This document shows, in pieces, positions 1-45,971 of a stretch of DNA of 45,971 bases (the stretch's first letter is position 1; each line of letters starts with the position of its first letter). Made by a program: the position numbers and the translations under genes. This stretch comes from Candidatus Zixiibacteriota bacterium (GTDB taxonomy: Bacteria > RBG-13-66-14 > B26-G2 > WVWN01). The notes beneath the pieces are model-generated. The model made no database searches. It had not been told where the DNA came from and saw nothing but the letters and a program-made list of their open reading frames with translations. The stretch is from positions 1 to 45,971 of the forward strand of contig JAUWLW010000024.1 in NCBI GenBank assembly GCA_030613505.1, written 5' to 3'.

Positions 1-203
1 AAAAAAAGAGAGTATATATGTTATTTACTATTGACCGACCTTCTAAGGAGCAATTACCGTAAAGGTGACGGAGCACGGTTTTATTCGTTGCCAGGTTACC
101 ATAATCGTTACGCCCGAGGAATTTTACTGAAGAATGCGCTAAGAAGCCGCCGTGCCGGTTAAAACATATCGGTGCCCGGCCGGTCTAAACCAGGGTGATA
201 TAT

Positions 204-3200
204 ATGAAGGCTAATATGTACAGCGGCGCGTTGGCGGCGGCCGCGATTTGTATTTTTGCCGCGGTTGGCTGCAAGCCCAAGGATATCGTCATCACCCGCG
301 ACGACTCGATCGCCAAGGAAGACGTGGCCATCGAGGAACTCCAGGAGAAGATCGCCGAGCGCCAATCGGAGCTCGAGAGCCTGGAGTCCGAGCGCCTCGA
401 TAAAGCCGGCAAGCTCGCCACCGAGGAGCGCCAGCGGCGCAACGAGGCCGTCCGGAAATACGAGGAGTTCCTGGGCAAATACCCCATAAGCCCGTATACG
501 CCGGACGTCCTAATCGCGCTGGGCGAGCTTTATCTGGAGCGTTCCGAGGAGGAGCACGTCAAAGGGCTCGACGACTACCAATTGCGCCTCGAGACCGCGG
601 GCGAAAGCGGAGAGATATTCACCGAACCCGAGCCCGAGCCCCATTACGAGAGGACCATCGCCGCCTACCAGCAGATATGCCTTAAGTACAAGGATTTCCC
701 GTACGCCGACGTCGCGTACTACGGCCTGGGCTACTGCCTCAAGGCCCAATTCGAGGACGAGGAGGCCGCGCGGACCTTCTACAAGCTCACCCAGCTTTAC
801 ACCGAATCCAAGTTCGTGCCGGAGGCGTACTTCCGCATAGGCGAGTACTTCTTCGACCAGTACGAGTTCGACAAGGCCGTGAAATACTACGCGCTGGTCC
901 CCGATATCAACCCCGACTTCTACGACAAAGCCCTCTACAAGATGGGGTGGGCGTTCTACAACCAGGGCGACATCGGCGTCTCTTCCATCGAGTACCAAAA
1001 GGCTATCGACGCCTTCACCCACCTCATCGAGAGCTCCGGGAAGCAGTCGGTGCTGACCGAAGAGGCGATGGAGTTTACCGCCATCTCGCTGACCGAGTGG
1101 TCGAGCGACCCCAACGACGAGACCGCCATCGCCAAGGCCATAAGCCACTACGGCGACGAGTTCCGCGGCGGCAAGGAGCGCGACTATTCGCCCGAGATCC
1201 TGCACGAATTGGGCGACGTCTACCTCTACAAGCAGGATAAGTTGAAGGCCGCGGCCACGGCCTACGAGACCGCCCTCGAATACTACCCCGACTACAACCG
1301 CGCGCCCGAACTCCTCGACTCGTTGGTGGAGTGCTACCTCCGCGAGGAGGACTACGATAACGCCCACAAGACGCGCGTCCGCATCGTCGACGGCTACGGC
1401 CCGGGCTCGGCGTGGTACGAGAACCAGGAAGACCTCGACGTTCGCCACAAGGCGTTGCAGCGTTGGGAGAACGCTCTCTACGGGGTCGCGGTTTACTTCA
1501 ACATGCAGGCCGAGCGCAAGATCAGGACCCATCCCGAGGAAGCCAAAGAGCTTTACCAGGAGGCTATCAACCGCTACAACCAGTACCTGGCCTTTTTCCC
1601 CACCAACGAGAAGGCGTACCACGTTAATTTCTATCTGGCCGAATCCTATTTCAACGCCGGCGATTTCGCGAACGCGGGCGACCAGTACCAGAAGACGGCG
1701 TTGGGCTACATCGACCGCGAACGGTACAAGATAGAAAAGTGGGACGAGAAGTTCACCCAGGAACTATCTCTCTTCAGCGCCATAGTTTCGTACGACGAGA
1801 TCTTCCAGGGAGACGTCGAGGGCTCCAAGGAGGAAAAAACCGCGCCCGAGCCCCCGGCGGCGGCCGGCGCCGGCGCCACCAACGGCCTCGTAACCTACGG
1901 CCCCATCGAGATGCCGGTGCAGTCGCTGACGTTGAACGAGGCCAACCTCGTCCGCGCTTGCAACGCCTTCGTCGATAAGTACCCCGAAAGCGCCGAGGTA
2001 CCGACGGTTCTCTCGAAGGTGGGCGAGGTGTATTTCTACGTCTACGACTACGACCGCGCCCGCGAGGCGTACGGCAAGCTGGTCGACAGGTACCCCACCG
2101 CCCTCGACGCCGAAAAGCAAAAGGACCACAACAAGCTTTACGTGAACGCCGCCGAGGGCATCGCGAAGTCGTACTTCAACCAGGCGGAGTTTTACGAGAA
2201 AGCCGGCGCGTACGAAACGGCCGAGGGCAATTACGCTCTGGCTAAACAGTGGTACGCCCGGACCGAGCGCGAGGCCAAGGACCGGGGCGTCAGCGAAACG
2301 AGCGAGCGCGCCAAGAGCCTGTCCGGCTTGACGGGCCTCAAGGCCGCGGAGATGAAGGGCGCCGGCGTCGCCATCGAGGCTATGGAGGAGCCCACCATCG
2401 AGCCCGAGCTCCTCGTCCGGGAGGCGGAGTACGAAGACTTCATCGTGCTCTACCCGCCGCTTGGGCCCATAGAGGCCTCGGCGTTCGCGGCCAAGCAGGC
2501 CGAGGCCCAGGCCTACGAGGCCAACGCCGCCGACCATAAGGGGGCCGACGTCGGCCGCCTGAGCCTCGGCAAGGCCGCCGACACCTACTACAAGATCCGC
2601 GACTGGGACAACGCGGCCCGCGTGTACCGTGAATACATAAAGGATTATCCCAAGGCCGACGACATCAAGATGGCGTACGAGAAGTCCGCGGAGTGCTACG
2701 AGCGCAAAGAAGATTGGGGCGCCGCGGCGACGGTCTACATGGAGATCGCCGAGCATCCCGAATACAAGGCCACCGCCCTGGGCCGCGACTCGCTGTTCCG
2801 CGCCGGCCTGATGTACGAGCAGCGGGCAGACTGGACGCGCGTCGCCAACACCTTCGCCCGGTTCACGGAGGAGTACCCCGAAGAGGCCCGGCCGCGTCTG
2901 GAGGCTACTTTCCGCCGGGCCCGGGCCGAGGAGAAATTGGGCCGCGAAACCGACGCCCTCGAGCGCCACAAGGAAGTCGTCGATATCTACAAGGTCTCGG
3001 TCGACCAGGGCTTCGACGTCGGCGGCACCGAAAAATACGTCGCCGAATCCGAGTTCAAGGTGACCGACGCCAAGTACGACGACTACGAGGGCATCCAGTT
3101 CACCATGCCCCAGAGGGTGATGGAGGCCAACCTCCAGAAGAAGGTCAAGCAGTCGCAGGACCTCATCGCCGGCTACACCGACGTCGCCGGCCTGGGCATC

Positions 3201-4442
3201 CCCAAGTGGCAGATAGCCGCCCACTGCCGCATGGCCGACGTTTACGTCTCCTTCCGCGACACGCTGCGCAACGCCGAGATCCCGGAAGAGCTCCGGCCCG
3301 AGCACTGGGAAACGCTTCCGGACGACGATCTCCGCAAGCCCCTCCTCGAGAACGCCTACTACGAATATACCGCGAGCCTCGAGGAGCAGGCCATACCGTT
3401 GGAAGAGACGGCCGTAATGGAATACGGCGAGGCGGTCAACGTGGCCGAGGCGGCCGGGGTTGACTCCGAGTGGTCGCGCAAGGCTTACAACCAGCTCCTG
3501 CTCATCCGGCCGTACGAAATCGTCAAGTACGAGGACGTCGGCATGCAGGGCTTCACCAGCGACACCGGCTGGGTCGTGTCCAACGTCTACGAGGACGGTT
3601 GGCTCGACGTTAATCACGACGACGCTATGTGGCCCGCCGCCGGCCCGAGTAGCTGGCGGGTGAAGGACGAGGAGAAGGTCGTCGCCCGCGTCCCGGGCGA
3701 CCCGATGACCATTTGGGGCGGCGCCCTCGACGAGACCGTTTACTTCCGCAAGAAGTTCTCCTTCACCTACGACCCGGCAAATTACGAGGCCGTCATCCAG
3801 AGCCGCGGCCCGTACAAACTCTACGTCAAAGGGGCCCTTATCGGCCAGACCGACCTATACGCCAAAGACCCGTGGGTCAAGCCCGACACCTACGACGTCT
3901 CGAGCGCCCTCCACCTAGGCGATAACGTCGTATGCGTCGAGGTCACCCGCGAGCGGAAAGACTCGTACGGCCTTAACTTCGCGCTCGTGCCGGAGGGCGG
4001 CTTCCCCTCGCCCGAGCCGGTTTTCGAGGAAACGGGTCTCCCCGAAGAGTTCGGCGGCGTTCAGCCCGAAGAGGGCGAGATGCCGATGGAGGAGTGGCCC
4101 CCGCCCGAGGGCGAAGGCGAGCTGCCGATAGTGCCGGGCGAGGAGGCCGAGTTCGGCGCGCCGACGCCGGCGGAGGAATTCGCCGAGCCGACGCCCGCGC
4201 CGGTAGAGGAGACGCCGGCCTTTGAGGAAAGCGAGCCCGGCCCCGAAACTACTACTGAGGCCGAAGCCGCACCCGAGAGCGAAGGCGAGGAAGAGGCCCT
4301 GCCGGTGCCCGGCGAAGGTGAGGGCGCAGGTTATGAAGTTGAGACCAGCGGCGAGATAGACTTCGAGGCCGTGGGGACGCCGGAGGAGATCGGCGATACC
4401 GGCGCGGCCCCGGAGGAGGAGCCGCTGGGCGAGGAGTTCTAG
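204..4442 (+). CDS. Giant TPR lipoprotein of an ExbB/ExbD envelope machine
   Basis: About 1412 residues. The chosen ATG gives a short signal sequence ending in a lipobox (AAVGC, Cys near residue 23); GGTGAT just upstream can serve as ribosome binding site. An early coiled coil (about 40-90) is followed by many degenerate tetratricopeptide repeats rich in Tyr/Ala (about 100-1130), as in YfgC/BamD-like and gliding-motility TPR proteins. Residues of about 1170-1300 look like a sugar-binding jelly-roll (glycoside hydrolase family 2 style), and the last 130 or so are a Glu/Pro-rich acidic tail. It is probably anchored in the outer membrane facing the periplasm, as a scaffold. It heads a same-strand run with ExbB, two ExbD and two AgmX-like proteins, the company kept by Glt/Agl motility proteins of myxobacteria. 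Architecture is confident; function is inferred from context. Confidence 0.85.
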   Translation: MKANMYSGALAAAAICIFAAVGCKPKDIVITRDDSIAKEDVAIEELQEKIAERQSELESLESERLDKAGKLATEERQRRNEAVRKYEEFLGKYPISPYTPDVLIALGELYLERSEEEHVKGLDDYQLRLETAGESGEIFTEPEPEPHYERTIAAYQQICLKYKDFPYADVAYYGLGYCLKAQFEDEEAARTFYKLTQLYTESKFVPEAYFRIGEYFFDQYEFDKAVKYYALVPDINPDFYDKALYKMGWAFYNQGDIGVSSIEYQKAIDAFTHLIESSGKQSVLTEEAMEFTAISLTEWSSDPNDETAIAKAISHYGDEFRGGKERDYSPEILHELGDVYLYKQDKLKAAATAYETALEYYPDYNRAPELLDSLVECYLREEDYDNAHKTRVRIVDGYGPGSAWYENQEDLDVRHKALQRWENALYGVAVYFNMQAERKIRTHPEEAKELYQEAINRYNQYLAFFPTNEKAYHVNFYLAESYFNAGDFANAGDQYQKTALGYIDRERYKIEKWDEKFTQELSLFSAIVSYDEIFQGDVEGSKEEKTAPEPPAAAGAGATNGLVTYGPIEMPVQSLTLNEANLVRACNAFVDKYPESAEVPTVLSKVGEVYFYVYDYDRAREAYGKLVDRYPTALDAEKQKDHNKLYVNAAEGIAKSYFNQAEFYEKAGAYETAEGNYALAKQWYARTEREAKDRGVSETSERAKSLSGLTGLKAAEMKGAGVAIEAMEEPTIEPELLVREAEYEDFIVLYPPLGPIEASAFAAKQAEAQAYEANAADHKGADVGRLSLGKAADTYYKIRDWDNAARVYREYIKDYPKADDIKMAYEKSAECYERKEDWGAAATVYMEIAEHPEYKATALGRDSLFRAGLMYEQRADWTRVANTFARFTEEYPEEARPRLEATFRRARAEEKLGRETDALERHKEVVDIYKVSVDQGFDVGGTEKYVAESEFKVTDAKYDDYEGIQFTMPQRVMEANLQKKVKQSQDLIAGYTDVAGLGIPKWQIAAHCRMADVYVSFRDTLRNAEIPEELRPEHWETLPDDDLRKPLLENAYYEYTASLEEQAIPLEETAVMEYGEAVNVAEAAGVDSEWSRKAYNQLLLIRPYEIVKYEDVGMQGFTSDTGWVVSNVYEDGWLDVNHDDAMWPAAGPSSWRVKDEEKVVARVPGDPMTIWGGALDETVYFRKKFSFTYDPANYEAVIQSRGPYKLYVKGALIGQTDLYAKDPWVKPDTYDVSSALHLGDNVVCVEVTRERKDSYGLNFALVPEGGFPSPEPVFEETGLPEEFGGVQPEEGEMPMEEWPPPEGEGELPIVPGEEAEFGAPTPAEEFAEPTPAPVEETPAFEESEPGPETTTEAEAAPESEGEEEALPVPGEGEGAGYEVETSGEIDFEAVGTPEEIGDTGAAPEEEPLGEEF

Positions 4443-4496
4443 CTTAGGAGCGGCAGGCTGCCCGTAACCGAGTTCCCCTGACGGGGGTCGAGAAAT

Positions 4497-5021
4497 ATGC
4501 TAAAAAACTTGTCAACAAAGGGTTTTGCGGTTATAATTATAGCGGTGCTATCCTTCGGTTGGACGCCCGCTTTAGGCCAGGAGGAAGGCGGCGGAGGCGG
4601 CGCCGAGATCAAGGAGGAGGCGGGCGTCGAAGCCGAGCGCACGGCCGAAGGCGAGTACATATTTAAAGAGGTCGTCATCGAGGGGCGGCTCGAGAGACCC
4701 GTCGCGCTCTTCATCAAGCGCCAGCAACCCGACTTCAAGACGGTTCGCTTCGCCCGCGACTTCTGGGACGACATCCTGCGCCCTATCGACAAGGAAGAGT
4801 TCGAGAGGGCGATGAAGGAGACGAAGTTCGACTACGTCAAGAACCCGCTCCTCTGGATGGCGGTCGCCACCGCGACTACCGCCGGCGGCGCGGCCGGTTA
4901 CCAGGCGTATAATGAGGAGTGGCCGCAGGTCAAGGTATACGGCATAACCGCGGGCGCCGCGGCCACCGCGGCCGTAATACTGGTTCTAATCGACCGCGGC
5001 CGCACCCGGGCCGTGAAGTGA
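4497..5021 (+). CDS. Small exported membrane protein of the ExbBD cluster
   Basis: 174 residues, family not recognised. An N-terminal hydrophobic segment ending near ALG-Q is a plausible signal peptide. A Gly/Glu-rich linker follows, then a compact soluble part containing an IEGRLERP stretch (about 60-110), then two short Ala/Gly-rich hydrophobic segments (about 118-138 and 148-165) and a basic C-terminus. It lies 55 bases after the TPR lipoprotein and 75 before the ExbB gene, so it is probably co-transcribed and may be a periplasmic or inner-membrane accessory of that machine. No catalytic motif is visible. Reading frame and codon use match the neighbours, so the gene is probably real. Confidence 0.7.
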   Translation: MLKNLSTKGFAVIIIAVLSFGWTPALGQEEGGGGGAEIKEEAGVEAERTAEGEYIFKEVVIEGRLERPVALFIKRQQPDFKTVRFARDFWDDILRPIDKEEFERAMKETKFDYVKNPLLWMAVATATTAGGAAGYQAYNEEWPQVKVYGITAGAAATAAVILVLIDRGRTRAVK

Positions 5022-5096
5022 AAAGGTAGTTCGGGTCACGGGCGCAAGGCTGGGTAGAGTCGACGGGTAAAGGTTAACGAAAGGAGTACTTGAGGC

Positions 5097-5735
5097 ATGG
5101 AAGCTTTTAATTTCTTAGCGGAGCACTATCGCGACGGCGGCTGGGGGATGCATCCCATCCTCATCACGGGCATATTCGCGATTTCGATCGCCATCGAGCG
5201 CGTCTGGTTCGTGTTCATTAAGTCGAACGTAAACGCCGAGCGGTTCACGCGCGAAGTACTCAACATGATTAAACAGGGGAAAGTGGAACAGGCCAAGGCG
5301 CTGGCGAACCGTTCCGACGCCGCGCTCTACCGCATCACGCGGGCGGCGCTCTCCGCGGCGGGCGGCAGCATGCGGGACGTGCAGGACGCGGTGGACGAGG
5401 CCAGCCTTGCGGAGTTGCCGCGCCTCGATAAGAGGACGCCCTACCTGGCTATGTTGGGCAACGTCGCCGTTCTCTTGGGCCTGCTGGGGACTATTACCGG
5501 CTTGATCAAGACCTTCGCCGCGCTGGGTGGCGCCTCCGCGGCCGAGAAGGCGCAGATGCTCTCCGAGGGTATCTCGGAAGCCATGAACTGCACCGCCTTC
5601 GGCCTGATCGTCGCCATCCCGTCGCTCGTCGTATACGGCGTGCTCCAGGGCCGCGTGACGCGCATCAACAACGACATCGACGCCAGCATGGTACCCCTCA
5701 TCAACGCCCTGGCGGAATACGAAGGCAAGCTGTAA
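5097..5735 (+). CDS. MotA/TolQ/ExbB proton channel family protein
   Basis: 212 residues with the family layout: a membrane segment near residues 18-38, a cytoplasmic region with a regular helical pattern (about 50-110), then two long membrane helices (about 118-140 and 160-183). The signature between them includes LGLLGTITGLIKTF and, in the last helix, the NCTAFGLIVAIPSL stretch. ExbB/TolQ proteins form a pentameric inner-membrane channel that works with ExbD/TolR dimers to couple proton flow to an envelope partner. AAGGAG ten bases before the ATG supports the start. Two ExbD genes follow directly, so the stator is complete. Whether it serves transport, Tol-like or gliding functions cannot be read from this protein alone; the downstream AgmX-like genes favour an Agl/Glt-like role. 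Confidence 0.93.
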   Translation: MEAFNFLAEHYRDGGWGMHPILITGIFAISIAIERVWFVFIKSNVNAERFTREVLNMIKQGKVEQAKALANRSDAALYRITRAALSAAGGSMRDVQDAVDEASLAELPRLDKRTPYLAMLGNVAVLLGLLGTITGLIKTFAALGGASAAEKAQMLSEGISEAMNCTAFGLIVAIPSLVVYGVLQGRVTRINNDIDASMVPLINALAEYEGKL

Positions 5736-5769
5736 GCTCGCCGGGCGTAACGTAAGGAGTTGATGGCCT

Positions 5770-6243
5770 TTGGCATTCGCTCCCAAGAAGAGGATAAAAC
5801 ACCGCGAGGTTTGGGAAGACCCGGAGCTCGTGCCGTTCATCGACATGTTGGTGGTGTGCTGCTGCTTTCTGTTGATGTCGGCGGCGCTTCTCCAAACCGC
5901 GGTAATCGAGATCTCTCTACCGACCACAAAGGGACACTCGGCAGAGAGCACGATGACGCCCCAAGCCGGCGAGCTCAACCTCTCGTTGATAATAACGGAC
6001 AAGGGATTGCGCGTCGGCGGCGCGGGCGCAATATTACCGCTGATCCCGAAGAAGAGAGACAAATTCAACTGGGATAAACTGACCGAAACGCTTAAGGACG
6101 TTAAGAAAGAATACCCCGACCAAGGGTCCATCATTATTATCTCGGAGCCGGAGATTGTCTACGACAACATCATCCAGGCGATGGACGTATGCGTTGTGGA
6201 AGGTTTCCCGGACATAGCGCTCTCGGGCCAAATCACGCAGTAA
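5770..6243 (+). CDS. ExbD/TolR family protein (first copy)
   Basis: 157 residues starting at TTG, which sits about ten bases after an AAGGAG box; the nearby ATG at 5763 is in a different frame. A single N-terminal membrane helix contains the family's proton-binding Asp in the PFIDMLVV motif, followed by a periplasmic domain with the ExbD beta-alpha pattern ending in a D-x-x-x-x-E/F-P-D-I-A-L stretch. Three consecutive cysteines lie inside the membrane helix (VVCCCFLL), which is uncommon. It is predicted to dimerise in the ExbB pore and transmit force to the periplasm. It is followed at 31 bases by a second, different ExbD, as in AglQRS-type stators. Confidence 0.9.
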   Translation: MAFAPKKRIKHREVWEDPELVPFIDMLVVCCCFLLMSAALLQTAVIEISLPTTKGHSAESTMTPQAGELNLSLIITDKGLRVGGAGAILPLIPKKRDKFNWDKLTETLKDVKKEYPDQGSIIIISEPEIVYDNIIQAMDVCVVEGFPDIALSGQITQ

Positions 6244-6274
6244 GGGCCCGCTCTTAGCGAGAAGGAGGTGAGCC

Positions 6275-6814
6275 ATGGTTAAGCAGGCGAGTAAAATACA
6301 GGAAAAAGGAACGCTGGGCCGGCTGAGCGTGAGGATGAAGGAGCGGGCCGAGGAAGGGCGCAAGAGGGAAGCCCGGCTTATGTTGGTCTCGCTGATCGAC
6401 ACCTTCGTCATCCTGGTTGTCTTCCTCTTCCAGAACTATTCGGCCGAAGGCGACATTATGTCGATCGCGCCGGACCTGACGCTGCCCGAGGCGCGGGTGG
6501 ATAATAAACCCACGCAATCGGTCATCGTGGCCGTAACGAACGAGTCCATCGTCGTCGAGGGGAGAAAGGTCGCCGGCGCCGACGAAGCGCTGAAGGACCC
6601 GGACCTCGTCATCGACGGCCTCTACGAGGAAATGGTGCGCATAGCCGACTTGAAGCGCGCCATCGCCGAGCTGGACGAGACTAAAGAGTTCCGGGGCGAG
6701 GTCATCATCCAGGGCGACAAGCTGATATCGTTCGAACTCCTCAAGCGGGTGATGTACACCTGCGGTCGGGCCGAATACGGCGAAATTTCGCTGGCCGTTC
6801 TCAAGAATCGTTAA
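6275..6814 (+). CDS. ExbD/TolR family protein (second copy)
   Basis: 179 residues with a strong AAGGAGGTGA ribosome binding site before the ATG. A basic cytoplasmic N-terminus of about 35 residues precedes one membrane helix carrying the conserved Asp (SLIDTFVILVVF). The periplasmic part has the ExbD-like pattern, including an IIQGDK motif and the FELLKRVMYTC helix near the C-terminus. It differs from the copy before it in length and sequence, so the two probably form a heteromeric partner pair, like AglR and AglS of Myxococcus xanthus. It is co-transcribed with the ExbB gene and the AgmX-like genes. Confidence 0.9.
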   Translation: MVKQASKIQEKGTLGRLSVRMKERAEEGRKREARLMLVSLIDTFVILVVFLFQNYSAEGDIMSIAPDLTLPEARVDNKPTQSVIVAVTNESIVVEGRKVAGADEALKDPDLVIDGLYEEMVRIADLKRAIAELDETKEFRGEVIIQGDKLISFELLKRVMYTCGRAEYGEISLAVLKNR

Positions 6815-6846
6815 CCGACTTTCGACGAAAGGAGGTGATTGTAAAG

Positions 6847-8169
6847 GTGGCTGCAACTAAAAAGAAGAAGCAAGTCTTGGGGCTCCGCGTTATCCGCGAC
6901 GGTAACGTCCTGAGGGATATTGACCTCGAGGATAGGCTGACGATGGGTGGGGCCCGCACCGACCACATCATTCAGGCCGGTGGTAAAAAGTCCGCGGTTT
7001 TATTCCGCGTCGGCAAGAGCGGCGAGGCGGAATTGTTATTGGCCGAAAATAACCGCGGCGAAATCGGCGGCGACGGCGAGATGCTATCGTTCGGCCATCT
7101 CAAGACGTTGGGCCTTTTGAAGCGCGAGGCCGGACGGTACGTCGTTCCGATACAGCGCGGCCGTTCCGGGTACGTTGAGGCCGACGGGCTGACGTTCGAG
7201 TTTGCGTACCGGCCCCCCCTCGCGGCGAGGGCGGTGGTTATTCCCAAACGCGGTCCGGGCTACGAGGTTGCCGGTACTTGGATCGACCCGGACAACATAC
7301 GGTATTACCGGGTCTTGGCCGTAGTAGGTGCTATACTGGTGGCGTTCATGGTCGGTTCGCAATACGCCCAAATCGAGGATAGGGGCTTCAAGGTCGAGGA
7401 CCTCATTAAGCGCGTGACTAAGCTCGAGGTCCCGGAAACCACGGCCGTAGGGATGCTCACCGAAGCCGAAAGCGAAGGTATCGGCGGCGGCGGCGGCCCC
7501 GGCGGCGGTGGCGGCGGCGACATCGGCGAGGGTATTCCCACCACCGGCGTTGTCGCGGCGATTACGACGCTTGGCACCGGCTCCGGTAGGTCCATCGCCG
7601 ACCTGCTGGGCGCCGGCAGTTCTTCCGGTGACCTGGACGGCATCGCCACCCGGCTGGGCGGTTTGCGCGGCTCGGCCGGCGGCGGCGCGTTGGGCGGCGG
7701 CTTGGGTGCCGGCGGCGCCGGGGGCACCGGCCTGGGCGGCGGCATGGACGGTATAGCCGGCCTGGGCGGCGGTTACGCCGGGCGCGGCCCCGGCGGCGGC
7801 AGGCTGACGAAGAAGATGGTCTCCGTCTCGGGGACGATATCGTCGGTAGGCGGCGAGGCCGCGGGCGAAGCCAACCGGTCGCCGCGGGTCATCGGGAGCA
7901 TAATCCGTCGTCACCTGGCGGGCATCCAGAACGCGTACAACTCCGCTCTTAAGAAGAACCCGACTTTGGGAGGCGGTAAGATAACGGTCCGCTTCACCAT
8001 TACGGCGGGCGGTTCGGTGGGTAGCGCGAGCATCATACAAGATACGCTGAATTCCCCCGCCCTTTCGGGTTCCATTCTCTCCCGGATCAGGAGTTGGCGA
8101 TTCCCGCCCGTTAAGTCGGGAAGCGTAACGGTCGTTTACCCGTTCGTCTTCGTGGCTGCGGGGCTGTAA
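6847..8169 (+). CDS. AgmX/GltJ-type TonB-like protein with FHA-like N-terminus
   Basis: Start placed at GTG 6847, about eight bases after AGGAGGTGA; an upstream GTG lies inside that Shine-Dalgarno sequence. About 440 residues. A cytoplasmic N-terminal domain of about 130 residues resembles the FHA-like region of AgmX-family proteins. One membrane helix follows (about 155-172), then a Gly-rich periplasmic linker, then a C-terminal domain of about 95 residues of the AgmX/PglI TonB-like type (motifs GKITVRFTI, SWRFPPV and VVYPFVF). A conserved segment before the C-domain (GVVAAIT, IADLLGAGS, DLDGIA) recurs in the next gene. It is predicted to span the periplasm, transmitting ExbBD energy to outer-membrane or cell-wall partners. 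Confidence 0.85.
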   Translation: MAATKKKKQVLGLRVIRDGNVLRDIDLEDRLTMGGARTDHIIQAGGKKSAVLFRVGKSGEAELLLAENNRGEIGGDGEMLSFGHLKTLGLLKREAGRYVVPIQRGRSGYVEADGLTFEFAYRPPLAARAVVIPKRGPGYEVAGTWIDPDNIRYYRVLAVVGAILVAFMVGSQYAQIEDRGFKVEDLIKRVTKLEVPETTAVGMLTEAESEGIGGGGGPGGGGGGDIGEGIPTTGVVAAITTLGTGSGRSIADLLGAGSSSGDLDGIATRLGGLRGSAGGGALGGGLGAGGAGGTGLGGGMDGIAGLGGGYAGRGPGGGRLTKKMVSVSGTISSVGGEAAGEANRSPRVIGSIIRRHLAGIQNAYNSALKKNPTLGGGKITVRFTITAGGSVGSASIIQDTLNSPALSGSILSRIRSWRFPPVKSGSVTVVYPFVFVAAGL

Positions 8170-8282
8170 ATTACGCGTCGGGCGACGGTCCTCCCCACGG
8201 GGTCGTCGCCCCGCGCCCCGGGTAACGTATAATAAGGAGAGGTGGCGTACGGGCCCTGGAACGGGCCGGGCCACTCAATGAT

Positions 8283-9671
8283 ATGGCCGAAAGATTGTAC
8301 ATACACGTTGACGGGAAGAATTACGGACCGCTTGCGCCCGAGGAAGTTACCCGGTGGGCGCGGGACGGCCGACTGACCGACGACGACTACGTTTGGGAGC
8401 CCGAGCAAAGCCAGTGGGTTCGCGCCGGCGAGCTCGGTTTCTTGAACGCGGTTTTGGGGAAGAAGGATGCGAGCTATCACGTCCGCATCGGCGCCGACAC
8501 CGTCGGCCCTATGGATATGGACGAGGTCGTTCGCCTCATAAACGAGAGCCGGTTCAACGCTATGGACTTCATCTGGCTCGACGGCGAAAGGCGTTGGGCC
8601 CGGGCGGGAGAAGTTTCGTTTCTGAGCCCCTACTTCCTCAAGCAGATCCGGGAGCAGGTCGAAGAGGCTCGCCTGGAGAAAGAGCTCGAGGAGCTGGAGG
8701 AGGTCGGCGAAAGCGGCGAGAGGCGCGAGCACGCTGTTGTGCCGGCGTGGCGCAAGGAGGTGCGCCGCGACTTGTCTCGCATCGACGACCGAAATTACCT
8801 GAAGACGCTGGTGACGATGTTCCTCGCTAGCATCCTCATTATTACCACGGTGAGTTTCGTGGAGGTGCCCGAGCCCGAGGAAATCCGGCCCGCGGAGGTT
8901 TTACGCCGCGTGGCCAAGTTGGTGGTGGACAGGCCGATAGAGGTTCCGCTCGAGCCGCTCGTCGAGTCGGAAGACATCATATCCGCTCCCGGGACCGATA
9001 CCAGCGCGGGCGGCGGCGGCGGCGGCAGCGAGGGCGGCGGCCAGGGCGGCGAGGACTACGCCTCGGTCGGCGTCGTCGGCCTTATCACTTCCATGGGCGC
9101 CGACGGCTCGGTCGCGGACCTTATGGGCGCCGGCAGCGACCTGGACATTATAGCCGGTAACATAGCCGGCCTTAAGACCAGCGGTTCCGGGACCGTGGGT
9201 CGCGGTACGGGCGGCGGCTTCGGCCCCGGAGGGCCGGGGTTGGGCCTGGGCGCCGGCGGCGGTACGGGCCTCGGCTTGCTGGCAGGTACAGCGAAGAGGG
9301 TCGGCCGCACCGAGATCAAGAAGGGCCGGGTTAGAGTCGCGCCGCCGGGCATAACCGGCGCCGCGGCTACCAACAGCCTGCGCTCGAGTGCCGTCATCGC
9401 CCGCATCGTGAACCAGCGCAAGGCGGGCATCGAGTACATATACAAGAAATACCTCAAGACTAACCCGACGATGGAGGGCAAGATCGTCGTCCGGTTTACC
9501 ATCGCGGCTTCCGGCGCCGTAAGGGCGTGCTCGGTCGTCTCGTCCACCATGGGTAATCCCGCTATGGAGCAAGAGGTATGCGGCCGCATAATGACGTGGC
9601 GTTTCCCGCCCATTGACGCGGGGGACGTTACGGTCGTGTACCCGTTCGTATTTTTCTCGGCGGGCGCGTAA
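8283..9671 (+). CDS. GYF_2-domain AgmX/GltJ-type TonB-like protein
   Basis: 462 residues. Two tandem GYF_2-like modules occupy about 1-55 and 60-115, each with the Y/G-P-[LM] start and a W-x-R-A-G-E ending. A charged coiled coil (about 118-150) and a membrane helix (about 178-195) follow. Next come a Gly-rich linker, the conserved GVVGLIT / VADLMGAGS / DLDIIA segment, and a C-terminal TonB-like AgmX/PglI domain ending in TWRFPPI and VVYPFVFF. It is paralogous to the preceding gene in the periplasmic half, while the cytoplasmic half was exchanged for GYF modules. GYF_2 domains usually bind proline-rich peptides, so it may dock a cytoplasmic partner. It is the last gene of the cluster, followed by a hairpin terminator. 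Confidence 0.87.
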   Translation: MAERLYIHVDGKNYGPLAPEEVTRWARDGRLTDDDYVWEPEQSQWVRAGELGFLNAVLGKKDASYHVRIGADTVGPMDMDEVVRLINESRFNAMDFIWLDGERRWARAGEVSFLSPYFLKQIREQVEEARLEKELEELEEVGESGERREHAVVPAWRKEVRRDLSRIDDRNYLKTLVTMFLASILIITTVSFVEVPEPEEIRPAEVLRRVAKLVVDRPIEVPLEPLVESEDIISAPGTDTSAGGGGGGSEGGGQGGEDYASVGVVGLITSMGADGSVADLMGAGSDLDIIAGNIAGLKTSGSGTVGRGTGGGFGPGGPGLGLGAGGGTGLGLLAGTAKRVGRTEIKKGRVRVAPPGITGAAATNSLRSSAVIARIVNQRKAGIEYIYKKYLKTNPTMEGKIVVRFTIAASGAVRACSVVSSTMGNPAMEQEVCGRIMTWRFPPIDAGDVTVVYPFVFFSAGA

Positions 9672-9693
9672 AAGCGCCCGGGTCGTTTGCAAA

Positions 9694-9717
9694 AGGCCGC
9701 CCGAGGGCGGCCTTTTT
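9694..9717 (+). terminator. Intrinsic terminator of the envelope-machine operon
   Basis: AGGCCGCC / GGCGGCCT form an 8-bp GC-rich stem with a CGAG loop, followed by TTTTTATT. It starts 22 bases after the stop of the GYF_2/AgmX-like gene and precedes a new promoter, so it separates the two transcription units. Confidence 0.9.
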
Positions 9718-9729
9718 ATTAAAATATTA

Positions 9730-9758
9730 TTGACACCGCCGCGCCTCTATGGTAGCTT
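9730..9758 (+). promoter_or_regulatory. Sigma70-type promoter for the chain-length gene
   Basis: TTGACA (9730-9735), a 17-base spacer and TAGCTT (9753-9758), directly after the terminator and about 60 bases before the ATG of the Wzz-like gene. The -35 is perfect; the -10 keeps TA and the final T. Confidence 0.55.
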
Positions 9759-9820
9759 CGATTTAAAATAATAGAAATTATACCCTCCGGCGCTCGGCGC
9801 CCTCCGCATCGGGTAAGAAT

Positions 9821-11677
9821 ATGACAAACGGTAATCAGGAGTTTACGATTTCGGACATTATCCGGACGTTGCGACGACAGTACAAGGTCGTTATCGGCGT
9901 CCCTTTGGTCGTTACGGTGGCCGCGGTCGTTTTCGCCGTCACGTTGAAGAATACTTATAGGGTCGAGGGGACGTTCGAGATAGGCCGCGTAATGGAGTAC
10001 CCGATCGAGGCCCCGCCTACGGTAGTCGACCGCATCTGGAGCAAACCTTTCTTGGCCAAAGTGGGTCGCGAACTGGGCATGAAGGAATCGCCCGCCCAAC
10101 TTCAGAATATGGTGCAGTTCGAATCCATCCATGCCGAGAGTAGGGATAGGCCGTTGACGCGGGGGATAAAAATAACAGTCCAATCGGACGACCCCGAAAA
10201 GAGCGCCAAGTTTGCCAAGGGCATACTGGACGCGGCGGTAGCCGAGCACGAAAAGGTATACGAAGAATCGGTAGCGGTCAGCGCCGGCTACCTCGAAGAG
10301 CTCGACGAAAGGGTGGCCAAGATCCGCGCCCAGATCGACCGCGGCCACGAGGATATATCGCGGTTGATGGCTACCGGCCGCGTCAACCAGGTGGAGTTAT
10401 CGTATCTGGCGAGTTACGTCGAAGAGAAGGAGAGCTACATCCTTCACCTGGAAGAGATAGCGTACGATTTGCGGAATAAGCTCGGCAAAGAGATATATAC
10501 TTCCCCGACGCGGATCAAGGTGGAACCGATACCCCCCCAAGCGCCGTCGGGCCCGGACCGTCGCCGTATTATTCTATTGGCCTTCGCCATATCTTTCGCG
10601 TTGGGCATAATAATCGCGTTTTTCTTCGACCGGGCGTCCGGCGAGGAACGCGAAGCGCGCGCTCCAAACGAGAACGAAAAAAAAAAGCGGCCCCCGGCGG
10701 TAGAACCGGAACCGGAGCCGGCCCCGGAGCCGACGCCGATCGCTCCGGCGCCTGAGCCGGCCGGCGGGGAGCCACCGCGAGTACGGTCCCCAGAGGTAAA
10801 TCGCTTGCTCGAACAAGGTAACTTAACGCTACCGGACTACTGGCGGATCTTACGGAGCCAGGCGTGGATAGTGGGTGTCACGCTGGTCCTGGGTTTGGCT
10901 TTGGGGTTGATCTACGGCCTCGCCAAGCCCCGCGAATACCAGACCGACTTCGTCATATCTACCGGTATCGTAGGTGACCATTGGCTCCATAGCCCGATGT
11001 TGATAGAGGAACAGTGTGCGTCGCATTGGTTCTTGAACGAACTCTCCAACCGGTTGAACAGGAAATACGACGTCTTCGAGCTCCAGGATATGGTCGAGGC
11101 CGAACTCGTAATGACGCCCACCAAGGGCCTTACCCGCGAGTTGAGGATTACCGTCAGCGCGGAATCGCCGGACGATTGCTACGCGCTGGCGAACAATTTG
11201 GCCCAGCTCCTGGAGGAGGCCGACCGCGAGGATTACGAGAAAACTCATGGGATGTTCGAGAGTTACCTTGGCGACCTCGAGAAGGTCCTGGACCGCCTGA
11301 CCGGGGCGCCGGCCGGGCTGGAGCCGTTGGCTTTGGCGCCGGGCCTGGCGGTATACCCCCCGGACGAGGAGACCGAATATCCGGGTGGGGCGCAGGTGTA
11401 TTCCCTCTTTTCGCGGTCGATACCGTACGAGGATAACCCGTACGCCATCTCGGGTCTGGCCCTTTTCCAGCAGGTTTACGTGGACACCTATATCAAGACG
11501 CGAAGTCCGGTCTTCTCCCAACCGACCACCGTTATAGTACCCCCGTTAAAGCCGACCCAACCCGAGGGCCCCGGCCCGGTGAGTATCGTTTTAATAGTGC
11601 TATTCGTCTCGCTGGTCCTCGGCATTACGTTGGCCGCGGTAAACTACCGATTGCGACAAGCCAGGGCCGGGACGTAA
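9821..11677 (+). CDS. Tandem double Wzz-like chain-length/polysaccharide co-polymerase
   Basis: 618 residues built from two Wzz-like halves. Each half begins with an I-L-R-x-Q/x-A-x-I membrane entry and has a TM1, a periplasmic alpha/beta region with a coiled coil, and a TM2. Membrane helices lie at about 22-42, 252-272, 355-373 and 580-605. Pro-rich PxxP-like motifs (IPPQAP and PPLKPTQPEGP) precede each second helix, as in Wzz. The halves are joined by a cytoplasmic Pro/Glu-rich linker (about 285-330). No Walker motifs of a fused tyrosine kinase are present. The first half keeps the usual length; the second has a longer insert. It probably controls the length of a polymer made by the adjoining ligase/polymerase-like protein. 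Single-copy Wzz is normal, so the fused duplication is unusual. Confidence 0.8.
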   Translation: MTNGNQEFTISDIIRTLRRQYKVVIGVPLVVTVAAVVFAVTLKNTYRVEGTFEIGRVMEYPIEAPPTVVDRIWSKPFLAKVGRELGMKESPAQLQNMVQFESIHAESRDRPLTRGIKITVQSDDPEKSAKFAKGILDAAVAEHEKVYEESVAVSAGYLEELDERVAKIRAQIDRGHEDISRLMATGRVNQVELSYLASYVEEKESYILHLEEIAYDLRNKLGKEIYTSPTRIKVEPIPPQAPSGPDRRRIILLAFAISFALGIIIAFFFDRASGEEREARAPNENEKKKRPPAVEPEPEPAPEPTPIAPAPEPAGGEPPRVRSPEVNRLLEQGNLTLPDYWRILRSQAWIVGVTLVLGLALGLIYGLAKPREYQTDFVISTGIVGDHWLHSPMLIEEQCASHWFLNELSNRLNRKYDVFELQDMVEAELVMTPTKGLTRELRITVSAESPDDCYALANNLAQLLEEADREDYEKTHGMFESYLGDLEKVLDRLTGAPAGLEPLALAPGLAVYPPDEETEYPGGAQVYSLFSRSIPYEDNPYAISGLALFQQVYVDTYIKTRSPVFSQPTTVIVPPLKPTQPEGPGPVSIVLIVLFVSLVLGITLAAVNYRLRQARAGT

Positions 11678-11705
11678 GACTCTCCGCTTGCGCGCGGCCC
11701 GCGAT

Positions 11706-14700
11706 GTGAAGTCGAGGTGGGGCGTGTTCAAGCGGCCGCTCGCGACAGCATTCGCTCTACTTTTCTCCTTATGCGTTTTAATATTGGACTTCACGGCCTT
11801 AAGGCCGGTCCCCCCGTTAAGCCTCTACGGATGGGCCGCGGTGGCGTTCGCCGCGGTATTGCTATTTGTAGGGGTCCAGAATTGGCTGAATACTAAGGGC
11901 TTCGTTCCCCCGGGGATTTTAAGGCCGCGCGAGGCGGCCTTTTTTATCTCGGGCCTGGTCGCGTCGGCGTCCGTTGCCGGCCGGGCCATGGCGTCGCTTC
12001 CCCTCGCGAATACGTACGCCGCTCTCCCCAATTGGCCGCCGTTATACTTGGCGATTTTCCTTCTGGTAGTGGCCGCCGGCGCTTTTTATTGGCTAAGCGG
12101 CCGCGGGCTTATGCCGTGGGCCCTTTTCGTACTCTTGGTACTCGCCGCGGTGAACGGCCAATTATTCAAACTCGCCGCCGGCGGCTGGGGCGTATTTTTC
12201 GGCTTTTCCGCGGCGGTGTTTTTCTTCCAAAGCGAATCTTCAGCCGGGGGCAGGCCTCGCCTTTCTTACGTGGGCGGGGCCTTGATAATTTTTATCGTCG
12301 CCGCCTTCGCCAGCCTCCTGTGGTCCCAGGATTGGGGCGGCAGCTTCCGGACCGTATATTTCCTCGCCAACGGTTTCTTAATATTTATAATCCTCGCCCG
12401 CCACGTCGAGGCCGCGGACGTCCTAGTTTTACCGGCGGCCCTGGTATGGGCGGTGTTGCTGACCGAAATCGTCTTAGAAGTAGCGCTGGCCGCCAAATTC
12501 GCGATGGTTTGGCGGTGGATACCCGCCAATATCCCGGGGGAGAACCTGTTCTGGACGATGGGAGTCTCCCGCAACGCTATCAGTACGTATTTCGTCGCCG
12601 CGTTGCCGCTTTTAATTCTGAGCGCTAAGTCGGCCAAACCCGCGGCGCCACGTTGGCTGTTGTGGGCCCAGGTCGCATTCTCGGTAGCCGTGCCGGCGCT
12701 GATGCTGTCGAAGTCGGGCGTTCTGGGGTTGCTGGTGGTACTGTGGTTTGCGTTCGCGTTTTGGGGGCCGGAGCGCCGTATGAATCTGAAACTGTTGGCC
12801 TCGGCCGCGGTAGTGGCGTTCGTCGTGCTGGTTCTGCTGGTCGTGCTGGTCCTCCCGGGAGGCCCGGCTCGCTTCTTGAATCCGCAGGCATATACCACCC
12901 ACCTCGTAACGTTCAAATTGGCGTTCGAGGCTTTGCGCGGTCACCTTCTAACCGGCGTCGGCCTGGGCTCCGATTTGGCGTGGGTCGGCCAGGCGCACGC
13001 GTTGTCGCCGGACGAGCTGGTGGCCGTGCCGGAACACCTCGCCGGCCGGAGCCACAGCGTCGTCGCGGAAGCGGCGGGGACGATGGGCCTTTTGGGGTTG
13101 GTGGCTATTTTCATCGTGATCCAAACGGCGGTGTGGGCGGGCGCCAACCTGGTGAGGATCGAGGGAGACCGATTTTTCTTCGGAATGGTAAGCGCGAGCC
13201 TGGCGGGGGCCGGGGCGATATTGACCGTGGCCTTCGGCCTGGCGGAGCTCTCAATCATACCTATCATTGTATTCGTAGGCCTCGCGATGTACGAGGGTGG
13301 TATAAGGCGGCGCGGCTTGGGGGCCTCGGCGCCGACGTGGCTGGCCGTCGTTTTTTCGGCCATGGTGGTATTCGGCACCGTTTTGGGATTGTCCGCGGTA
13401 GCGTCGGAACAGGACCTGGCGCGCGGCGCCGAGCTGCGCCGAATGGGCGATTTCGACGGCGCCGTCGTGTGTTTCAAGCGCGCGGCCGTACTCGCCCCGT
13501 GGACCGCGGCGCCGCACGAACGTCTCGCCGAGTGCCACTTCGCCGAAGAGCGCGGCGACCTCCGCCTGGCTCTCGACGCGTACCGCGCCGCGGCCGGACG
13601 GTCCCGGGGCAACGCGGCGTACCTCGAGCGGTACGGGTTATTGTCTTGGGTCTTTGGCGACGACGAGCGCGCGTCGGCCTACCTCGCCCGGGCGGTGGAG
13701 GCGGACCCCGCCGGTTTAGTCGGCGGCGTGCACCAGCTGCCGTACGCCCTCGTATTGGCGTCGCGCGGCGATACGGCCGCGGCCCGGCGGGCCCTAACGG
13801 AGGCGGTCCTGGTCGACCCTCTGCTGGCCGGCGGCGTCGCGTTCGTATCATCCGAAACCGACGGCGCGCGGCGCACCTATTTACGCGTCGTGCCTCGCGA
13901 CGCGGCGCGCGCCCTCCGGGAGAGGCTCGCGTTTTCCCTCTGCGGCGTCCGGGGCTACGAATCGCGGTCGTTCCCCCGGCTCGTTGCCGACGTGCCCGCG
14001 GCGTACAAGCGGGACCTTTGCCTTGAGGAAATTTACGCCGCCGAATTCCGCGAGAAGTTTGCTCTGGGCGGCCCCGGCGCCAGGATAGCCGGCGCCGCGG
14101 CGTACCGGTTGGGAGAGGGTTACGCCGAGACGCGGTTGCGGTCCAACGCCGTCTTCCGCGACCTGGAGGCGTCAGGCGTTATCCGCCCGGACGACGCCGG
14201 CGTCGGCCTGGCGCTATTCCCGTCGCCGCGCCCCGACGTCGAGGAGCGAAGGTGGGAGCTGCGGTCGCTCCTAGGGATGGCGCTGTTAGCCGAAAACGGC
14301 GGCCAAACGTCGGCGTTGCCCGAGATAACGGCCTCGTTCGAGGCCGTGGCCGACGCGTTGCGTGCGAACCTCCCAAGGCCCGGCGTATTTCCCAAGGCTG
14401 AGGTCGACCGACTGAGTTATTACGCGTTGACCGAGGAAAAGCCGGTTTGGGACCTGGAGCTGGCGGACGCCTTGCTCGCGCGCGGCGACGGCCGCGGCGC
14501 CCGTCGTTATTACGCGGGCGCTTTGACGTTGCTCGTTGCCGGCGCGGCGGACCCTCGCGACGGCCGCCTCGGCCGAGCCGTGCCGGGAGTGTTGAAGTGC
14601 GACGCGCTGGCGGCTCTGGCCGGCGGCGAGGCAAGGGGGGCCGGCTTGCCGTACGTACGCGAGCCGTCGCCGGCCGCGTTCGTAGCCGATGCGCACGCCG

Positions 14701-15914
14701 AAGAGTTCTACGGAAATTATAAGAGAGCGCTTACGAGGTATCGCGACGGCCTGGCGCGCTACCCTTACGACGTAGGTTTATTAACGGCGTCGGCCGAGTT
14801 CTACCAGCGGCGGGGTTTGCGGGATAAAGCCCTCAAGCTTCTGGCGGCGGACGGCGTGCCGAGGGACTTGGCGCTGTTGCGGCGACGGGCGGAGATAACC
14901 GAACGCGGCGGCGACCTCGCCGGGAGCCTGACGCAGTTCCGGGCAATCGAGCGTGAGTATCCCGGCGACCTCGTAACGTATCTGGCGGAAGCGAGGCTTT
15001 ACGGCGAGGAGGGCCGTTTTGACGAAACGGCGGCCGCCTTCGAACGGGCCCGGCGGCGAATTCCGCCCGGGTCGCTGTGGGAATCGCGGTTCGCCGCGGC
15101 GCTTTCGGTCCAAGGCGACTTGGAAGGCGCCGCGGCTCACTATGCCGGCGCCCGGGAGCTCAATCCCTTCGACCTCGAGCCCTACGTCGTATGGGGGGAG
15201 GAGTTGTGCCGGCTCGAGCGACCCGAGGAGGGCTTGCGGTTGTTGCGGGACGCGGTGCGCGTTGACCCGGATTCGACGTGGGCCCGGCGGGCATTGGCGG
15301 CCGCCTACGAGAAACTAGGCCGCTTCGGGAACGCCGAACTGACGTACGAGGAGGGCGTCGCTCGCGAGGGCCTCGGCTCGCCCATTACGCTGGCCTACGA
15401 CGACTACCTGAAACGGCGGGCTGAGGACGGGGCGCGGCGCCGCGTATTGGAGGCGGCGTCGAAAAGGGACCCGGCCAACGCCACGTTGTACGAGAGGCTG
15501 GGCGAGCTGGCGCTGGCCGTAGGGGAGGCCGAAAAGGGTATTAACCTCTTGAGCGCGGCCGTGACGCTTGAGCCCGCGTCGCTGGGAGCCAACGCCGCGC
15601 TGGGTTTCTACTACCGCACGCACGGGCGGGCGGCGGCGGCCGTGCTTTATCTCGAGCGCGCCCGGGCCGCGGCCCCCGGCGCCGCCCCCTACCGCATACT
15701 GCTCGCCGACGCGTACGTCGAGACCGGCCGCTATCGGGACGCCCTCGCCGAACTCGACGCAGTCGACGAGCCGGCGCACCTGGCGAAAGCTTTCGCGTTG
15801 CGGGCGAAAGCGTATCATAATCTGGGCGACCGGAAAGCGGCGTCCGCGGCCGCGCGCCGGGCGCTGGAGCTCAGCCCGGCACTGGCCGAAGCGAAGGAGT
15901 TCGTTACCGAATAA
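11706..15914 (+). CDS. O-antigen ligase/polymerase-like membrane protein with long TPR domain
   Basis: About 1400 residues. GTG 11706 was used as start; GTG 11724, just after GAGGTGG, is equally plausible. The first 560 or so residues hold about 12 hydrophobic helices and the Wzy_C/O-antigen-ligase pattern, including a periplasmic loop with GVGLGSDLAW and RSHSVVAEAAGTMGLLG that matches the family's H-x-x-x-E-x-x-x-x-x-G signature. The remaining 800 or so are alpha-helical repeats of TPR type rich in Ala/Arg/Leu. Wzy/WaaL family enzymes polymerise or transfer lipid-linked glycans on the periplasmic side; TPR-tailed versions are often annotated O-antigen ligase. It follows the Wzz-like gene by 28 bases, so both probably serve one surface polysaccharide. 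No glycosyltransferases occur nearby. Confidence 0.8.
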   Translation: MKSRWGVFKRPLATAFALLFSLCVLILDFTALRPVPPLSLYGWAAVAFAAVLLFVGVQNWLNTKGFVPPGILRPREAAFFISGLVASASVAGRAMASLPLANTYAALPNWPPLYLAIFLLVVAAGAFYWLSGRGLMPWALFVLLVLAAVNGQLFKLAAGGWGVFFGFSAAVFFFQSESSAGGRPRLSYVGGALIIFIVAAFASLLWSQDWGGSFRTVYFLANGFLIFIILARHVEAADVLVLPAALVWAVLLTEIVLEVALAAKFAMVWRWIPANIPGENLFWTMGVSRNAISTYFVAALPLLILSAKSAKPAAPRWLLWAQVAFSVAVPALMLSKSGVLGLLVVLWFAFAFWGPERRMNLKLLASAAVVAFVVLVLLVVLVLPGGPARFLNPQAYTTHLVTFKLAFEALRGHLLTGVGLGSDLAWVGQAHALSPDELVAVPEHLAGRSHSVVAEAAGTMGLLGLVAIFIVIQTAVWAGANLVRIEGDRFFFGMVSASLAGAGAILTVAFGLAELSIIPIIVFVGLAMYEGGIRRRGLGASAPTWLAVVFSAMVVFGTVLGLSAVASEQDLARGAELRRMGDFDGAVVCFKRAAVLAPWTAAPHERLAECHFAEERGDLRLALDAYRAAAGRSRGNAAYLERYGLLSWVFGDDERASAYLARAVEADPAGLVGGVHQLPYALVLASRGDTAAARRALTEAVLVDPLLAGGVAFVSSETDGARRTYLRVVPRDAARALRERLAFSLCGVRGYESRSFPRLVADVPAAYKRDLCLEEIYAAEFREKFALGGPGARIAGAAAYRLGEGYAETRLRSNAVFRDLEASGVIRPDDAGVGLALFPSPRPDVEERRWELRSLLGMALLAENGGQTSALPEITASFEAVADALRANLPRPGVFPKAEVDRLSYYALTEEKPVWDLELADALLARGDGRGARRYYAGALTLLVAGAADPRDGRLGRAVPGVLKCDALAALAGGEARGAGLPYVREPSPAAFVADAHAEEFYGNYKRALTRYRDGLARYPYDVGLLTASAEFYQRRGLRDKALKLLAADGVPRDLALLRRRAEITERGGDLAGSLTQFRAIEREYPGDLVTYLAEARLYGEEGRFDETAAAFERARRRIPPGSLWESRFAAALSVQGDLEGAAAHYAGARELNPFDLEPYVVWGEELCRLERPEEGLRLLRDAVRVDPDSTWARRALAAAYEKLGRFGNAELTYEEGVAREGLGSPITLAYDDYLKRRAEDGARRRVLEAASKRDPANATLYERLGELALAVGEAEKGINLLSAAVTLEPASLGANAALGFYYRTHGRAAAAVLYLERARAAAPGAAPYRILLADAYVETGRYRDALAELDAVDEPAHLAKAFALRAKAYHNLGDRKAASAAARRALELSPALAEAKEFVTE

Positions 15915-15949
15915 CCCTCGTTCTTTGCCGTTGGAAGGAGGAACCCGTA

Positions 15950-17041
15950 TTGAACGTTAAGCCCCGTGATATTCTTAACCAGATCTTCCCGTATAAGCCC
16001 GGGAAACCGGTGGGCGAAGTGCAGCGCGAGCTCGGCCTGGAGAACGTCATTAAGCTCGCTTCCAACGAGAACAACCTCGGCCCGTCTCCCAAAGCGATCG
16101 CGGCGATGAGGGAGGCGCTAGCCGGCGTCCACGAATACCCCGAGGGCTCGGGTTACTATCTCGTTAACGCCATCGCCGAGAAATTCGGCCTCGCCTTCGA
16201 CCAGATAATACTGGGAAACGGCGGCAACGACCTCATCGAGCTCGTCGTCAAGACCTTCGCCGGCCCGGGCGATAACGTCGTCTCCGCGCACCCCTCTTTC
16301 ATTATGTACAGGATCGGCGCCATGATAATGGACGCCGAGTTCCGCGGGATACCCCTCAAGGATTATAGGTTCGACTTGCCGGCTATAGCCGACGCCGTAG
16401 ACGAGCGCACCAAGGTCGTGTTTATCGCCAACCCCAATAACCCCACCGGGACGATTGTGACTCGAGCCGAGGTCGACGACTTCCTCGAGCGCGTGCCGGA
16501 CACGGTCCTCGTCGTCCTGGACGAGGCGTACTTCGACTTCGTGACGGCCGAGGATTACCCCGACGCCCTCGATTACGTGAAGGCCGGGCGGCCGGTGATG
16601 GCGATGCGCAGCTTCTCCAAGAACTACGGCCTCGCCGGCCTGCGGCTGGGCTGGGGCGCCGCCGACGCCGAGCTGGCGGCCGCGATGCACCGCATCCGCC
16701 AACCGTTCAACGCCAACCGGCTGGCTCAGGTCGCGGGCGTCGCCGCCCTGGACGACGACGAGCATCTCGCGCGCAGCCGGGAGATGGTCGCGGCGGGCCG
16801 CGAGCAGCTCTATAGGGGGCTCGACGAGCTCGGCGTGAAGTACGTACCGTCGGAGGCCAACTTCGTCCTGGTCGACTTGGAGCGCGAGGCCGCGCCGGTC
16901 TTCGAGGGTTTGTTGACGCTGGGCGTCGTCGTGCGGCCTATGGCCGGCTGGGGCTTGCCCAACGCGCTGCGCGTCTCCGTCGGGAAGGCCGAGGAGAACG
17001 ATGCCTTCCTCCGCGCGCTTGCTACCGTTTTGGAGAAGTGA
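15950..17041 (+). CDS. hisC: Histidinol-phosphate aminotransferase
   Basis: 363 residues, normal for HisC. The TTG start follows AAGGAGGAA by seven bases. It is a fold-type I PLP aminotransferase: N-terminal KLASNENNLGPSP, NPNNPTGT (about 161-168), DEAYFDF with Asp191, and the Schiff-base Lys224 in SFSKNYGLAGLRLGW. These match the HisC subfamily, which converts imidazole-acetol phosphate and glutamate to histidinol phosphate and 2-oxoglutarate; some members also use aromatic keto acids. No other his genes are nearby, so context does not decide between these roles. It ends a plus-strand run and is followed by a strong hairpin terminator shared with the convergent gene. Confidence 0.9.
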   Translation: MNVKPRDILNQIFPYKPGKPVGEVQRELGLENVIKLASNENNLGPSPKAIAAMREALAGVHEYPEGSGYYLVNAIAEKFGLAFDQIILGNGGNDLIELVVKTFAGPGDNVVSAHPSFIMYRIGAMIMDAEFRGIPLKDYRFDLPAIADAVDERTKVVFIANPNNPTGTIVTRAEVDDFLERVPDTVLVVLDEAYFDFVTAEDYPDALDYVKAGRPVMAMRSFSKNYGLAGLRLGWGAADAELAAAMHRIRQPFNANRLAQVAGVAALDDDEHLARSREMVAAGREQLYRGLDELGVKYVPSEANFVLVDLEREAAPVFEGLLTLGVVVRPMAGWGLPNALRVSVGKAEENDAFLRALATVLEK

Positions 17042-17062
17042 CCGGAAATCCGGTAAATAAAA

Positions 17063-17093
17063 AACCCGGCCGAAGCGGCCGGGTTAATTTTTT
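17063..17093. terminator. Bidirectional terminator between hisC and the convergent gene
   Basis: AACCCGGCCG / CGGCCGGGTT, a 10-bp stem with an AAG loop, followed by AATTTTTT on the plus strand and preceded by an A-run that gives TTTT on the minus strand. It sits between the hisC stop and the stop of the minus-strand gene. Confidence 0.92.
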
Positions 17094-17102
17094 CGGTTAA
17101 TA

Positions 17103-17798
17103 TTAGAAGATCCCGAGCCCTCCGTAGAACAGGAACAAGTCCACATTCTCGCTCTCGGGCGCCTTAAATCCAGGTATGTTTTTCTCCATGTACTCGTCAA
17201 TACGCGTCCGGCCTACGCCGAAGGCGTGGATGTACCGCACCCCCACCTGCGGCGCCACCGGTGAGATGGGGAAGAGCTCAAGGCCGAAGTCGACGTGGAT
17301 GCCGGCGCCCTTAGCCGGTTCGACCGCCTCCTCGAACTCTTTGAGCTCCGGGATGGCCGCGGCGATGAGCGAGAACGGGACGCCTTGGGCTTCCATGTCG
17401 CGGTAGTAATAACCCAGGCCGCCCTCGACGTGGATTTTAACCGCCACGTTTTTCACGGCGTACGCGCGGAAACCCCCGCCGAAGTAATACATGCTGGAGT
17501 TGATTTTACCGACGTCCCGCAACTCCGGCGGGATGGGAATACCTTTAAAATATCTTTCGATGTAGGTGTCGAGCAAGGCCGTGAATTCTTTATCCTGGCC
17601 GAGCTGGGTGTAGCCGCCCATCGGCACGATGGCTATGGGCCCGGGGAGGCCGATCTCCAGCTCCATCATTAGGCCCAGGCCGCCGGCGTACCGCTCGCCC
17701 AGCTCGCCCATAGTCGACGTGTAGCCGCCTTTGAAATTGACCAGGGCCAACGCGGGAACCGCCGCGATACAGAGGGTGGCGAAAGCTTTAAGCTTCAT
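17103..17798 (-). CDS. Secreted beta-barrel-like outer-membrane protein, unknown
   Basis: 231 residues. A signal peptide (about 1-18, ending near ALA) is followed by alternating Gly/aromatic strands typical of small outer-membrane barrels, with the chain ending in FYGGLGIF (C-terminal aromatic residue). There is no catalytic motif and I do not recognise the family. It has its own near-consensus promoter overlapping the end of the upstream gene and an AAAGGAGC Shine-Dalgarno sequence, so it can be expressed separately from the peptidase gene. Confidence 0.65.
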   Translation of the reverse strand: MKLKAFATLCIAAVPALALVNFKGGYTSTMGELGERYAGGLGLMMELEIGLPGPIAIVPMGGYTQLGQDKEFTALLDTYIERYFKGIPIPPELRDVGKINSSMYYFGGGFRAYAVKNVAVKIHVEGGLGYYYRDMEAQGVPFSLIAAAIPELKEFEEAVEPAKGAGIHVDFGLELFPISPVAPQVGVRYIHAFGVGRTRIDEYMEKNIPGFKAPESENVDLFLFYGGLGIF

Positions 17799-17821
17799 CT
17801 TCAGCTCCTTTGTTTGGAGAA

Positions 17822-17850
17822 ATTATAACCGACGGCCGCGACCGCGTCAA
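17822..17850 (-). promoter_or_regulatory. Near-consensus sigma70 promoter (minus strand)
   Basis: Read on the minus strand: TTGACG (17850-17845), 17-base spacer, TATAAT (17827-17822). It is about 24 bases upstream of the ATG of the barrel-like gene and lies in the short space after the stop codon of the peptidase-barrel gene. Confidence 0.75.
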
Positions 17851-17853
17851 GCG

Positions 17854-20625
17854 TTAGTAACTCCATCCGATGAAGAATCTGATGGGCACGAACGGCCCCA
17901 GCGATTCGAAATCGGTGAGAACGGTATGGTCCGTCCGCAGCACAAAGAATCCCCACAAGATGGCCCGGATGCCGAGGCCGAAGCCGCCTCGTACGCGCCC
18001 CAGCTTTTCGTCCCACGCCTCGCCCACGTCGAAAAACAGCGCCCCCCGCACCGGCGGCATGGGCGCCGTTCCGATGGCTGTGCGGAGGCCGAAGGGCTCC
18101 AGTATCGGGAACCGGTATTCGGCGTTAACCATCGCGAAGCGGTGGCCGTGAAAGTCGAACCATTTGTAACCCCGCATGGAGAGGCTGCCGCCGCCGTACA
18201 CCGGCCTCGCGTCCGGTCCGAACGTCCCCACCAATATGCCGCGGAAGGCGAAGGCCTGGGTGCGCGTCGTGCGCAAGTAATGGCGCAGGTCCCCCAGCAG
18301 GTAGACGTAGTCGCGGCGGCGCCGCCTTATGTCCTGCGTTGTGCCCACCGTCAAGTGAAGCCGTTGGCCGTCGATGGGGCCGTCGCGGTACCAGAGCGAC
18401 GTGTCGCGCGCCGCAGACAGGTAAGGCGAGACCTTGGTCCCGACCTCGGGGGGCGCGGATATCTCCCACGTTCGCTTCAACTCGTAGAGGTACAGGCTGC
18501 CGCTGACGCGATGGAAGCGGTCCAACGGATACACCAACGTCGCGCTGCCGCCGGAACGCGTCTCGGTATAGTAGCGGCCTGCAGTTCCGGACAAGTAGTC
18601 GAACCGGTCCTCCACATAGCGGAAAGCGCCCACGCCGTAGCCCACGCGGCGGCTGAGGTCGTAGTAATCGACGCCCACGCTGGTGCGCTCCAGGAACTCG
18701 TCCATGGTGGTGGCGTCGTTGCCGAATTGGACCAGGATGTTCTTGTCGTTCAGGACGTCGGTGAACGACAGTACGATACCCGTCTGGGTACCGAATTCGG
18801 GCCCGTAGGCGACGGAGCCGGCGAAGTAGTCGAGGGCGAAGGTAGTCTTATAGCCGCGGATGGGGTAACTCGTAACCGGCAGCGCCATCGGCGGCGTGGT
18901 TGCGACGGCCGGTTCCTCTCCGTCCGCCTCGCTCGGAAGTTGGGGTTCGAGAGTAGCCAGGTAAATATTGAAGCTCTGGCGCGCGAGGCCGATGAAGGAC
19001 ACCTCGCCGGGCGCGCCGCCCGGCCGCGGCGCGACTTCCATCACCCCCGTGAGCGAGTTCGACAGCAGCGTTGCTTCGCCGCCCTCCTCCAGCCGGTACG
19101 CTTCGTATTGGCCGTCCCGGTCGGAGACGAAGTAGATATCGCCGTCGTCGCCGGCGCACGGATAGAGGTCGCGCCACGGCCCCTCGGTTAACCTCACGAC
19201 CTCGTTCGTTTCCGGCTCGAGGCGGTAAAGGTTGTAGTAGTCTTTGTAGGAAGCGATGCCCCTCTCGGAGGCGAAGACTATTCCCTCCGGCGTCCAGCAG
19301 GGGTAAGCGTCGTCGGCCAGGTCGTCGGTCAAGGTGCGCCGTTCGCCCGTGGCGCGCGTTACGACGTACAGGTCCGCCTGGCCGCGGCGCGCCAGGCCGC
19401 GGAAGACGATCTCTTCGCCGTCGGGGGAGAAAGCCGGCGAGCCCAGGATGATGAGGTCGTCGAACTCGTAACTCTCCACGACCTTGTCTCGCGTCACGTC
19501 GTAAACGTACAGGCGGTCCTGGTCGTGGGCGCGCGCGGCGAAGGCTATAAGGCGACCGCCGTACGTGCCGAGTCGTTCGCGGTATACGTGCAAGACGGTG
19601 TAGGACGGCGATTTCTCGCCGGCGACGAGCTTGCGCACCTCGGCGCCCCGGCCGTCCTCTCCGACCGTCATCAGGTACAGGCTCGAGCGACCCTCTTCTC
19701 CGGAGAGGAAGGCCAGCCGTCGTTCATCCAACCAGGCGACGCCGCTTCTCATCCCCGGGCCCTTGGACAGCTCCTCGCCCATGGCGCCCAGCTCGGCTCG
19801 TTCGGCGTAGCGGGGCCAATAACGCTTGCGGAGCCAGCGCTGCCAATCCTCGTCGAACTTGCGGAACGGCACCGGCAGGACGAGGTCCAGGACCTCGTCG
19901 TAATCGCGGTCGAGCCAACCCTCGTCGATTATTTTGATGATTTTGTCTTCCCCGTAGGTCTGGGCAAGGTAGTACAGCGCGGCCTCGCCCTCCTTGTACG
20001 CCAGGTACGTCCCTGCGATACTTCGCCATTTCGTGAGCGGCACGAGGGCGTCGCTGTAGAGGGCGTCGGCGAGGAACGAATCCGAGAAGCTGTCCCAATC
20101 CGTCGACATATATTCCGCGAGGCCCTCGACGTACCAGAACGGCGGCTGGCCGTAGTCGTAACGCTTGTGCCGTTTGTAAACGTCGCGGAGCTTTTGGTAC
20201 ATGAAGAAGTGCGTCAGTTCATGGCGTATGACCCGCCTGAAGCGGAGGTACGAGCCGTCGAACGGTATCACGACGCGGTGCCTCATCAGCTCCATGAAGC
20301 CGGCTACCCCCTCGGGCAGGATGTACGGCAGGATGTTGGTCTCTTGAAACTCGCTGTGGGAGCCGTAGATTATGAGCGGGACGCGCTCGCGCGGGGTATA
20401 CGCCATGCGCAGCGATAGGTAGTCCCATGTCTCTTCCGCTATTCCGACGGCGCGCTCCGCCAATTCGCGCTCGGCGCTGTAGAAGTAGAGGTCGACGTGG
20501 TCCCCTTTGATGATCTGCCAATCGTGCTTGTAGTACTGTACTTTATTTTTACCGAAATAGGTATACGCGCCGGCCGTCGCGGCTAATAGCAAAAGCACCG
20601 TCGTCGTTTGGAATAATTTCCGCAT
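17854..20625 (-). CDS. Metallopeptidase / TolB-like propeller / Omp85-like barrel fusion protein
   Basis: 923 residues from the ATG with a signal peptide (about 1-20). Residues of about 40-300 form a peptidase-MA-like (gluzincin) domain with HELTH at 135-139 and a downstream Glu167 in WYVEGLAEY, the usual third zinc ligand. Residues of about 300-580 carry repeated TolB/WD40-like strands (SPAFSPDGEEIVFRG, SDRDGQYEAYR). The rest is a BamA/Omp85-like beta-barrel with GGGSLSMRGYKW (the RGY motif), NAEYRFPI and a terminal aromatic (FFIGWSY). POTRA domains are absent. It is predicted to sit in the outer membrane with a periplasmic or surface protease plus propeller. Its gene follows the ROK kinase gene by about 30 bases. 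Substrate unknown. Confidence 0.85.
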   Translation of the reverse strand: MRKLFQTTTVLLLLAATAGAYTYFGKNKVQYYKHDWQIIKGDHVDLYFYSAERELAERAVGIAEETWDYLSLRMAYTPRERVPLIIYGSHSEFQETNILPYILPEGVAGFMELMRHRVVIPFDGSYLRFRRVIRHELTHFFMYQKLRDVYKRHKRYDYGQPPFWYVEGLAEYMSTDWDSFSDSFLADALYSDALVPLTKWRSIAGTYLAYKEGEAALYYLAQTYGEDKIIKIIDEGWLDRDYDEVLDLVLPVPFRKFDEDWQRWLRKRYWPRYAERAELGAMGEELSKGPGMRSGVAWLDERRLAFLSGEEGRSSLYLMTVGEDGRGAEVRKLVAGEKSPSYTVLHVYRERLGTYGGRLIAFAARAHDQDRLYVYDVTRDKVVESYEFDDLIILGSPAFSPDGEEIVFRGLARRGQADLYVVTRATGERRTLTDDLADDAYPCWTPEGIVFASERGIASYKDYYNLYRLEPETNEVVRLTEGPWRDLYPCAGDDGDIYFVSDRDGQYEAYRLEEGGEATLLSNSLTGVMEVAPRPGGAPGEVSFIGLARQSFNIYLATLEPQLPSEADGEEPAVATTPPMALPVTSYPIRGYKTTFALDYFAGSVAYGPEFGTQTGIVLSFTDVLNDKNILVQFGNDATTMDEFLERTSVGVDYYDLSRRVGYGVGAFRYVEDRFDYLSGTAGRYYTETRSGGSATLVYPLDRFHRVSGSLYLYELKRTWEISAPPEVGTKVSPYLSAARDTSLWYRDGPIDGQRLHLTVGTTQDIRRRRRDYVYLLGDLRHYLRTTRTQAFAFRGILVGTFGPDARPVYGGGSLSMRGYKWFDFHGHRFAMVNAEYRFPILEPFGLRTAIGTAPMPPVRGALFFDVGEAWDEKLGRVRGGFGLGIRAILWGFFVLRTDHTVLTDFESLGPFVPIRFFIGWSY

Positions 20626-20656
20626 TATAGTAACGCGAGGCAACCGTGACCGGCCT

Positions 20657-21583
20657 TCACGACCTGGCCGGTTTCCGGGCCAGCGCCGCGGCGCCGATCG
20701 CCCCGGCCCACGCGCCGAGCAACGCTTCGCGCGTTGCCAGCGAGGCGAGCGCCGGCGGCAGCGCCGACTCTTTCATCCTCTCGAGCGCCCGCGGGGCCAG
20801 CGGCGGCCACGCCCGCGCAACGCCTCCGCCTACGACCAGCGTACCCGGGTTCAAGAGGTTTACGGCGGCGGCCAGCGCTACGCCCAGGTAATCGGCCGCT
20901 TCCTCCAGAACGGCTTGGCACGCGGCTTCCCCCGCCGCTGCGGCCCGGACGACGCCGGTCACGTCGGTAAAGGCCGGAACCTCGGGCGGGGGCCCGCGGC
21001 GAGCGTTGGCGCGGCGTACGATGGCCGAGCCGCCGGCGTACGCTTCGACGCAGCCGCGCCGGCCGCAGCCGCAAGGTTCGCCCCCCGTCGCTACGACCGG
21101 CACGTGGCCTATTTCCGCGGCGAAGCCGTCCGCGCCGCGGAATACGTCCCCGCCCGCGACGAGGCCGCCCCCCACGCCGGTACCGACGAAGACGGCGAAC
21201 AGCGGCTCTCGCACTTGGGGCGCGGCCAAATATTCGCCGTACGCCGCGGCGCTGACGTCGTTTTCCAAAACAACCGGTAATCCCAGGGCGTCTCGCAGCC
21301 GGGCCGCCAACGGCTCGTTCGCGAAGCGCAGGTTGGGAGACGCGACGAGTACGCCGGCCTCGACGTCCACTTGCGCCGCCGCCGCCACCCCTAAAGCGTC
21401 GCACGGGTGCTCCCTCAAAGCCGCTGCCGCGGCCTCGCTTATTCTTCGCAGGACGTCGTCGAAGCCGGCCTCGGCTCGAGTCGGGAAACTCCGTTTCGCG
21501 GCGACATAATTACGGGCATCGATTACCGCGAGCGACGTAGTAGTGCCGCCGAGGTCGATGCCCATCGTGTAGCGCGCCGGCAT
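20657..21583 (-). CDS. ROK-family sugar kinase
   Basis: 308 residues. The N-terminal phosphate-binding motif is GIDLGGTTTSLAV; the catalytic-base region is ENDVSAAAYGE; the ATP/zinc region includes GTGVGGGL, the sugar-binding EIGH, and the ROK zinc motif CGCGRRGCVEAY. The C-terminal GGGVA supports the family. There is no N-terminal helix-turn-helix, so this is a kinase (glucokinase or N-acetylhexosamine type) rather than a NagC-like repressor. It phosphorylates a hexose with ATP in the cytoplasm; the exact sugar is not readable. It lies downstream of zapA in a same-strand run, probably by chance of operon order rather than function. Confidence 0.9.
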   Translation of the reverse strand: MPARYTMGIDLGGTTTSLAVIDARNYVAAKRSFPTRAEAGFDDVLRRISEAAAAALREHPCDALGVAAAAQVDVEAGVLVASPNLRFANEPLAARLRDALGLPVVLENDVSAAAYGEYLAAPQVREPLFAVFVGTGVGGGLVAGGDVFRGADGFAAEIGHVPVVATGGEPCGCGRRGCVEAYAGGSAIVRRANARRGPPPEVPAFTDVTGVVRAAAAGEAACQAVLEEAADYLGVALAAAVNLLNPGTLVVGGGVARAWPPLAPRALERMKESALPPALASLATREALLGAWAGAIGAAALARKPARS

Positions 21584-21611
21584 ATGCCAAACCTTTATGC
21601 GCGGCGCCGCA

Positions 21612-21902
21612 TTAGGTACGCGATTCGTCGATCAGTTTTATGATGCTCGACGTCTTGCGCTCGACGCGTTCCGTTTCGCGTTTTCGTTGCTCGAGGGTTC
21701 CGAGGTAGTCTTCGGCGATGTTCAGGGCCGTGAGTATGGCGACTTTCTCGGTCGAGATGAGGTTGTTGTTTTCCGAGATCTCCCACATCTTGTCGTCCAC
21801 GAACTTCGCGATCCGGCGCACTTCGTCCGGGTTGCGGTCGCTCGTAATCGAGTATTCGACGCCGAAGATGGTGACCTTTGTAGTTTGTTTGCTTTGAGCC
21901 AT
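21612..21902 (-). CDS. zapA: Cell division protein ZapA
   Basis: 96 residues. ZapA-type start (VTIFGVEYSITSDRNPDEVRRIAKFVDDKM), a central helix with TALNIAEDYL, and a C-terminal coiled coil. ZapA binds and bundles FtsZ. It follows a coiled-coil gene and pheT on the same strand; zapA is often found downstream of pheT in many bacteria, which supports the assignment. Confidence 0.88.
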   Translation of the reverse strand: MAQSKQTTKVTIFGVEYSITSDRNPDEVRRIAKFVDDKMWEISENNNLISTEKVAILTALNIAEDYLGTLEQRKRETERVERKTSSIIKLIDESRT

Positions 21903-21939
21903 GTCGACCCCCGTCGGTTCCGGCCGGCGGGCTCGGCGG

Positions 21940-22266
21940 CTATTCGCCCTCTTCTTCGGGCATGAGTTCCGCTTGGCCGCTTTCGCCTCGCTCCAACTCT
22001 TTCTCGAACGTTTCCAACTTGCCCAGTATTTGTTCCACGCGCGCGCGGGCTTCCTGTTGGTCGGTGCGCAGCTGCTCGTTCTCGGCCGCGAACTTTTTGT
22101 ACTCGTCTATTTTGCGCGCGAGTTCCTCTTTCTCGCGGCTGGCGGCTTCCAGCTCCTCCTTCTTCCGTTCGATCTCGCCCCGCAGGCGCGCGTTAGTTTC
22201 CTGGTGCTTGCGCACCGTTTGTACCAGAACCATGACTTTTTCTTCGAGACTCTCGAGGTTGTCCAT
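21940..22266 (-). CDS. Small coiled-coil protein between pheT and zapA
   Basis: 108 residues that are almost all heptad-rich coiled coil (Leu/Glu/Lys), starting MDNLESLEEKVMVLV and ending in an acidic tail. It resembles the ZapB-like/coiled-coil proteins that often sit between pheT and zapA in diverse bacteria. No enzymatic motif is seen. It may act in division together with ZapA, but this is only context. Confidence 0.7.
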   Translation of the reverse strand: MDNLESLEEKVMVLVQTVRKHQETNARLRGEIERKKEELEAASREKEELARKIDEYKKFAAENEQLRTDQQEARARVEQILGKLETFEKELERGESGQAELMPEEEGE

Positions 22267-22286
22267 ACTGCGCGCTCCTCGATTAG

Positions 22287-24284
22287 CTACTGGCTGCGTA
22301 GCGTTGCGCCGAACCGTTCCGTTAGTATTTCAATCGCCCCTTGGCGAGCGGCGTTGGCCTCCTCGTCGGTCAACGTCCGGTCGTCGGCCTGATAGCGGAT
22401 TCGTATACCCAGGCTTTTCCGGCCCGGCGGTAGGCCTTCGCCGGTGAAGACGTCGAATACCGATACCTCCCGCGCGAGCTCGCTCGAGTCGCGCAGCGCG
22501 GCGACGACGTCCGCGGCGGCCGTGCCGTCGTCGACCACCACCGCCAGGTCCCGCACCACCGACGGGAAGCGGGAGATGGGGTGGTAGCGGCGGCTCGGCG
22601 CCGCGGCCCGGCCGTATAGCGGTGCGACGTCCATTTCGACGACGTGGCCCTCGCCGAACGGCTCGAGCGGTAAGCGAACGTATTTCCCCTCGCCGTCGCC
22701 GAGCGAGAAGCTCTCGCCCCGCCACGTCAACGATGCGTCGAGGGCGCGCGCCAGAGCCTCGACTATGCCCTTGACGAAGAAGAAGTCGGCACGGGGGGGG
22801 GGCCGCGACCAATGCCGGGGGGCGGCCTCGCCCGCCGCCAACGCCGCGAGGCGGGGGCGCTCGACGACGCGGCCGTCTTCCCCCGGCTCGAAGACGGTGC
22901 CCAATTCGAAGACGAGGACCGACGGCGCGCCCAGGCGGCCGTTGCGGGTCGCGACTTCGGCCAACGCGGGCCAAAGCGCGGGCCGCAGGTGCGAGAACTG
23001 GCTCACCGTCGGGTTGGCGACCGGGACGGCGGTTGCCGCGTCCAGGCCGTACGCGGCGAGCTTTTCGGGATCCGTAAAACTCGGCGTATAGACTTCGGCG
23101 AACCCCGCCGCCGTTAGGACTTCGCGCGCGGCGCGTTCGAGCTCCTCCCGTGGGACGCGCGCCGGCGCCGGCATCCGTCCCCCCGGGAGGGTGGCTTCGA
23201 CGTCGTCGTAGCCGTAGGCGCGCCCCACTTCTTCGACGACGTCTATTTCGGCGCATACGTCGCGCCGGTACGGCGGCGCCGATATGATGAGGTTTTCCAT
23301 CCGGTCCAGGCCCACGTCGAAGTAAAGTCGCCGCAGCAGCACCGCCATATCCTCGCCGGTGAGGCTCGTTCCCAGGAGCATGTTGGCGCGGGCGGGCCGG
23401 AGGACGATGGCCGGCCGCGACCACTCGGTTTGGCCTTTGTCGGCCGGCGGCCCCAGGACGGTACCGCCGGCCACCTCGGCTATAAGCGCCGCGGCTCGAT
23501 CCGCCGCTTCCAGCGTCGCGGTGGGGTCGGTGCCCCGTTCGAACCGGTACGACGATTCGGTAGACAGGCCGTAGCGTCGCGCGGTGCGGCGAACGCTCAC
23601 CGGGTCGAAGTGCGCGCTCTCGATTACGACGGCCTCGGTGGAAGACGATACCTCGCTGTCTCGGCCCCCCATGACGCCCGCCAGCGCCACCGCCCCTTCG
23701 GCGTCCGCGATGACGAGGTCTTCGGGCGACAGCGCGAGTTCCTGGCCGTCGATGAGGACGAGTTTTTCCCCCGCGGCGGCGCGCCGGATGACGAGCTTGC
23801 GGCCCCGGAGCTTGGCGAGGTCGAAGGCGTGCAGCGGCTGGCCCATTTCCAGGTTCACGAAGTTGGTGATGTCGACGACGTTGTTGAGCGAACGGACGCC
23901 GACCGCCTCCAGCCTCTCGGCGAGCCAAGGCGGCGACGCGCCCGCCCGCAGGTCGGTCACGATCCGGGCGGAATAACGGGGGCATAGGTCCCGGTCGACG
24001 AGGTCTACGTCGACGGAGAATTCCTTGGGAATGCGTACTTCTTTAATGAGTACCGGCGGCAGCGTAAGCGGCGCGCCGGTGAGGAAGGAGATCTCCCGCG
24101 CCAGGCCCACCATCGAAAGGCAGTCGCTACGCACCGGGACGACTTCCACGTCCAGGACGACGTCGTCGCCGACGCGGACGAGCGACTCAACCTCCAGGCC
24201 GGCCATGGTGAGCTGTTGGGCCAGCTTGTCGGCCGGCACGTTGGCCGGGCAGTAATCGCGGAGCCATTTGAGGCTGTACTTCAT
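22287..24284 (-). CDS. pheT: Phenylalanyl-tRNA synthetase beta subunit lacking the EMAP/OB domain
   Basis: 665 residues, against about 790-800 in most bacteria. It keeps the N-terminal B1 start (KYSLKWLRDYCP), the DCLSMVGLARE region, the B3/B4 core (VVDITNFVNLEMGQPLHAFD, GVMGG, the YRFERG motif), the B5 DNA-binding-like region and the C-terminal ferredoxin-fold anticodon-binding domain (HPISRFPSVVRDLAVVV). The tRNA-binding EMAP/OB domain that normally separates GLEV from the NR-DCLS motif is missing: GLEVESLVRVGDD runs almost directly into VEVVPVRSDCLS. It works as an alpha2-beta2 enzyme with PheS, whose gene ends four bases upstream. Confidence 0.95.
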   Translation of the reverse strand: MKYSLKWLRDYCPANVPADKLAQQLTMAGLEVESLVRVGDDVVLDVEVVPVRSDCLSMVGLAREISFLTGAPLTLPPVLIKEVRIPKEFSVDVDLVDRDLCPRYSARIVTDLRAGASPPWLAERLEAVGVRSLNNVVDITNFVNLEMGQPLHAFDLAKLRGRKLVIRRAAAGEKLVLIDGQELALSPEDLVIADAEGAVALAGVMGGRDSEVSSSTEAVVIESAHFDPVSVRRTARRYGLSTESSYRFERGTDPTATLEAADRAAALIAEVAGGTVLGPPADKGQTEWSRPAIVLRPARANMLLGTSLTGEDMAVLLRRLYFDVGLDRMENLIISAPPYRRDVCAEIDVVEEVGRAYGYDDVEATLPGGRMPAPARVPREELERAAREVLTAAGFAEVYTPSFTDPEKLAAYGLDAATAVPVANPTVSQFSHLRPALWPALAEVATRNGRLGAPSVLVFELGTVFEPGEDGRVVERPRLAALAAGEAAPRHWSRPPPRADFFFVKGIVEALARALDASLTWRGESFSLGDGEGKYVRLPLEPFGEGHVVEMDVAPLYGRAAAPSRRYHPISRFPSVVRDLAVVVDDGTAAADVVAALRDSSELAREVSVFDVFTGEGLPPGRKSLGIRIRYQADDRTLTDEEANAARQGAIEILTERFGATLRSQ

Positions 24285-24288
24285 CGGT

Positions 24289-25323
24289 TTAAAATTGCTT
24301 CAGGAACGCGAAGTCGTTTTCGTAGAAGAGCCGGATATCGTCGATGCCGTACTTGAGCATGGCGATGCGTTCGACGCCCATGCCGAACGCGTAGCCGGCC
24401 CATTGTTCGGGGTCGTAGCCGACGTTGCGGAAGACGTTGGGGTGGACCATGCCGGCGCCGGCTATCTCGAGCCAGCCCTTGCCGCCGCAAGTCCTGCAAC
24501 CTTCCCCGCCGCACACCACGCACGAGATGTCCACCTCCGCCGAAGGCTCGGTGAAGGGGAAGAAGTGCGGCCGGAAGCGCATCTTGGTGTCCGGGCCGAA
24601 GATGTACTCGGCGAAGGCGGTCAGCGTCCCCTTGAGGTCGCCCAGCGATACGTTTTCGTCTACCAACAAACCCTCGACCTGGTGGAAGACGGGGTAGTGG
24701 GAGGCGTCCACCGCGTCGGCGCGGAAGCAGCGGCCCGGGACGATTACGCGCAGCGGCGGTCGCTGTTCCAACATCACCCGTATCTGCGCCGGCGACGTGT
24801 GAGTCCGGAGCAGCCACTCGTCATTTACGTACAACGTGTCCTGGGCGTCGCGGCTCGGGTGGTCGGGCGGGAAGTTGAGCGCGCCGAAGTTGTGGAACTC
24901 GTCTTCGACTTCCGGGCCGTGGGCGACGTTGAAACCCAAGGAGGCGAAGAATGCCGTGATCTCGTAATAGGTCTTGGTCAGGGGATGGAGCGTGCCGATG
25001 GGCGGCTGTACGCCGGGCAGCGTATAGTCCAGGCGCGCTTCGTCGGTGCCGGCTTTTTTGGGGCCGAGCCGTTTTTGGAGCGATTCGTACTCGGCCTTGA
25101 GGTCTGCTCGGAGCTCGTTGAGCGCTTTGCCCGCCGCGGGCCTGTCCCCTTCGGCCAGCGAGGTTAGGCTTTTGCTCAACCGCCCCAGCGGCGATTTCCG
25201 GCCGAGGAATTCTATGCGCCAGCGCTCGAGCGCTTTTCCGTCGGAAACGGCAGTCGCCGCTTTCTCGGCCGCGGTTTTTAACGCCGTTACTTCGGCCAGG
25301 AACTTTTTCGCATCCTCGGTCAT
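24289..25323 (-). CDS. pheS: Phenylalanyl-tRNA synthetase alpha subunit
   Basis: 344 residues, normal length. It has an N-terminal coiled coil (about 1-90) and the class II catalytic domain with motif 1 around HPLTKTYYEI, motif 2 (RTHTSPAQIRVM, PGRCFRADAVDASHYPVFHQVEG) and motif 3 (GMGVERIAMLKYGIDDIR). An insert with CVVCGGEGCRTCGGKGW holds four cysteines typical of the zinc-like insert of many bacterial PheS. Its ATG overlaps the stop of the rqcP-like gene (ATGA). It charges tRNA-Phe together with PheT. Confidence 0.96.
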   Translation of the reverse strand: MTEDAKKFLAEVTALKTAAEKAATAVSDGKALERWRIEFLGRKSPLGRLSKSLTSLAEGDRPAAGKALNELRADLKAEYESLQKRLGPKKAGTDEARLDYTLPGVQPPIGTLHPLTKTYYEITAFFASLGFNVAHGPEVEDEFHNFGALNFPPDHPSRDAQDTLYVNDEWLLRTHTSPAQIRVMLEQRPPLRVIVPGRCFRADAVDASHYPVFHQVEGLLVDENVSLGDLKGTLTAFAEYIFGPDTKMRFRPHFFPFTEPSAEVDISCVVCGGEGCRTCGGKGWLEIAGAGMVHPNVFRNVGYDPEQWAGYAFGMGVERIAMLKYGIDDIRLFYENDFAFLKQF

Positions 25324-25592
25324 TCCAATTCGCCCGTCCGCTCTTCGGCGACGACGTCGTACAACGTGCGGGCCGCTTCCTTGGAGACCGATTTCGCCGC
25401 CGGCACCTTCGTTACCTGTACGACGAGGCGCCGGCGCGGAAACGTAAGCTCGACCGTTTCGCCCTCGTTGACGTTGCGGCCCGCTTTGGCGCTCTTGCCG
25501 CCGATTTTAATGTGGCCCGCATCGCACATTTCTTTAGCCCGTGCGCGCTGCTTCACTAACCGCGCGACTACAAGGAATTTGTCAAGCCGCAT
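25320..25592 (-). CDS. rqcP: S4-domain RNA-binding protein, RqcP/YabO-like
   Basis: 90 residues. The S4 domain runs through most of the protein (MRLDKFLVVARLVKQRARAKEMCDAG is the start, followed by a GGKSAKAGRNV turn), and the whole length and C-terminal pattern match RqcP/YabO better than Hsp15. RqcP acts with RqcH to add Ala tails to stalled nascent chains on 50S subunits. The gene overlaps the pheS start by four bases and is preceded by a short leader and a plausible promoter. A 50S-binding Hsp15-like role is the alternative. Confidence 0.8.
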   Translation of the reverse strand: MRLDKFLVVARLVKQRARAKEMCDAGHIKIGGKSAKAGRNVNEGETVELTFPRRRLVVQVTKVPAAKSVSKEAARTLYDVVAEERTGELE

Positions 25593-25606
25593 CGCCGACC
25601 GGTGCG

Positions 25607-25636
25607 ACTATAACATTATATATTAATGCCTGTCAA
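25607..25636 (-). promoter_or_regulatory. Possible promoter of the rqcP-pheST run (minus strand)
   Basis: On the minus strand: TTGACA (25636-25631), 18-base spacer, TATAGT (25612-25607). A stronger TATAAT (25620-25615) lies in the spacer but would be too close to that -35. The leader to the ATG at 25592 would be very short and has no clear Shine-Dalgarno sequence. Confidence 0.5.
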
Positions 25637-25709
25637 AAGAAAACTAACGCCCTATTGCGAAATTACTTTAAGCCGGCCCTCGCCGCGGGGGTCGGTCGCC
25701 CTTATTTTA

Positions 25710-25739
25710 TTGCGGCCCGGTTCTCGATAATCTTATAAT
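25710..25739 (+). promoter_or_regulatory. Possible promoter of the citrate operon
   Basis: TTGCGG (25710-25715), 18-base spacer, TATAAT (25734-25739), about 65 bases before the GTG of the first synthetase gene. The -10 is perfect and the -35 weak. The space between the divergent rqcP and synthetase genes (25593-25803) holds this, the minus-strand promoter and no other recognisable gene. Confidence 0.45.
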
Positions 25740-25803
25740 AGGCGCCGTTAAGTCGCCGCGGCCTCAAGCGTGCACAATTTTACCGCGTATATCAGCCGTT
25801 ATT

Positions 25804-27351
25804 GTGGTCCGTCTATACGAATATCAGGGTAAAGGACTCCTGCGGCGGGCGGGCGTGAAGGTCCCGCCGGGACGCGCCGCACGCTCGGCCGCGGAGGCCA
25901 CGGTCATAGCGCGGGAGATCGGCGCGCCGGTCGTCCTGAAGGCCCAGGTATTCATAACCGGCCGGGCGGCCGTGGGCGGCATTAAGTTCGCCGAAAACGC
26001 TATGGCTGCGGAGCGCGTCGCCGGCCGCGACTTTTTGGGCCGCACGTTTAGAGGCCAACGTTGCGACGTCGTCCTCGTCGAGCGGAAGTTGAACGTCGCG
26101 CGCGAGATGTACGCCGCGGTCGTCGTCGACAACGACGCCCGGATGCCCCTCCTTATATTCTCGTCCGTCGGCGGCACCGGCGTCGAGGAGATCGCGGCCA
26201 ACCATCCGGAGGCGCTGGTGAAAAGATACCTCGACGCGGCGCGCGGCCTATACGGCTATGAGGCGCGGGAGCTGGCGCGGCGCGCGGGCCTTCGGGGCCG
26301 GGAGCTCGTGGCCGTGGCGGACGTCCTGGTGAAGCTGTGGCGCGTCGCCCGCGACGCCGAGGCCCGGGCGGCGGAGATAAACCCGCTGGTCGTAACGGAC
26401 GAGGGCGAGGTCGTGGCCGCGGACTGCCGCGTTACGGCGGACGACTACGCCGTTTACCGGCACCCGGAGCTCGACGTGCAGGTCGCCCGCGAGTTCGACC
26501 GGCCTCCCACCGAGTTAGACCTTATAGCCTACAACGTCGAGAAGGACGACTACCGCGGCACGTTTTATTTCGTACAGCTCGCGGAGGGCTTCGCGCCGGA
26601 AGACCGCTGCGTCGCGCTCCACGGCGCCGGCGGCGGCGGCTCGATGATGTCGATGGACGCCGCGCTGGCCGAGGGTTTCAAGGTCGCCAACTTCTGCGAT
26701 ACCTCCGGCAACCCGCCGGCGAGCAAGGTTTACCGCGCGGCGTGCATCCTGCTGGCCCAGAAGAACGTCGTCGGCTATTTCGGCTCCGGCTCCGGCGTCG
26801 CCAGCCAGGAGCAGTTCCACTCCGCGCGGGGCCTGGTAAAGGCCTTCCGCGAGGTTTGGCTCGACGTTCCCTGCGTCGAGCGGCTGGGCGGCAACCAGGA
26901 AGAACGCGCCATCCGGATACTGACCGAATATACGAAGGACTTGCCCGCGCCGGTGGAGTGCTACGGCAAAGATACGCCGGCGCGGCATTGCGCGCGGCGG
27001 CTGCGCGAGCTCGTGGACGGTTACGATTACGGCGTTCGTCACGAGAAGCCGCCCGGCCTGCCGCACAATTCGTCGTATTCTTTCCGGACCGTTACCGGCG
27101 GGACTGTCTCCTACGATTACGCGCGATGCGAGGGCTGCGATTCCAAAGTATGCGTAGCGGATTGCGTCCCGCAAATCCTCAAATTGGAGGACGGCAGGCC
27201 GGCCTTAAATATCGGCGCCGAAGAGGCGGCGCGGGGCCGCTGCACCGAGTGCCTGGCGTGCGAAGTGGAGTGCCGCGCCCGGGGCAACGGCGGCGGCCGG
27301 ATAACGCTGCCTATCGCCGGGTTACACGAGTATTTAAAAAAGACGCGTTGA
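25804..27351 (+). CDS. ccsA: Citryl-CoA synthetase large subunit-like ATP-grasp protein fused to a 2x[4Fe-4S] ferredoxin domain
   Basis: 515 residues from GTG. The first 390 or so are an acyl-CoA synthetase beta (SucC/CcsA/ACL) subunit: ATP-grasp N-domain, metal-binding EINPL (191-195), then a CoA-ligase flavodoxin-like domain. Two signatures lean to the ATP-citrate-lyase/citryl-CoA branch rather than SucC: the GAGGGGSMMSMD stretch and the DTSGNPPASKVY motif (299-310), where ACL has SGAP. A C-terminal extension (about 425-510) carries eight cysteines, C442-x2-C445-x4-C450-x3-C454 and C480-x2-C483-x2-C486-x3-C490, like a 2x[4Fe-4S] ferredoxin. Known CcsA makes citryl-CoA from citrate, ATP and CoA with CcsB. 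The fused iron-sulfur domain is not part of that description. SucC remains an alternative. Confidence 0.75.
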   Translation: MVRLYEYQGKGLLRRAGVKVPPGRAARSAAEATVIAREIGAPVVLKAQVFITGRAAVGGIKFAENAMAAERVAGRDFLGRTFRGQRCDVVLVERKLNVAREMYAAVVVDNDARMPLLIFSSVGGTGVEEIAANHPEALVKRYLDAARGLYGYEARELARRAGLRGRELVAVADVLVKLWRVARDAEARAAEINPLVVTDEGEVVAADCRVTADDYAVYRHPELDVQVAREFDRPPTELDLIAYNVEKDDYRGTFYFVQLAEGFAPEDRCVALHGAGGGGSMMSMDAALAEGFKVANFCDTSGNPPASKVYRAACILLAQKNVVGYFGSGSGVASQEQFHSARGLVKAFREVWLDVPCVERLGGNQEERAIRILTEYTKDLPAPVECYGKDTPARHCARRLRELVDGYDYGVRHEKPPGLPHNSSYSFRTVTGGTVSYDYARCEGCDSKVCVADCVPQILKLEDGRPALNIGAEEAARGRCTECLACEVECRARGNGGGRITLPIAGLHEYLKKTR

Positions 27352-27352
27352 T

Positions 27353-28261
27353 ATGTCAATCTTAGTTAGTAAAGAGGATAAAGTCCTCGTGGCCGGCATT
27401 ACCGGCCGCGAAGGTCGGGCCCGCACGCGCCTTATGAAGGGCTACGGGACCAACGTCGTCGCCGGCGTCTCCCCGGGCCACGGCGGCGAGGAAGTCGAGG
27501 GCGTTCCGGTCTTCGATACGGTGGCCGCGGCGGTCGAGGCGGTGGGCGAGGTTTACGCGGCCGTCGTCTTCGTGCCCGGGCCGGCGGTGAAGGAGGCCGC
27601 GGTGGAGGCCTTCGCCGGCGGCGTCAAGTTGGCCGTGCTGGTCCCCGACCGGGTGCCGATATGGGACGCGATGGCCATCGACGCGGCGGCGCGCGAACAC
27701 GGCGCGCGATACGTGGGCCCCAACACGTTGGGCGTGCTCTCGGTGGACAAGGCCGTGCTGGGTATGGTCGGCGGCCGGGCGGAGTCGGCGCGGGAGTGGT
27801 TCAAGCCCGGGCCGGTCGGCATCTCGTCTCGCTCCGGAGGGATTACGTCGTCGCTGGCGTATTACCTCGGCCGGGCGGGCGTCGGCGCGACCACGCTGGT
27901 GCATGTCGGCGGCGACCCTATCGTCGGCACGCCGCACCAGGACGCCGTTCGGTTATTCCAGGAGGACGCCGATACGAAGGCCGTGGTGATGTTCGGCGAG
28001 ATAGGCGGCAGCCAGGAGGAGAAGGTTGCCGAGCTCATCGCCGAAGGCGTGGTTACCAAGCCCGTGGTGGCGTTCATCGGCGGTAAGGCCGCGACGGAGG
28101 GGACGCGCTTCTCCCACGCCGGCGCGATCGTCGAGGGCGGCCGCGGCACGTACGAGGGCAAGGTGGGGGCCCTGCGCGAGGCGGGGGCCATTGTCGTGGA
28201 CGACTACGATAAGGTCGCGGAGTACACGTTGGGAGTTTTGAAGGACCTGGGCGAAGTATGA
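27353..28261 (+). CDS. ccsB: Citryl-CoA synthetase small subunit-like protein (SucD/CcsB family)
   Basis: 302 residues, start one base after the upstream stop (translationally coupled). SucD-like order: CoA-binding Rossmann half with GITGREGR and YVGPNTLGVLS, then the ligase half with the phosphorylated histidine His255 in FSHAGAI. The motif SSRSGGIT (158-165) carries SGG as in ATP-citrate lyase, where SucD usually has SGT. Together with the large subunit it should form the heteromeric synthetase that activates citrate (or succinate) with ATP and CoA via a phosphohistidine. The co-encoded lyase at 30542 favours citrate. Confidence 0.78.
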   Translation: MSILVSKEDKVLVAGITGREGRARTRLMKGYGTNVVAGVSPGHGGEEVEGVPVFDTVAAAVEAVGEVYAAVVFVPGPAVKEAAVEAFAGGVKLAVLVPDRVPIWDAMAIDAAAREHGARYVGPNTLGVLSVDKAVLGMVGGRAESAREWFKPGPVGISSRSGGITSSLAYYLGRAGVGATTLVHVGGDPIVGTPHQDAVRLFQEDADTKAVVMFGEIGGSQEEKVAELIAEGVVTKPVVAFIGGKAATEGTRFSHAGAIVEGGRGTYEGKVGALREAGAIVVDDYDKVAEYTLGVLKDLGEV

Positions 28262-29712
28262 GCGACGACGAGCGAGGAGATAGTTTGACCAGTGCGCCGG
28301 CGCCGCCGGCGTTCGCCAAACTACGGCCCCGGCCGGACATGCGGGCGTCGGTGTGCGAGGGTCTCTTCGGCCAGATGTTCTTGAACCTCGCCGGCCCCTG
28401 GTCGGCGTTCGTTACGGCGCTGGCGGTGAGCCTGGGCGCCGGTAGCCGGGCGTTCGGCTTAATCTTTGCCGCCGGCCCGGTCATTGCGTTATCGCAGGTG
28501 CTGGGGCCGGTGCTGCTGCCCGTCTTCGGCGGCTCGCGGCGGCGGCTCGTCGTCGCGGCCAGCGCGGCCGCGCGCGGTATAATATTCCTCATCCCGGCGG
28601 TGGTGGTTTGGCTCGAGCCGGAGGCGGCGCTCGCCCTCTTTATAGCTTGTTTCCTGGCCTCGCAGGTTTTTACCGGCGTCATGACGAGCGTGTGGACGAG
28701 TTGGATCGGCGCCGTCGTCCCGGAACGCATCCGCGGCCGTTTCCTCGGCAAGCGGACGCAACTGATGATGGCGCTGGGGATCGTCGTCGCCTTCGCCGCC
28801 AGCGTTTTTAAGGACCTTTCCGTGCCGGGAAGCGAAACCGGCTTGACGGGATTCTTTCGCCGCCTGTTCGGCGTCGCCGGCGGCCTGTGGGGCGCGGGCG
28901 GAGAACGGTACGCCTACTTTATAATATTCGCCTTTGCCGGGGTTGCGGGCCTCGCCTCAACGCTGCTGCTGTTGCGGCAGCGCGACCGCCCCGCGCCAGC
29001 CGTACGCTTTTCACTCCGCTCGTTGGGCGAGCCCTTCCGCGAACGCCGCTTCCGCCGCCTGATATATTTCTTCGGATGGTGGTGGTTCGCGGCATCATTC
29101 GGCGCGCCGTTCTGGCAGCCGTTCCTCCTCGGAGAATTGCGCATGTCGCTAACCGCGGTTCAGATATACAACTCGCTTTTGATAATCGCGATGGCGGCGA
29201 CGGCGGCCTTGTGGGGCCGTCTGTTAGACCGCTTCGGCAACAAGCCGGTCTTTCGAGGGCTAATATTCCTGGCGACGGCGAACTCGTTCGTATACGTCTT
29301 CATGCGACCGGACCTTTACTGGTGGGTTTGGCTGGAGGCCGTCACGTCGGGCGCGATGTGGGGCGGGACTATGGTCGCGACGACGAACCTTATCATCCGC
29401 CTGAGCCCGGAGGCCAAGCGGGATAATTACGTAGCGGTTTACGCCGTCGTCGCCGGCGCGTGCGGCCTGGTCGCGACCATCGGCTCGGGCCAGTTCGTCG
29501 CCATGCTGCCGCGTTACGTCTCGTTGGGAGGCTGGCAGCTTCTGAATATGAAGGTCGCATTCCTCATAGCCACGGCTTTTCGCCTCGCTTCGCACGTACC
29601 AATGTATTTAGTAAAAGAACCTCGGGCGGTGCCCTTCCACCACATGATGCGCGCCGTGGCCGCGGACGCGCGGCTGTGGCTTCTGCGGTTTCGACCCGGC
29701 CCCGGCAAATGA
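28258..29712 (+). CDS. MFS transporter
   Basis: 484 residues with 12 predicted membrane helices and a motif-A-like loop after helix 2-3 (PERIRGRFLGKR). A second loop (WGRLLDRFGNKPVFRG) is the matching half repeat. The start overlaps the stop of the synthetase small subunit (ATGA), so it is in the same operon. The substrate is not readable; being inside a citrate gene set, a di- or tricarboxylate or a related anion is possible but unproven. The closest visible resemblance is to uncharacterised MFS_1 members. Confidence 0.87.
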   Translation: MSDDERGDSLTSAPAPPAFAKLRPRPDMRASVCEGLFGQMFLNLAGPWSAFVTALAVSLGAGSRAFGLIFAAGPVIALSQVLGPVLLPVFGGSRRRLVVAASAAARGIIFLIPAVVVWLEPEAALALFIACFLASQVFTGVMTSVWTSWIGAVVPERIRGRFLGKRTQLMMALGIVVAFAASVFKDLSVPGSETGLTGFFRRLFGVAGGLWGAGGERYAYFIIFAFAGVAGLASTLLLLRQRDRPAPAVRFSLRSLGEPFRERRFRRLIYFFGWWWFAASFGAPFWQPFLLGELRMSLTAVQIYNSLLIIAMAATAALWGRLLDRFGNKPVFRGLIFLATANSFVYVFMRPDLYWWVWLEAVTSGAMWGGTMVATTNLIIRLSPEAKRDNYVAVYAVVAGACGLVATIGSGQFVAMLPRYVSLGGWQLLNMKVAFLIATAFRLASHVPMYLVKEPRAVPFHHMMRAVAADARLWLLRFRPGPGK

Positions 29713-29737
29713 CGTTATGGCAAAAGGAAAACGTAAA

Positions 29738-30136
29738 ATGAAAGTTCTCTTTGTATGCACCGGCAACTCGTGCCGCTCACAGATGGCGGAGGGTTGGGCG
29801 AATTACTTGGGCGCGGGCCTCCTCGAGGCCTACTCCGCGGGCGTGTACCCCGTTGGCGTCGCGCCGCTCACGGTGGAGGTTATGGCCGAGGCCGGCGTAG
29901 ATATATCGCGTCAGCGCTCCAAGTCCGTCGACGAGTTCGTCGGCGAAGAGTTTGACTACGTAATTACGCTATGCGATAATGCGCGGGAGTTGTGCCCGTA
30001 CTTCCCGGGCGAGGGCGCGCGCTTCCACTGGCCCATAGACGACCCGTACCGCCTGGGTTTGGATGATTACCGGCGAGCGCGGGACGATATCCGCGCCAGG
30101 TTGGAAGCCTTTTTAAACGAACTCAACGGCCCGTAA
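29738..30136 (+). CDS. Low-molecular-weight phosphatase / arsenate reductase (ArsC-like)
   Basis: About 132 residues from ATG 29738, which follows AAAGGA; an earlier in-frame ATG at 29717 has no such site. The N-terminal P-loop CTGNSCR (C-x5-R) with SQMAEG, the thiol region TLCDNARELCPYFPG and the DDPYR loop with its general-acid Asp match thioredoxin-coupled arsenate reductases of the LMW-PTP fold. Cys residues of the redox triad are present (P-loop Cys plus TLC and ELC). It would reduce arsenate to arsenite or act as a tyrosine phosphatase. There is no ars operon here, so its link to the surrounding genes is unclear. Confidence 0.87.
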   Translation: MKVLFVCTGNSCRSQMAEGWANYLGAGLLEAYSAGVYPVGVAPLTVEVMAEAGVDISRQRSKSVDEFVGEEFDYVITLCDNARELCPYFPGEGARFHWPIDDPYRLGLDDYRRARDDIRARLEAFLNELNGP

Positions 30137-30158
30137 GTAACCGCCGGGCAAGAGGTGA

Positions 30159-30506
30159 ATGACGGCCGAGACGCCGAAGATAACGCGGCAGCGCGAGCTG
30201 GAGGCCGAGATTAATTTCCTCGTCCCGCGGCTCGTGATGTCGGGGGCGACGTTCGTCGTCGTCCACGGCGCCGTCGCCCGGGGCACCGCTCGAGCCAATT
30301 CGAAATTGAATCTAATCGTCGTCGCCGCCAGCGACCTCCCCTTCAAAGAGCGCCAGGAATATTTCCGCGACAAATTCAAGGGCCGCGAGCCGGTCGAGAT
30401 GGTAGTGTACACCGCGGCGGAGTTCAACCGCGCCAAGGAAGAGAGCACGCTGGTACGACACGCCATGCGGGAAGGGCGCGTCGTGTATTCGCCCGAGCGG
30501 GGATAG
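30159..30506 (+). CDS. Nucleotidyltransferase-fold protein with degenerate active site
   Basis: 115 residues, SD AGAGGTG before the ATG. The middle matches a MNT/KNT-like nucleotidyltransferase core, G-A-V-A-R-G-T-A-R-A-N-S-K-L-N-L-I-V-V, but where active enzymes have GS and a D-x-D metal pair (as in S-D-I-D-L-L-V), this has GA and K-L-N. The C-terminal helix and Y-T-A-A-E-F-N-R motif resemble the usual F-x-x-x-x-x region. It is probably an inactive or repurposed member, perhaps a regulator or partner subunit. It sits between the arsC-like and lyase genes and no HEPN partner is visible. Confidence 0.7.
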   Translation: MTAETPKITRQRELEAEINFLVPRLVMSGATFVVVHGAVARGTARANSKLNLIVVAASDLPFKERQEYFRDKFKGREPVEMVVYTAAEFNRAKEESTLVRHAMREGRVVYSPERG

Positions 30507-30541
30507 CGTGTCGGCGGTTTTCATATAGTCAGGAGCGGTTT

Positions 30542-31318
30542 ATGGCCGATAAATGGTTTACCAACATAACGGACGTAGCCCCCAACAAGATACGCCTCCG
30601 CGGCTATCCCATCGAGGAGCTGATGGGCCGCAAGAGCTTCGCCGAGGTCGTATGGCTCGCGCTGCTCGGCGAGCTGCCGTCCGAAACCGAGGGTAAGCTC
30701 CTCGACGCCATACTGGTTTCGTCGGTGGACCACGGCGTCACGCCGCCGTCGACGCTGGCCGCTCGAGCCGCGGCCTCTACCGGCGCGCCGGTGAACGCCG
30801 CGCTGGCCTCGGGCGTGCTGGCCGTCAACCGCTTCCACGGCGGCGCGGTCGAGGGGTGTATGAACGCGCTGGCCGAGGCGCTAGCCGAGATGAAGGAGAC
30901 GGGCGTCTCGCGCGAGGAGGCCGCGGCCGCGATAGTGGAGCGTTACCGCGAGGCCGGAAGGCGGGTGGAGGGGTTCGGCCACCGCCTCCACGACGACGAT
31001 CCGCGGGCGGCGCGGCTCTTCGCGTTGGCGGAGGAGCTGGGCCTGGCGCGAGAGGGTATCCCGATGGCGCGCGCGCTCGAGGCGGCGCTGGCGAACGTTA
31101 CCGGTAAGGTTCTGCCGCTAAACGTCGACGGCGCCATCGCGGCGTGCCTTTTCGATCTGGGTTTCGAGCCGTACGTCGCCAACGCGTTCTTCATAATGGC
31201 GCGCATGCCCGGGTGGCTGGCGCACGTTCTCGAGGAGCGGGCGCGCGAGCGGCCTATGCGGCGCATCGAGCCGTCGGCGTGGGCGTACGACGGCCCGGGC
31301 GAAAGACATTTAACCTAG
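30542..31318 (+). CDS. ccl: Citryl-CoA lyase (citrate synthase / ACL C-domain family)
   Basis: 258 residues, much shorter than citrate synthase (about 430) and the size of the Hydrogenobacter citryl-CoA lyase. SD AGGAGCGG before the ATG. It contains DHGVTPPST (His64), the GFGHRLHD motif (His147) and LNVDG (Asp196), the three catalytic residues of the citrate synthase family, and resembles the C-terminal part of ATP-citrate lyase. It should cleave citryl-CoA to acetyl-CoA and oxaloacetate, or run backwards. A short, synthase-like enzyme beside CcsA/CcsB-like subunits fits the two-step citrate-cleavage route. A citrate synthase role is less likely because the N-terminal helices are missing. Confidence 0.85.
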   Translation: MADKWFTNITDVAPNKIRLRGYPIEELMGRKSFAEVVWLALLGELPSETEGKLLDAILVSSVDHGVTPPSTLAARAAASTGAPVNAALASGVLAVNRFHGGAVEGCMNALAEALAEMKETGVSREEAAAAIVERYREAGRRVEGFGHRLHDDDPRAARLFALAEELGLAREGIPMARALEAALANVTGKVLPLNVDGAIAACLFDLGFEPYVANAFFIMARMPGWLAHVLEERARERPMRRIEPSAWAYDGPGERHLT

Positions 31319-31331
31319 CTCGAGGTGCGAT

Positions 31332-31865
31332 ATGGAAGAAAAAATAAGAGAGCTCTTGCCGGAGTTGGCGGAGATAGAGGACGGCGCGCTGCGCGATAAG
31401 GTCGTCGCGGCCTACGAGGCCGCGCTCGAGCGCGGCGGCTGGCAACCGGAGGATATGGCGCGGATGCCGTTTACGCTGCTCCTCGAGCCGTGCCCGGCGA
31501 CGTACCTCGAGCACACCCGCGCCGTGACGCGATGCGCTGTCGCCGTAGGGGCCGCGATGGCCGAGGCGTACGGTTCCCGCCTGAATATCGACCGCGACCA
31601 CCTGCTCGCCGCGGCGCTACTGCACGACGTCGGCAAGCTTTTGGAGTACCGCGAGGAGGGCGGCGGGTTCGTCAAGTCGGAGCTGGGCCGCATGCTCCGG
31701 CACCCGTTCTCCGGCGCCGCGCTCTGCTACGAGTTCGGCCTGCCGGCGGCGGTGGTCCACGTCGTCGCGACGCACGCCCGCGAGGGCGAGGGCTCCCGGG
31801 TGACGCCGGAGGCGATAATTATCCACCACGCCGACTTTATGAATTTCGAGCCGTTTAAATTGTAA
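31332..31865 (+). CDS. HD-domain phosphohydrolase
   Basis: 177 residues. Contains the metal-binding HD pattern: an upstream His in LEHTRAV (about 57-63), LLHDVGKLL with His-Asp, then HPFSGAAL and VATHAREG, with a late HHADFMN near the C-terminus. This is the HDc fold used by phosphohydrolases acting on nucleotides or phosphorylated cofactors. The substrate is unknown. It begins 14 bases after the lyase stop and ends nine bases before the hydro-lyase gene, so it belongs to the operon; a link to citrate metabolism is only contextual. Confidence 0.85.
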   Translation: MEEKIRELLPELAEIEDGALRDKVVAAYEAALERGGWQPEDMARMPFTLLLEPCPATYLEHTRAVTRCAVAVGAAMAEAYGSRLNIDRDHLLAAALLHDVGKLLEYREEGGGFVKSELGRMLRHPFSGAALCYEFGLPAAVVHVVATHAREGEGSRVTPEAIIIHHADFMNFEPFKL

Positions 31866-31873
31866 GGCGCGAT

Positions 31874-33130
31874 ATGCCCCAAACGTTCGCCGAGAAGATT
31901 TTTTCGCGTAAGGCCGGTCGCCCGGTGGCCGCGGGCGAGATAGTCGTGCTCGAGCCGGACCGGCTGCTATCCCACGACAACACCGCGGCCATCGCCGCGA
32001 CCTTCGGCGAGTTCGGCCTGGAACGGATTGTGGACCCGGATAAGGCCGTTATCGTTCTGGACCATTGCGTCCCGGCGGCCACCGAGAAGTACGCCCAGAA
32101 CCACCTCGAGATCCGCAAGTTCGTGGAAGCGAACGACATCGAGCATTTCTTCGACGTGGGCGAAGGAGTGTGCCACCAGGTATTCGCGGAGCAAGGGTTC
32201 GCGCTGCCGGGCGAGCTGGTCCTGGGGGCGGACAGCCACACGACGACGTACGGCGCTTTGGGCGCGTTCGCCGCGGGCATCGGGCGGACCGAGATGGCGG
32301 CGCTCTACGCCACCGGCGAGTTGTGGCTCCGGTGCCCCGAATCGCTTCGGCTCGAGGTGACGGGCGAGTTCGGCGCCGACGTATACCCCAAGGATTTGGT
32401 CCTTTATATAATCGGCGACCAGGGCGCGGACGGCGCGTTGTACCGGTCGGTGGAGTTCGCCGGGCCGACGGTGGCCGCGACGTCGCCCTCGGGCCGTATG
32501 ACGTTGTGCAACATGGCCGCGGAGATGGGCGCCAAGAACGCGTACGTCGCCCCGGACGAGAAGACGCGCGCCTTCCTCGCGGGGCGCGCGCGGCGCACGT
32601 TCGACGAAGTCTTGCCGGACGACGGCGCCGCGTACGAGCGGACGCTCTCCTACGACGTCGCCGGTCTCGAGCCCCGGGTGGCGTGCCCGCACACGGTCGA
32701 CAATGTAGTGCCGGTTGGCGAGGCGGCGGGGACGCGCGTGGACCAGATCGTCGTCGGGACTTGCACCAACGGCCGCATCGACGACCTGGTGGTGGCGGCG
32801 AATATCTTGCGGAACCGGCGCGTGGCACCGGCGGTGCGGGTCCTCGTCTTCCCTGCCAGCCGGGCGACGTACCTGGAGGCGCTCGGCATCGGCGCGCTGG
32901 CGACGCTGGCGGCGGCGGGCTGCATAATTATGAACCCGGGCTGCGGGCCGTGCCTGGGCGCCCACGAGGGGATATTGGCCGCGGGCGAGGTCTGCCTCTC
33001 GACGGCGAATCGCAACTTCCGCGGCCGCATGGGCTCGACGGAGGCCGAGGTCTATTTGTGCTCGCCGGCGACGGCGGCGGCTTCGGCGCTCCACGGTCGC
33101 ATCACCGACCCCCGGACGGTAAGGGCGTGA
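31874..33130 (+). CDS. LeuC-type hydro-lyase large subunit (aconitase/IPM isomerase/homoaconitase family)
   Basis: 418 residues, the size of archaeal-type LeuC/HacA. Fe-S ligands are Cys297 (GTCTNGR), Cys357 and Cys360 (PGCGPC). Active-site signatures SHDNT (33-37), DHCVP with Asp63-His64 and GADSHTTTYGALGAF (about 118-132) are intact. The family hydrates cis-aconitate-like substrates; homologues serve 3-isopropylmalate, homocitrate, 2,3-dimethylmalate or citrate. The paired small subunit is 120 bases downstream, separated by a tiny membrane-peptide gene. Placement behind citryl-CoA lyase suggests citrate/isocitrate isomerisation (aconitase role), but leucine or lysine pathway roles are not excluded. 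Confidence 0.85.
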   Translation: MPQTFAEKIFSRKAGRPVAAGEIVVLEPDRLLSHDNTAAIAATFGEFGLERIVDPDKAVIVLDHCVPAATEKYAQNHLEIRKFVEANDIEHFFDVGEGVCHQVFAEQGFALPGELVLGADSHTTTYGALGAFAAGIGRTEMAALYATGELWLRCPESLRLEVTGEFGADVYPKDLVLYIIGDQGADGALYRSVEFAGPTVAATSPSGRMTLCNMAAEMGAKNAYVAPDEKTRAFLAGRARRTFDEVLPDDGAAYERTLSYDVAGLEPRVACPHTVDNVVPVGEAAGTRVDQIVVGTCTNGRIDDLVVAANILRNRRVAPAVRVLVFPASRATYLEALGIGALATLAAAGCIIMNPGCGPCLGAHEGILAAGEVCLSTANRNFRGRMGSTEAEVYLCSPATAAASALHGRITDPRTVRA

Positions 33131-33134
33131 GGGT

Positions 33135-33263
33135 ATGGAGTCGTTAGTGTATTTAATCGTAATCATCTTGGTAGTCCTGGCGTTTTTGCTCTTCGTCGGC
33201 CTCGGCGCCGTGATGCTGACGACGTGGTTGTCGCTGCGGGGGAAGCGAGATGATAAAAGGTAA
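33135..33263 (+). CDS. 42-residue single-TM small protein between hydro-lyase subunits
   Basis: A 42-codon frame starting four bases after the large-subunit stop and running 14 bases into the start of the small subunit, in a different frame. The product starts MESLVYLIVIILVV, has one hydrophobic helix (about 5-32) and a basic/acidic tail (SLRGKRDDKR). GTGAGGG just before the ATG is a usable ribosome binding site. Gene order and spacing would normally put the two subunits back to back. It could be a membrane anchor for the hydro-lyase, a translational-coupling leader or chance; no homology is claimed. Confidence 0.45.
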   Translation: MESLVYLIVIILVVLAFLLFVGLGAVMLTTWLSLRGKRDDKR

Positions 33264-33744
33264 GGTCTGGAAGTACGGCGACGACGTCAACACCGACGTC
33301 ATCTTCCCCGGGCGGTACACATATACGGTAACGGACCCGGGCGAGATCGCCTCCCACGCCCTCGAGGACCTGGACCCGGCATTCGCCAAGAACGTGAAAC
33401 CCGGGGACGTCGTTGTCGCCGGCAAAAACTTCGGCTGCGGCTCGAGCCGCGAGCAGGCGGCGCTGTGCCTGAAGTACGCCGGCGTGGCCGCGGTAGTGGC
33501 GGCGTCGTTCGCGCGCATATTTTTCCGCAACGCCATCAACGCCGGCCTGCCGACGGTCGCGGCGCCCGAAGCGATACCACATATAAACGCCGGCGACGAG
33601 ATAACCGTCGATTTCCAGGTGGGGGAGTTGACGGCCGCGGACGGCTCGAGTTATAAATTTACGGCGCTGCCGCCCGAAGTGATCGGCATTCTCGAGGCGG
33701 GCGGCCTGGTGCCGTACGTCAAAAAGGAGTTGGCGAATAAATGA
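33250..33744 (+). CDS. LeuD-type hydro-lyase small subunit
   Basis: 164 residues, normal for the short archaeal-type LeuD/HacB. It has DDVNTDVIFPGRY (11-23), KNFGCGSSREQAA and ARIFFRNAINAGL, the conserved swivelling-domain motifs. The substrate-recognition loop after GRY reads TYT, whereas characterised methanogen pairs have YLRT (homoaconitase) or YLVY (isopropylmalate), so the substrate cannot be read from it directly. It is the partner of the large subunit at 31874; ATG follows the GCGAG box of the small-peptide frame. Confidence 0.86.
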   Translation: MIKGKVWKYGDDVNTDVIFPGRYTYTVTDPGEIASHALEDLDPAFAKNVKPGDVVVAGKNFGCGSSREQAALCLKYAGVAAVVAASFARIFFRNAINAGLPTVAAPEAIPHINAGDEITVDFQVGELTAADGSSYKFTALPPEVIGILEAGGLVPYVKKELANK

Positions 33745-34217
33745 GGAATTGCGTCGTAATCCTCGCGGTATACGCCTCGGTAGCGTTCGCGTGCCAAAGC
33801 GGGAACGAGCCGCGAAGCGTCGAGACGGCCGCCGTCGCGGAAACGGCCCGGCCCACACAGATTATCTTCCCGGAGGCGGCGCGGGCGGAGGCGCTGCTTA
33901 AGTCCGCCGGCATACCCATCGAGAATCGCGGCGACCTCACGCGCGAATTCCCCGACGGGTGCGTGTGGCACGCCGTCTACGGCAGCACGGGACCCGAGGT
34001 CATTCTCGAGGCGTTCGCGTTCGCGGACGACGGCCGCGCCCGGGAGTACGGCGCCGAGCGCAACGCCGAGCTGCTGGCGATGGACGTTTTGCGCGAATTC
34101 GCCGTGGCGGTCAACGGCTCGCTCGTCCTCGTGGCGTATTACGATCCCACGGAAGACGCCGACGCCAAGAAGGAGGCGCTGACGAGATTCGTCGAGGCCT
34201 TCGCCGGCGAGGAGTAG
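33741..34217 (+). CDS. Lipoprotein of unknown function ending the citrate operon
   Basis: 158 residues. The start overlaps the small-subunit stop (ATGA). A signal sequence with a lipobox (VAFAC, Cys18) is followed by a Ser/Glu-rich linker and a mixed alpha/beta domain (about 45-155) with no motif I recognise. The gene is the last of the operon, right before the terminator at 34240. It is probably anchored in a membrane facing the periplasm. Function unknown. Confidence 0.7.
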   Translation: MRNCVVILAVYASVAFACQSGNEPRSVETAAVAETARPTQIIFPEAARAEALLKSAGIPIENRGDLTREFPDGCVWHAVYGSTGPEVILEAFAFADDGRAREYGAERNAELLAMDVLREFAVAVNGSLVLVAYYDPTEDADAKKEALTRFVEAFAGEE

Positions 34218-34239
34218 CGGTTTTCAGGGACGATTTAAA

Positions 34240-34262
34240 AAGCCCGCCGTCGCGGCGGGCTT
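34240..34262. terminator. Bidirectional terminator between the citrate operon and the Fe-S gene
   Basis: AAGCCCGCCG / CGGCGGGCTT, a 10-bp stem with a TCG loop. The minus strand continues with TTTTTAAAT, a good T-tract for the convergent Fe-S gene; the plus strand has a weaker TTCTTACTTC. Confidence 0.85.
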
Positions 34263-34282
34263 CTTACTTCGCTCGCGAGGGG

Positions 34283-35077
34283 TTAAACGTGCGCGGCGAC
34301 GGCAGCTTCACCTCGTATAGTTACCGTAACGTCCTCGAAGGGTATGTCCTTGCCGGACGCTTCGAGGGCTTCTTTCGCCGCCTGAACCAGGCCGAAGCAA
34401 CAGGGAACCTCCATATGCAGGACCGTGACCTTGCGGACGTCGTTCTCGCGTAGTATGGCCGTCAGCTTGTCGCGGTAGAGCTCGACGTCGTCGAACTTCG
34501 GGCAGCCGATGACGATGGCCTTGCCGCGGAGGAAGTCGGAGTGGAAAGCGGCGTACGCGATGGGCGCGCAGTCCGCGGCCACGAGGAGCTCCGCGTTCTG
34601 GAAGTACGGCGCGTTGGGACTGACGAGGTAGAGCTTGACGGGCCACTGGCCGAGTTCCGATTTCAACTTTCCCTCTAAGGTCGCCTCCGGCTCGACGCAT
34701 TCTTCCTCCGCTTTTCGCCTTAGGTCCATAGTACGCGCGCCGGGGCAGCTGAAGGTGTGGCCGCCGGCGCCGTGGCTCGCGGCCGGCGTCTCTTCGTGCT
34801 CGTGGCGGTGAGCGCCCCCTTCGCGACCGAGCTCTTGGAGGTGTCCTTCCACCGCGGCGGCGTCGAACCCCTCGGCCGGCCGTTCCTCGATAGTAATAGC
34901 GCCTTGCGGGCAATCGCCCAGGCAGGCGCCCAGGCCGTCGCAATAGATTTCGCTCACGAGACGGGCTTTGCCGTCGACGATTTGGATGGCGCCTTCGGCG
35001 CAGGACGGTACGCACAGGCCGCAGCCGTCGCATAGGTCTTCGTCTATTTTAACTATTTTGCGGGTTACTTTAGCCAT
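34283..35077 (-). CDS. Ferredoxin-domain protein with His-rich linker
   Basis: 264 residues. The N-terminal ferredoxin domain (about 1-65) has one full CDGCGLCVPSC motif and a second CDGLGACLGDCP in which one Cys is Leu, a pattern seen in this family. A linker rich in His/Glu (HRHEHEE) and a FSCPGAR motif follow, then a C-terminal alpha/beta domain with IGCPKFDD and VPCCFGLV, adding more cysteines. It is likely cytoplasmic, binding Fe-S clusters and perhaps another metal. It is transcribed from a promoter with an FNR-like site and lies after the CRP/FNR-type regulator gene on the same strand, so it is probably the regulator's direct target. Homologues are common in anaerobes; the reaction is unknown. 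Confidence 0.85.
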   Translation of the reverse strand: MAKVTRKIVKIDEDLCDGCGLCVPSCAEGAIQIVDGKARLVSEIYCDGLGACLGDCPQGAITIEERPAEGFDAAAVEGHLQELGREGGAHRHEHEETPAASHGAGGHTFSCPGARTMDLRRKAEEECVEPEATLEGKLKSELGQWPVKLYLVSPNAPYFQNAELLVAADCAPIAYAAFHSDFLRGKAIVIGCPKFDDVELYRDKLTAILRENDVRKVTVLHMEVPCCFGLVQAAKEALEASGKDIPFEDVTVTIRGEAAVAAHV

Positions 35078-35123
35078 TTCGGACCTCCGATTTAAATTGG
35101 TTTTTCCCCTTTCTTTCGACGCT

Positions 35124-35169
35124 AGTATAAAGGCTGGTTAATAAGAAAGCCTTGATTTAGGTCAAGGCT
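35124..35169 (-). promoter_or_regulatory. FNR-like operator and promoter of the ferredoxin gene
   Basis: An inverted repeat AGCCTTGA-N6-TCAAGGCT (35148-35169) contains TTGAT-N4-GTCAA (35152-35165), one base off the FNR/DNR consensus TTGAT-N4-ATCAA. On the minus strand a TATACT -10 lies at 35129-35124; a start about seven bases on (near 35117) puts the operator centre at about -41.5, the class II activation position. There is no good -35, as expected for an activated promoter. Confidence 0.65.
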
Positions 35170-35194
35170 CGTAGTTTTTTCGGCGGGCCGCGGG

Positions 35195-35887
35195 CTAGTC
35201 GTTTTGGCTGCCGGCGACGAGCTGGAGCGAGGGTTTGTCTAAAATAATCAGCCGCCGGCCTTCGGATGCTACCAGGCCTGCGTCGGCCAGGCGCCTGAGG
35301 GTCCGGCTCAGCGTCTCGGGGACCGTCCCCAATTCCGCAGCGAGCGACGTTTTGGTTACGTCCAGCTCGACGAATTCGCGGCCGTCGGCGCCGGCTCGAG
35401 TCCGTTCCAGTAGGTACGACGCCAGCCGCGCCGGCACGTCCTTGAGGGTGAGCTTCTCCAGCACCGCGCTTATCTGGTGCAGGCGGACTGAGAGGGCGGC
35501 GATAATGTTGAGCGCCAAGTCCGGTTCGCTTTTGACAAGCGCCACGAACTCGCCGCGCGGCACTTCGACCGCGGCGGCGTCGTCGAGGGCCTGGGCCGTC
35601 GCGGGGTAGGGGACGCCCGCCAGCGCCGCGGCCTCGCCCACCAGGTCCCCTTCTCTCATGATTTTGATGATCAGCTCGCGGCCGTCGGCCGATTCCTTGA
35701 AGACCTTGACCTGGCCGACGGCGACGACGTAGAAGGCCGCGGCGTCGTCCCCTTCGCGGAAGAGGACCTCTCCTTTGCCGAACTCCCGGAAGACGCAGCG
35801 CTCGGCTACGCGGTTTACGTCGGCGGGGGCGAGGTTTTTAAACAGCGGCGACGCGGCCAGGGCCGCCGCTTTAACGTTATCCGTCAT
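35195..35887 (-). CDS. CRP/FNR-family transcriptional regulator (DNR/FNR-like)
   Basis: 230 residues from ATG 35887, preceded by GAGGATA. A cyclic-nucleotide-binding-like beta-roll (about 10-120) contains the GDLVGEAAAL motif. A dimerisation helix (about 125-160) and a winged helix-turn-helix follow, with recognition helix VPETLSRTLRRL. Glu191, Ser194 and Arg195 (E-x2-S-R) match FNR, so TTGAT half-sites are expected. The N-terminus has no cysteine cluster, so it is not an Fe-S oxygen sensor of FNR type; NO, heme or a ligand is possible (DNR-like). The gene lies upstream of the ferredoxin gene on the same strand and divergent from the dehydrogenase gene. Confidence 0.88.
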   Translation of the reverse strand: MTDNVKAAALAASPLFKNLAPADVNRVAERCVFREFGKGEVLFREGDDAAAFYVVAVGQVKVFKESADGRELIIKIMREGDLVGEAAALAGVPYPATAQALDDAAAVEVPRGEFVALVKSEPDLALNIIAALSVRLHQISAVLEKLTLKDVPARLASYLLERTRAGADGREFVELDVTKTSLAAELGTVPETLSRTLRRLADAGLVASEGRRLIILDKPSLQLVAGSQND

Positions 35888-35917
35888 TTCGGTATCCTCG
35901 CTGGCTCCGGAAAACAA

Positions 35918-35946
35918 TTGAGAACAGCCTTATTTTAATTTAATAT
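35918..35946 (+). promoter_or_regulatory. Sigma70-type promoter of the dehydrogenase gene
   Basis: TTGAGA (35918-35923), 17-base spacer, TAATAT (35941-35946), in the divergent space between the regulator gene and the dehydrogenase gene. The predicted leader is about 26 bases. Confidence 0.65.
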
Positions 35947-35978
35947 ATACGCTAAAGCAAGTTCCCAAACGAGTTTTT

Positions 35979-37097
35979 ATGGCTAAGTATAAAATTGCGT
36001 GGCTGCCGGGCGACGGGATAGGCCGCGACGTTATGGAGGCGGCGCGCCTCGTGCTGGAGCGCCTCGCGCTCGACGCCGAGTACGTCCCGGGCGACATCGG
36101 CTGGGGGTTCTGGTGTGCGGAGGGCAACCCGCTGCCCGAGCGCACCAAGGAGCTTATGCGCGGGACCGATTGCGCGCTCTTCGGCGCCATAACCTCCAAA
36201 CCCAAGGACGAGGCCGCACGCGAGCTCGCGCCCGAGCTCCAGGACAAGGGCTGCGTCTACTATTCGCCCATCGTCCGTTTGCGCCAGGAGTTCGACCTCT
36301 ACGTGAATATGCGGCCTTGCAAGGCGTACGCCGGCAACTCCCTCAACTACCGCGACGACGTCGACCTCGTCATCTTCCGCGAGAACACCGAGGGCCTGTA
36401 CTCCGGCGTGGAGTGGTCTCCCGTACCGCCGGCGGTGTACGACTGCCTTATGGCCAACCACAAGAAGATGGCGGCCTTCGCGGGCGTCCCGCTGGACGAG
36501 CTCGCCATCTCGACGCGCATCATGACGAAGAAGGCTTGCGCGCGCATCGTACGCGCCGCGTTCGAGTTCGCTACGAAGAAAGGCCGCAAGTCGGTAACGA
36601 TGGTGGAGAAGCCCAACGTCCTGCGGGAGACCGGCGGCCTTATGGTCCGGGCCGCGCGCGAGGTGGCGAAGGACTACCCGGGTGTCGAGCTGTGGGAGGC
36701 CAACGTCGACGCCATGGCGATGTGGCTCGTCAAGAACCCGCAGGACTACGACGTGCTGGTGGCGGAGAACATGTTCGGCGACATCATCTCGGACGAGGCG
36801 GCGCAGCTCGTCGGCGGCCTGGGGTTCGCCTGCGCCGGCAACATAGGCGACGACTACGCCGTCTTCGAGCCCACGCACGGCTCGGCGCCCAAGTACGCGG
36901 GCCAATATAAAGTCAACCCGACGGCGATGCTCTTGGCGACGCGGATGATGCTGGAGTACCTGGGCGAGAAGGATAAGGCCGCGGCGTTGGAGAACGCCGT
37001 CGCCGCCGTCATCGCCGAGGGCCGCGTCCGCACGTACGACATGGGCGGCGCAAGCTCCACCCTGGAGATGGCGGAGGCGGTGGCGGCACGGGTTTAA
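35979..37097 (+). CDS. Isocitrate / homoisocitrate / isopropylmalate dehydrogenase family enzyme
   Basis: 372 residues, one-domain type. Conserved LPGDGIGRDV, RENTEGLYSG, the Y/K catalytic region, Asp-rich metal site (DIISDEAAQL) and HGSAPKYAG. The substrate loop reads SPIVRLRQEFDLYVNMRP, close to archaeal-type homoisocitrate/isopropylmalate enzymes but with the isocitrate-type Ser. APKYAG matches the Lys-Tyr pair of NADP-dependent isocitrate dehydrogenases rather than the Asp-Ile of NAD types. In this neighbourhood isocitrate is the simplest substrate, giving 2-oxoglutarate, but specificity is not settled. Own promoter; hicBA follow within 20 bases. Confidence 0.85.
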   Translation: MAKYKIAWLPGDGIGRDVMEAARLVLERLALDAEYVPGDIGWGFWCAEGNPLPERTKELMRGTDCALFGAITSKPKDEAARELAPELQDKGCVYYSPIVRLRQEFDLYVNMRPCKAYAGNSLNYRDDVDLVIFRENTEGLYSGVEWSPVPPAVYDCLMANHKKMAAFAGVPLDELAISTRIMTKKACARIVRAAFEFATKKGRKSVTMVEKPNVLRETGGLMVRAAREVAKDYPGVELWEANVDAMAMWLVKNPQDYDVLVAENMFGDIISDEAAQLVGGLGFACAGNIGDDYAVFEPTHGSAPKYAGQYKVNPTAMLLATRMMLEYLGEKDKAAALENAVAAVIAEGRVRTYDMGGASSTLEMAEAVAARV

Positions 37098-37116
37098 ATA
37101 GTTCGAGGAGTTGAAA

Positions 37117-37359
37117 ATGGCAGAGGTCTTAATAAAATTACATCTCGAGCCCCTCGACGAAGGCGGGTACGTCGCCACCAGCGACGACGTCCCGGGCTTA
37201 GTGGTCGAAGGGCGGACCATCGCGGAAACGGTGGAGTTCGCCCAGGACGCGGTGCGTAAGTTGTATGAGTCGTACCTGGAACACGGCGACCCCATACCGC
37301 CCAAATTAATAGAAGCGGCCGAAGGCGAGTTTGAGTTACTGGTGCCGGTGGCGGTATAG
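37117..37359 (+). CDS. hicB: HicB-like antitoxin
   Basis: About 80 residues from ATG 37117, seven bases after GAGGAG. HicB fold start: L-H-L-E-P-L-D-E-G-G-Y-V-A-T-S-D-D-V-P-G, then a G-R-T-I-A-E-T pattern and the degenerate RNase-H-like core. There is no C-terminal DNA-binding extension. The gene overlaps the next frame by one base. Order is antitoxin before toxin, reverse of the E. coli arrangement but common. It sits directly after the dehydrogenase gene and may share its transcript. Confidence 0.87.
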   Translation: MAEVLIKLHLEPLDEGGYVATSDDVPGLVVEGRTIAETVEFAQDAVRKLYESYLEHGDPIPPKLIEAAEGEFELLVPVAV

Positions 37360-37583
37360 TGGGGCGGTTGGCGGGTTTTACTTACGCCGACGTGGCGGCG
37401 AAATTAAGGCGGGCCGGTTTCAAGTTCGACCGAAGCGCTAAGGGCAGCCACGAAATTTGGCGGAACCCGGCTAACTGCCGGCGTACGATGGTACCGTACC
37501 GTAAGGGTGATATGCCGGAGGGCACGTTGCGCGCTATTGTTAAACAGGCCGGGTTGACGGTAGACGGGTTTTTGAAGTTGTAA
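37359..37583 (+). CDS. hicA: HicA-like toxin
   Basis: 74 residues starting at GTG overlapping the hicB stop. Short dsRBD-like fold with the A-x-x-L-R-R-A-G-F motif, the catalytic-type His31 in KGSHEIW, and the P-x-x-K-x-x-M-P-x-G-T-L-R motif. HicA toxins are mRNA interferases neutralised by HicB. All key positions are intact, so the pair looks functional. Confidence 0.9.
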   Translation: MGRLAGFTYADVAAKLRRAGFKFDRSAKGSHEIWRNPANCRRTMVPYRKGDMPEGTLRAIVKQAGLTVDGFLKL

Positions 37584-37721
37584 TAAGAGCCGGCATCGAT
37601 TGCCTACCGATAGCTTTTAGCCTTCCTTTCGAGGAAGCGGCGCTCCTATCAACGCGAACGCGTTTTATAAAATAAGCGGATCCGAAACATCCACCACGGT
37701 TATGTACCTTAGTTTGAGCTT

Positions 37722-38621
37722 ATGACCACTAAAGATAAGCCGGCGCTCGAGCCTCCGGCCATACGCATCGACAAAGTAAAGTGCACCGCCTGCAACATCT
37801 GCGTCGAGGCGTGCCCCCAGGAAGTCTACGAGCTCGCCGAATTCGCCGTCGTGGCGCACCCGGAGCGGTGCATCAGCTGCGGCCACTGCGTCGCGCTGTG
37901 TCCGGAGGACGCCGTCGAACACGAGGCTTACCCGGAGGGCACGATTAAGGCCCTCGGCGCCAGGAAGGTCCCCACCGCGGCGGCGCTGGAGACGCTCTTG
38001 CGCGCCCGGCGCTCGGTGCGCAACTTCAAGGACAAACCGGTTTCCCGAGAGGCGGTGGAGGAGCTGGTGCGTCGGGCGCTGTCGTCGTACCCCAGCGTAC
38101 ACAACCTCCGGCCGGTTCGGGTGCTGGCGCTGAGCGAGGCCGAGCGCATCCGCCGCGTCCGCGACGCGACGGCGGAGTGGTACCGGACGGCGGTGCGGCG
38201 CCTAAAGAACCCCATCCTCCGCACCGTCTACGGCGCCGTGGCCGAGCGCGAGGACAAGCTGGGGGCGTACGCCCTGGTGGACGATATGAAGCGGCTGGTC
38301 GAGGCGTACGACGCCGGCCGCGACGACCTCTTCCACGACGCGCCGGTAGTCCTCGTCCTCCACGCGCCGGTGGCGACGGTCATGCCGCGGGAGACGGTGC
38401 ACTACGCCGCGGCGCAGCTCGTCATGATGGCGACGGCCATGGGCCTGGGGACGTGCTTCGTAGGCTGGTTGACCGCGGCCGCGGCCCGCAGCGGCGATGT
38501 CAGAGAAGCGCTTGGCTTGCCGGAAGACTACGCCGTCTACGCCGCGTTAGCTCTCGGTTACCCCAAATATAAATACCGCTGCGCCATAGGCCGCGGCGCG
38601 CCCGAAATCGAGTGGCGCTAG
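37722..38621 (+). CDS. Nitroreductase with N-terminal 2x[4Fe-4S] ferredoxin domain
   Basis: 299 residues. The N-terminal part (about 10-70) has two complete motifs, CTACNICVEACP and CISCGHCVALCP. The rest is a nitroreductase fold with the FMN-binding ARRSVRNFKDKPV motif, a His-Asn at the SVHNLRP position and GLGTCFVGW. Ferredoxin-coupled nitroreductases transfer electrons to FMN, then to an unsaturated or nitro substrate. The physiological substrate is unknown. The gene stands alone after a 138-base gap that contains no clear gene. Confidence 0.9.
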   Translation: MTTKDKPALEPPAIRIDKVKCTACNICVEACPQEVYELAEFAVVAHPERCISCGHCVALCPEDAVEHEAYPEGTIKALGARKVPTAAALETLLRARRSVRNFKDKPVSREAVEELVRRALSSYPSVHNLRPVRVLALSEAERIRRVRDATAEWYRTAVRRLKNPILRTVYGAVAEREDKLGAYALVDDMKRLVEAYDAGRDDLFHDAPVVLVLHAPVATVMPRETVHYAAAQLVMMATAMGLGTCFVGWLTAAAARSGDVREALGLPEDYAVYAALALGYPKYKYRCAIGRGAPEIEWR

Positions 38622-38712
38622 CGCGGTCGCCAACCCCGGCGGCGGGGGCTAATCGATAAGGTAAACGAGAGATCCCGGGCGTAACGGCCCCGTTTTCTAA
38701 GGAGCTTAACTT

Positions 38713-39852
38713 ATGTGGAACGGTCTTTATTTACCTACCGCGGGGCTAATCCTCGTCTTTGTGTTTTTATTAATCGCGTTTAAGGTCCGTTTGAGATGGA
38801 TAGAAATAACGAGGGTAGTTAAAGGAGATACGTTTTGGAGGGATACTATTGTCCACATAGTACTGTTATTTATATTTATTATATTAATGGTCGGTATATT
38901 GGAAGCGGCTTGGAATCAACGTGGCCCGTTTAAGGCGGTTGAACGGGATATAATATTAAAAGGACTAATCTACCCTATTATCGTAGCATTAATCTGCCTA
39001 ATATTTGTCGGTATTTACAAGAATTGGTACAGAGTCGCAGTCGAAAAGAAAAAATTCCTACCCGAAAGAATAGAAGGAGAACCACGCGAAAAAACACGAA
39101 AGGTCCCTAAAATAATGGTTAGCTTCCGATGGTCCAAACCCGAAATAATAATTGCGGCTTCCTCGCAAGAGTTCATTATACCTAATATCGTTAATTTGTT
39201 TCTCCCGTTAGAAAGGCTCGGTAATGTCACGTTGATGCGGGCGCCCCAGGAATTAAGGAACCGAAGATATAAGATAGCCGTAGTAATAGGTACTAAGGAT
39301 TTTTTTACTAGCGGCGGTTTATACGGGACCGAGGAAAAACGGACAGAATTCCATAACGAACTAATCGAATTCCTCGATAGGGGTAATTACCTTATCGCAA
39401 CCCACGATTGTCATTTTTGGGATAAGATAGGGACATTTGGCGAACCTCGTACCGAGTTCGAAGTTATACCGAAAATACGTGACCACCCTATTTGTAAGGA
39501 CGTTAATACTTTTACGATACAATCCGAAGGGTCTCAACTGCCGGATAATAATAAAGATCCTATAGCTATTAACAAGACCACGGACGCCAAAGGTTATTTG
39601 GAATTGTTTTTCGCTAAAGCGAAAATACCTGAGAACTCCCCCTCTAAGGAAGAAACCATAAACCGTTTACGAGGGGGTATTACATTATCGGAATTCCCGG
39701 CGGTTTGGTTATTAAAATACCGTAGTAGAAATTATAATATATTCTATTCTTATATGGGCCATGATCATCGTATCTACTATACTCCCGATCTTTTACGTTT
39801 AATAACTAACGCCGCCGCTTACTTTTCTAAAGCGGCTAGGAGGTTTTTATGA
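38713..39852 (+). CDS. Membrane-anchored ThuA-like protein, AT-rich
   Basis: 379 residues. Three N-terminal membrane helices (about 6-24, 46-66, 85-105) are followed by a cytoplasmic or periplasmic alpha/beta domain that matches the ThuA (trehalose-utilisation, glutamine-amidotransferase-like) fold. Signs are YKIAVVIG, the LIEFLDRGNYLIATHD helix-strand, a FEVIPKIRDHPICKDV segment and the terminal FYSYMGHDHRIYYTPD, which fits the family's HPI and GH motifs. Base composition falls to about 42% GC in a sampled line against over 65% in neighbours, and codon use is AT-biased, so recent acquisition is likely. AAGGAGC precedes the ATG. The function is not predicted; ThuA-domain roles are themselves poorly known. 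Confidence 0.7.
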   Translation: MWNGLYLPTAGLILVFVFLLIAFKVRLRWIEITRVVKGDTFWRDTIVHIVLLFIFIILMVGILEAAWNQRGPFKAVERDIILKGLIYPIIVALICLIFVGIYKNWYRVAVEKKKFLPERIEGEPREKTRKVPKIMVSFRWSKPEIIIAASSQEFIIPNIVNLFLPLERLGNVTLMRAPQELRNRRYKIAVVIGTKDFFTSGGLYGTEEKRTEFHNELIEFLDRGNYLIATHDCHFWDKIGTFGEPRTEFEVIPKIRDHPICKDVNTFTIQSEGSQLPDNNKDPIAINKTTDAKGYLELFFAKAKIPENSPSKEETINRLRGGITLSEFPAVWLLKYRSRNYNIFYSYMGHDHRIYYTPDLLRLITNAAAYFSKAARRFL

Positions 39853-40217
39853 GTATTAGACTCGTACTTACCATGCTATCCGTTTTCGCGTCCTTCGCCC
39901 TCGCCGCGGCGGCCTTGGGCGACGTCGCCGGCGAATACCGCGGCGGAGGTACCAACCCGGGCGGCCAGGGCTCGTATACCTGCGACGTCAAGATAACGAG
40001 GTCGGGCGACGTATACGAGGTCCAATGGTTCTTCGACGGCGCCCTCGGCTACGAAGGCGTCGGCATCGTGAAGGACGGCCTCTTCTGCGTGGGCTACGCC
40101 TCCGGCCAGGGGTACGGCGTCGTCGTGTACGAGGTCAAGGGCGGCGGTACGTTGGAGGGGATCTGGACGACGCCCGATTTCGACGGCCTCGGCCGGGAGA
40201 CGCTGACGAAGAAATAG
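39849..40217 (+). CDS. Small secreted protein with repeat domain (copy 1)
   Basis: 122 residues, start overlapping the ThuA-like stop (ATGA). A signal peptide (about 1-22) is followed by a domain of about 95 residues with GGGTNPGG, Y-x-C-D-V-K-I-T, W-F-F-D-G and LGYEGVGI motifs. The next gene encodes the same domain, and the surrounding GC-rich composition returns here. Function unknown; a small beta-rich surface or periplasmic domain is likely. Confidence 0.7.
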   Translation: MSIRLVLTMLSVFASFALAAAALGDVAGEYRGGGTNPGGQGSYTCDVKITRSGDVYEVQWFFDGALGYEGVGIVKDGLFCVGYASGQGYGVVVYEVKGGGTLEGIWTTPDFDGLGRETLTKK

Positions 40218-40238
40218 ACCCGCGAACGGAGGATGACG

Positions 40239-40673
40239 ATGGAGAAGTGGTTGCGCTTGGCGGCGGTGCTCGTCCTGGCGTGCTCGTTTTGCGCTTGTAA
40301 AAAGCTGAAGGAGATGAGAGAGGGCCCGGGCGGGCCGTTGCCCTTCGGCGAGGGCGGCACGGAACACGCGGGCGTCGCCGGCGTCGAAGGCAGTTACACG
40401 GGTTCCGGCACCAACCCCGACGGCGGCTCCTACGAGTGCGACGTGACGGTTTCGCGCGAGGGCGACGCGTATAACGTGGCGTGGTACTTCGACGGCCGGC
40501 TCGGCTACGAGGGCACCGGCATCCTGAAGGGGAGCACGTTCGTGGTCGGCTTCACCAACCCGCAGGGCTACGGCGTCGTCGCGTACGCCGTAAAACGCGA
40601 CGGCTCCCTCGACGGGACGTGGGCCGGGAAAGGCGGCTCGAAGCTCGGCACCGAGAAGTTAAACAGGAAATAA
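40239..40673 (+). CDS. Lipoprotein-like small secreted protein (copy 2)
   Basis: About 144 residues from ATG 40239, six bases after GGAGG. A lipoprotein-like signal (VLVLAC or SFCAC) and a linker precede the same domain as copy 1: SGTNPDGG, YECDVTVS, WYFDGRLGYEGTGI, PQGYGVVAY and GTWAGKGG. Two tandem paralogues differ in their N-terminal export signals. Cys placement differs, so the domain is probably not disulfide-defined. Function unknown. Confidence 0.72.
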   Translation: MEKWLRLAAVLVLACSFCACKKLKEMREGPGGPLPFGEGGTEHAGVAGVEGSYTGSGTNPDGGSYECDVTVSREGDAYNVAWYFDGRLGYEGTGILKGSTFVVGFTNPQGYGVVAYAVKRDGSLDGTWAGKGGSKLGTEKLNRK

Positions 40674-40713
40674 GAAGTCCGACGGTTAAGCTGCGGTTAA
40701 GGAGGGATTATCT

Positions 40714-41400
40714 ATGCGTTGGGCGGTACTTTTATTCGCGGCCGCGATTTCCGTTGCGTGCGCGTATGCTAACAGCGTTGCGTTTGATTTTATGGTCGGC
40801 GCCTGGGCGGTGGAACGGTATGGGTCCGGGGCCGGTTATACCACGAGAGGAGGACCGTGCGTAGCGGCCGACTTCCGATTACCCCGGGGTACGATTGCGT
40901 ACGAGGCGACTTTTAATTACCGAGGCTACAACGGCGTCCAGACCGACGCGTCCGTATTAGGTCTTGAAAACAGACTTCCGATATACTTCACCGGCGCACC
41001 CTTAAGGGTATATGCCGCGCCAAGCCTGGGGTTTTGGCGATTCGCGTACGACTTTAACATTTTTCCCAGTTACATAGGGGGCGATCCTGATTTCGCCTTC
41101 TCGCTAGGCGGGAACTTGGGTTTGCGCGTCGTAGCCGGGAGAGAAGGTTCGTACCTGGATGTCTCGTACGGCTACCAGGGGACGAAAGTCACGGGCCCCT
41201 CCGCTTTTTTCGCAAGCCGCCGGATATTGAGGGCCAAAGGCAATATCGGCATTACGTCCCACGTGGGTTTCGGCCTAGAGGCGGGGACCGTCGAAGAAGG
41301 GTGGTCTTTCGTAGCCGTGGACACCCGGACGACGGAAGTACTATCTACGTTTTACGCCGGGTCGCCTTACCTGATGTTCGGCCCCAGTTTCTCGTTTTAA
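40714..41400 (+). CDS. Exported barrel-like protein, unknown
   Basis: 228 residues. AAGGAGG before the ATG, then a signal peptide ending in AYA-N. The mature part alternates aromatic and Gly-rich strands (YEATFNYRGYNG, LGGNLGLRVVAG, LDVSYGYQG) and ends in LMFGPSFSF with a terminal Phe, as expected for a small outer-membrane beta-barrel. It shares the general look of the barrel-like protein at 17103 but no clear motif. Function unknown. Confidence 0.68.
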   Translation: MRWAVLLFAAAISVACAYANSVAFDFMVGAWAVERYGSGAGYTTRGGPCVAADFRLPRGTIAYEATFNYRGYNGVQTDASVLGLENRLPIYFTGAPLRVYAAPSLGFWRFAYDFNIFPSYIGGDPDFAFSLGGNLGLRVVAGREGSYLDVSYGYQGTKVTGPSAFFASRRILRAKGNIGITSHVGFGLEAGTVEEGWSFVAVDTRTTEVLSTFYAGSPYLMFGPSFSF

Positions 41401-41428
41401 CGTCATGCCTTAGTTTGGTGACCAGCCC

Positions 41429-42679
41429 GTGGCGCAAACTATTATAGAAAAGATCATCGCCGCCCATTCCGGGGACGACGTCTTTCCCGGTGCGACGGTT
41501 TGGCTCGAGCTCGACGTGCGCGCCGCGCGCGACTTCGGCGGCGCCAACGTCGTCAAGAACTTCGACCGACATTATACCTCGATGCCGGTGGCCGACGCCG
41601 GCAAGACGTTCTTCACCTTCGACTGCGTCGTCCCCGCCAAAGATATCCCCTACGCCAACAACCAACAGCTGTGCCGCGAGTTCGCGGCCCGACAGGGTAT
41701 TAAAGTATACGACGTCGACGCCGGCATAGGCTCGCACGTCCTGATGGAAGAGGGGCTTGCGCGCCCGGGCGGAACGGTAGTCAACACCGACAGCCACATG
41801 AACATAGTGGGCGCCATCGGCTGCCTGGGCCAGGGTATGGGCGACGCCGACATAGCCTTCGCCTTCCGCACCGGCCGCACCTGGCTCGAGGTCCCGCCCT
41901 CCGTCAAAGTTGTACTGAAGGGTAAATATAAATGGCCGACTACGGCCAAGGACGTGGCGCTCGCGATGCTCCGCGAGTTCGGCTCGAGCGGCCTATTGGG
42001 CAAGGCGGTGGAGCTGTACGGGCCCGCGGCGGAAGTCCTATCGGTCGAGGAGAGGATTACCGTAGCGTCGATGGCGACGGAGATGGGGGCCATCGCCATA
42101 TTCGTTCCCCCCAGTGAAGAAGTGCTCGCGTGGTGCGAGGGGACCGCGGGGGTCGAAGTCGGGGGCGTCTACGCCGACGAGGACGCCTCCTACGAAGCGA
42201 CGTACGAGCTCGACGTCGACGGCCTCGAGCCGCTGGTGGCGTGCCCGCCGTCGCCGGCGGACGTCAAAGCCGTGAGTGAGGTCGTCGGCAAGGAAATAAA
42301 CTCGGCCTTCTTCGGCTCGTGCACCAACGGTCGCATCGACGACTTCCGCGCCGTCGGCCGCTTGATGTCGGGCCGGCCCGTCGCCGCCGGCGTAATGGCG
42401 TACGCCGTCCCGGCTACGCGGCGGGTTTACGGCGCGATGTTGGTGGAAGGCTTGACCGCGGAGCTCTTCGGGGACGGGTTCGTCGTGTCCAACGCCGGTT
42501 GCGGCGGCTGCGCCCAGGGCCAGATCGGCATGACGGGCAAGGACGAGGTCCAGGTTTCGACCTCCAACCGTAACTTCCCCGGCAAACAAGGCGCCGGCGA
42601 GACGTACCTGTGTTCGCCGGTCACGGCCGCGGCCTCGGCTCTTATGGGGACTATCACCGACCCGCGGGAGGTGGCCTGA
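41429..42679 (+). CDS. Divergent LeuC-type hydro-lyase large subunit with altered active site
   Basis: 416 residues from GTG. Fe-S ligands are intact: Cys298 (GSCTNGR), Cys358 and Cys361 (AGCGGC). The two usual histidine motifs are changed. The S-H-D site reads A-R-D (33-35), and D-H-x-x-P reads DCVVP with Cys66. The G-A-D-S-H-T site reads NTDSHMNIVGAIG (119-131). Family members need these residues for dehydration chemistry, so substrate or mechanism probably differs from the copy at 31874. Its small subunit follows at three bases. A homoaconitase or dimethylmalate-dehydratase role is possible; none can be proved here. Confidence 0.82.
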   Translation: MAQTIIEKIIAAHSGDDVFPGATVWLELDVRAARDFGGANVVKNFDRHYTSMPVADAGKTFFTFDCVVPAKDIPYANNQQLCREFAARQGIKVYDVDAGIGSHVLMEEGLARPGGTVVNTDSHMNIVGAIGCLGQGMGDADIAFAFRTGRTWLEVPPSVKVVLKGKYKWPTTAKDVALAMLREFGSSGLLGKAVELYGPAAEVLSVEERITVASMATEMGAIAIFVPPSEEVLAWCEGTAGVEVGGVYADEDASYEATYELDVDGLEPLVACPPSPADVKAVSEVVGKEINSAFFGSCTNGRIDDFRAVGRLMSGRPVAAGVMAYAVPATRRVYGAMLVEGLTAELFGDGFVVSNAGCGGCAQGQIGMTGKDEVQVSTSNRNFPGKQGAGETYLCSPVTAAASALMGTITDPREVA

Positions 42680-42681
42680 TC

Positions 42682-43236
42682 GTGGCAAGGACCACGGTTA
42701 TAGAGGGCCGCGTATGGCCCGTCGTCGACGCCTCGGGGACGTACCTGAACGACGTCGATACGGACCAGATCTACCACAACGCCTACATTGCGGTAACGGA
42801 CGTGGACGAGATGGGTCGGTACGCCTTCGGCAACCTCGCCGGCTGGGGGGATTTCCCGACGAAGGCGGAACCCGGCGACATCCTGGTGGTGGGCGCGAAC
42901 TTCGGCGCGGGCTCGAGCCGACAGCACGCCGTCGACTGCTTCCGTACGCTGGGCGTCGCCGGCGTCGTGGGCATCTCCTTCGGCGCGATTTACAAGCGAA
43001 ACGCGGTAAACGCCGGGTGGCCTCTCGTCGAATGCCCGGACTTGCTAAAGCTGGAGCTCGCGGCCGGCGACGTTTTGCGGGTAAACTTTAAGACGGGCGA
43101 GCTGGAAAACCGCACCCGCGGCAAGCTCGCGGCGGCGAGGCCGTTCTCGCGCGTGCAGATGGACGTTTACCTGGCCGGCGACCTCTTCGCCTACGGCTCG
43201 AGCCTCGGCGGTAAAAGCGCCGGGCGCCTAAGATGA
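42682..43236 (+). CDS. Divergent LeuD-type hydro-lyase small subunit
   Basis: 184 residues from GTG 42682, eight bases after GGGAGGTGG. DVDTDQIYHNAYIAVTD replaces the usual NTD-x-I-x-P-G-R-Y motif (no Gly-Arg), and the swivel motif reads GANFGAGSSRQHA in place of FGCGSSREHA. It is longer at the C-terminus than the copy at 33250. Both features match a large subunit with non-standard active-site residues, so the pair is likely a specialised hydro-lyase. Its stop overlaps the end of the convergent lysine-dehydrogenase gene. Confidence 0.8.
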   Translation: MARTTVIEGRVWPVVDASGTYLNDVDTDQIYHNAYIAVTDVDEMGRYAFGNLAGWGDFPTKAEPGDILVVGANFGAGSSRQHAVDCFRTLGVAGVVGISFGAIYKRNAVNAGWPLVECPDLLKLELAAGDVLRVNFKTGELENRTRGKLAAARPFSRVQMDVYLAGDLFAYGSSLGGKSAGRLR

Positions 43237-44370
43237 CCTCTTCGAGAACTTCAGACCGCGGCTTTCCAGCGCCGCCATAAAAGGCCCGGGCTCGAACGCG
43301 ACCTCCGGCGGAAATGCGCCGGCTTTTTTTGCGCCGCTTCGGGCCAACGTCGCCGCGGCGACGGCGACCGGGAGGCCGGTGGTCCGCTGCATGGCCGTAA
43401 GGCCGCTCGCGGCGTCGGCGTAATCGACGAGCTCGAGCGACGCGGCCCTCTCTTCGCCTCGAGCCGTACCCGTGGCCCAACACTTTACGAGCACGACGTC
43501 GTCTTCGCCTTCGGGTAAGGCCGAGGCCAGGCGTTCGGCGAGCACGTCGCGGGGCTTGATTCGTACGCCGTCGATGGAGACCTCTTCCTCGCTCGCCAGG
43601 CCGAGGTCGAAGAGAGGTTTGACCGCGGCGCAGTGGCCCGGGTACCTGATCGTTTTATAGTCCAGTTCGCGCACCAGGCCGCGGTACGTGTGCGGAAGCG
43701 TCGAGGCGCCGCCCGACGTGTGGAACGCCTCGAGCCGGCCCAAGGGCGGAAAGTCGAGGTCCTCGACGCCGGTGAGGGGCGGCGCCGTCGCGACGTCGCC
43801 GTCTTTCAGTATCAGGCACGGCTCGGCGTATTCGTTTATCAGGCCGTATACCGAAAAGACGAGGGCGTAACCGAGCGGCGGCTGGGGTTCGCGGGGCAGG
43901 CCGCCGACGCGCAGGTGTACGTCGCGAACGCCGTCGAACGCGGATATCAGCGCCGCGGCCAGGACGTTCGTCATGCCGGGCGCGAGGCCCATATCCGGGA
44001 CGACGGTCACGCCCGCGGCCTTCGCCTCCTCGTTCAGCGCGAGCTCGGCGGCGACGACATCGTTGTTGCCGCCCATGTCGACGAAGTGGGCGCCGGCGCG
44101 TATCGCCTCCCGGGCGAGCGTCAGGTTGTATCGGTACGGCGCCGCGGACACGCACACGTCGTGGCCGGCGACCAGTTTCCTGACCTCGTCTTCGTCGCCG
44201 GCGTCGACCGCGGCGGCCCGGGTCAGGCCGCCTCCCCGCGTGCGCGCGAGCTCCTCCGCCCGCGCCGCGTCCACGTCGGCCACGGTCACCTCGTCGAATA
44301 ACGGGTGGGTCGCGAAATCGCGCAGTACCGCCTCGGCCATCCGGCCCGCGCCTATGATGACGGCTTTCAT
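43228..44370 (-). CDS. L-lysine 6-dehydrogenase / saccharopine dehydrogenase-like protein
   Basis: 380 residues. Rossmann start MKAVIIGAGRMAEAVLRDF, then SAAPYRYNLTLAREAI, VVPDMGLAPGMTNVLAA, GGLPREPQPPLGYALVFS, AFHTSGGASTLPHTYRG, ELDYKTIRYPGHC and GVRIKPRDVL. These match lysine 6-dehydrogenase (LysDH) of Geobacillus closely in order and wording and, more distantly, saccharopine dehydrogenases. LysDH makes 2-aminoadipate 6-semialdehyde from lysine with NAD. The role is not certain; lysine degradation or a related amino-acid step is the best guess. The gene is convergent with the divergent hydro-lyase pair. Confidence 0.85.
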   Translation of the reverse strand: MKAVIIGAGRMAEAVLRDFATHPLFDEVTVADVDAARAEELARTRGGGLTRAAAVDAGDEDEVRKLVAGHDVCVSAAPYRYNLTLAREAIRAGAHFVDMGGNNDVVAAELALNEEAKAAGVTVVPDMGLAPGMTNVLAAALISAFDGVRDVHLRVGGLPREPQPPLGYALVFSVYGLINEYAEPCLILKDGDVATAPPLTGVEDLDFPPLGRLEAFHTSGGASTLPHTYRGLVRELDYKTIRYPGHCAAVKPLFDLGLASEEEVSIDGVRIKPRDVLAERLASALPEGEDDVVLVKCWATGTARGEERAASLELVDYADAASGLTAMQRTTGLPVAVAAATLARSGAKKAGAFPPEVAFEPGPFMAALESRGLKFSKRSS

Positions 44371-44422
44371 CTCGCCTGTTGTCCTCTCGATAGCACCAGG
44401 AGGTTACGGCGGCGAGCCGTCT

Positions 44423-44608
44423 TTGTCAAGCGCCGAAATTAAAGGCCGGGATTTCGAGGCCGCGCTCGACTACTTTCGGAGGGAACACCGCGCGATCGTG
44501 ATCGCGGTCATGCGGGGGGATAAAGGGCACGTCAACCCGGAGGTGGACCTCCGGCTCGAGGCGGGCGACGACCTCGCCGTTATCGCCCTCGACGAACCGC
44601 GGATATAG
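44423..44608 (+). pseudogene. Orphan TrkA-C-like fragment
   Basis: 61 residues if TTG 44423 is used; no good Shine-Dalgarno sequence is near it (AGGAGG lies about 20 bases upstream). The peptide matches the C-terminal end of a TrkA-C/RCK-type potassium-channel regulatory domain: AIVIAVMRGD, NPEVDLRLEAGDDLAVIA. There is no membrane or RCK_N part upstream; that region is occupied by the antisense lysine-dehydrogenase gene. It could be the remnant of a lost channel gene or a free-standing small domain. Confidence 0.5.
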
Positions 44609-44626
44609 GGAAACGTTATCGGTATA

Positions 44627-44654
44627 AAAAAGCCGGCCCGGGGGCCGGCTTTTT
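44627..44654. terminator. Bidirectional terminator before the beta-propeller gene
   Basis: AAAAAGCCGGCC / GGCCGGCTTTTT, a 12-bp stem with a CGGG loop, followed by a T-run on both strands. It separates the TrkA-C-like fragment from the convergent beta-propeller gene. Confidence 0.9.
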
Positions 44655-44665
44655 AGCGGTCGCGG

Positions 44666-45667
44666 TTAATTTGAGAATAACGCCTTAATCTTACCGATAG
44701 ACGCCGGTGTAACCGCCGGGCAAGCTACGTAATGGAGGATTATGGGCGTAGAACCGCAATTGCCGACGGCCCAACCCTCCTCCGGCGATATGAAACTCAC
44801 GCCTTTAAGGACCGTACCGGGCGGCGCGGGCGAATGGACTTGGAACCATTGCCCGCCGCGAAAATGCAGTATGGTGTTCCCGGCCCCCACGATCCACGCG
44901 TCTTCGGTCGATATCACGTCTACGTCGTGGAGGTCGCATTTGACCGGCGAGGGTTTGATTTCCCACTCGTTGGCGGCGTAGCATATTATCGTGCCGCCGT
45001 CGCCGCAGGCATAGCCGAAGTAATACCAGTCGAAATCAACAGCACGCAATGTCTGCCGAGTCGGCGACGGGTACTTATCCCACCGGAAATACCCATAGTT
45101 CGGGATCGCGATTAGGCCGTTCTCGCCGACGGCCCAGACTCGCATGTGCGACCCCGCGTACGCGATCCCGTAAACCGTCTCGTCGAAGGTCGTCCTCTCG
45201 GCTTCCCAGCCTCCGAAACCGCCGGACCAAATTTGGCCGCTGGCGTTCTTCCCGGCCGCCCAGAAGCCGTCCGCCCACAGGTAATGGATAGTGTGAATGT
45301 CGGTCGCGTTAGGCGTGGCGACCTTATCCCAGGAACCTTCGGCCGAGGGCGACGTTGGATGCCGGTAGAAACCCAGCATCGTTCCATCGTCACCACCTGC
45401 CCAACCGAAGTTTTGATAACTTTCGTTGAGCCCGACGGCGTGAAGGTCGGCCGTCGTCAGGTTATGTTCGTACCGTTCCCAACCGTCTTCCGAGTAGTGG
45501 AGGAGCAAGCCGACGTTGCCGCAGATCCATCCGTTGTCCGTAGTTTTGAAATCCACGTCGTTTAAGACGCCCCCGCACGGCGCCGGGACGACGTACCAAC
45601 CGGCAAAGGCGCTGGCCGCGCCCCACACAACTGCCAAGGCCGTTACAGCGGTAGTTTTCCCCGCCAT
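44666..45667 (-). CDS. Secreted beta-propeller (YCF48/BNR-like) protein
   Basis: 333 residues with AAGGAGAG before the ATG. Signal peptide (about 1-22, ending near AFA-G). Six or so repeats carry the W-x-[CV]-G-x-x-G-x-[IL] pattern (DNGWICGNVGLLLHY, DAWIVGAGNTILHF, EEGWAVGNCGS), typical of YCF48/BNR-like sensor propellers. There is no transmembrane C-terminus, and the last 20 residues (TPASIGKIKALFSN) may be a sorting tail. Likely secreted or surface-attached. Function unknown. Confidence 0.83.
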   Translation of the reverse strand: MAGKTTAVTALAVVWGAASAFAGWYVVPAPCGGVLNDVDFKTTDNGWICGNVGLLLHYSEDGWERYEHNLTTADLHAVGLNESYQNFGWAGGDDGTMLGFYRHPTSPSAEGSWDKVATPNATDIHTIHYLWADGFWAAGKNASGQIWSGGFGGWEAERTTFDETVYGIAYAGSHMRVWAVGENGLIAIPNYGYFRWDKYPSPTRQTLRAVDFDWYYFGYACGDGGTIICYAANEWEIKPSPVKCDLHDVDVISTEDAWIVGAGNTILHFRGGQWFQVHSPAPPGTVLKGVSFISPEEGWAVGNCGSTPIILHYVACPAVTPASIGKIKALFSN

Positions 45668-45919
45668 TTTACACTCTCCTTGATTGCGCGATTTCGTCTA
45701 CTCCGACTCAATTAGTATTATAAACTATATAATTTTTCAAGTATAAAATATCAGTCGGCGTCAAGCGCTCATTTTCTGTGACCGGCGATGAAATTTCCGG
45801 TTTCGTTTAAGTCGCTTTTAAGGTTCACGTATTCGTTAGTAGGCAAGCGTTAGCTTATCTCGCCGCCGATACGGGGGATAATAAAAAAGCTTGACTTAGC
45901 CGTAGTACCGGGTTTGGCC
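45668..45919. other. AT-rich intergenic region
   Basis: No convincing gene. Close to the propeller gene it is AT-rich and contains a minus-strand TATAAT (45722-45717) without a well-spaced -35. Farther on, an A/T run at about 45890 lies just downstream of the possible minus-strand gene end at 45920 and could be part of a terminator. Nothing else was recognised. Confidence 0.6.
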
Positions 45920-45970
45920 CTATGTCGATTCGCGCTTGTAGTGTGCCGGCTCGGCGAGAATGTCCCACGC
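45920..45970 (-). CDS. Possible C-terminal end of a gene running off the window
   Basis: On the minus strand an open frame enters at the window edge and ends at TAG 45922-45920. The readable tail is AWDILAEPAHYKREST, which looks like coding sequence, but 16 residues are too few to name a family or to exclude chance. Confidence 0.3.
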   Translation of the reverse strand, partial: AWDILAEPAHYKREST

Positions 45971-45971
45971 C

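Follow-up and report, generated by a model that had tools for sequence, protein, structure and literature searches.

What role could a ferredoxin play at the end of an acyl-CoA synthetase, and is the junction real? We examined a 45,971-nucleotide contig of a Candidatus Zixiibacteriota bacterium (JAUWLW010000024.1, assembly GCA_030613505.1; hereafter, the window). An initial annotation made from its sequence had described a single gene in which a citryl- or succinyl-CoA synthetase large subunit continues into a domain with two four-cysteine motifs, and had offered several roles for that domain.

An acyl-CoA synthetase with a ferredoxin tail

The gene was found as described. At 25804..27351 (+), a GTG start opens one continuous 515-aa frame with zero internal stops, encoding a CcsA/SucC-type ATP-grasp, ADP-forming acyl-CoA synthetase large subunit followed by a dicluster ferredoxin domain. 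The synthetase core (residues 1-405; 25804..27018, +) comprises an ATP-grasp and a C-terminal ligase domain with the loops GGGGSMMSMD, SGNPPASK and SGSGVASQEQ; homology extends to residue ~405, close to the end near residue 400 first proposed. Pfam ATP-grasp_2 matched residues 3-197 (E = 1.7e-50), an ATP-citrate-lyase citrate-binding match at residues 272-392 fell below threshold, and a sequence search of the PDB returned first Thermus SucC (3ufx, 1.9e-60) and second Hydrogenobacter citryl-CoA synthetase (6hxq, 1.5e-42).

Beyond the core lie a variable linker (residues 406-424; 27019..27075, +) and a dicluster ferredoxin-like domain (residues 425-515; 27076..27348, +), the latter assigned from a sub-threshold Fer4_9 match, AlphaFold2 modelling and ferredoxin-fold matches. 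Its cysteines occupy exactly the positions initially reported, in cluster motif I (C442-x2-C445-x4-C450-x3-C454; 27127..27165, +) and cluster motif II (C480-x2-C483-x2-C486-x3-C490; 27241..27273, +). Both motifs are invariant, all eight cysteines being present in 81 of 81 fusion sequences. Among these sequences the core averaged 63% pairwise identity, the linker 17% and the tail 56%; in the tail, non-cysteine residues, e.g. LPIxGL, are strongly conserved too.

When Pfam Fer4 models were run on the tail alone, all scored below the gathering score (best 19.4 bits against a cut-off of 27). The textbook spacing of a ferredoxin cluster motif is Cx2Cx2Cx3C, from which motif I departs (Cx2Cx4Cx3C). 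Because of this atypical spacing and the sub-threshold Fer4 scores, the domain would be missed by profile annotation; the low scores are likely one reason why the fusion could go unnamed.

AlphaFold2 modelled the whole chain with a pLDDT of 92 and a pTM of 0.85, the tail remaining above 85 throughout; the sole stretch below 50 comprised residues 331-333, which lie in a loop that aligns to the citrate loop of CcsA. Modelled alone, the tail reached a pLDDT of 94. Using this tail model, VIA-align returned a list consisting mostly of ferredoxin-fold proteins, though with a Z of 7.5 at most, and Foldseek gave no significant match (E above 0.05 throughout), the best being a weak one to the Rpo3 ferredoxin-like domain (E = 0.057).

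Recurrence of the fusion in other genomes

A frameshift or assembly error joining two genes at about 27060, raised in the initial annotation as a possible refutation, is excluded with near certainty, since order-level relatives and 80 public loci of separate records contain the same fusion at full length. We found it in 3 of 3 same-genus genomes and 1 of 1 same-order genome (identities of 89, 82, 76 and 68%), as well as at 53% identity in a genome related only at the domain level; no instance was seen in two further genomes sampled from the class or in seven others from the phylum. Scanning GTDB species genomes yielded 371 relatives, for the best 80 of which we give the named distribution. The matches of all these 80 begin at residue 1 or 3 and extend to residue 504 or beyond. 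The annotation had proposed seeking the fusion in relatives; each of the four order-level ones has it, as do the best 80 of the 371. The records of these 80 carry names of more than a dozen phyla, some of which were given by submitters and may be incorrect: Coatesbacteria, Zixibacteria, Marinimicrobia, Calditrichota, KSB1, Aminicenantes, Chloroflexota, WOR-3, Hydrothermota, Acidobacteria, Gemmatimonadetes, Cloacimonetes, Thermodesulfobacteriota and others. A scan of viral contigs gave no match. The dicluster ferredoxin domain built into a central-metabolism acyl-CoA synthetase is a real fusion.

In one relative (locus L124) the fusion gene looks frameshifted. Reading this locus as a split ferredoxin was rejected because the ferredoxin reading frame and the C-terminus of CcsA overlap, and it was left out of the split count as a frameshifted fusion.

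Relationship to SucC, CcsA and ATP-citrate lyase

Phylogenetically, the ferredoxin-bearing proteins form their own clade (99/96), which lies nearer SucC than CcsA with moderate support (92/88). Hydrogenobacter CcsA and tail-less Chloroflexota CcsA group together at 100/99; as CcsA is a long branch, its position is less certain. The ANNTR and RR residues of the CcsA citrate loop, kept in 3/3 and 2/3 tail-less Chloroflexota CcsA sequences, respectively, were not found in the fusion protein, which has SGVASQEQ and RLGG instead. An E/D-x-D-(Y/H)-RG insertion and a GNPP motif are common to the fusion and CcsA and absent from the canonical SucC rows compared, with the qualification that a few fusions deviate at the GNPP residues and that rows L011 and L013 also have the insertion. 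Judged by the tree and the citrate-loop residues, the fusion protein is not a Hydrogenobacter-type synthetase. Membership of SucC, as assessed with the curated NCBIfam model TIGR01016, was not found either (234.7 bits, below the cut-off of 375.55), and a second, separate SucC-like gene is present in 28 of 30 fusion genomes, which argues that the fusion is not simply the succinyl-CoA enzyme.

Among characterised systems, the CcsAB synthetase and lyase of Hydrogenobacter thermophilus (6hxq, 6hxp) are alike in combining a subunit pair with a lyase, in the E/D-x-D-(Y/H)-RG and GNPP motifs and in the strong similarity of the lyase itself, but the fusion belongs to a separate clade, is without ANNTR/RR and has a ferredoxin. 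A tail-less CCS operon (L139; CcsA of 414 aa, CcsB and CCL), from a class shared with some fusions, has the same three-gene organisation, whereas its CcsA is without ferredoxin, carries ANNTR and RR, and joins Hydrogenobacter CcsA in the 100/99 group. SucCD (3ufx) provides the best overall fold and sequence match and the nearest, moderately supported, sister group, yet is without ferredoxin and without the GNPP/DxRG motifs. ATP-citrate lyase (6hxj, 6hxi and human ACLY) would share the proposed chemistry, and an AclA-like SucD-lyase fusion exists in L124 and L130; however, identity over the aligned core is 18-23% and no ferredoxin was noted in ATP-citrate lyase. Its architecture, a lyase fused to the SucD-type subunit, was not found in the window, where the genes are separate. 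Searches of open-access papers yielded no description of a ferredoxin-bearing synthetase clade; the annotation, too, knew of no described synthetase of this class with a built-in ferredoxin.

Separate ferredoxin genes and the role of the domain

In deeper branches, the ferredoxin is encoded by a gene of its own. Anaerolineae loci L112, L126, L127 and L128 have sucC, a stand-alone ferredoxin ORF and sucD in tight order, L125 shows the same order, and in L129 the ferredoxin directly precedes sucD, with sucC ~2.4 kb upstream. Five of these loci (L112 and L125-L128) have Asp at the C483 position of motif II. Because the separate-gene loci branch below the fused clade in the tree, the simplest history would be that the ferredoxin began as a separate subunit and was fused once. 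Every checked member of the ferredoxin clade has a ferredoxin, either fused or as a separate gene next to sucD. Of 199 genomes of one class (Anaerolineae), 17 have the ferredoxin, and these coincide fully with the 17 whose core match exceeds 230.7 bits, the score of the best tail-less core match in that class (G282, CcsA-type clade).

The genes alongside these separate ferredoxins differ. L112 and L126 adjoin an HMGL lyase with PrpF and LeuCD; L127 adjoins a methylmalonyl-CoA mutase and a glyoxalase-family protein, as do L125 and L128 by sequence resemblance; and L129 adjoins a CitE-type lyase, then an HD gene (9519-10124). With such different lyases or a mutase alongside, no single redox partner explains the ferredoxin, and the gene neighbourhoods give no support to tying it to one. 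Since it follows the synthetase through different partners, the ferredoxin is probably intrinsic to the synthetase, serving its assembly, stability or redox gating, and not a docking site for one particular oxidoreductase. The dicluster ferredoxin-like domain of archaeal Rpo3, which affects RNA polymerase assembly, offers a precedent in a non-redox enzyme, although the host protein is unrelated (PMC5300874).

Rpo3 also illustrates that Fe-S domains occur in non-redox proteins (PMC5300874) and, together with the conserved LPIxGL residues, lends some weight to a purely structural domain, whose clusters would steady the fold and the subunit interface with neither sensing nor electron transfer. 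We consider this somewhat unlikely, since a second cluster, with eight ligands kept over wide divergence, arguably exceeds what a simple staple would need.

It is unlikely, too, that the tail is an electron-transfer or docking module for an OGOR, PFOR or Hdr-type complex in a reductive TCA metabolon, in which acyl-CoA and low-potential electrons would be handled together. The eight invariant cysteines would fit an electron carrier, and there are several pyruvate/2-oxoglutarate oxidoreductase-family genes per genome; some Anaerolineae fusion loci include divergent HdrA-like and KorC-like genes (named from sequence), and Desulfobacterota fusion loci have fumarate reductase and fumarase upstream (named from sequence except one fumarase subunit). 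Such redox genes nevertheless adjoin only a minority of fusion loci, the synthetase reaction has no redox step, and the same module accompanies the paralogues beside the HMGL lyase, CitE-type lyase or methylmalonyl-CoA mutase. Docking to 2-oxoglutarate:ferredoxin oxidoreductase, suggested initially, is accordingly not specifically supported.

Gene neighbourhood and proposed reaction

Directly after the fusion, 27353..28261 (+) encodes a small subunit of CcsB/SucD type (Pfam CoA_binding and Ligase_CoA) with the phosphohistidine His255 and Glu216, both conserved in all 53 alignable rows. Neighbours were counted by tblastn among eligible loci, i.e. those long enough to show the gene in question. 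A SucD-type subunit lies downstream of the fusion in 66 of 73 such loci (≤150 nt away in 55), and a citryl-CoA lyase is encoded with the fusion in 52 of 65. The window's own lyase (30542..31318, +) scored above the NCBIfam NF004869 cut-off, had H. thermophilus citryl-CoA lyase as its top PDB match (6hxp, E = 1.2e-50) with the next match far weaker, and retains the citrate-synthase-type residues His64, His99, His147, Arg155, Asp196 and Arg221, numbered on what we take to be the citrate-synthase motifs. It is followed by an HD-domain protein (Pfam HD; 31332..31865, +), the gene for which is found in 43/58 eligible loci and holds a fixed position between lyase and aconitase across many phyla. Next come LeuC-type (31874..33130, +) and LeuD-type (33250..33744, +) aconitase large and small subunits, both identified with Pfam and NCBIfam, the LeuC-type gene being present in 30/48 eligible loci. 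An ORF at 35979..37097 (+), named from sequence as an isocitrate-dehydrogenase-family enzyme, has a homologue in 21/39 eligible loci and is 95% identical in one same-genus genome.

Further along are a second LeuC-type large subunit (ORF at 41429..42679, +) and a second LeuD-type small subunit (42610..43236, +; start uncertain, overlapping the preceding gene), recognised by homology to the first pair. The window therefore holds two LeuCD-type pairs (31874-33744 and 41429-43236), both of which may be aconitases. Genome G000 has a single HMGL-family gene, Re-citrate-synthase-like in appearance rather than LeuA-like. Within the window's genus, the gap between CcsB and the lyase contains MFS, low-molecular-weight phosphatase/ArsC-like and small nucleotidyltransferase-like genes, in an order kept in relatives. 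Also near the operon are a two-cluster ferredoxin fused to a nitroreductase domain (37722-38621) and a second ferredoxin-domain protein (34283-35077). A same-class relative without the ferredoxin fusion (G005) carries an orphan citryl-CoA lyase (L135, 7760-8542). For the succinate dehydrogenase/fumarate reductase flavoprotein, G000 gives a strong match (C96:5580-5957) and G001, G003 and G004 only weak ones of NadB-like strength, a disparity that points to strain variation or else to a foreign contig.

Two Anaerolineae genomes encode the SucD-type subunit and citryl-CoA lyase as one ORF of 565 or 575 aa, an AclA-like architecture (L124, 3374-5071, -; L130, 4717-6444, -). These SucD-lyase fusions and the frequency of the lyase uphold the citryl-CoA-type link made in the initial annotation, while a Hydrogenobacter-type CcsA with an added tail is at odds with the tree and the residues. 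The enzyme is most likely an ATP-dependent, ADP-forming synthetase that makes citryl-CoA from citrate. Because the CcsA citrate-site residues are replaced and the clade is nearer SucC, the choice of citrate draws on the neighbours, and several long fusion loci in which tblastn found no citryl-CoA lyase count against it. We regard it as improbable that the acid is instead 2-methylcitrate or similar, with a citryl-CoA-family lyase releasing oxaloacetate and another acyl-CoA: the citrate-loop residues are unlike those of CcsA, some loci have a PrpD-family gene after IDH and the deeper paralogues apparently act on other acids, but the operon's IDH and aconitase point to citrate/isocitrate, and the closest characterised lyase is a citryl-CoA enzyme.

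From knowledge of the SucCD/CcsAB family and the conserved catalytic residues, we propose that citryl-CoA synthesis would begin with phosphorylation of His255 of the SucD-type subunit by ATP; the phosphate would then move to citrate and be displaced by CoA, giving citryl-CoA, which the neighbouring lyase would split into acetyl-CoA and oxaloacetate. Synthetase and lyase together would operate near equilibrium and could also work in the direction of citrate. Desulfobacter ATP-citrate lyase runs in that direction with ATP gain, according to Moller et al. 1987 as cited in PMC9768450. Full-length citrate-synthase-family proteins were present in 20 of the 32 genomes examined, nearly all of which are fusion genomes. 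Coatesbacteria have an HMGL-family protein that is presumably Re-citrate-synthase-like, for which NCBIfam gave no match over cut-off. Given these proteins, citrate cleavage seems likelier than synthesis. Taking Coatesbacteria without citrate synthase as proof of a citrate-forming role is weakened by the same HMGL-family protein.

The C-terminal domain, predicted to carry two Fe-S clusters, would act as an intrinsic module of the synthetase that aids subunit assembly; activity would probably be conditional on redox state or on the clusters being intact, sparing ATP when conditions do not suit citrate cleavage. Our best explanation overall, a citryl-CoA synthetase with an intrinsic Fe-S module for assembly or redox gating, has in our estimation about an even chance of being right. 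The more specific idea that redox-active clusters gate ATP-dependent citrate activation through the reduced-ferredoxin pool is put forward tentatively, and we hold it to be rather doubtful.

Implications

A widespread clade of SucCD-type acyl-CoA synthetases with a ferredoxin has apparently gone undescribed. It provides a defined, testable example in which an Fe-S module belongs to an enzyme with a non-redox reaction, and for which the separate-gene paralogues and tail-less relatives are natural controls. Were redox gating true, low-potential electrons would directly determine which way the citrate step runs, and at what cost, in many uncultured anaerobes, and the family would represent a redox-controlled class of acyl-CoA synthetases. 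If the enzymes are citrate-activating, citrate cleavage in MAGs of Aminicenantes, Zixibacteria, WOR-3, KSB1, Marinimicrobia, Anaerolineae and Coatesbacteria would escape annotation pipelines designed to detect ATP-citrate lyase or Hydrogenobacter CCS.
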